Below, in pieces: positions 1 to 34,406 of a stretch of DNA of 34,406 nucleotides. This DNA comes from Deltaproteobacteria bacterium (GTDB taxonomy: Bacteria > Myxococcota > JADLHZ01): assembly GCA_020848545.1 (NCBI GenBank), contig JADLHZ010000150.1:1-34406 (forward strand), in the 5' to 3' direction. The notes under the pieces are model-generated. The model was not told the DNA's origin. It made no database searches and worked only from the letters and a program-made list of their open reading frames with translations. Both the position numbers and the translations under genes were made by a program. How positions within the stretch are numbered: the stretch's first letter is position 1; the number at the start of each line of letters is the position of its first letter.

Positions 1-337
1 CCATGCAAGCAAAACGCCCACAGCATCGAACATCCGCCAAATTTTCAGCTCATCACCACCCCAACCCGGCGACGGCGACGGCGACGTCAACGCCTACGAG
101 CAATCTTCATGCGGTCGAAGGACTAGCAGGTTGTTGAAGAAGCGTAGCGACGGGCCGTCCGGGCTTTGTAGTTTTCCCCGGCCCTGGCCCTCAGCCTCTG
201 AACCGCCGAAGGCCGAGGCCACGGTCGGGTTCGCGGTCAGGGTCGCGTGCGCGGCCAGGGCGTGGGCCAGGGCCAAAGCGCGTCGCTGACGATCACGACT
301 GTCTTCGTTGCGGCACATGTGACACGTTACACGTTAC
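1..337. other. Gene-free left edge with simple repeats
   Basis: I see no convincing gene here; reading frames are short and of random-looking composition. It holds three tandem GGCGAC units (68-85), a stretch reading TAGCAGGTTGTTGAAGAA (125-142) that resembles the terminal repeat of some insertion sequences, and an 11-bp inverted repeat (GGCCCTGGCCC at 180-190, its complement at 264-274). The stretch at 225-275 is a run of degenerate GGTCGCG and GGCCAGGGC units. It ends in the palindromic sequence that contains the asnB start codon. Confidence 0.5.
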
Positions 338-343
338 ATGTGC
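313..343. promoter_or_regulatory. Inverted repeat over the asnB start codon
   Basis: GCACATGT (313-320) is the exact reverse complement of ACATGTGC (336-343). Between the arms lie two tandem ACGTTAC units (324-330, 331-337). The ATG of the asnB-like gene (338-340) is inside the right arm, and there is no Shine-Dalgarno sequence before it. The element could be an operator over the promoter and start site, or an RNA hairpin that hides the start codon. Function is inferred only from position and symmetry. Confidence 0.4.
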
Positions 344-2197
344 GGCATCTTCGGCGTCGTTGGCGACGGAGCGGAGGCGATCGATCCAGCGCCCGCCGCC
401 GACGCCTTGCACCACCGCGGGCCCGACGCGCGCGGCTCGTATCGCGAGCCCGGGGTTCTGCTTGGCCACACCCGCTTGGCGATCATCGATCTGTCCGAGG
501 GTGGCGCGCAACCGATGCGGGCCGAGGGCGCGGCGCTCGTCTTCAATGGCGAGATCTACAACCACCATACGCTGCGCGACGACCTCTTGCGCGCGGGACA
601 GACCTTCCGCTCACGCTCCGACACCGAGGTGATCCTGAAGGGCTACCTCGAGTGGGGCGATGGCGTCGTCGAACGCTTGGACGGCATGTTCGCCTTCGCG
701 CTGTGGGACGCCCGGGCGCGGCGCTTGCTGCTCGCGCGGGATCGGGCCGGAAAGAAGCCGTTGTTCTACTCCGAGAAGGCCGGGCGTCTGACCTTCGCGT
801 CCGAGGTGAAGGCGCTCTCGGGGCTCGGCGCCGGCGGCGGCTTTGCGAAGGAGACGCTGCCGCTCTTGCTCACGCTCGGCTACGTGCCGGCGCCGCTCAC
901 GCACGTCGAAGGCGTGGCGCAGCTTCCGCCCGCGCACCTCGCCGTTTGGGAGGGCGGCCGCATGCAAACGACGCGCTACTGGCGCTCGCCCTTTCTCGCG
1001 CCGCGCCCGAAAGCGCCGTCGATCGAGCGCGCGCTGCACCTCGTGCGCGGCGGCGTCGAAGCCGCGGTCGCGCGCCGCTTGGAGGCCGACGTTCCGCTCG
1101 GCGCGTTTCTCTCGGGCGGCGTCGACTCGTCGATCGTCGTCGCGGTGATGAGCCGCTTGCTCGGCCGGCGTGTGAAGACGTTCTCGATCGGGTTCTCTGG
1201 CGACGAGCGCTATGACGAGACGCACTACGCGCGCCTGGTGGCACAACGCTACAAGACCGAGCACACGCAGTTCATCGCCAGCCCGTCGTCCTTCGAGTGG
1301 GTCGAGCGCTTGGTCGAGATGCACGACGGGCCCTTCGGCGATTCGTCCGCGGTGCCGACGTCGATCGTGTCGATGCTGACGAAGAAGCACGTGAGCGTCG
1401 CGCTGTCGGGCGACGGCGGCGACGAGCTCTTCGCCGGCTACACGCGCTTTTACGCCGCGGACTTTGCCGAGAGCGTGCCGTCGCCGGTGCGCGAGCTCTC
1501 GCGCCTCATCGCGGCGCGCTTGCCGGAGGGGAAGAGCCCGAAGCGCCTCTACGCCCGTGGTGTGCGCTTCGCGCGGCGCGCGAGCCTGCCTTTGGCGGAC
1601 CGCTTGCTCGCGTGGTCGGCGTACTTCGTCGAAGATCTCTCGCGTGTGCTGCGGCCGGAGCACCGCTGGGATCTCGACGCGCCGTGGCGCTTCACGCGCG
1701 ACATCGCCGGAGAAGTTCCAGAGGGCGAGAGCGCGCTGCAGACGGCGCTCGCGCACAACTTCGCCGCCTACTTGCCCTATGACCTCCTCGTGAAGATGGA
1801 TCGCTCGTCGATGATGCATTCGCTCGAGGTGCGCTCGCCCTTCCTCGACAAGGATCTCATAGCGATGGCGGCGGCGTTGCCTGACTCCTATCGCCGGCGC
1901 GGCACGCAGACGAAGTGGATCTTGAAGCAGGCGTTCGCCGATCTCTTGCCGCGGCAGATCATGAACCGCGCGAAGATGGGCTTCGGCGTTCCGCTCGGCG
2001 CGTGGTTCCGAAACGAGCTGCGGTCGTACATCCGTGACAAGCTCGCCGGCGGCGCGCGCTGCTATGAATGGATCGAGCGTGACTACGTGGAGAAGCTCTT
2101 GCACGAGCACGACGCCGGCCGCGCCGATCACGGGCAGAAGCTGTGGCTGCTGTTGACGCTCGAAGTCTGGCTGCAGAGCCGCGCGAGGGCCGCGTGA
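338..2197 (+). CDS. asnB: Glutamine-dependent asparagine synthase family amidotransferase
   Basis: This is a full-length 619-residue class II glutamine amidotransferase of the asparagine synthase B family. The protein begins MCGIFG, so Cys2 becomes the N-terminal nucleophile that hydrolyses glutamine. The N-terminal half (about 1-210) is the glutaminase domain. The C-terminal half is the ATP-pyrophosphatase synthetase domain, with the PP-loop SGGVDSS at 259-265. AsnB itself makes asparagine from aspartate, but homologs inside O-antigen clusters (WbpS-like) amidate sugar carboxylates. The 4-bp GTGA overlap with the next gene, and the flippase and glycosyltransferase behind it, make the sugar role more likely here; this is inference from context. 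No Shine-Dalgarno precedes the ATG, which lies in an inverted repeat. Confidence 0.9.
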   Translation: MCGIFGVVGDGAEAIDPAPAADALHHRGPDARGSYREPGVLLGHTRLAIIDLSEGGAQPMRAEGAALVFNGEIYNHHTLRDDLLRAGQTFRSRSDTEVILKGYLEWGDGVVERLDGMFAFALWDARARRLLLARDRAGKKPLFYSEKAGRLTFASEVKALSGLGAGGGFAKETLPLLLTLGYVPAPLTHVEGVAQLPPAHLAVWEGGRMQTTRYWRSPFLAPRPKAPSIERALHLVRGGVEAAVARRLEADVPLGAFLSGGVDSSIVVAVMSRLLGRRVKTFSIGFSGDERYDETHYARLVAQRYKTEHTQFIASPSSFEWVERLVEMHDGPFGDSSAVPTSIVSMLTKKHVSVALSGDGGDELFAGYTRFYAADFAESVPSPVRELSRLIAARLPEGKSPKRLYARGVRFARRASLPLADRLLAWSAYFVEDLSRVLRPEHRWDLDAPWRFTRDIAGEVPEGESALQTALAHNFAAYLPYDLLVKMDRSSMMHSLEVRSPFLDKDLIAMAAALPDSYRRRGTQTKWILKQAFADLLPRQIMNRAKMGFGVPLGAWFRNELRSYIRDKLAGGARCYEWIERDYVEKLLHEHDAGRADHGQKLWLLLTLEVWLQSRARAA

Positions 2198-3204
2198 CCC
2201 CTCCGTTGTCCGAGCACGCGATCCGCCCGAAGGACACGGCGGCGGAGCAGCAACGCCGCTACTTGGCCGATCTCGATCGCCTGCTCGCGCGGCGCGGTGA
2301 GTTCGTCGCGGTCGCGTGCCCAGCGTGCGGCGCCCAAGAGACGACGCGCGCGTTCGAGAAGCACACGCTTGCTTACGAGCGCTGCACAGGCTGCGGCACC
2401 GTCTACATCACGCCGCGACCGCCGCCGGCGGTGCTCGCCGACTACTACACGCACTCCTTGAACTACGCGTACTGGAACGAGGTGATCTTCCCGGCGTCCG
2501 AGGCGGTGCGCCGCGAGCGCATCTTCAAGCCGCGGGTGGAGCGCGTGCTCGAGCTCTGCGCGCGCTACCAAGTGGAGCAGGGGACGCTCGTCGAGGTCGG
2601 CGCCGGCTTCGGGACTTTCCTCGAAGAGCTTGGGCGCGCGCAACGCTTCACTCGACGCATCGGCATCGAGCCGACGCCGCCGCTCGCCGCGACCTGCCGC
2701 CAGCGCGGGCTCACGGTGATCGAGGCGCCGATCGAGCAGGCCGCGATCGACGGCGGCGCGAACGTCGTCGCGAGCTTCGAGGTCATCGAGCACATCTTTC
2801 ACCCAGCCGACTTCGTCGCAGCGTGCGCCCGCTTGCTCGTCCCTGGCGGCTTGCTCGTCCTCACCTGCCCGAACATCCTCGGCTTCGACATCACCGTGCT
2901 CGGGCCGGGCTCACCGGCGATAGACTTCGAGCACTTGAACTACTTTCACCCGCGCTCGCTCGCCCTCTTGCTCGATCGCCACGGCTTCGCGGTCGTCGAG
3001 ACGAGCACGCCGGGCAAGCTCGACGCGGACATCGTACGCAACCGCGTGCTCGACGGCTCGTTCGCGCTCGAAGATCCCTTTCTGCGCCGCGTGCTCCTCG
3101 ACGAGTGGGCCGCGCTCGGCGAGCCGTTTCAACGCTTTCTCTCGGACAACGGCATGTCGTCGAACATGTGGATCGTCGCGAGGAAGCAGGCGACGAAGCG
3201 GTGA
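2194..3204 (+). CDS. Zinc-ribbon class I SAM-dependent methyltransferase
   Basis: The 336-residue protein has an N-terminal zinc-ribbon (Cys42-x2-Cys45 and Cys64-x2-Cys67, followed by TPRP) and then a Rossmann methyltransferase domain with SAM motif I VEVGAGFGTF at about 133-142. A second motif, ASFEVIEHIFHP, is typical of the Methyltransf_23 type. Such proteins are common in polysaccharide clusters, where they are thought to methylate sugars; the substrate here is unknown. I chose GTG at 2194 because it overlaps the asnB stop as GTGA, the same coupling as at the next junction. An ATG at 2143 would overlap asnB by 55 bp. The next gene also starts at a GTGA overlap. Confidence 0.85.
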   Translation: MTPPLSEHAIRPKDTAAEQQRRYLADLDRLLARRGEFVAVACPACGAQETTRAFEKHTLAYERCTGCGTVYITPRPPPAVLADYYTHSLNYAYWNEVIFPASEAVRRERIFKPRVERVLELCARYQVEQGTLVEVGAGFGTFLEELGRAQRFTRRIGIEPTPPLAATCRQRGLTVIEAPIEQAAIDGGANVVASFEVIEHIFHPADFVAACARLLVPGGLLVLTCPNILGFDITVLGPGSPAIDFEHLNYFHPRSLALLLDRHGFAVVETSTPGKLDADIVRNRVLDGSFALEDPFLRRVLLDEWAALGEPFQRFLSDNGMSSNMWIVARKQATKR

Positions 3205-4601
3205 GCGACGTCTCCCGCCGCTTCGCGACGCAGGCGCTCCTGTATTTTCTGTCGAACGTGGCGGTGCGCGCCGTGTCGTTCGTGCTGACGCCGCTCTACA
3301 CGCGGGTGTTGCCGCAGGAAGCGTTCGGCACGCTTGCCTACTTGAACACGCTCGGCACCTTGCTGACGCTCGTCGTCTCTTGCGGGCTCGGGGCGGCGAT
3401 CGTGCGCTTCGTGCCCGAGGCTGATCGCAAGCAGGAGCGCACGCGGCTGCTCGGCTCGATCGCGGTGTTCTATGCGATCGCACCGCTGGCCGCGGTCGTC
3501 GCGATCGAAGTCGCGGGCCGCGCTGGCGTGCTCGATGCCTGGCTCGGCGTCGCCTACGATCCCTTCTTGCGCTACATCGCCTGGGCGGCCTGGCTTGCGG
3601 TGTTTCAGGCGATCCCGCTGCAGCTCTTCGCCATCGACGAGCGGCCCTCGCGCGTGGCGGCGTTGAACGTGGCGAGCGTCGTGGCGCAGCTCTCGCTCGT
3701 CGGCTACTTCGTGCTCGTGCGCGACGAGGGGCTGCTCGGGGTCGTGCAAGCGAACCTTTGGGCGCAAGCGGTGCTCGCGTGCGTCAGCCTTTGGCTCGTG
3801 CGTTCGCACCTGCGCTTGACGATTGATCGCGCCTGGCTCGTGCCGGCGCTCGCGTATGCGTTGCCGCTCGTGCCGCACCTCGTTTCGAACTGGGTACTGT
3901 CGATCTCGGATCGCCTGCTGCTCGCGCGCTATACGGACTCGGCGCAGGTGGCGCTGTATGCGCTCGCTTACACCTTCAACCTCATCTGCGTGATGTTCAC
4001 GAACGCGGTGGCGCAGGCGCTCGGCCCGCACTTCATCCGCGAGCAGAACGCCGAGCGGGCGGCGACGTCGCTGCCACGCCTCGGCGATCTGTGCATCGCG
4101 GCGACCTGCGTCGTCTGCGCGCTGGTGTCGGTGTGGGCCAACGAGGCGCTCTTCGTGTTGGCGCCGCACGCGCGCTACGAAGCGGCGCTCGCCTACGTGC
4201 CTTGGGTGGTGCTCGGCGCGCTCTTTCAAGGCGTGTACTTCGTCTCGTCGCAAGGCAGCTGGTACGCGCTGCGCACCGGCATGGTGCCGGTCGTGACGGC
4301 GATCGCAGCGACGGTGAACCTGGCCGGCAACGTGGTGTTCCTTCCACGTTACGGCGCGATCGCCGCAGCGGTGAACACCGCGATCGCCTACGCGGTGATG
4401 GCGATCTTGCACGATCGCTTGGCGCAGCGGCGCGTGCCGATCCCTTGGCACTACGCGCGGTGGAGCGCGATGATCGCGGCCGCAGCGCTTGCGATCGGCG
4501 CGACGCCGGCGCGGGCGCCCTGGCTCGCGAAGGGGCTCGTGTCTTTGGCGCTCGCGGCCGTCGTCGCTTGGCTCGCGTGGCCGAAGGAGCGCGCCGCATG
4601 A
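3201..4601 (+). CDS. Wzx-like polysaccharide flippase (MOP superfamily)
   Basis: This 466-residue, strongly hydrophobic protein has about 12-14 predicted membrane segments and no soluble domain. The opening (RRFATQALLYFLSNVAVRA, then LTPLYTRVLPQEAFGTLAY) matches the polysaccharide biosynthesis / Wzx family, which flips lipid-linked glycan units across the inner membrane. The GTG at 3201 overlaps the preceding methyltransferase stop by 4 bp, and its own stop overlaps the next gene as ATGA. This fits one operon in which the amidotransferase and methyltransferase decorate a glycan that this protein exports. No Wzy polymerase or ligase is visible in the window, so whether the glycan is an O-antigen, capsule or exopolysaccharide cannot be decided. 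Confidence 0.85.
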   Translation: MSDVSRRFATQALLYFLSNVAVRAVSFVLTPLYTRVLPQEAFGTLAYLNTLGTLLTLVVSCGLGAAIVRFVPEADRKQERTRLLGSIAVFYAIAPLAAVVAIEVAGRAGVLDAWLGVAYDPFLRYIAWAAWLAVFQAIPLQLFAIDERPSRVAALNVASVVAQLSLVGYFVLVRDEGLLGVVQANLWAQAVLACVSLWLVRSHLRLTIDRAWLVPALAYALPLVPHLVSNWVLSISDRLLLARYTDSAQVALYALAYTFNLICVMFTNAVAQALGPHFIREQNAERAATSLPRLGDLCIAATCVVCALVSVWANEALFVLAPHARYEAALAYVPWVVLGALFQGVYFVSSQGSWYALRTGMVPVVTAIAATVNLAGNVVFLPRYGAIAAAVNTAIAYAVMAILHDRLAQRRVPIPWHYARWSAMIAAAALAIGATPARAPWLAKGLVSLALAAVVAWLAWPKERAA

Positions 4602-5611
4602 ACGTGCTCGTCCTCGCGACGAATGGCCGTGACGAAGCGAGCACGCGCTATCGCTTCTACCAGTACGCGCCGGCGCTCGAGGCGCGCGGCCACAGCTTCG
4701 AGCTCTCGGCGTTTTATCCCGCGTTGCCTTCAGGATCGCGCTCGTTGCCCAAGAAACTGCGATCGTGGGCCGGCGGCATCGCGCGCCAGCTGGTGGCCAC
4801 GCTGCGCTCCGGGCGCTTCGACGTCGTCATCGTGCAGCGCTACGTGGCGCCGGCGGTGATCAACGAGATCGCGCGCCTCGTCCGCACACCGATCGTCTAC
4901 GACTTCGACGACGCGTTGTGGCTCTCGGAGAAGAGGCCCGAGTGCGACGCGCTCTGCGCCCGGGCGCGGCTCGTCGTCGCCGGCAACGAATATCTCGCGG
5001 CGCACGCACGCACGACCTCGGCGCGGGTGCAGGTGATCCCCACCGTCGTCGACACCGATCGCTTCGTCCCGCGCGCGCATACGAGTGACGGGCCGCCGGT
5101 CATCGGCTGGATCGGATCGCCGTCGACCTTCCCGTACCTCGACGCGATGTTGCCCGTGCTCGACGCGCTCGCGCGGACGAAGAGCTTTCGCCTGCGCGTG
5201 ATCGGGGCACCGCGGCCGCTGCGCTTACAGAACCTGCGCGTCGAGCAGCCAGAGTGGAGCGACGCGGCCGAGCCCACGTTGTTCTCCGAGCTCGACATCG
5301 GGCTCTATCCGCTCGCTGACGACGCCTGGAGTCGTGGCAAGTGCGGATTGAAATCCATTCAATACATGGCTTGCGGTGTCGCGCACGTGGCGAGCCCGGT
5401 CGGTGTCGTGCGCGAGATCAGCGCGGACAACGAGACGGCGTTGTGGGCGACGACCCCGGAAGAATGGACGCGGGCGATCGGCCGGCTGCTAGACGACGGC
5501 GAGCTCCGCGCGCGCTTGACGACGGCGGCCCGGGCGCGGGTCGTCGACGCCTATTCTTTGCGCGCGTCGACGGCCGACTGGCTCGCGGCGATCGAAGGCG
5601 CCGCGCGCTGA
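4598..5611 (+). CDS. GT-B glycosyltransferase (group 1 type)
   Basis: This 337-residue protein begins MNVLVLATNGRDEASTRYRF, with the TRYR motif often seen at the N-terminus of GT4-like enzymes. The donor-binding C-terminal half contains VIGWIGSPST and KCGLKSIQYMACG, the usual nucleotide-sugar region of this type. It most likely adds one sugar to the lipid-linked repeat unit on the cytoplasmic face. The ATG at 4598 overlaps the flippase stop (ATGA), making it the last gene of the four-gene operon. Its 3' end overlaps the oppositely oriented methyltransferase gene by 61 bp (5551-5611), a long tail-to-tail overlap with no room for a separate terminator. Donor and acceptor cannot be read from the sequence. 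Confidence 0.88.
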   Translation: MNVLVLATNGRDEASTRYRFYQYAPALEARGHSFELSAFYPALPSGSRSLPKKLRSWAGGIARQLVATLRSGRFDVVIVQRYVAPAVINEIARLVRTPIVYDFDDALWLSEKRPECDALCARARLVVAGNEYLAAHARTTSARVQVIPTVVDTDRFVPRAHTSDGPPVIGWIGSPSTFPYLDAMLPVLDALARTKSFRLRVIGAPRPLRLQNLRVEQPEWSDAAEPTLFSELDIGLYPLADDAWSRGKCGLKSIQYMACGVAHVASPVGVVREISADNETALWATTPEEWTRAIGRLLDDGELRARLTTAARARVVDAYSLRASTADWLAAIEGAAR

Positions 5612-6612
5612 CGTTTTCGCAGCGGTCGACAGACGAACACGAGCTCTTCGCTGAGCGCCGGCATGAGCATGCCACCAAAGTCTGCGAGGGCGGCGGCGAC
5701 GGCTTGTGATCGCGCGTCCTTCGCCAGCGCGGCGCTCGCCAGGAAGTGCTCGCCAGCCCACGCGCGCGTGCGCATCGGACCACGCGGCCTCAACCCGGCC
5801 TCGACGCACAAGCTGCGCAAGCGATCGGCCGTAAAGACGTAGAGATGTCGGGGCGCCTCGAGCCCGCGCCAATGCTTGCCGAAGCGCGCGTGACCGAACG
5901 ACTTCAAGTTCGGCGTGGCGATGAACAAGCGGCCCTTCGGCGCGAGCCGGGCTTCGCACGCCTTCAGCAACGCCAGCGGATCGTGCACGTGCTCCAAAAC
6001 ATGATTCAGCGCGATCGCCGCGAACGGGCCCGGGCTCGCGGCTTCGATGCCGCCGAGCCTCACGTCCAGGCCGAGCGCCTGCGCCTCTTTGACCGCCAGA
6101 GGGTCGAAGTCGACGCCCTCGGTGATCCAGCCGAGCGCTTGCATCTGGCGGAGCCACGCGCCGTTGCCGCAGCCCACGTCGAGCAAGCGCGCGCCCTTCT
6201 TGCGGCGAAAGCGCGCGACCCAGCGATCGATCGCGAGGCGCAAGGGCGGCAGGTTCGCGACGATGATCGCGCCGAGCAGCGACGCCGGCTTCACGCGGTA
6301 GCCGTAGCGCAGGTTGATGTAGCCGTTGCGCGCGCTGCGGCGAAAGCGCCCGAGGAGCGACGGAGGCTCGGCGAACTGATCGAGCGCGGGCGTGTGCGTT
6401 TGGTAGCCGGCGTACGCGAGCGCGATCGAGGCCTCGTCCGGCCGCGGATCCAAATAGGCGACGTGGCAGCCGTCGCAAATCCACAGCGTGAAGCGGCCGG
6501 GCACCGCGCGGTGCACCTCGTCTTCGAGATCGTCGTAGAGCAGCGTGCGGCCCGTCGCGCGGCAGAGCGGGCACTTGCCCAAGTGCTCCAGCTTCATCGC
6601 ATCAAGCTTCAT
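5551..6612 (-). CDS. Second zinc-ribbon SAM-dependent methyltransferase
   Basis: The 353-residue protein repeats the layout of the methyltransferase at 2194: an N-terminal zinc-ribbon (Cys-Pro-Leu-Cys near residue 14 and Cys-Asp-Gly-Cys near 46-49, then DPRP) and a Rossmann domain with motif I LLDVGCGNGAWL and LNHVLEHVHDP. It is divergent enough to be a paralog for another position or sugar rather than a recent duplicate. The ATG at 6612 overlaps the stop of the upstream gene as ATGA. A second in-frame ATG five codons later follows a small repeat (MKLDA then MKLEH) and could be the true start. The last 20 or so residues, encoded opposite the glycosyltransferase 3' end, look like a read-through tail. 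Confidence 0.85.
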   Translation of the reverse strand: MKLDAMKLEHLGKCPLCRATGRTLLYDDLEDEVHRAVPGRFTLWICDGCHVAYLDPRPDEASIALAYAGYQTHTPALDQFAEPPSLLGRFRRSARNGYINLRYGYRVKPASLLGAIIVANLPPLRLAIDRWVARFRRKKGARLLDVGCGNGAWLRQMQALGWITEGVDFDPLAVKEAQALGLDVRLGGIEAASPGPFAAIALNHVLEHVHDPLALLKACEARLAPKGRLFIATPNLKSFGHARFGKHWRGLEAPRHLYVFTADRLRSLCVEAGLRPRGPMRTRAWAGEHFLASAALAKDARSQAVAAALADFGGMLMPALSEELVFVCRPLRKRQRAAPSIAASQSAVDARKE

Positions 6613-8537
6613 CGCAGGACCTCGGCGGCAGTGCGCGGCGTTTGGGTCTCGCCGAAGAAGCGACGGCGCAGCGCGTTCTCTGGCGCTGTGCTCGGCGCGG
6701 CGAGGTGCTCGGTGAGCTTCGTCTTCAGCTCGGCGGCGGAGGAAAAGACCCGCGCGGGATCGAAGAGGCGCATCACCACGTCGCGCTCATGGAAGGGAAT
6801 GTCGTGCACGAAGACGGCGAGGTGCGCCGCGCGCAACGCCTCGACGATCGTCGTCGACACGGTGGCGATGACGGCGTCGGCGCCGGCCAAGTCTTCGTCG
6901 AGCGTGCCGGTCGAACGGCGAACGTTCGGCAGCGTGCGAAGGAGCGCGTCGACGGCCCGGCGATCGTCGCCCGGATGGGGTCGCCACACGAGCTCACAGC
7001 CGAGATCGGCGGTGGCGTCGATGACGGCGTGCCACAACGCGCGCTGATACGGCTCGCGCGGGCAGGGGCCGTCGAAGCCCAAGATCGGATGCGCGTAGTT
7101 CGACAGGACGAGCAAGCGGGTGGCGTGCTGCAGCGAATGCCTGATCGGCGTCCACGCTGGGACGACCGGCGCCTCGATGCGTTGATGATCGACATAGCGC
7201 GCATGCATCGTGGCTTCGTCGCGCGTCCATAGGAGCTTCACAGAAGTCGTGCTGCGCGCGTGCGTCACCATGTCCAGCGGATCGGCGAGCGCGCCGTGGA
7301 CCAGCTCGTAGGTGGTCGCGCCGAAAGCTTGCAAGGTGCGATCGACGGCGGCGACGGCGGCGAGCGACGCATGCGGAAAGACCACCTTCGCGTCCTTCAT
7401 GTTCTGCCGGCGGCAGAGGCGCTCGGTCGCCGCGCGGGCCTCACGCAGGCGCTGCGCGTCGAAGGTGGCGATGCGCAGGAGTTGCTGGGTGCGCCGGCGA
7501 TCGAGCGGCAGCGCCACTGGCCCGAGATGCAAGCGCGCCCCGTTCCACGCGAGGCGAAACGCGCTCTGGGTCGCCGCGAAGAGCGTGTGCGAGAGGTGGC
7601 GCAGCGGCCGCGCGACCACGGCTTGCGCGATCGTGGGCGAGAGGCCTTGCAACGCCGGATGCGCGAGCGGAGGCAGCGCTGCGCCGGAAGGCCGCTCGTC
7701 GACGGGCGGCTTCTTCTTCAGCGGCGCCAGCAAGATGAGCCCGACCGGATGATCGCGGGCGATCGCCGCCAGGGTGGTCAGCGCATGGCGCGAGGAGTGC
7801 GGCGCGTTCGTGATGACGGTGGACCAACGCCTCACCGGGTCCGCGGTGTGCGGGATGGCCCTGAGGATCGACCGTTGCTCCAGGTGCTCCTTCGCGCGCG
7901 CGGCGACCAGGCTCGCGCTCTCGACCGCGAAGAGCGCCAGCGTGCGAACGAAGTGCGCGGGGCGCGACGGGATGCGCGGGCTCGGCTCCACGCGGCCTTC
8001 GGTGCGTTCGCGCAAGGTGGCGAGACCGGGCCAGCGCGGATCGAGACAGTGGATCGCGTCCTGCCGATGAAAGTGCGCGAGCCCGAGTACGTAGAGCCAC
8101 GCCGTGAACGCTTCGGTGAGCGTGCGCTGCATCGCCGATCCCCACAAGACATCGGCTGCGTCGAGCGAGGCGGGGACGTTGTACGTCTTCGCCAGAAACG
8201 CGCGGCAGCCTTCGGTCACGGCGGCCACGTGCGGCGCGCGCTCGGTCGGCAGGTACGCGTCGAGCTCGGTGAAGGTCGCGCCGGCCTTCGTGAGCGCTTC
8301 GATGAGACCCTCGGGCAGCACCCGGCGCTGCAACGTGGCGCCGCGGACGACGACGCGCAGCGTCTGCCCGTGCTCGGCGAGCGCGTGACGGATCCCGCGC
8401 TCCAAGCGGGCCTGCGTCACGCGGGGCGGCGCCAAGAGCACGCGCTCGTGCCCCGCGGCGGCAGGCGCGCCGAAGACATCGCTGTGATCATCGCGCGCGC
8501 GAAAGTGCATCCGTTGCATCCTGTGCGTCCAGTGCAA
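6609..8537 (-). CDS. Putative surface-polysaccharide glycosyltransferase-like protein
   Basis: I cannot place this 642-residue protein in a named family with certainty. The C-terminal third looks like a GT-B nucleotide-sugar domain: LVLSNYAHPILGF, then CELVWRPHPGDDRRAV, then ADAVIATVSTTIVEAL. The RPHPGD and STTIVEAL features recall capsule and CDP-glycerol-type transferases. A central Lys-Pro stretch (PLKKKPPVDERP) may be a linker. It is coupled to the methyltransferase downstream and divergent from pseI, so a role in adding or modifying the nonulosonic acid sugar is a reasonable guess. The start is uncertain: ATGs at 8537, 8519 and 8510 are in frame, and the 8537 start would place the coding region across a 7-bp inverted repeat. 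Confidence 0.6.
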   Translation of the reverse strand: MHWTHRMQRMHFRARDDHSDVFGAPAAAGHERVLLAPPRVTQARLERGIRHALAEHGQTLRVVVRGATLQRRVLPEGLIEALTKAGATFTELDAYLPTERAPHVAAVTEGCRAFLAKTYNVPASLDAADVLWGSAMQRTLTEAFTAWLYVLGLAHFHRQDAIHCLDPRWPGLATLRERTEGRVEPSPRIPSRPAHFVRTLALFAVESASLVAARAKEHLEQRSILRAIPHTADPVRRWSTVITNAPHSSRHALTTLAAIARDHPVGLILLAPLKKKPPVDERPSGAALPPLAHPALQGLSPTIAQAVVARPLRHLSHTLFAATQSAFRLAWNGARLHLGPVALPLDRRRTQQLLRIATFDAQRLREARAATERLCRRQNMKDAKVVFPHASLAAVAAVDRTLQAFGATTYELVHGALADPLDMVTHARSTTSVKLLWTRDEATMHARYVDHQRIEAPVVPAWTPIRHSLQHATRLLVLSNYAHPILGFDGPCPREPYQRALWHAVIDATADLGCELVWRPHPGDDRRAVDALLRTLPNVRRSTGTLDEDLAGADAVIATVSTTIVEALRAAHLAVFVHDIPFHERDVVMRLFDPARVFSSAAELKTKLTEHLAAPSTAPENALRRRFFGETQTPRTAAEVLR

Positions 8538-8539
8538 CG
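8512..8539. promoter_or_regulatory. Inverted repeat between pseI and its divergent neighbour
   Basis: CGTTGCA (8512-8518) and TGCAACG (8533-8539) are perfect 7-bp inverted arms with a 14-bp spacer. If the minus-strand gene starts at 8510, the element lies wholly in the divergent intergenic region and could bind a regulator of both genes. If that gene starts at 8537, the repeat is mostly coding and may be chance. Confidence 0.3.
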
Positions 8540-8554
8540 CATACGACGAAGGGG

Positions 8555-8560
8555 TATGCT
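8555..8560 (+). promoter_or_regulatory. Candidate -10 element, leaderless pseI start
   Basis: TATGCT ends six bases before the pseI ATG (8567). With usual -10 to start-site spacing, transcription would begin at or very near the ATG, giving a leaderless mRNA. A purine run GAAGGGG (8549-8555) is too far from the ATG to be an ideal ribosome site. No good -35 is visible. Confidence 0.4.
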
Positions 8561-8566
8561 GTCGCC

Positions 8567-9796
8567 ATGCCGAGCTTCAAAGTCGGAGCGCGCACAGTGG
8601 GAGACGGCTCACCGGTGTTCATCGTCGCCGAGCTCTCGGCGAACCACGGCCACTCGCTCGACGTCGCCCTCGCCACGGTCGACGCTGCCGCGGACGCCGG
8701 CGCCGACGCGATCAAGATTCAGACCTACACGCCCGACACGCTGACGCTGCCCTTCGATCGCGATCCCTTCATCGTGCGGACGAACAACGAGTGGGCAGGG
8801 AAGACGCTGCACGCGCTCTACGCAGACGCGATGACGCCGTGGGAGTGGACGGCGGCGCTGAAGACGCGGGCGGAGGCACGCGGGCTCGTGTTCTTCTCGA
8901 CGCCCTTCGACCCGACGGCGGTCGACTTCCTCGAGGCGCAGGGTGTGGGCCTCTACAAGGTCGCCTCGTTCGAGCTCGTCGATCTGCCGCTCGTCGACTA
9001 CGTGGCGCGCACTGGCAAGCCGATGATCATGTCGACCGGCATGGCGACCTTCGCCGAAATCGAGCGCGCGGTGCGGGCGGCGCGCAGCGTCGGCAACGAT
9101 CGCCTCGCGCTGCTCCGCTGCGTCTCCTGTTATCCAGCCAAAAGCGAGGACATGAACCTCGCGGCGATCGCGGAGCTGAAGACGCTCGGCACGGTCGTCG
9201 GCCTTTCGGATCACACGCGCGAGACCGAGGTCGCCATCGCCGCGGTGGCGCTCGGGGCGAAGGTCGTCGAGAAGCACTTCATCCGCGATCGCGCGCTTGG
9301 TGGACCCGACGCGTTCTTCTCGCTAGAGCCGAAAGAGTTCAAAGAGCTCGTGCGGGCCATCCGCGCCTGCGAAACCGCGATCGGCAGCGCGCGCTTCGGT
9401 CCGACGCCGGCCGAGGCGAAGAGCGTCGCGTTTCGCCGATCGCTCTTCGTGACGGCGGACCTGAAGGCCGGCGAGATCTTCACGGCGAAGCACGTGCGCA
9501 GTGTGCGCCCGTCGAACGGGCTCGCGCCAGAGCAGCTTCCACGCGTGCTCGGATCGATCGCCCGCGCAGACGTCGCCGCCGGGACGCCGCTCAGCGAGGC
9601 CCACGTCGGCGAGCGCGTGGCGCCGAGCGGTCGGGTGCAAGCCGTGCTCGACGCCGCGGCCAAAGCGCAGGCGCCGATCGCGCGCGTGACCACGAGCGAC
9701 GCCACGTTCCTCGCCGAGCTCGAACGCGCCGGCTTCTATCACTTCCACGAGACGAAGGACGGCGTCGCCTGCGAGCGGCGCCTGGCCTCGTACTGA
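8567..9796 (+). CDS. pseI: Pseudaminic acid synthase-like (NeuB family)
   Basis: This enzyme type condenses a 2,4-diacetamido-trideoxy hexose with phosphoenolpyruvate to a nine-carbon nonulosonic acid. The 409-residue protein matches PseI better than NeuB: FIVAELSANHGHS (18-30), DAIKIQTYTPDTLTL (47-61), STGMATFAEIERA, LLRCVSCYPAKSEDMNL, VGLSDHTRET and EKHFIRDRALGGPD. After the TIM barrel comes an antifreeze-like SAF domain (FVTADLKAGEIF to about residue 345). A further 60 or so C-terminal residues, ending in a Tyr/His/Glu-rich stretch, go beyond the usual PseI end. The stop overlaps the following GNAT start (TGATG). PseI rather than legionaminic acid synthase is favoured by motif, but the exact isomer is inference. 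Confidence 0.85.
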   Translation: MPSFKVGARTVGDGSPVFIVAELSANHGHSLDVALATVDAAADAGADAIKIQTYTPDTLTLPFDRDPFIVRTNNEWAGKTLHALYADAMTPWEWTAALKTRAEARGLVFFSTPFDPTAVDFLEAQGVGLYKVASFELVDLPLVDYVARTGKPMIMSTGMATFAEIERAVRAARSVGNDRLALLRCVSCYPAKSEDMNLAAIAELKTLGTVVGLSDHTRETEVAIAAVALGAKVVEKHFIRDRALGGPDAFFSLEPKEFKELVRAIRACETAIGSARFGPTPAEAKSVAFRRSLFVTADLKAGEIFTAKHVRSVRPSNGLAPEQLPRVLGSIARADVAAGTPLSEAHVGERVAPSGRVQAVLDAAAKAQAPIARVTTSDATFLAELERAGFYHFHETKDGVACERRLASY

Positions 9797-10245
9797 TGCG
9801 CCTCCGCCGCGCGAGGGCCGACGACTGCGAAGCCGTCTGGCGGATCAACAACGATCCGGAAGCCCGCAAGCACTCGAAGCAGACCGCCGACATCCCGCTC
9901 GCCGAGCACGAAGCCTGGTATGCCCGCGCGCTCGCGGATCCCCAGGCGACGATCTGGATCGTCGAGCACGGTAGCGTCATCGCCGGAGTGGTGCGCTTCG
10001 CGCGCGAAAAGAACGCCGCCACCGTCTCGATCGCGCTTTCCCCGAAGCAGCGGCGGCGCGGGCTCGGCACGCAAGCGTTGATGGACGCGTGTCATCGCTA
10101 CCAGGACGAGAACCCCGGCGTGCGCATCGAAGCGTGGATCGTCGAAGGCAACAAGGCGAGCGTGGCGGCGTTCCAGAAGGCGGGCTTTCACTTGAAGCGA
10201 TCGCAGCTCGAGGACGGCCGCCTCTACGTCATTTACGCGTACTGA
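9796..10245 (+). CDS. GNAT N-acetyltransferase, PseH-like
   Basis: The 149-residue protein is one GNAT domain: the acetyl-CoA loop RRRGLGTQAL lies at about 92-101, followed by VEGNKASVAAFQKAGF. The opening (MRLRRARADDCEAVWRINND, then HEAWYARAL) resembles PseH, which acetylates the 4-amino group of the pseudaminic acid precursor. Position supports this, since the ATG overlaps the pseI stop by one base. In some bacteria this domain is fused to PseG; no PseG is visible here. The 3' end overlaps the opposing aminotransferase gene by 17 bp. It could instead acylate another amino sugar. Confidence 0.75.
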   Translation: MRLRRARADDCEAVWRINNDPEARKHSKQTADIPLAEHEAWYARALADPQATIWIVEHGSVIAGVVRFAREKNAATVSIALSPKQRRRGLGTQALMDACHRYQDENPGVRIEAWIVEGNKASVAAFQKAGFHLKRSQLEDGRLYVIYAY

Positions 10246-11410
10246 TCGTCGCCAAGCGGCGCGCCGCTTCGTCGAGCACCGCGTCGCTCTTGCAGAACGC
10301 GAAGCGCGCGAGCCGGTGTGCGTCGGCCTTGTGCTCTTGGCTGTAGAATGACGACGGCGGGATGGCGGCGACTTTGATCTCCGTCGTCAGCCAACGGCAG
10401 AACGCGCCGTCGTCGCCTTTCCCTGCGCCGCTGATGTCGGCCATCAAGAAGTAGGTGCCGTCGCACGGGTGCACGGCGAAGCCGGCGCCTTCGAGCGCGA
10501 TGCGCAGCTTGTCGCGACGCGCGCGGTAGTCGGCGGCGAAGCGCTGAAAGTAGGCGTCAGGCAAGCGCAACGCCTCGGCGATCGCGGCTTGGAACGGCGA
10601 CGCGGTCGCGAACGTCACCCACTGGTGCGCCTTCTGGACCGCGCTGATCAGCGGCTCCGGCCCGATCGCCCAGCCGATCTTCCAGCCAGTGAACGAGAAG
10701 CTCTTGCCGCCGCTCGACAGGGTGATCGTGCGATCGCCGAGGCCGGGCAGCGTCGCCGGTCGCACGTGCACCGCCGGCGCGAACACGAGGTGCTCGTAGA
10801 CTTCGTCGCTCACGAGGATCGCGTCGTGCTGCGTGCACAGCGCGCCGATCAGCGTCAGCTCATCGCGGGTGAACACCTTGCCCGTCGGGTTGTGCGGCGT
10901 GTTGACGAAGACGAGCTTCGTGCGATCGGAGAACGCCGCTGCCAGCTCGCGCTCGTCGAACCAATAGCGATCGTGCGTAGCGTCCGGCGCGCGCAGCCGT
11001 ACGTAGCGACAGACGCCGCCCGCCATCGCGACGCTCGCCACGTACGAGTCGTAGTACGGCTCGAACACGACGACCTCGTCGCCGGGGCCGACGAAGGCCA
11101 TCACGGTGTCGAAGATCGCCTCGGTGCAGCCGCTCTGCACCGCCACTTCGCGCATGGGATCGATCGTCTGATCGTAGAAGCGCTTGCTGTGGGCGCTCAG
11201 AGCCTGCCGGAGCGCGACCGCGCCCTGCGAGACGGCGTACTGGTTCACGCCGGCGGCGATCGCGTTTTGCGCCGCCGCTTTGATCTCGTCCGGCCCGTCG
11301 AAGTCCGGGAAGCCTTGGCCCAAGTTGACGGCGCCGTGCTCCAGCGCGAGGCGCGAAAATTCGGCGAACACCGTGGTGCCGAACGAAGCGACGCGATCGG
11401 CCGCCTTCAC
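10229..11410 (-). CDS. PLP-dependent class I/II aminotransferase
   Basis: This 393-residue fold-type I aminotransferase resembles the methionine / kynurenine aminotransferase (YbdL/KAT) group. Visible features are VNLGQGFPDFDGP (28-40), NTPHNPTGKVF (170-180), SDEVYEHL (201-208) and the PLP lysine, Lys236, in SSGGKSFSFTGWKIGW. The GTG at 11410 overlaps the pseA stop as GTGA, so the two are translated together. This is an amino-acid-type enzyme rather than the sugar aminotransferase (DegT/PseC) expected in such a cluster, so its part in the sugar pathway is unclear. It may supply nitrogen or be a passenger gene. A longer open frame upstream of 11410 lies in the wrong frame of pseA and was not used. 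Confidence 0.85.
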   Translation of the reverse strand: MKAADRVASFGTTVFAEFSRLALEHGAVNLGQGFPDFDGPDEIKAAAQNAIAAGVNQYAVSQGAVALRQALSAHSKRFYDQTIDPMREVAVQSGCTEAIFDTVMAFVGPGDEVVVFEPYYDSYVASVAMAGGVCRYVRLRAPDATHDRYWFDERELAAAFSDRTKLVFVNTPHNPTGKVFTRDELTLIGALCTQHDAILVSDEVYEHLVFAPAVHVRPATLPGLGDRTITLSSGGKSFSFTGWKIGWAIGPEPLISAVQKAHQWVTFATASPFQAAIAEALRLPDAYFQRFAADYRARRDKLRIALEGAGFAVHPCDGTYFLMADISGAGKGDDGAFCRWLTTEIKVAAIPPSSFYSQEHKADAHRLARFAFCKSDAVLDEAARRLATISTRK

Positions 11411-12636
11411 GCGAGCGCCTCCTTGCGTTTCTGCCAGCGCTCCAAAGCGACGCCTTGCAAGCACACGGGCCCGTATGCGCTGCGATCGCCGGTGATGTTG
11501 TCCTTCACCCACTGGCCGTTCTCGATCGCCCAGACGCGCGGATCGCGGAAGGTGTCGCACGTGGCGTCGAATTCTTGTTCGCTCATCGTCACGTAGCCGA
11601 GCCAGCGCTCGAGATCCCAGCGCGGCTTGACGTGATCGTAGCGCTGCACCTTGGCGATGCCTTCCGCCCGCGTCATCTTGCCGGCGCGGATGTCTTTGCA
11701 CGCGTGATCGCTCGCGCGGCCGTATCCGAACTTGATGAACTTCAGGTAATCGTGCACGCCGTTCTCGTGCATGTCGTCGAGGTTCGAGACCTTGCGATAC
11801 GTGCGCTCGAACTCGCGCTCAGCCGCCTTCCAGCCGTAGAGGCGTTGCACCAGCGCGGCGTTTTCGTTGCCGTCCCAGTCGACGTAGTTCGCGAGATAGA
11901 TCCCGCGCAGGCCGAGATCGTCGATGGCGTCGTCGCTCGGATACTGCGCCCAGCGGAGGTCTTTGTCGGTGAGGCCCTCTTTCAGCTCCGGACGCCCGCG
12001 CTTGTCGAGGCCGCTGTCGGTGAAGTCGTACCAGTCGAAGCCGCGCAGGCTGTGCTCGAGGCGGTGCTTGGCGGTGAACTCGGGATAGTCGTTGTGCGAG
12101 AACATGCCTGCGAGATCCATGAAGCCATGCTCGCCCCAGAGCATCAGCGGCACTCGGTAGCGCAGCGCGACCTGGATCGGCGTGGTGAAGATGCCGCAGT
12201 GCGCGTGCCAGTTCATGTCGCCCTGCAAGCGGAAGCCGAGGCGGTTCATCTTCACGAGCGTCGTGAGCGACGGTCGCACGACGATGTGATCGACCTCGAA
12301 GACCTCACGCATGCGCCGTAGGTTCTCTTCGCCTTCCGGGAGATAGTTATTGCCGTGATAAGTGACGAGCAGCGCCTTCAGGCCGAGCTCTTTCGTGGCG
12401 ACGTGCGTCTGGTAGTAGCTGTCTTTGCCGCCGCTCACCGGGATGACGAGGTCGTAGTCGCTCTTGCCTTTGTACTCCGCGAAGAGCTCGACGAGCTCCC
12501 GGCGTCGCTTCCTCCAGTCGACCTTCGGCTTCTGCGCGGCGACGCGGCAGCCCGAGCACACGCCGTGCTCGTCGAAGGTGAGCGGCGTGGCGGCGGCGCT
12601 CGGATAGACGCAGCGCGTGCAATAACGAACGGCCAT
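11407..12636 (-). CDS. pseA: N-acetyl sugar amidotransferase (PseA/WbpG family)
   Basis: In WbpG/PseA systems this enzyme, with a HisH-like glutaminase and a HisF-like partner, turns a sugar N-acetyl group into an acetamidino (amidine) group using glutamine-derived ammonia and ATP. The 409-residue protein has a zinc-binding N-terminus (Cys6-x2-Cys9, Cys27-x2-Cys30) and an ATP-pyrophosphatase PP-loop SGGKDS at 68-73 in DLVIPVSGGKDSYYQTH. The stretch NWHAHCGIFTTPIQVA, typical of the family, follows. Both partners, HisF2 and HisH2, are encoded 1.4 kb away on the same strand. The gene begins the minus-strand operon with the aminotransferase. A possible -10 (TAATAG, 12651-12646) lies nine bases before the ATG, with no strong ribosome site. 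Confidence 0.88.
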   Translation of the reverse strand: MAVRYCTRCVYPSAAATPLTFDEHGVCSGCRVAAQKPKVDWRKRRRELVELFAEYKGKSDYDLVIPVSGGKDSYYQTHVATKELGLKALLVTYHGNNYLPEGEENLRRMREVFEVDHIVVRPSLTTLVKMNRLGFRLQGDMNWHAHCGIFTTPIQVALRYRVPLMLWGEHGFMDLAGMFSHNDYPEFTAKHRLEHSLRGFDWYDFTDSGLDKRGRPELKEGLTDKDLRWAQYPSDDAIDDLGLRGIYLANYVDWDGNENAALVQRLYGWKAAEREFERTYRKVSNLDDMHENGVHDYLKFIKFGYGRASDHACKDIRAGKMTRAEGIAKVQRYDHVKPRWDLERWLGYVTMSEQEFDATCDTFRDPRVWAIENGQWVKDNITGDRSAYGPVCLQGVALERWQKRKEALA

Positions 12637-12645
12637 GCGTGACGT

Positions 12646-12651
12646 CTATTA
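12646..12651 (-). promoter_or_regulatory. Candidate -10 of pseA
   Basis: TAATAG on the minus strand ends nine bases before the pseA ATG. It is a good match to the sigma-70 -10 and implies a leader of only a few bases. GAGGAG lies farther upstream, at about 12663-12658, outside the expected transcript. Confidence 0.4.
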
Positions 12652-12712
12652 GATCGACTCCTCGCGCGCCAGTGCGCCTGGGCAACCATACGGATCGTTC
12701 AGCTGACGGTGG

Positions 12713-12757
12713 CGCAAACGCGTTTGCGTCGTCGTTTGCATCACCGTTTGCGTCGCC
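12713..12757. promoter_or_regulatory. 16-bp palindrome joined to three 12-bp tandem repeats
   Basis: CGCAAACGCGTTTGCG (12713-12728) is a perfect palindrome. Its right half starts a set of three 12-bp direct repeats: GTTTGCGTCGTC (12722-12733), GTTTGCATCACC (12734-12745) and GTTTGCGTCGCC (12746-12757). The half-site GCAAACG resembles LacI/PurR-family operators, though those normally have a two-base shorter centre. It lies between divergent pseA and the DUF4010 gene, 14-58 bp before the latter, so it could be a multi-site operator. Chance expansion of a simple repeat is the alternative. Confidence 0.45.
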
Positions 12758-12770
12758 GTAAAGAAGCCCG

Positions 12771-14021
12771 ATGGACACCGACATCTGGCTCCGCTTCGGC
12801 GTCTCCCTCTCGATCGGCATCCTCGTCGGCATGCAGCGTGAGCGGCAGAACGAGATCATCGCCGGCATCCGCACCTTCGCGCTGACGGCGTTGGTCGGCA
12901 CGCTCACGGGCTACCTCGCAAAAGATCACGGCGGCCTCGCCCTAGTGGCCGGCGCGCTCTCCGTCACCATCACCGTCGCGGTCGGCGGCTACTTGGCGCA
13001 GGAGGAGATGAAGAAGAGCGGTGTCAGCGGTGTGACCACCGAGATCGCGATGCTCACGGTGTTCATGCTCGGCGCCTGGCTGGCGTCCGGCCCGCTGATG
13101 CCTGCGGTCGTCGTTGGTGCGACGGTGTTCGTGCTGCTTTATGCGAAGCCACAGCTTCATGGCTGGACGCGCGCGCTCCAGGATCGCGACTGGCACGTGA
13201 TCGCGCGCTTCATCCTCGTGAGCTGCGTGATCCTGCCGGTGCTGCCGGATCGCACCTTCGGTCCCTTCGACGTACTCAACCCGCGCGAGACGTGGCTGAT
13301 GGTCGTGCTCATCGTCGGCCTCGGCCTCGTCGGCTTCGTCGTGCAAAAGCTCTTCGGCGAGAAGACCGGCATCGTGGCGACGGGGCTCCTCGGCGGCATC
13401 ATCTCGAGCACGGCCACGACCGTCACCTACGCGCGGGCGGCAAAGGAGCGGGGCGCGGGCTACGCCTCGGCGACGCTCGTCATCATGCTCGCGAGCACCG
13501 TCGTCTACGTGCGCCTGCTGATCGAAGCCGGCGTCGCGGCGCCCGGATTTTCGGAGCTGCGCGTGCCGCTGCTCGCGATGGGCGCGCTCTCGCTCCTGCT
13601 CTGCGTCGTCGCGTTCTTCCTCGGCCGGCGTGACGTGCACGAGAAGCACGACGCCGAGAACCCGAGCCAGTTTCGCACTGCGTTCGTCTTCGCCGGGCTC
13701 TACGCGCTGATCTCGCTCGCGAGCGCGGCCGCCAACCACCACCTCGGCGACGCCGGCCTCTACGTCGTGGCGGCGATCTCCGGCTTGACTGATCTCGACG
13801 CCATCACGCTGTCCACGGCCCGCCTCGTGCACGGCGGCAAGCTCGACGAGGTCGACGGCTGGCGCGTGATCGTCGTCGCGATCATGTCGAACTTGCTCTT
13901 CAAGAGCGGCCTCGTCTGGTCCTTGGGATCGATGAAGCTCTTTCGCCGCGCCGGCGTGATGTTGATCGGCTCGGCCGTGTTCGGGCTCGTCTTGGTGCTC
14001 GTGTTGCCTGCGCTCAAATGA
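12771..14021 (+). CDS. MgtC/SapB-type membrane protein with DUF4010
   Basis: This 416-residue, multi-pass inner-membrane protein has an MgtC-like N-terminus (LSIGILVGMQRERQ and the following segments, about 8-140) and a DUF4010 C-terminal half (about 180-400) with GLLGGIISSTATTVTYA and AISGLTDLDAITLS. Family members are widespread, and their transport or regulatory role is not settled. The gene sits on the plus strand between the two halves of the acetamidino module, which are on the minus strand. Its 3' end overlaps hisF2 by 8 bp. Nothing in it suggests sugar metabolism, so it is probably an insertion or rearrangement in the cluster. The start at 12771 lies six bases after a weak TAAAGA element. 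Confidence 0.8.
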   Translation: MDTDIWLRFGVSLSIGILVGMQRERQNEIIAGIRTFALTALVGTLTGYLAKDHGGLALVAGALSVTITVAVGGYLAQEEMKKSGVSGVTTEIAMLTVFMLGAWLASGPLMPAVVVGATVFVLLYAKPQLHGWTRALQDRDWHVIARFILVSCVILPVLPDRTFGPFDVLNPRETWLMVVLIVGLGLVGFVVQKLFGEKTGIVATGLLGGIISSTATTVTYARAAKERGAGYASATLVIMLASTVVYVRLLIEAGVAAPGFSELRVPLLAMGALSLLLCVVAFFLGRRDVHEKHDAENPSQFRTAFVFAGLYALISLASAAANHHLGDAGLYVVAAISGLTDLDAITLSTARLVHGGKLDEVDGWRVIVVAIMSNLLFKSGLVWSLGSMKLFRRAGVMLIGSAVFGLVLVLVLPALK

Positions 14022-14790
14022 CGCGGACGTCGACGCCGGCTTTCTTCATCGCGCGCTTGCCGCCGCGATCGGCCATCTCTTTGAAGTGCCAGATGTTCGC
14101 GGCTGCGACCGCGCTTGCGCCGGCGGCGATGCCCTTCGGATAGTCCTCGTACCGTCCGACGCCGCTGCACGCGATGACCGGGATGCGCACGGACGCCGCG
14201 ACGGCGCTGATGAGCTCGAGATCGTAGCCCTCAGCGGTGCCGTCACGATCGATGCTCTGCAAGAGGATCTCGCCGGCGCCGAGCGCCTCGACCTGCTTCG
14301 CCCACGCGACCGCGCCGTGATCCGTGCGCGTCTTGCCGCCGTCGATGAAGACGTGGCCGTCTTTGACGTCGATGCTCGCGACGATCGCTTGGCTGCCGAA
14401 CGCTCTTGCCGCTTCGGTGATCAAGGCCGGCGTGCGGACCGCCTGCGAGTTCAGCGTCACCTTGTCGGCGCCGCGGCTGAGCACGGCGCGCATCTGCTCG
14501 ACGCTCGTCAGGCGGCCGCCAAAGGTCAGCGGCATGAAGCACGTGGCGCTGATCGCGTCGAGGATGGCGAGCGGATCTTTCATGTCTTGCACGCCGTGAT
14601 CGTCGCGGCGCAGGTCGTAGGTGCCAGTGCGCGTGATGTCCAAGTAGATGAGCTCGTCGACGTTCCACTCGTTGAAGCGCTTCACCTCGTGGAGCGGCGT
14701 GCCGATCACTTGATGCTCGGTGAAGCGCTCGCTGCGCACGAGCATGCCCTCTTTCAAGAGCAGCACCGGGATGAGACGCTTTTTCAGCAC
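14014..14790 (-). CDS. hisF2: HisF2-type acetamidino-modification protein
   Basis: This 258-residue TIM-barrel protein resembles the HisF cyclase subunit of imidazole glycerol phosphate synthase. It begins MLKKRLIPVLLLKEG, where canonical HisF has an aspartate at position 11 (CLDVKDG); here residue 11 is leucine, while the second catalytic aspartate is kept (Asp141 in SIDVKD). Loss of this residue and the sugar-cluster context fit the HisF2/AglZ-type proteins that act with WbpG/PseA, where the barrel passes ammonia to the amidotransferase rather than making histidine. The start overlaps the hisH2 stop by 7 bp. It is therefore not expected to replace the chromosomal HisF. Confidence 0.85.
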   Translation of the reverse strand: MLKKRLIPVLLLKEGMLVRSERFTEHQVIGTPLHEVKRFNEWNVDELIYLDITRTGTYDLRRDDHGVQDMKDPLAILDAISATCFMPLTFGGRLTSVEQMRAVLSRGADKVTLNSQAVRTPALITEAARAFGSQAIVASIDVKDGHVFIDGGKTRTDHGAVAWAKQVEALGAGEILLQSIDRDGTAEGYDLELISAVAASVRIPVIACSGVGRYEDYPKGIAAGASAVAAANIWHFKEMADRGGKRAMKKAGVDVRVI

Positions 14791-15341
14791 GCGAACGCCT
14801 TCAGGAGCGCGAGCCCGGCGCGCTGGCTCTTCTCCGGGTGAAACTGCATGCCGCGGATGTGGTCCTTTTGAACGATCGCCGTCACCGGCCCGTCGAAGTC
14901 CGCTGTCGCGACGACGTGCCTGGGATCAGCCGGCACGAAGTGAAAGCCGTGCACGAAGTAGAAGGTCTCGGCGCCCACGTCGTTCCAGCCGACGTGCTGG
15001 CGTTCGAGCGGCAGCACTTCGCCCGGGATCCAGCCGAGGCCCGCGTGCTCGCCGTGCTCGAAGCTCTTGGTCGCGAAGAGCTGCATGCCGAGGCAGAGCC
15101 CCAGCACCGGCACCTTGGCGCCGAGCGCGCGTTCATCGAGCGCTTCGCGCAACCCACGCACGTGCAAGCGCCGCATCGCCTCGCCGAACGCGCCGACGCC
15201 GGGCAGCACCAACGCCTCGGCCCGGGCGATCTCGGCCGCGGTGCCACACACTTGCGTCTCCGCCCCGACCGCCGCGAACGCGTTCGCGACCGAGCGCAGA
15301 TTGCCCACCCCGTAGTCGACGATTGTTATCCGTTTAACCAC
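14784..15341 (-). CDS. hisH2: HisH2-type glutamine amidotransferase subunit
   Basis: This 185-residue class I glutaminase has the nucleophile Cys83 in GLCLGMQ and the His168/Glu170 pair in QFHPEKS, so the glutaminase triad is complete. It is slightly shorter than typical HisH. Its job is inferred to be releasing ammonia from glutamine and feeding it to HisF2 and PseA. It is the first gene of a two-gene minus-strand unit and overlaps hisF2 by 7 bp. The start is a GTG at 15341; the REP-like repeat begins only 10 bp upstream, with GGGGAAG as a possible ribosome site at the edge of its arm. The promoter must lie in or beyond this repeat. Confidence 0.82.
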   Translation of the reverse strand: MVKRITIVDYGVGNLRSVANAFAAVGAETQVCGTAAEIARAEALVLPGVGAFGEAMRRLHVRGLREALDERALGAKVPVLGLCLGMQLFATKSFEHGEHAGLGWIPGEVLPLERQHVGWNDVGAETFYFVHGFHFVPADPRHVVATADFDGPVTAIVQKDHIRGMQFHPEKSQRAGLALLKAFAC

Positions 15342-15350
15342 ACGAATTCT

Positions 15351-15434
15351 TCCCCGGTCCCTTTTCGTTCGTCGACGCTAAACCCTTGTTGCACCATTCG
15401 CGCCGTCCGAAAACCCGCGAAAAGGGACCGGGGA
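15351..15434. repeat. REP/MITE-like 17-bp inverted repeat
   Basis: TCCCCGGTCCCTTTTCG (15351-15367) and CGAAAAGGGACCGGGGA (15418-15434) are perfect reverse complements with a 50-bp loop. AAAAGGGACCGGGGAC-type strings are typical of REP elements mobilised by REP-associated tyrosine transposases; that assignment is from memory of such elements. The pair fills the gap between divergent hisH2 and the box operon. It may be a mobile REP pair, or a bidirectional hairpin. A second GACGTTTTCGCG stretch follows the right arm. Confidence 0.65.
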
Positions 15435-15491
15435 CGTTTTCGCGGCGCGGGGCCTTTGACGGGGGTGGAAAGTGTGGCAACCGCGGCGGCG

Positions 15492-16247
15492 ATGACGGTG
15501 AAAGTCGAAGAGCGCGGGGGCGGCATATATATCGTCACGCTGGACCGGCCGGCGGCGAAGAACGCGCTCACCGAAGCGATGATCGATGGGCTGCATGACG
15601 CCCTCGGCAACCTGGTGAAGCAGAACGCGCGCGGGCTCGTGATCACAGGCGCCGGTGACAAGGCGTTCGCGTCGGGTGCCGACATCGCCGAGCTGAAGTC
15701 GCGCAGCCGTCGCGACGCGTGGCGCCGCATCAACAGCACGCTCTTTGCCAAGCTCGAACGCTTTCCGGCGCCGACCGTGGCGGCGATCAACGGCTTCGCG
15801 CTCGGCGGCGGTCTCGAGCTCGCGCTCGCGTGCGATCTTCGCGTGTGCAGCGACACGGCGAAGCTCGGTCAGCCCGAAGTCTCCCTCGGCATCATTCCGG
15901 GCGCCGGCGCGACTTATCGCTTGCCGCGGCTCATCGGCGTCGGTCGTGCCAAGGACATGATCCTGACGGCGCGCATCGTCGAGGCCACGGAGGCGCTGCA
16001 GATGGGCCTGGTCAACCGCGTGGTCCCGGCAGCGAAGGTGCTGGCGGCGGCGGTGGAGCTCGTCGAGCAATGCGCGGTGCACAGCGCGCCCGCGTTGCGC
16101 CTGGCCAAGGAAGCGATCGACACCCACGGCTTCGGCTCGTTCGACGCGGCGATGGCGTTCGAATCGACCGCACAAGCCGTGCTCTTCGACGATCCGGAGA
16201 AGCACGCGCGCATGCAGGCGTTCCTCGATCGCAAGGCGGCAAAATGA
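15492..16247 (+). CDS. Enoyl-CoA hydratase (probable 2,3-dehydroadipyl-CoA hydratase)
   Basis: This 251-residue crotonase has the two catalytic glutamates in place: Glu109 in GFALGGGLELALACD and Glu129 in GQPEVSLGIIPGAGA, plus the oxyanion-hole stretch AFASGADIAELK (59-69). It is the usual length for the family. In the box pathway it would hydrate 2,3-dehydroadipyl-CoA to 3-hydroxyadipyl-CoA, like PaaF. It is the first gene of the box operon, and the next gene starts by ATGA overlap. I chose the ATG at 15492; an in-frame GTG at 15465 would add nine residues. The frame stays open much farther upstream, but that part reads as the antisense of hisH2. Confidence 0.85.
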   Translation: MTVKVEERGGGIYIVTLDRPAAKNALTEAMIDGLHDALGNLVKQNARGLVITGAGDKAFASGADIAELKSRSRRDAWRRINSTLFAKLERFPAPTVAAINGFALGGGLELALACDLRVCSDTAKLGQPEVSLGIIPGAGATYRLPRLIGVGRAKDMILTARIVEATEALQMGLVNRVVPAAKVLAAAVELVEQCAVHSAPALRLAKEAIDTHGFGSFDAAMAFESTAQAVLFDDPEKHARMQAFLDRKAAK

Positions 16248-17104
16248 GCGACGTCCACAACATCGCCGTCATCGGCGCCGGCACGATGGGCGCAGGGATC
16301 GCGCAAGTCGCCGCGCTCTCTTTCTTCGACGTCGTCCTCTTCGACTCCGACACCGCGGCGCTCGACAAAGGCAAAGCGCGCATCATCGAAGGCATGCAGA
16401 AGGGAGCGGTCAAGCTGCAGATGAGCGGCGCCGACGTCGCCATCGCACAGGCCCGCCTCACGACGAACGACAAGCTCGCCGACGCGGTCAAAGATCGCGA
16501 CCTCGTCATCGAAGCGGTGCCGGAAGATCTCGCGTTGAAGCGCCGGTTGTTCACCGAGATCGCCAAGGCCGCACCCGAGACGAGCGTCCTCGCCACGAAC
16601 ACCTCGTCGCTCTCGGTCGCCGCCATCGCCGAAGCGGTCGCGGACCCTTCGCGCGTCATCGGCATGCACTTCTTCAACCCGCCCTTCATCATGAAGCTGC
16701 TCGAGATCGTGCGCGCGCCGCAAACGTCGGACGCGACCTACGAGCGCGCGAGGAAAGTTGGCGAGCGCATGGGCCGCGAGATGATCGTGGTCAGAGACTC
16801 GCCGGGCTTCGCGACGAGCCGCCTCGGGGTCGTGCTCGCGCTCGAAGCGATGCGCATCTTGGAAGCGGGCGTCGCCAGCGCCGAGGACATCGATAAGGCG
16901 ATGGAGCACGGCTACAAGCACCAGATGGGCCCGCTCCGGACGACGGATCTCGTGGGCCTGGACGTCCGCCTCGCGATCGCGCAGCATCTGCACACGACGC
17001 TCGGAGGCGATCAGTACCGGCCGCCGCAGATCTTGGAGCGGCTCGTCAAAGAAGGAAAGCTCGGCAAGAAGAGCGGCCAGGGCTTCTTTCGGTGGGAGAA
17101 GTAA
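16244..17104 (+). CDS. 3-hydroxyacyl-CoA dehydrogenase (probable 3-hydroxyadipyl-CoA dehydrogenase)
   Basis: The 286-residue protein has the NAD-binding site IAVIGAGTMGAGIAQVA (7-23), VIEAVPEDLALK, NTSSLSV and the family signature GMHFFNPP with its catalytic histidine, then DSPGFATSRL and the C-terminal GKLGKKSGQGFFRW. It would oxidise 3-hydroxyadipyl-CoA to 3-oxoadipyl-CoA (PaaH-like). ATGA overlap with the hydratase and TAATG with boxC show it is within the operon. The compact 286 residues mark the monofunctional bacterial type. The substrate is inferred from neighbours; a short-chain 3-hydroxybutyryl-CoA role is possible. Confidence 0.85.
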   Translation: MSDVHNIAVIGAGTMGAGIAQVAALSFFDVVLFDSDTAALDKGKARIIEGMQKGAVKLQMSGADVAIAQARLTTNDKLADAVKDRDLVIEAVPEDLALKRRLFTEIAKAAPETSVLATNTSSLSVAAIAEAVADPSRVIGMHFFNPPFIMKLLEIVRAPQTSDATYERARKVGERMGREMIVVRDSPGFATSRLGVVLALEAMRILEAGVASAEDIDKAMEHGYKHQMGPLRTTDLVGLDVRLAIAQHLHTTLGGDQYRPPQILERLVKEGKLGKKSGQGFFRWEK

Positions 17105-18705
17105 TGGAACCAGCGAACGCCGACACGAGCCTTCCGCACTCGTTCGAGACGCATCCTTCGAGATACAAGCACCTCAAGCTCGAGGTGAAGGGCGCGGTCG
17201 CGTGGCTGAAGCTCGACGTGCAGGAGAACGAGGGCCTCAAGCCGGGCTATCAGCTGAAGCTCAACTCCTACGATCTCGGCGTCGACCTCGAGCTCAACGA
17301 CGCCGTCCAGCGCCTGCGCTTCGAGCATCCAGAAGTCGCCTGCGTCGTCGTCACCAGCGCGCAGAGCGGCGTCTTCTCGGCCGGCGCCAACATCTTCATG
17401 CTCGGCACCTCGACGCACGCGTTCAAGGTGAACTTTTGCAAGTACACGAACGAGACGCGCCTCGCGATCGAGGACGCCAGCGCAAACAGCGGCCAGCGTT
17501 ACATCGCGGCGTTGAACGGCATCGCGTCCGGCGGCGGCTACGAGCTGCCGTTGGCGTGCGAAGAGATCTACTTGATCGACGATCGCAAGTCGGCCGTCGC
17601 GCTGCCGGAGGTGCCGTACCTCGGCGTGCTGCCGGGCACCGGCGGCCTCACGCGCGTCGTCGACAAGCGCAAGGTGCGAAAAGATCTCGCCGACATCTTC
17701 GTCACCTTGGCGGAAGGCGTGAAGGGCAAGCGCGCGCAGGACTGGGGCCTTGTCGACGGCGTGTATCCGTCGTCGAAGTTCAACCAGGAGATCGAAGCGC
17801 GGGCACAGGCGATCGCGGGCAAAGGGCGTCCCGATCGCAAGGGCGTCGCGCTCGAGTCGATCGCGCCGTATCGGCACCTGACGCTCGAGCTCGGCGCGGG
17901 TCACGAGCGTGTCGCGAAGCTGACGATCAAAGGCCCGACGCAGACGGCGTATGAAGCATCGGCGAATTGGTATCCCCTGCGCGTCTTCCGCGAGCTCGAC
18001 GACGCGCTCTTGCGGCTGCGCTTCCACCACCCGAACATCGGCCTCGTCGTCGTGAAGAGCGAAGGCGATCCGGAGAAGCTCCGGGCGATCGACGCCGAGC
18101 TCTACGAGCGCCGTGACCAGTGGTTCGTCAAAGAGACGCTGCTCCTCATGAAGCGCGTGCTGAAGCGGATGGACACGAGCGCGAAGAGCTTCTTCACGCT
18201 CGCCGAAAAAGGCTCGTGCTTCGTCGGCTCGCTCGCCGAGATCGCGCTGAGCGCAGATCGCATCTACCTGCACGAAGAAGCCGGCGTCGGCATGACGGCG
18301 CTGAACAACGGCCTCTTGCCGATGGGCAACGGCCTCTCGCGCCTCCACACGCGCTTCTTGAACGCCCCGGACAAAGCCGTCGCCATCGCGAAGGAAGCGA
18401 AGACCTATAGAGGAGAGGACGCCTTCGCCGCGGGCCTCGCCACCGTCGTCTTGGACGCGCTCGACTGGGACGACGACGTGCGCCTCGCCATCGAAGAGCG
18501 CGCGTCGATGTCGCCCGACTCGCTGACCGGCTTGGAAGCGAGCCTGCGCTTCGCCGGGCCGGAGACGCTGGAGACGAAGATCTTCGGGCGCCTCTCAGCG
18601 TGGCAGAACTGGATCTTCCAACGTCCGAACGCGGTCGGCGAGCATGGTGCGTTGACCTTATATGGGCGGCCCGAGAGCCCGAGCTTCGACTGGCGGAGGT
18701 GCTGA
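17104..18705 (+). CDS. boxC: Benzoyl-CoA-dihydrodiol lyase
   Basis: BoxC opens the ring of 2,3-epoxybenzoyl-CoA by hydrolysis, giving 3,4-dehydroadipyl-CoA semialdehyde and formate. This 533-residue protein fits the family length of roughly 550. It has a crotonase-type core with SAGANIFMLGTSTHAFKVNF (92-111), GIASGGGYELPLACEE (139-154, Glu147) and LPEVPYLGVLPGTGG (167-181, Glu169), followed by a second half of about 250 residues with another crotonase-like region. The ATG at 17104 shares its A with the upstream TAA. It is followed after one base by boxB, the standard partner order. Assignment is from family resemblance and the neighbouring boxB. Confidence 0.9.
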   Translation: MEPANADTSLPHSFETHPSRYKHLKLEVKGAVAWLKLDVQENEGLKPGYQLKLNSYDLGVDLELNDAVQRLRFEHPEVACVVVTSAQSGVFSAGANIFMLGTSTHAFKVNFCKYTNETRLAIEDASANSGQRYIAALNGIASGGGYELPLACEEIYLIDDRKSAVALPEVPYLGVLPGTGGLTRVVDKRKVRKDLADIFVTLAEGVKGKRAQDWGLVDGVYPSSKFNQEIEARAQAIAGKGRPDRKGVALESIAPYRHLTLELGAGHERVAKLTIKGPTQTAYEASANWYPLRVFRELDDALLRLRFHHPNIGLVVVKSEGDPEKLRAIDAELYERRDQWFVKETLLLMKRVLKRMDTSAKSFFTLAEKGSCFVGSLAEIALSADRIYLHEEAGVGMTALNNGLLPMGNGLSRLHTRFLNAPDKAVAIAKEAKTYRGEDAFAAGLATVVLDALDWDDDVRLAIEERASMSPDSLTGLEASLRFAGPETLETKIFGRLSAWQNWIFQRPNAVGEHGALTLYGRPESPSFDWRRC

Positions 18706-18706
18706 C

Positions 18707-20137
18707 ATGGCGGTGGAATTCGACGGCATTCCGAACAACGTCAACCTCTCGCACGACAAGAAGCTGCAGCGCGCGCTGCTCGAGTGGCAGCCGAACTTCC
18801 TCAGCTGGTGGAACGAGATGGGTCCCACCGACTTCAATCAGGATCAGATCTACCTGCGCACCGCGGTGAGCGTCGAAGCCGGCGGCTGGGCGCACTTCGA
18901 CTACGTGAAGATGCCGGACTATCGCTGGGGCATCTTCCTGGCGCCGCCGGAAGAGCGCACGATCGGCTTCGGCGACAACCTGGGCAAGGCGATCTGGAAC
19001 GAAGCGCCGGGCGAGCTGCGAAAGGAATTGCGCCGCATCATCGTCACGCAAGCCGACACCGAGCCGGCGAGCGTCGAGCAGCAGCGGCTCCTCGGCCACA
19101 CCGCGCCTTCGCTCTACGATCTGCGCAATCTGTTTCAAGTGAACGTCGAAGAAGGTCGCCACCTCTGGGCGATGGTGTACTTGCTGCATCAGTTCTTCGG
19201 CCGCGATGGGCGCGAAGAAGCCGAGGATCTCTTGGTGCGCCGCAGCGGCAACCCCGACTCGCCGCGCATCTTGAGCACGTTCAACAAGCCGATCGAAGAT
19301 TGGCTGTCGTTCTTCTGCTTCACGATGTTCACCGATCGCGACGGCAAGTATCAGCTGGCGGCGCTCGCGGAGAGCGGCTTCGATCCGCTGGCGCGCACGA
19401 CGCAGTTCATGCTGACCGAAGAGGCGCACCACTTGTTCGTCGGCGAGACCGGCGTCGGCCGCGTCATCGAGCGCACCGCGCAGCTGATGAAGGAGTGCAA
19501 GAACGGCGACGTCACGCTCGCTGGCGGCATCCCGCTCGACATCATTCAGAAGTACATCAACGAGTGGTACAGCAGCTCCCTCGATCTCTTCGGCAGCGAA
19601 GACAGCAGCAACGCCGCCGCGTACTTCGCCACCGGCTTGAAGGGCCGCTTCAAGGAGACGACGTCGCCGCGCATCACCGACCACGTGGCGTTGGAAGGCG
19701 CGTACGAGATCGAGAAGATCGACGCCTCCGGCAAGATCGACAAGCAGCAGATCCCGCTGCGCCGCGCGATGAACCTCGTGCTCCGCGACAACTACGTCGA
19801 AGACTGCGAGCGTGCGGTGCTCCGCTGGAACAAGGCGCTCGAAGCGCACGGCCATCCGGATCGGGTGCGGCTGCCGTCGCAGCGCTTCAACCGCACGATG
19901 GGCCTGTACATGAATATGCCGTTCACGCCGGACGGCACGCTGCTCAGCGCCGAGGAATTCGCGCAGCGAAGAGCCGAGTTCCTGCCGACCGAAAAGGATC
20001 GCGCGTACGTGAAGTCGCTGATGAAGAAGGTCTACGAGCCAGGCAAGTTCGCGGGCTGGATCGCGCCGCCGAACAAGGGCATCAACGCGCAGCCGGTCGA
20101 CTTCGAGTACGTGAAACGATCCCCGGCGCAGACCTGA
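18707..20137 (+). CDS. boxB: Benzoyl-CoA 2,3-epoxidase, di-iron subunit
   Basis: BoxB uses O2 to epoxidise benzoyl-CoA at a di-iron centre, with electrons from the BoxA reductase. The 476-residue protein shows a full set of plausible iron ligands: Glu119 in the TQADTEP stretch, Glu149-x2-His152 in VEEGRHLW, Asp210 in FTMFTD and Glu239-x2-His242 in TEEAHHLF. The opening (MAVEFDGIPNNVNLS) and the internal AYEIEKIDASGKI are typical BoxB sequence. It sits one base after boxC and just before a membrane methyltransferase-like gene. BoxA is not in the window, so the electron donor must be encoded elsewhere or be a substitute ferredoxin reductase. Confidence 0.93.
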   Translation: MAVEFDGIPNNVNLSHDKKLQRALLEWQPNFLSWWNEMGPTDFNQDQIYLRTAVSVEAGGWAHFDYVKMPDYRWGIFLAPPEERTIGFGDNLGKAIWNEAPGELRKELRRIIVTQADTEPASVEQQRLLGHTAPSLYDLRNLFQVNVEEGRHLWAMVYLLHQFFGRDGREEAEDLLVRRSGNPDSPRILSTFNKPIEDWLSFFCFTMFTDRDGKYQLAALAESGFDPLARTTQFMLTEEAHHLFVGETGVGRVIERTAQLMKECKNGDVTLAGGIPLDIIQKYINEWYSSSLDLFGSEDSSNAAAYFATGLKGRFKETTSPRITDHVALEGAYEIEKIDASGKIDKQQIPLRRAMNLVLRDNYVEDCERAVLRWNKALEAHGHPDRVRLPSQRFNRTMGLYMNMPFTPDGTLLSAEEFAQRRAEFLPTEKDRAYVKSLMKKVYEPGKFAGWIAPPNKGINAQPVDFEYVKRSPAQT

Positions 20138-20166
20138 AGCTCAAGGTCATAGAACGCTGGAACCGC

Positions 20167-20895
20167 GTGCCGTTGCCGTTGATCAACGCGGTCGCGGCGG
20201 CGGCCCTCATCGGCTACGCGCTGGTACGCGCTCACCAGTACCGCGCGTTCTCGACGCTCGGCTTCTCGCTGGCTTTTCCGGACGGATCAGCGATCCGCGT
20301 GCCGCTGACGCGCGTGCTCGTCGACCTGACCTTCATCGTGATGGGAGTCACGTTCCTGACCCGCCGGCCGCCGATCGCGCGCAACGGTGACGCGCGGCAA
20401 ATCGCCGTGGCGGCCTTGGGCGGCGCCTTCTCCATGCTTCCGTTTCTGCTCGACGGCGCGATCATGGTCTTCGCGCCGCGGTGGCGAGCCGCATGGAAGC
20501 CGTTGTTCATGGAGGAGTCGCCGGCGTGGTGGCGGACGATGCTCGCGATCGCGTGCATGGCCGCCGGCAACGGGCTCGCGATTTGGTCCTATGTCGTGAT
20601 GCGCCGCGCGTTCTCGGTCGTCCCTGAAGCGCGCGAGCTGGTGACGCGCGGCCCGTTTCGCTGGCTGCGCCATCCGGTCTACACCGGGCAGATCCTCGCG
20701 CAGAGCGGCGTGTGGATCTTCCTGGCGACGGCGCACGGCGGGTGGCTCGGGTTCTTTGCGCTCTTCGTCGCGGTACAGCTCTACCGCGCACGCGCAGAAG
20801 AGGGCGTCCTCAGCGCGGCGTTCGGCGAGGCGTACGACGCGCACGCGGCGCGGACGTGGTGGCTTCAGGCTCCGCGCTTGCGTTCGGGGATGTAG
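20167..20895 (+). CDS. Isoprenylcysteine methyltransferase-family membrane protein
   Basis: This 242-residue hydrophobic protein has about five or six membrane segments and the ICMT/PEMT signature LVTRGPFRWLRHPVYTGQ with a second conserved part RARAEEGVLSAAFGEAYDAHAART. Such bacterial proteins are methyltransferases acting on membrane substrates, but rarely have known functions. No role in benzoate degradation is evident, so it interrupts the operon. The start is unclear: I use GTG 20167, but the frame can begin at CTG 20134, whose last bases overlap the boxB stop (CTGA), mirroring other overlaps here. No ATG exists in the N-terminal part. Confidence 0.7.
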   Translation: MPLPLINAVAAAALIGYALVRAHQYRAFSTLGFSLAFPDGSAIRVPLTRVLVDLTFIVMGVTFLTRRPPIARNGDARQIAVAALGGAFSMLPFLLDGAIMVFAPRWRAAWKPLFMEESPAWWRTMLAIACMAAGNGLAIWSYVVMRRAFSVVPEARELVTRGPFRWLRHPVYTGQILAQSGVWIFLATAHGGWLGFFALFVAVQLYRARAEEGVLSAAFGEAYDAHAARTWWLQAPRLRSGM

Positions 20896-20961
20896 CGCGC
20901 GCCGGCGATTGGCGCGCCCCTTCTTGACGCCCGGCGAAGGCGGGGCGATGTGCGTGAGCGC
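20896..20961 (+). other. Short gap before boxD
   Basis: The 66 bases hold GC-rich sequence with a GGCGAAGGCGGGG stretch that could act as a ribosome site for boxD. I see no clear promoter or terminator hairpin, so the operon probably continues through it. Confidence 0.3.
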
Positions 20962-22517
<1,556 letters not shown>

Positions 22518-22521
<4 letters not shown>

Positions 22522-23714
22522 CCGCCTACATTGTCGACGGCCTGCGCACGCCGTTCGGGAAGCACAAGGGCGCGTTGAAGGACGTTCGCGCCGACGATCT
22601 CGCGGCGATCGTCGTCAAGGCGATCATCGAACGGCACAGGCTCAACGGCGCGCAGATCGACGAAGTGTTCTTCGGCTGCGCGAACCAGGCGGGCGAAGAC
22701 AACCGAAACGTCGCGCGTATGGCGTTGCTCCTCGCCGGCCTGCCCGACAGCGTGCCCGGTGTGACGGTGAACCGCCTGTGCGGCAGCGGCCTCGAAGCGG
22801 TGGTGCAGGCGGCACGCATGGTCTCATTGGGCGAAGCGGATCTCGTGCTCGCCGGCGGCGTCGAGTCGATGACGCGGGCGCCGTGGTCGATGCCGAAGCC
22901 GGCGGACGGCTTTCCCACCGGCAAGATCGAGGGGTACGACACGAGCCTCGGCTGGCGTTATCCGAACCCGAAGCTCGAAGCGCGCTTTCCCTTGGAGCAA
23001 ATGGGCGAGACCGCCGAGAACGTTCGCGAGCGCTACGACATCTCGCGCGAGGCGCAGGATCGCTTCGCCCTCGCGTCGCACGAGCGCGCCGTGGCCGCTC
23101 AGAACGCCGGGCGCTTCGCCGATGAAATCGTGCGCGTGGAGATCGCGCAGAAGAAGGGACCAGCGCTCGTCGTCGACAAGGACGAGGGCCCGCGCGCCGA
23201 CAGCACGCTCGAGAAGCTGGCCACGTTGAAGCCCGCGTTTCGCCAAGGCGGCACGGTGACCGCGGCGAACGCATCGACCTTGAACGACGGCGCCGCGTGC
23301 GTGCTCGTGGCGTCCGAGAAGGCGGTGAAGGAACTCGGCCTCACCCCGAAGGCGCGCTTCGTCTCCAGCGCTTCGGCCGGCGTCGATCCGCGCGTGATGG
23401 GCATCGGGCCGGTGCCGGCGTCGAAGAAGGCGCTCGCGCGCGCGAAGCTCGACACTCAGGCGATCGACCTCTGGGAGCTCAACGAGGCGTTCGCGGTGCA
23501 AGCGCTCGCGTGCCAGAAGGATCTCGGCATCGCCGGCGAGGTGATCAACGTCAACGGCGGCGCGATCGCCATCGGCCACCCGCTCGGCGCGAGCGGCGCG
23601 CGTATTCTCACGACGCTCGTGCACGAGATGGCGCGTCGCAAGGTGCGCTACGGCGCCGCCGCGATGTGCATCGGCGTGGGGCAGGGGATCGCCGCGATCG
23701 TGGAGAGGATCTAA
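22518..23714 (+). CDS. pcaF: Acetyl-CoA acyltransferase, probable 3-oxoadipyl-CoA thiolase
   Basis: The 398-residue thiolase has all three active-site elements: Cys88 in NRLCGSG, His354 in GHPLGASG and Cys384 in CIGVGQG. In this operon it would cleave 3-oxoadipyl-CoA to succinyl-CoA and acetyl-CoA (PcaF/PaaJ role). The start GTG at 22518 overlaps the boxD stop. It closes the box operon, and its end overlaps the opposing SprT-like gene by 4 bp. Thiolase substrate cannot be read from sequence alone; the assignment rests on its neighbours, which complete the route. Confidence 0.85.
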
Positions 23715-24529
23715 GGACCCTTGTAACGGAGCAGCCGATTCAGGTTGTCGTGCTCCCACTGCAGCGCCTCGGCGGCTTGCGGGAAGCGGGCCTCCAGCGC
23801 GCGGAACTCCGGCGGGTGCACGCAGCGGCGGCCGTCGTGGCTGCGCTCCGAGGTGCCGAGCTGCTCGTGCAACATCTCGTGGAAAACGACGAAGGCAATG
23901 AAGAAGCTCGGCACGTACGCCTGATCGAGCGCCGGATGAATCCGGATGAGCCGCTCGCTCGCGTGATAGCTCCCGAGCTTGATGCTTCGCCGCCGCCGCG
24001 CCTTCCCTGCACGACCCCAGGTGATCCGCGAGTTCACGGCGCCCGAGAAGTAGCGCGCGTTCAGCTCGTCGAAGATGCGCTGCAGATCATAGAACGCACC
24101 GCGCGCCTGGATCTGCGAGGGCCGCGCGTGCGCCGCGATGGTGTCCGAGCAGGCGTCGATGTAGCGATCGATGATGTTCGCCGCGACGCGATCGTTGGCG
24201 TCGAGCAAGCGTGCGATCGCGACGATGACATCCGCCGGCGCCGCCGCGAAGATCCGGTGCGCCCGCACCAAGAAGCCGAGCCGCGTTCGCTCAGCGCTGA
24301 GCATCGACTGCCGATTCGTATGCAAGACGAGCGCGACGTTCGTCCCGAGGTGCATGCGCAGCTCGAGCGTGAGCTGGCGCCGGCGATGCTCGAGCTCACG
24401 CGAGCTCGGCGCGGAAGGCTCTGCGCTCTCCGTGGTCTGCGTCGCTTCGTTGGTCGCGGGCTGAACGGACGCCAAGCGATCCGCGGAAGGCTCGGCGCGA
24501 GGAACACGCAAATCCAGCGAGAGCTGCAC
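23711..24529 (-). CDS. SprT-like zinc metalloprotease domain protein
   Basis: The 272-residue protein carries a zincin motif HEMLH at 217-221 in [10 protein letters not shown], with a possible third ligand at His238 (CVHPPEF). The region [18 protein letters not shown] (158-175) is typical of SprT domains, which have DNA-protein crosslink protease homologs in eukaryotes; bacterial roles are mostly unknown. The first 60 residues are low-complexity and Ser/Ala/Pro-rich. The start is a GTG at 24529, and its location on the chromosome is alone and convergent with the thiolase. Protease function is inferred from the motif. Confidence 0.75.
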
Positions 24530-24684
24530 GAAGGGCTCTTAAGCATTGTTCAGGTGCAATGGGAAGAGCGTGATCGGAGCGCGGTGCGTTGATGTGGAAG
24601 CCGATCCACAACCGCGATGGCGCGCCGAACGCCATCACCCAGCCGCCGTCGACGCGCGCGATGAGCGCTGCTATTCCATTCCGC
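24530..24684. other. Divergent intergenic region
   Basis: It separates the SprT-like gene (minus) from the dehydratase gene (plus). A candidate -10, TATTCC (24672-24677), ends seven bases before the 24685 ATG, with TCGACG (24650-24655) as a weak -35 at 16-bp spacing. In-frame ATGs at 24589 and 24661 exist but would put this element inside the coding region. No terminator is seen. Confidence 0.4.
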
Positions 24685-25011
24685 ATGAGTGACCTGACGA
24701 AGAAGCGCTGCCGGCCCTGTGAAGGCGACATCGACAAGCTGAACGAGTCGCAACGCAAGCTGCTCCTGCCCGAGGTGCCCGGCTGGGGGCTCGACGGCGA
24801 GTTCCTCACGCGCCGCTTCGAGCTCGACGACTTCAAGGGCGCGATGAAGTTCTTGAACCGCGTTGCCGATGTGGCCGAGAACGAAGGGCACCACCCGGAC
24901 TTCTCCGTACACTACAACCGCGTCGACTTCCGCTTGCAGACGCACGCGGTCCGCGGCCTCAGCGAGAACGACTTCATCTTGGCCGCGAAGATCTCCGAGG
25001 TCGCGAAGTGA
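24685..25011 (+). CDS. phhB: Pterin-4a-carbinolamine dehydratase
   Basis: PCD regenerates tetrahydrobiopterin-type cofactors by dehydrating 4a-hydroxytetrahydropterin. The 108-residue protein has the family motif EGHHPDF (67-73) followed by the conserved LQTHAVRGLSENDFILAAKI. Length and motif match PhhB. I prefer the ATG at 24685 because conserved sequence (MSDLTKKRCRPC) starts there and a -10-like element precedes it. It lies convergent with the histidine kinase with a 4-bp gap. No phenylalanine hydroxylase is nearby, so its partner enzyme is unknown. Confidence 0.88.
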   Translation: MSDLTKKRCRPCEGDIDKLNESQRKLLLPEVPGWGLDGEFLTRRFELDDFKGAMKFLNRVADVAENEGHHPDFSVHYNRVDFRLQTHAVRGLSENDFILAAKISEVAK

Positions 25012-25015
25012 GCGG

Positions 25016-26550
25016 CTACGCTTTCAAGAGCGTGATCGCGAAGCAGGCGCCGCGTGCGCTCGGCTCCAAGGCGATGCTGCCGCCGCGCGCCTCGATCAGC
25101 GTCTTGCAGATGTTCAGGCCGAGGCCGGTGCCGCCTTTTTCTCGCGAGGTCGTGAAGAAGGGCTCGAAGATGCGCGCGGCGTTGCGCTCGGAGATGCCGG
25201 GGCCGTCGTCGCGCACGCGCAGGATCACCCGCTCGCCCGGGCTGAGCTCCAGCGCGATCGTCATCGGTCGCGCACCGTGCTGCATCGCGTTGTCGACGAG
25301 GTTCGACACCACGGTCTCGAGCGTTTCGATGCCGATCTTCGCGCGCGCTGCCGATCCGCTCACCGTGATCGCCACGTCGGCCGTGCGTTTGTTTGCGGCG
25401 ATCGCCTCGAGCACGGGCAAGAGGTCGGCGTCGCTCGTGTCCTTCGTGGCGACGTCGGCCCGCGCGAGCTCGAGCAAGCGGCGCACCAAGCGATCGAGGC
25501 GCTCGGTGTCGGCGCCGATCTGCGCGAGGAACTTTTGCCGCTGCTCCTTCGGCATCGTGTCCAGGTGATCGCCCAGAAGCTCGATGGCGCCGCGGATCGA
25601 CGTGAGCGGCGTCTTGAACTCGTGCGACACGGCAGCCGCGAAGGTCTTGATGTAGCTCGCCCGCACCTCGAGCGCTTCGGCCATGTGTGAGAACGCTTGC
25701 GCGAGCGTCACGAGCTCCTGCGGCCGCGCGATCTTCGGCGTCTCCTTGGCAGCCGCGCCGCCTTGGGCCACGCGCTCGGAGAACGCCGTCAGCTGCTCGA
25801 CCGGCCGCGCGATGAGCCAGGTGCCGAGCAGCGAGACGAAGAGGACGACGACGAGCATCAGCGAGATGATGCTCGCGAGGTAATAGCGATCGTTCCACAG
25901 CGCTTTTCCGAGCGTCATCGGCGTGCGCGAGAGGACGACGGCGCCGAGCAAGCGATCGCCGTCGAGGATCGGCAGCGCCACGAACACGCGCCACCCGGTG
26001 TTCCTGCTGATCGAGCTGAGCGGCGCCGGCGCCGGATCGCTGGCGACGCGCTCTCGCAGGCCGCTCGCCACCTGGCCGCTGAGCGCGAGCGCCACCTCTT
26101 CACGATGCGCGAGCGACTGGCCGAGCTCGTTGCCGCTGGAGGCGACGACGATGCCACGAAAGTCGGTGACGCGGATCCCCGCGAGCGTCGCCGTCTTCGT
26201 TTGCTGAATGAGCTTGCTGATCTGCTGCCCGGCGTCGGCCGCATACGCTTCCGGCGCGCGGTCGCCCATCACGGCTTCGGGCGCGCGCGGCAGCACGCGA
26301 TCGAAGGTGGTGTCGAGCTCGATGCGCGCCATGGTCGGCGTGTCGTCGATCGGCCCAGCGAGCGCCTTGCCGGGCTTCGTGTCCGACACGATCGCTTCCC
26401 TGAACGCCGCCGCGATCACCGCGCCCTGCGCCACGAGCTCCGCTTGCGTCTGCCGCACGAGCTGCGTGTCATAGACGCGCAGACCGGAGAAGCCGACGAG
26501 CGGCAGCAAGAAGACGACGAGGTTCAGCGCGAGGAGGACCGTGCGGAGCT

Positions 26551-26554
<4 letters not shown>
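25016..26554 (-). CDS. Membrane sensor histidine kinase, CreC-like
   Basis: The 512-residue kinase has two membrane segments (about 7-25 and 226-247) enclosing a roughly 200-residue extracytoplasmic sensor domain, then a HAMP linker (about 248-300), a HisKA box with phospho-acceptor His311 in AAVSHEFKTPLTSIRG, and an HATPase with DNAMQHG, DDGPGI and GGTGLGLNICKTL. Layout and neighbouring CreB-like regulator suggest the CreBC family (carbon and metabolic response in enterics), but the signal here is unknown. It overlaps the regulator by ATGA. CreD is absent from the window. Confidence 0.88.
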
Positions 26555-27249
<695 letters not shown>

Positions 27250-27289
27250 GACAGTGTCCTGCCGCGCCGGCGGCCGCCGCGCAAGCCCG

Positions 27290-27929
27290 CTACCAGCGCG
27301 TGCGAAACTCTTCGGCCCAGCCGAGGAGCGACGTCACCGCCAACCAGTCGCCGCCGTCCATCTGCACGCGCCCAAAGAAGCGTCCGAAGCACACGTGCGC
27401 ATCGAGCGAGACGACGCCAAGCGGGATGCGCACGGCGTTCTGCATGAACGGAGAAAACGCGAGATCGACGCGCTCGGAGCGCAGCGTCCAAGGCTTCAAG
27501 AAGTCCCTGTGATCGTAGGCGAAGTCGATGGTGTCGCCGATCTTGTGGATCTTGCCGGCGACGAAGAGCGCGTTCTCGGTCATGCCGGTGCCGTCGGTCC
27601 ACTTGCCGCCGAACTGGAGCCCCACCGGGTGGACGCCCTGCACGCCGGCGGCGCTCGCCCAGTTCCACGTCGTGCCGTAGGGCCAGAGGCCACGGCCGTA
27701 GTCGAGGCAGGCCCACGCTTGCACGTTCTCCTCGGTGCGCCGCGGCCCGCGAAGCGTGGCGGTCGCGTACAGCGCCGGCTGCTTCGAGGTGTACTGAAAG
27801 CGGCGCTCGCTCCACGGGATCACAGTTGCAGCGGTGCAGCGGCCGCCGCGACCAGCCGACCGCGTCTGGGTTCAAGCGGCCGTCCGGCAAGCACAGGTCG
27901 ACGGCGCTCGTGATCTCACGTTCGCTCAT
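27290..27929 (-). pseudogene. DUF2804 family gene with frame-breaking internal deletion
   Basis: The first 35 residues (from ATG 27929: EITSAVDLCLPDGRLN, then GWSRRPLHRCN) match the N-terminus of DUF2804 proteins. The C-terminal part lies in a different minus-strand frame, 27290-27837: VIPWSERRFQYTSKQ, LDYGRGLWP, LQFGGKWTDGTGMTENALF and LLGWAEEFRTRW are all DUF2804 hallmarks. Intact members are about 330-350 residues; together these parts give only about 210. So roughly 110-140 residues between RPLHRCN and VIPWS are missing, and the junction, near 27830, also shifts the frame. Its ATG overlaps the MMPL gene end by 14 bp, suggesting a former operon member. DUF2804 function is not known. An assembly error is the main alternative. 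Confidence 0.8.
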
Positions 27930-30183
27930 TGGCCCTCGACTGAGGCAAGAAGAAGAGCATCGCCACGAACCACGGCACGGTCGCGAAGATCATCGCGAGC
28001 ACGCCGATCGTCGCGAGCGCGCCGAGGCTCCAGAGGCCGAAGAACTTCGCCACGAGCGCGGCGGCGTAGCCGGAGAAGTTCACCGCCGACGCCGCGAGCA
28101 CTGCTTTGCCCGAGCTCCACGCGAGCTCAGGCAGCGGCTCACCGTGTTGGAAGCGATGATGCATGTGGACCACGTTGTCGATCGCCATCGTCAGCAGGCT
28201 CGGCACGATGGCGAGGTTGATGAAGTTGAGCGGCAGATCGCAAGCGATGATGACGAGCGCGCCAGTGCCGGCGCCGACCGCGAGCGGGAGCATCAGCAGC
28301 GCGACGGCGCGCAGGCGGCGGAGGAGGACCAAGAGCGCGAGCGCGACCGCGACGACCGTGGCCCACGCGATGAACGGACCGTCGCGCTGGATCAGCCGGA
28401 AGATGCGCGCGGCGATCCGGTTTTCGCTGAGCACGCGCACGTCGATGCCGGCCGCCCGCGCTGCGTCGACGTCGGCATCCAGCGCGGCCACGAACGCGTC
28501 GAGGTCGCCGGCGTCGGTGAGCGCTTCGGTCGACTCGATGACGACGAGCGCGCCTTCATGATCGCTTGGCGTGTAGATGCGGGTGAGCCAAACGGGGAGC
28601 GCGGCGAGCAGCGGCGGCGCCGCCGACAACCCGGCGATGAACGCGTCGCGATCCCCGGCGAACGCGCTCTTCGGGACGCGCTTCAGCAAGACGGCGAGGC
28701 GGGCGTGCTGTGCGCGGCGCGCCGGAGTATCGTCGGCGACGAGCGTCGGCAACGATCGCGCGGACGCGATCGCCGAGCCCGGGGCGATCTGTTTCTGAAC
28801 GATCGCCGTCAGCGTGATGGCGTCGTTGGCGCTCGGCACCCACGCGATCGTCGGCATCAGCGTGGTCCCGAGCGCCGCCGCCGCGCGCAGCCCTGCTTGA
28901 TCCGGGTTCTCGGCGCCGTGCAGCGCGTTGAGATCGCGGTCGATGCGCAGGCGACCGCTGAAGGCGAACCCGAGCATCGCGGTCAGCGCGCCGAGCCCGA
29001 GCACCGTGGCCATCGTCCGGCGTCGCAACGGCAGCGCACGCACGGCACGCTCGGCCGTCGCAGGCCGCGGCGGCAAGAGCGAGAGCAACGCTGGCAAGAA
29101 CGCGAAGGTCGAGGCGAAGGTGAGCAAGATGCCGAGCCCGGCGATCACGCCGAACTCGCGAAACGCCTGCAGCTCGCAGCCGATGAGCACGAAGAACGCG
29201 GTGGCGTTCGTCAGGGCGCCGGTGAGCGAGCCCGGCAGCGTCTCGGCGGCCGCGCGCGCGACGTCGGTGGAGCCTTGCTCGCGCCAGCGGAGGTACACGT
29301 GGATCCCAGACTCGACGCCGAGGCCCGCGAGCAGCGCCACGAGGAGGCCCGAGATGATCGTCAAGTGCCCGATCGCCAGCCACGCCGCGCCGAGGCTCAC
29401 GCTGATCCCGACCGCGACCGGCAAGAGCAGCAAGACGCTCGCCCGCACGCTGCGCGTCGCCCACCACAGCGCCAACGCGACGAGCACGGCGGCGACGAGC
29501 GTCATCCGCTGCAGATCGCGTTGGATGCTCTCGACGAACGCGAGGTTGAAGATCATCGGGCCGCCGAGCGTCACCGTCAGCGGCGCGGCGCTCGCCGTCA
29601 GCGAACGCATGCGCGCGATGAAGCTCTGCATGCGCGGGATGCTGTCGGCGACGAAGGCGGGCTTGGCGATGAGGTAGGTCGCGGTCGCGCTCTCGATGAA
29701 GCGCGGCAGCTCGAAGGGCTGGACGGCTGGAGCGCTCGCCGGGGCGGCGCCGTCCAAGGAGAGCGCCGCTTCGACGCCTTGCTCTACGCGCGCGTCGAGC
29801 TCTGCGATCACGCGAGCGAGCGCCCGATCATCGAGGAGCCACGGCGCGAGCTGCGGATCGAGCTCACGCTCGAAGTCGACGTGGGCGATCTCGTGGTCGC
29901 CGGCGATCGCGGTCGCCAACGCACGTCCGCGCGCGATACGGTCATCGCGCGATCCGCCGGCGATCTCGACGATGAGGTAACCCTGCCCGCCGGTCTTCTT
30001 GCTGACGAACGCCAGGTCGCGCACCTCGCCGGCGTCCTGCGGCAAGAGCTCGAAGTAGCTGAGCCGGAGCGCGAGCCGGCTCGCCGCGAGAACGCCGAGC
30101 GCGCAAGAGATGACCATCACGGCCAAAGTGACGCGGCGGTGGCGCAGAAGGAGCGCGATCGCCGCCCGCGCGCGATCGATCAT
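27916..30183 (-). CDS. MMPL/RND-family exporter (HpnN-like)
   Basis: The 755-residue protein has the layout of MMPL lipid exporters: an N-terminal membrane segment, a large extracytoplasmic domain (about 40-210), a run of membrane segments (VAVLVALALWW to FLPALLSLL), a second extracytoplasmic domain, and a final membrane bundle (VVAVALALLVLLRRL to WFVAMLFFLPQ). Such proteins, including hopanoid transporter HpnN, move lipids across or out of the inner membrane. The ATG at 30183 overlaps the methyltransferase stop as ATGA, so methyltransferase and exporter are likely linked, perhaps for a methylated lipid. Substrate is unknown. Confidence 0.8.
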   Translation of the reverse strand: MIDRARAAIALLLRHRRVTLAVMVISCALGVLAASRLALRLSYFELLPQDAGEVRDLAFVSKKTGGQGYLIVEIAGGSRDDRIARGRALATAIAGDHEIAHVDFERELDPQLAPWLLDDRALARVIAELDARVEQGVEAALSLDGAAPASAPAVQPFELPRFIESATATYLIAKPAFVADSIPRMQSFIARMRSLTASAAPLTVTLGGPMIFNLAFVESIQRDLQRMTLVAAVLVALALWWATRSVRASVLLLLPVAVGISVSLGAAWLAIGHLTIISGLLVALLAGLGVESGIHVYLRWREQGSTDVARAAAETLPGSLTGALTNATAFFVLIGCELQAFREFGVIAGLGILLTFASTFAFLPALLSLLPPRPATAERAVRALPLRRRTMATVLGLGALTAMLGFAFSGRLRIDRDLNALHGAENPDQAGLRAAAALGTTLMPTIAWVPSANDAITLTAIVQKQIAPGSAIASARSLPTLVADDTPARRAQHARLAVLLKRVPKSAFAGDRDAFIAGLSAAPPLLAALPVWLTRIYTPSDHEGALVVIESTEALTDAGDLDAFVAALDADVDAARAAGIDVRVLSENRIAARIFRLIQRDGPFIAWATVVAVALALLVLLRRLRAVALLMLPLAVGAGTGALVIIACDLPLNFINLAIVPSLLTMAIDNVVHMHHRFQHGEPLPELAWSSGKAVLAASAVNFSGYAAALVAKFFGLWSLGALATIGVLAMIFATVPWFVAMLFFLPQSRANERT

Positions 30184-31013
30184 CCGCGGCGAAGCTCGAG
30201 CAGCGCGTACTCGGTCCATCCTCTGCGCTCGGACTGCTGCAGCGCCGTGCCGCCGATCATGTTGTCGACGAGGCTCGACGGCCACATGCGCCCGATCGCT
30301 CCGCCGGCGCGCTCGAGCAGCGACAAGAGCGGCGAGGAGTGCAGGCGCAAGTGCGGCGTCAGCACCTCGACGCGCTCGAGGCGAAAGCCCGCCGCTTCGG
30401 CGAGGCGGACGACCTCGTCGCGGGTGAAGAGCGAGTGGAAGTGCCAGCCCTTCGCCAAGCGGGCGAGACACTCCGCGCGCTCGGGCGACGGGGTGCCGGC
30501 GACAAAGTCGTCGCAAAGGAAGAGCGGCGCGCCGCTCGGCAGCACGCGCGCGGCTTCGGCGAAGAACTTCGCGGCGTCGCTCGCGTGCGCGAAGGCTTCG
30601 ATCGCGAACGCGGCGTCGATCGCCGGCAGCGCCCCGAGATCCATGAAGTCGCCGCGGCGAAACGCGCAGCGCTCGGCGAGGCCGCGGGTGCGCGCCGTGG
30701 TCTCGGCGATCGCGATCTGCTTCTCGCTGATGCTGATGCCGAGCGTCTCGACCCGCGCGTGCTCGGCGAGCCAGAAGCTGCTCTCGCCCACGCCGCAGCC
30801 GAGGTCCAAGAGGCGCAGCGGGCGCCGCGCGGGCAGCGCCGACGAAATCCGAGCGTGCACGTAGTGCGCGGCGTCGGCGAGCGTTCGCACGCCCGCGGCC
30901 CACACCGGCCGGTGGATGACGCGCGCGCGGCTCGGATCGATGCGCAGGAACCAGCGCGTGTTGTCATCGTAGTAACGGGCGACGTCGGCGCCGCTCTGCT
31001 CGCTCTGAGTCAT
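30180..31013 (-). CDS. SAM-dependent methyltransferase (lipid/terpenoid type)
   Basis: The 277-residue class I methyltransferase has motif I LLDLGCGVGESSFW (68-81), a preceding region VARYYDDNTRWFLR like small-molecule C- or O-methyltransferases (sterol, tocopherol and geranyl diphosphate C-methyltransferase-like), and FAIEAFAHASDAAKFFAEAARVL. The substrate is not identifiable. It is the first gene of the five-gene minus-strand unit. A TTGACT -35 and TCTGGC -10 (17-bp spacer) lie just before its ATG, whose spacing predicts a leaderless start. Confidence 0.85.
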   Translation of the reverse strand: MTQSEQSGADVARYYDDNTRWFLRIDPSRARVIHRPVWAAGVRTLADAAHYVHARISSALPARRPLRLLDLGCGVGESSFWLAEHARVETLGISISEKQIAIAETTARTRGLAERCAFRRGDFMDLGALPAIDAAFAIEAFAHASDAAKFFAEAARVLPSGAPLFLCDDFVAGTPSPERAECLARLAKGWHFHSLFTRDEVVRLAEAAGFRLERVEVLTPHLRLHSSPLLSLLERAGGAIGRMWPSSLVDNMIGGTALQQSERRGWTEYALLELRRG

Positions 31014-31135
31014 CGCCGTGCCAGAGTGGAGCGCGCCGCAAAAGTCAACCCGAGGCCGTGAAGCCGACCGGCCGGTCGCTAACGGTGCGTGGCCGTTGCC
31101 GAGCGCGCGCCGTTCTGGCTATGCGAGCGCCGCTG
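31014..31135. promoter_or_regulatory. Divergent promoter region with 14-bp palindrome
   Basis: CGACCGGCCGGTCG (31065-31078) is a perfect palindrome of the kind often bound by TetR-type dimers. It lies between two outward promoters. On the minus strand, TTGACT (31048-31043) with a 17-bp spacer gives TCTGGC (31025-31020) six bases before the methyltransferase ATG. On the plus strand, TTGCCG (31096-31101) with an 18-bp spacer gives TATGCG (31120-31125) before the dehydrogenase ATG at 31136. The palindrome could control both operons. No regulator gene adjoins it. Confidence 0.5.
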
Positions 31136-32119
31136 ATGGAACGCGCACTGTGGTTTGTGAGACCGGGCGAAGTCGAGCTTCGCCGTGAGCCTGCGGCGAG
31201 CGACGCGCCGCCCGCCGGCGAGCTCGACGCCGTCGGGCTCGCGTCCGGGATCAGTCAGGGCACCGAGCTGCTCCTCTACCGTGGTGAGGGCACCACGCCC
31301 TTCGACCCGTCGCTCGACGCGCCCGGTCAGCCGACCTATCCGCGCCGCTACGGCTACGCGTGGGTCGGTGAAGTGACGCGCGCGGGGGAGGGCGTCTCGA
31401 TCCCGGTCGGCACGCGGATCTTCGCGCTCGCGCCGCACGGTGATCGCCGGCGTTTTCGCTCCGACCAGGTGCGCGTGCTCTCGAAGGGCGTGCCCGTCGC
31501 GCGGGCCACGCTGGCGGCGAACCTCGAGACTGCCGTCACGGCGCTCTGGGACTCCGGCGTCACCCTCGGCGATCGCGTGATCATCTGCGGCGCCGGCATC
31601 GTCGGCCTGCTCGTCACCCGCCTCGCCGTGCGTGCTGGCGCCCAGCATGTCATCGTCATCGAACCGTCGGAGAAACGGCGGCAAGCGGCGCTGGCGATGG
31701 GCGCGAGCTTGGCGCTGCCGCCGGATCACGGCCGTGAGCTCGGCCTCGCCGACGTCGTCTTCGAGATGAGCGGCAAGCCCGAGTGTCTCTCGCGCTGCTT
31801 CGACTACTGCGGCGATCAGGGCCACGTGGTGGTCGTCTCGAACTATGGAAGCCGCGCGGCGCCGGTGATGCTCGGCGGCGTCTTTCATCGCCGGCGCTTG
31901 CGCTTGATCTCGAGCCAAGTCTCGGCGCTGCCGGCGGGGCGACAGCCGCGTTGGGATCACGCGCGGCGCTTCGACGTCGTCCGTTCGTTGCTCACCGACA
32001 CCACGCTCGACGAGCTCATCGAGCCGGCGTTGCCCTTCGCCGCGGCGCCCGAAGTCTACCGGCGGCTCGCAGAGCGCGGCGCTGACGCGTTGCACGTGCT
32101 TTTCCAATATGGAGCCTGA
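31136..32119 (+). CDS. MDR (zinc-type) dehydrogenase-like protein
   Basis: This 327-residue medium-chain dehydrogenase has a nucleotide-binding site VIICGAGIVGLLV (148-160) and the motif ASGISQGTELLL (36-47), which resembles BchC-type proteins rather than classic alcohol dehydrogenases. I see no zinc-ligand cysteine set in the N-terminal half, so it may work without catalytic zinc. It is directly followed, with no gap, by the PTPS-like gene. I picked the ATG at 31136 because conserved sequence begins there; ATGs at 31058 and 31121 would extend it through the promoter region. The substrate is unknown; with its neighbours it could reduce or oxidise a pterin or sugar-linked intermediate. Confidence 0.75.
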   Translation: MERALWFVRPGEVELRREPAASDAPPAGELDAVGLASGISQGTELLLYRGEGTTPFDPSLDAPGQPTYPRRYGYAWVGEVTRAGEGVSIPVGTRIFALAPHGDRRRFRSDQVRVLSKGVPVARATLAANLETAVTALWDSGVTLGDRVIICGAGIVGLLVTRLAVRAGAQHVIVIEPSEKRRQAALAMGASLALPPDHGRELGLADVVFEMSGKPECLSRCFDYCGDQGHVVVVSNYGSRAAPVMLGGVFHRRRLRLISSQVSALPAGRQPRWDHARRFDVVRSLLTDTTLDELIEPALPFAAAPEVYRRLAERGADALHVLFQYGA

Positions 32120-32512
32120 ATGTTCACCCTCGCTGTCAAAGACTTCGTCATGATCGCGCACAGCCTGCGCGGCAGCGAGTTCGGCCCTGCGCAAAACGTG
32201 CACGGCGCCACCTTGGCGACGACCGCGGAGCTGCGCGTCAAGGCGCTCTCGCCGCTCGACATCGTCGTCGACATCGGCCTGTTCAAGAAGGAATTGCGTC
32301 GCGTGCTCGAGCGCATCGACTATCAAAACCTCGACAGCCACGCGGCGTTCCAAAAGCATCGCTCGACCACTGAGCGCATCGCGCAGTTCGTCGCCGATGA
32401 GCTCGCTTCTGTGCTGCTCGGGCTCGGCCTCGATCCCGAGAGCGCGTTGCGCGTCGTCGTCGACGAGTCGCCGGTGGCGTGGGTTGCCTTCGAGCGCCCC
32501 CTCCGTCGCTAG
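32120..32512 (+). CDS. PTPS/QueD-like protein with altered active site
   Basis: The 130-residue protein has the T-fold of 6-pyruvoyl-tetrahydropterin synthase: IAHSLRG (12-18, His14), VHGATL (27-32, His28), LDIVVDIGLFK and the C-terminal DESPVAWVAFE. In QueD and PTPS the zinc is held by three histidines, the last two as HxH in HGHNY; here the second of that pair is Ala30. The usual catalytic cysteine just before HGH is also absent (AQNVHG). So PTPS or QueD chemistry is doubtful. I recall a Streptomyces coelicolor homolog of this sort with a changed active site and unassigned function. Its start directly abuts the dehydrogenase stop, and a glycosyltransferase follows. Confidence 0.75.
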   Translation: MFTLAVKDFVMIAHSLRGSEFGPAQNVHGATLATTAELRVKALSPLDIVVDIGLFKKELRRVLERIDYQNLDSHAAFQKHRSTTERIAQFVADELASVLLGLGLDPESALRVVVDESPVAWVAFERPLRR

Positions 32513-32518
32513 GCTGCC

Positions 32519-33502
32519 ATGCACCTCGCGTGGGTCCTCTACGGCGGCCTCAATCAAGCGACCGGCGGGACCATCTACGATCGCGTGATCGTCGAGGCGT
32601 TGCGTGCGCGCGGGCACACCGTGGCGATCCTCTCGCTGTGCCAGCGCGGTCGGCTCGCGGGCATTCTCGCCGGTGATGCGCTGCGCGCGCGGATCGGCGA
32701 TGTCGATGCGGTGGTCGGCGACGAGCTCTGCTTCCCCGAGATCGCCGCCGCCTTTCCGAGGATCCGGGGTGTGAGGCGCGTGCTGCTCGTCCACCACCTC
32801 ACCTGTTGGGAGCACGAGCGCTCCTTCGGCGACCGAGCCTTCGCGCAGATCCTCGAGCAATGTGCGCTGCGCGCCGCCGATGCCGTCATCGCCACGAGCC
32901 ACACGAGCGCCGAACGCCTGGGCCGTGACCATCGCGTCCGTGCTGCGCACGTGATCCAGCCGGGTGCCGATCGTCTCCCGCGGGCGTCGCGCACGCGGGG
33001 TGATCGCCTGCGCCTGCTCTTCGTCGGCACCTGGACGGAGCGCAAAGGACTGCTCCGGCTCTTGCAGGCGCTGCGCGTCGCTCCCTCCGGCTGGAGCCTC
33101 TCGATCGCCGGCGACGCCGCGCGCGACCCGCGCTACACCGCGAAGGTGCTCGCGATCTTGCGCGAACCGTTCGCGCAGCAGATCGTGGTGCACGGTCGGG
33201 TGGGCGACGCAGCGCTCGCCGAGCTCTATGCCTCGCACGACGTGCTTGTCCTACCGACGAGCTTCGAAGGCTTCGGCATGGTGATCAGCGAAGCGCTCCA
33301 CGCGGGCCTCGAAGTCATCACCACGCGCGCGGGCGCCACCGTCGAAGCGAGCGGCGGGAGTCGACGCGTGATCTTCGCGAGTGATCTGACGGACGCTCTG
33401 CGCGAGCGGCTCGCGCGAAGCGCGCCCGTCGCTGACGAGCCGACGCTCGCGCTGCCCTCTTGGTCCGACGCCGCCGCGCGCTTCGAAGAGGTGCTTCGCT
33501 AG
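32519..33502 (+). CDS. GT4-family glycosyltransferase
   Basis: This 327-residue GT-B enzyme has the N-terminal GLNQATGGTIYDRV acceptor-side region and the donor-side RLLFVGTWTERKG (165-177) and SFEGFGMVISEAL (248-260) with the E-x7-E pair Glu250/Glu258 typical of GT4. It starts six bases after the PTPS-like stop and is likely co-transcribed. With the dehydrogenase and PTPS-like genes it suggests glycosylation of their product. Acceptor and sugar are not predictable. Confidence 0.85.
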   Translation: MHLAWVLYGGLNQATGGTIYDRVIVEALRARGHTVAILSLCQRGRLAGILAGDALRARIGDVDAVVGDELCFPEIAAAFPRIRGVRRVLLVHHLTCWEHERSFGDRAFAQILEQCALRAADAVIATSHTSAERLGRDHRVRAAHVIQPGADRLPRASRTRGDRLRLLFVGTWTERKGLLRLLQALRVAPSGWSLSIAGDAARDPRYTAKVLAILREPFAQQIVVHGRVGDAALAELYASHDVLVLPTSFEGFGMVISEALHAGLEVITTRAGATVEASGGSRRVIFASDLTDALRERLARSAPVADEPTLALPSWSDAAARFEEVLR

Positions 33503-33776
33503 TCTGACCGAGTAACCCGGCCCGAGGAAGCTTTCCGAGGATACGAGCGGCAAGCCGATGCCGTTCGCCGAAGCGGTTTCTTTTCCCCGGCCGCTGAGAA
33601 GGATCGTAAATCCTCGCATGAAAAAGATCCGTGACGACGTCCTGGACAGCAAAGGATCGCGTTGTCCCTTCCGTTGCATCGTGCATCGTCACTGGACCGA
33701 GCGCCCAACCGCCGGGCACCGCGCTCGCCGAAAGCGTTTGTCGTCCGGCCGAAGTGTAGAAGGTGGCGCCCGTTCT
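33503..33776. other. Gene-poor stretch after the GT4 gene
   Basis: I see no supported gene, tRNA or clear terminator. It contains two CCGAGG copies around AAGCTTT (33522-33540) and frames with mixed composition. A pyrimidine-rich TTTCTTTTCCCC follows at 33577-33588. It may be the 3' flank of the plus operon and of the minus cassette to its right. Confidence 0.4.
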
Positions 33777-33923
33777 CTATGCGCCCGTGTCCGCATCGAC
33801 GAGACCGGTGATGGTGGCGCTCGCGAGCGATGCGGACGTGGCCCGCTCGTAGCGCATGGCTGTCAGCGCTCGAACAAAGTACCGCCCATCGTACGCGCAG
33901 AACACGGGCAGCGATTCATCCAT
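33777..33923 (-). CDS. Small hypothetical protein, last of right-edge cassette
   Basis: I do not recognise this 48-residue ORF (MDESLPVFCAYDGRYFVRAL and on). Its codons have a strong G/C third-base bias like real genes here, about three quarters. Its ATG at 33923 overlaps the stop of the 79-residue gene by 8 bp, suggesting translational coupling. No known motif is visible. Confidence 0.45.
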   Translation of the reverse strand: MDESLPVFCAYDGRYFVRALTAMRYERATSASLASATITGLVDADTGA

Positions 33924-34155
33924 CCGGATTATCACGGATCTTGTTTCTGGCCGCAGCCAAAATCTCACGATAGTTGTCCGCAAAGGGTTCGCTCAAGAGC
34001 TTCTCAAGCCTTGCCTCAAGAACCCAGAGCGCTTGCTGCTCAGCGGGATCTTCAAAGATGAGCCTTCCTGGCGTTTCGCTCTCACGAGAAAGCCACTCAA
34101 AAAATACAAGTGCCTGTTCGCGGGTGAGCTCGATTTGCACCTTCTGTTGTCCCAT
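33916..34155 (-). CDS. Small conserved-type hypothetical protein
   Basis: The 79-residue, mostly helical and acidic protein begins MGQQKVQIELTREQALVFF and contains LIFEDPAEQQALWVLEARLE and EPFADNYREILAAARNKI. Proteins of this appearance occur widely as unannotated small genes; the function is unknown. The start is unusually clear: AGGAGG (34167-34162) lies six bases before the ATG, the strongest Shine-Dalgarno site in the window. The frame stays open upstream, but that part has poor codon bias. An immunity or antitoxin role is possible but only a guess. Confidence 0.7.
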   Translation of the reverse strand: MGQQKVQIELTREQALVFFEWLSRESETPGRLIFEDPAEQQALWVLEARLEKLLSEPFADNYREILAAARNKIRDNPDG

Positions 34156-34161
34156 GGCGAG

Positions 34162-34167
34162 CCTCCT
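34162..34167 (-). promoter_or_regulatory. Perfect Shine-Dalgarno AGGAGG
   Basis: AGGAGG sits six bases before the ATG at 34155 and fixes the start of the 79-residue gene. It contrasts with the weak or missing ribosome sites of most other genes here. Confidence 0.65.
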
Positions 34168-34172
34168 ACTGA

Positions 34173-34406
34173 CTACCAAAGCCACCCGCGCTGCAGCACG
34201 CTGTCGAGCTGACGCGCATCGAGACGGAAGCCGGTCCAATAGCTTCCGTCTGGGCGAGCGACCACGTTCAATCCAGTCTTGCAAGTAGCCTTCGGCCGTG
34301 TACGCATAGCTTCGCGGCACCTCGCCGGCGCCTGCATGGGTGAACTGGTGCTCCGTCTCTACGAGCCCGCGCGCGCCAAGACGAATCGTCGAGGGGATCG
34401 TCTGCG
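34173..34406 (-). pseudogene. Edge-truncated hypothetical gene with apparent frameshift
   Basis: From the right edge, one minus-strand frame reads LGARGLVETEHQFTHAGAG, then PRSYAYTAEGYLQDW, with about 77% G/C third bases. Downstream of about 34272 that frame drops to roughly half, while the +1 frame becomes coding-like (LNVVARPDGSYWTGFRLDAR, then QRGWLW, about 75%) and ends at TAG 34175. The +1 frame is closed by TAG upstream, near 34361. One extra base joins the two. So this looks like a single gene broken by a 1-bp insertion, or a sequencing error. Its product is unknown; the 79-residue gene follows 17 bp later. Confidence 0.5.

Follow-up and report, generated by a model that had tools for sequence, protein, structure and literature searches.

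The window analysed here takes up all of contig C150 (34,406 b) in a myxobacterium-like genome of 8 Mb. It carries three genes arranged head to tail that we regard, with about even confidence, as the tailoring core of a conserved pathway, found also in many actinobacteria and proteobacteria of soil, leading from a riboflavin-type precursor to a glycosylated pteridine-like compound. The proposal builds on the observed gene order, gene families, conserved active-site changes and recurrent neighbours, from which we infer all of the reactions, their order and the product. The PTPS-IV family and a solved member of it were already known, while the pathway itself is uncharacterised.

The gene triad

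The first gene (31136..32119, + strand) encodes a 327-aa dehydrogenase of the MDR superfamily, BchC-like and devoid of catalytic zinc ligands, with an ADH_zinc_N domain (PF00107, 5.7e-14). The second (32120..32512, +) encodes a 130-aa protein of the PTPS fold (PF01242, 1.1e-19), and the third (32519..33502, +) a 327-aa family 4 glycosyltransferase (GT4), so classified on the basis of PF13692 (Glyco_trans_1_4, 8.5e-19), PF00534 (1.4e-16) and PF13439 (over cut-off). The first two genes meet at TGA/ATG with a gap of 0, and 6 bp separate the second from the third, in agreement with the contiguity and coordinates given in an earlier note on this DNA. The three ORFs are a real gene set: a chance origin is excluded by the match of the second product to a solved protein (E 2e-25), by its fold match at 1.4 Å to PDB 3d7j and by the recurrence of the gene order across phyla. 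Divergent from the triad, on the - strand, lie genes for a methyltransferase (30180-31013) and an MMPL-family transporter (27916-30174); the former was considered as a cluster methyltransferase and dropped, as it scores only 18 bits against the cluster type. A search of the window for the other genes of the clusters described below found none, so that the triad stands there by itself.

The PTPS-fold protein and its changed active site

By its sequence, the PTPS-fold protein is an intact member of PTPS-IV, a subgroup defined as AGeNNT cluster 62 by the signature FGPAQ, with PF00925 (GTP cyclohydrolase II, GCHII) and PF01872 (RibD-C) in its neighbourhood; the passages of that work concerned with the subgroup give it no function and do not name MDR or GT4 genes as neighbours (PMC5445326). 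The window protein has the signature as F21-G-P-A-Q25, and it recurs in 80 relatives, with Ser for Ala in a single case; both GCHII and RibD-C were recovered as neighbours in our set too. Among solved proteins the best match is to Streptomyces coelicolor SCO6650 (3d7j; 2.3e-25, 45% identity), and an AlphaFold2 model of the window protein (pLDDT 94) is also closest to this structure, followed by PTPS/QueD structures. The two proteins share the same Cys and His losses and, in Streptomyces, the same type of cluster. SCO6650 was reportedly found to contain no zinc and to lack PTPS activity, which agrees with the active-site changes seen throughout the family. The 3d7j crystal structure has been available since 2008, and we found no function assigned to it in the literature; PTPS-IV is likewise absent from the text of a review on pteridine signalling. 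A further observation concerns SCO6652, a gene numbered close to SCO6650, for which a table of a Streptomyces differentiation transcriptome lists the values 4.3 and 4.1 (PMC3610822).

The window protein lacks the catalytic Cys and a complete zinc His triad (CxxxHGH). Compared with the QueD-like protein of the same genome, the active-site Cys is replaced by Ala24, the second His of HGH by Ala30 (HGA) and the catalytic His by Tyr68, whereas His14, His28, Glu85 and Glu116 are retained; the earlier note had correctly read the first two substitutions and missed the third. Among 35 relatives drawn from an even sample of genomes, the Cys position is Ala in all 34 aligned sequences, HGA is present in 33 of the 34, the catalytic His is missing in 35/35 and the pterin-anchor residue Glu116 is kept in 35/35. 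These near-uniform substitutions, together with the retention of Glu116, identify the changes as a fixed family trait, and the description of the protein as degraded was thus mistaken, the subgroup having already been named and a member of it solved. Across PTPS-IV, Glu116 and Glu85 are invariant while the zinc and catalytic residues are gone, and new invariant pocket residues appear: F21-G-P-A-Q25, T31, D51 and N70-L-D72. His9 was rejected as a new catalytic residue, since it is His in 80/80 sequences of the first set (the best 80 of at least 563 matches), but in the even sample 29 sequences have His, 4 Arg and 1 Ser at this position, and the window protein itself has Phe. Separately, single ORFs of 374-454 aa with three successive PTPS/QueD-like matches were observed in gammaproteobacterial genomes that carry PTPS-IV (G099:C400:12187-13149, G100:C157:7243-8202 and G102:C40:6067-7041), each of them a triple-PTPS protein in tandem arrangement.

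It could be the case that PTPS-IV is a non-catalytic T-fold protein, binding or structural, whose role is to supply the MDR or GT4 with a pterin or pyrimidine, leaving the chemistry to these partners. The loss of the zinc site and catalytic triad with retention of the ring-anchoring Glu, as well as the strict linkage to MDR and GT4, would fit such a role, but the invariant new pocket residues suggest a retained active site, and we consider the idea doubtful.

The dehydrogenase and the glycosyltransferase

The zinc ligand set (Cys, His, Cys) of zinc-dependent MDR alcohol dehydrogenases is missing from the window MDR: Ser stands for the first Cys (SGISQGTE) and Tyr for the His of GHE (GYA), and a search for a conserved Cys across 24 relatives found none, bearing out the earlier description of a BchC-like dehydrogenase with no visible zinc ligands. 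The predicted structure (pLDDT 89.7) has the standard MDR fold. BchC, the bacteriochlorophyllide dehydrogenase, is the best NCBIfam match, but the score is far under the cut-off (59.2 vs 291.25 bits), and no bacteriochlorophyll genes besides the BchC-like MDR itself were seen among the recurrent neighbours. In a tree, the window MDR is the sister of that of a Myxococcales MAG (L023), to which it is 56% identical (support 100/100). The two GT4 proteins are 46% identical, and the GT4 gene holds the same position in most relatives. A precedent for glycosylated pterins is offered by CtPGT of Chlorobium tepidum, a pteridine glycosyltransferase that acts on tetrahydrobiopterin (PMC5683033).

Conservation of the triad in other genomes

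When the collection of species genomes was scanned with PTPS-IV, at least 563 stretches gave a match, many of them from Streptomyces. The best 80 of these fall in Actinomycetota, Pseudomonadota, Planctomycetota and one Myxococcales MAG. Because these loci were ranked by how closely they resemble the window, a second sample was drawn evenly from genomes, in which PTPS-IV is carried by 27 of 398 Pseudomonadota (about 7%, counting the centre genome) and by 10 of 296 Actinomycetota. Among the 195 genomes of the window's phylum, a true PTPS-IV was found only in the window's own (171 bits; next best about 64 bits).

Neighbour counts rest on the 26 new Pseudomonadota loci of the even sample. The MDR gene lies directly upstream of PTPS-IV in 26/26, and a GT4 gene is present in 25/26 and directly downstream in 23/26, so that what had been called an unassigned biosynthetic operon is a conserved unit. 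Other genes recurring in these loci encode a methyltransferase (24/26), RibD-C (22/26, missing from 4), a CDP-alcohol transferase (12/26), GCHII (11/26, missing from 15), LPG_synthase_TM (11/26) and a creatininase (6/26). Over the relatives as a whole, the companions of the triad comprise GCHII, a RibD-C reductase, a creatininase-family formamidase candidate, a methyltransferase, a CDP-alcohol phosphotransferase and a sulfatase-fold membrane protein, with mdoH/mdoG in Proteobacteria. The triad with RibA/GCHII and RibD-C nearby was found in both Actinomycetota and Pseudomonadota, which bears out the similar gene neighbours that the earlier note named for actinobacteria and the RibA/GTP cyclohydrolase or RibD that it proposed to look for nearby. 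In the Myxococcales MAG the order is RibD-C-MDR-PTPS-IV-GT4. SCO6650-type clusters of Streptomyces also include genes for GCHII, creatininase, methyltransferase, CDP-alcohol transferase and LPG_TM proteins, unlike the window with its triad alone.

Precursor supply

The recurrence of GCHII, RibD-C and the formamidase candidate with the triad points to an entry from GTP via a riboflavin-type diaminopyrimidine, and not via dihydroneopterin triphosphate. Many cluster GCHIIs lack the conserved Tyr of EGRGIGLxxKxxAY, which is Met in Streptomyces and His in Pseudonocardiaceae/Thermomonosporaceae. In the first set, a creatininase-family gene accompanies the Tyr-less GCHII in 54/54 loci vs 0/10 loci of the Tyr type; in the later set it is present in 5/5 Met-type loci, but also in four proteobacterial Tyr-type loci. 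Since these four break the converse and the loss of Tyr is a single change in the GCHII tree, a two-way rule was rejected and the association kept as one-way support; for the same reasons, the cluster creatininase may do something else. In that tree, which has several long branches and must be read with caution, the cluster GCHIIs come from several lineages and not from one clade, which suggests that GCHII was recruited to the clusters more than once. The S. coelicolor GCHII SCO6655 is said to release the formylamino intermediate. A GCHII plus formamidase step is chemically precedented by BrbF of Sinorhizobium meliloti, a creatininase-family protein proven to deformylate the GCHII intermediate AFRPP (PMC9478397). 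The cluster RibD-C best matches TIGR01508, the archaeal 2,5-diamino-6-ribosylamino-pyrimidinone reductase, which works ahead of deamination, at 130 bits, under the cut-off, and the cluster creatininase is also under the curated cut-off of its named equivalog. A creatininase-family deformylase with an archaeal-type reductase, as in BrbF and archaeal ArfB/ArfC, would give the proposed entry compound; those proteins serve riboflavin, whereas the cluster copies score under the equivalog cut-offs.

In the window's genome, the GCHII and RibD-C families are found at places unlinked to the triad. That no supply gene adjoins it there counts against the proposal, as do the 4 and 15 of 26 Pseudomonadota loci without RibD-C and GCHII, respectively, and the scores of RibD-C and creatininase under the equivalog cut-offs. 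GCHII domains are present in stand-alone form on contigs C72 and C139 and in an atypical form on C32; RibD-C is present on C33 (the canonical RibD) and C73 (1757-2500), and there is one creatininase, on C6. The C73 RibD-C shares 43% identity with the reductase that adjoins the triad in the Myxococcales MAG, as against 32% with the canonical RibD of its own genome, and is on this account probably the partner of the window triad; its neighbours look unrelated. The stand-alone GCHIIs were rejected as linked partners, their neighbours looking unrelated from the translations. The C32 copy (L113, G000:C32:25209-25670), a domain of the GCHII family within an open frame of 449 aa, has no EGRGIG motif, which may explain why two stand-alone GCHIIs have been retained in the genome.

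Envelope-related neighbours

An MdoH-type GT2 gene is found within 10 kb in 12/26 of the even-sample Pseudomonadota loci, mdoG in 6/26 (L124, L126-L128, L130 and L131) and either of them in 14/26; elsewhere an mdoH-type gene adjoins the MDR gene. MdoH and MdoG make osmoregulated periplasmic glucans. Because each gene is present in one to a few copies per 3-9 Mb genome, the chance of finding one in a 20-kb stretch should be well under 5%, by a rough estimate. Sulfatase-fold membrane proteins, CDP-alcohol transferases and LPG_TM proteins also recur in both phyla, and together these genes give a hint that the product is envelope-linked. A search of the window's genome for MdoG found none. In the literature searched, these glucans and pterin are mentioned together by a single paper, on the gut microbiota of pigs.

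The same neighbours would be expected if the triad were an envelope-glycan module made of a GT4 and an oxidoreductase, in which the PTPS-like protein is incidental. The MdoH and MdoG frequencies, and the sulfatase-fold and CDP-alcohol transferase genes of many loci, speak for it, but PTPS-IV is the fixed centre of the clusters and it is with PTPS-IV that RibD-C and GCHII recur, so we judge this explanation quite unlikely.

An unpublished assignment quoted in the literature links PTPS-IV to archaeal F420 (PMC5041015), and an early riboflavin-type intermediate would be common to both pathways. That PTPS-IV and its neighbours make or repair this deazaflavin cofactor is nevertheless very improbable and largely refuted for these bacteria, since CofH, a mark of hosts that make Fo, is missing in most hosts: of 14 PTPS-IV genomes, 9 have no CofH over the cut-off, among them most of the proteobacterial ones, the planctomycete one and the window's own, where the search gave no match at all. 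Finally, a regular enzyme of queuosine (QueD) or biopterin (PTPS-II) synthesis that happens to lie next to unrelated genes would have the same fold, but is rejected on the active site (CxxxHGH is missing), as the earlier note had argued, and on the model scores (34.7 bits on the QueD model vs a cut-off of 89.25), a separate QueD being encoded on C85 (107.6 bits, over cut-off) and Que genes being absent from the recurrent neighbours; we give it hardly any credence.

A proposed pathway

In the tailoring pathway that we favour, GTP would be converted to 2,5-diamino-6-ribosylamino-4(3H)-pyrimidinone 5'-phosphate by GCHII, or by a Tyr-less GCHII plus the creatininase-family formamidase, and the archaeal-type RibD-C reductase would then yield the ribitylamino compound. 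PTPS-IV would hold the pyrimidine or pterin ring via Glu116 for a metal-independent ring closure, side-chain isomerisation or cleavage. A side-chain hydroxyl or carbonyl would next be oxidised or reduced by the zinc-less BchC-like MDR, and GT4 would add a sugar, a methyltransferase being often at hand for an optional methylation. In many hosts, the CDP-alcohol phosphotransferase, LPG_synthase_TM-like, sulfatase-fold and MdoH/MdoG proteins suggest that the product may reach the envelope. In the window's genome, the lone triad would draw its substrate from the unlinked GCHII and RibD-C genes. The glycosylated pterin-like metabolite first suggested for this locus thus stays plausible, given a GT4 beside a PTPS fold with a pterin-anchor Glu, although the neighbours point to a riboflavin-type diaminopyrimidine as its source.

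A bolder version, which we hold to be unlikely, is that the clusters make a glycosylated pteridine or ribityl-diaminopyrimidine that is anchored in the envelope and belongs to a new class. PTPS-IV would close a riboflavin precursor that has not been deaminated, GT4 would add a sugar and the CDP-alcohol phosphotransferase would join the compound to a lipid, after which the sulfatase-fold (LtaS/OpgB-like) or MdoG/MdoH machinery would pass it to glycans of the envelope.

Now that its fixed partners are named (MDR, GT4, RibD-C, GCHII, the formamidase candidate and the envelope genes), a protein that was an orphan can be placed in a pathway that is open to testing and whose entry compound is predicted. 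If the proposal is right, the riboflavin pathway would have a second outlet, and genera that produce antibiotics may contain an envelope metabolite that is new.
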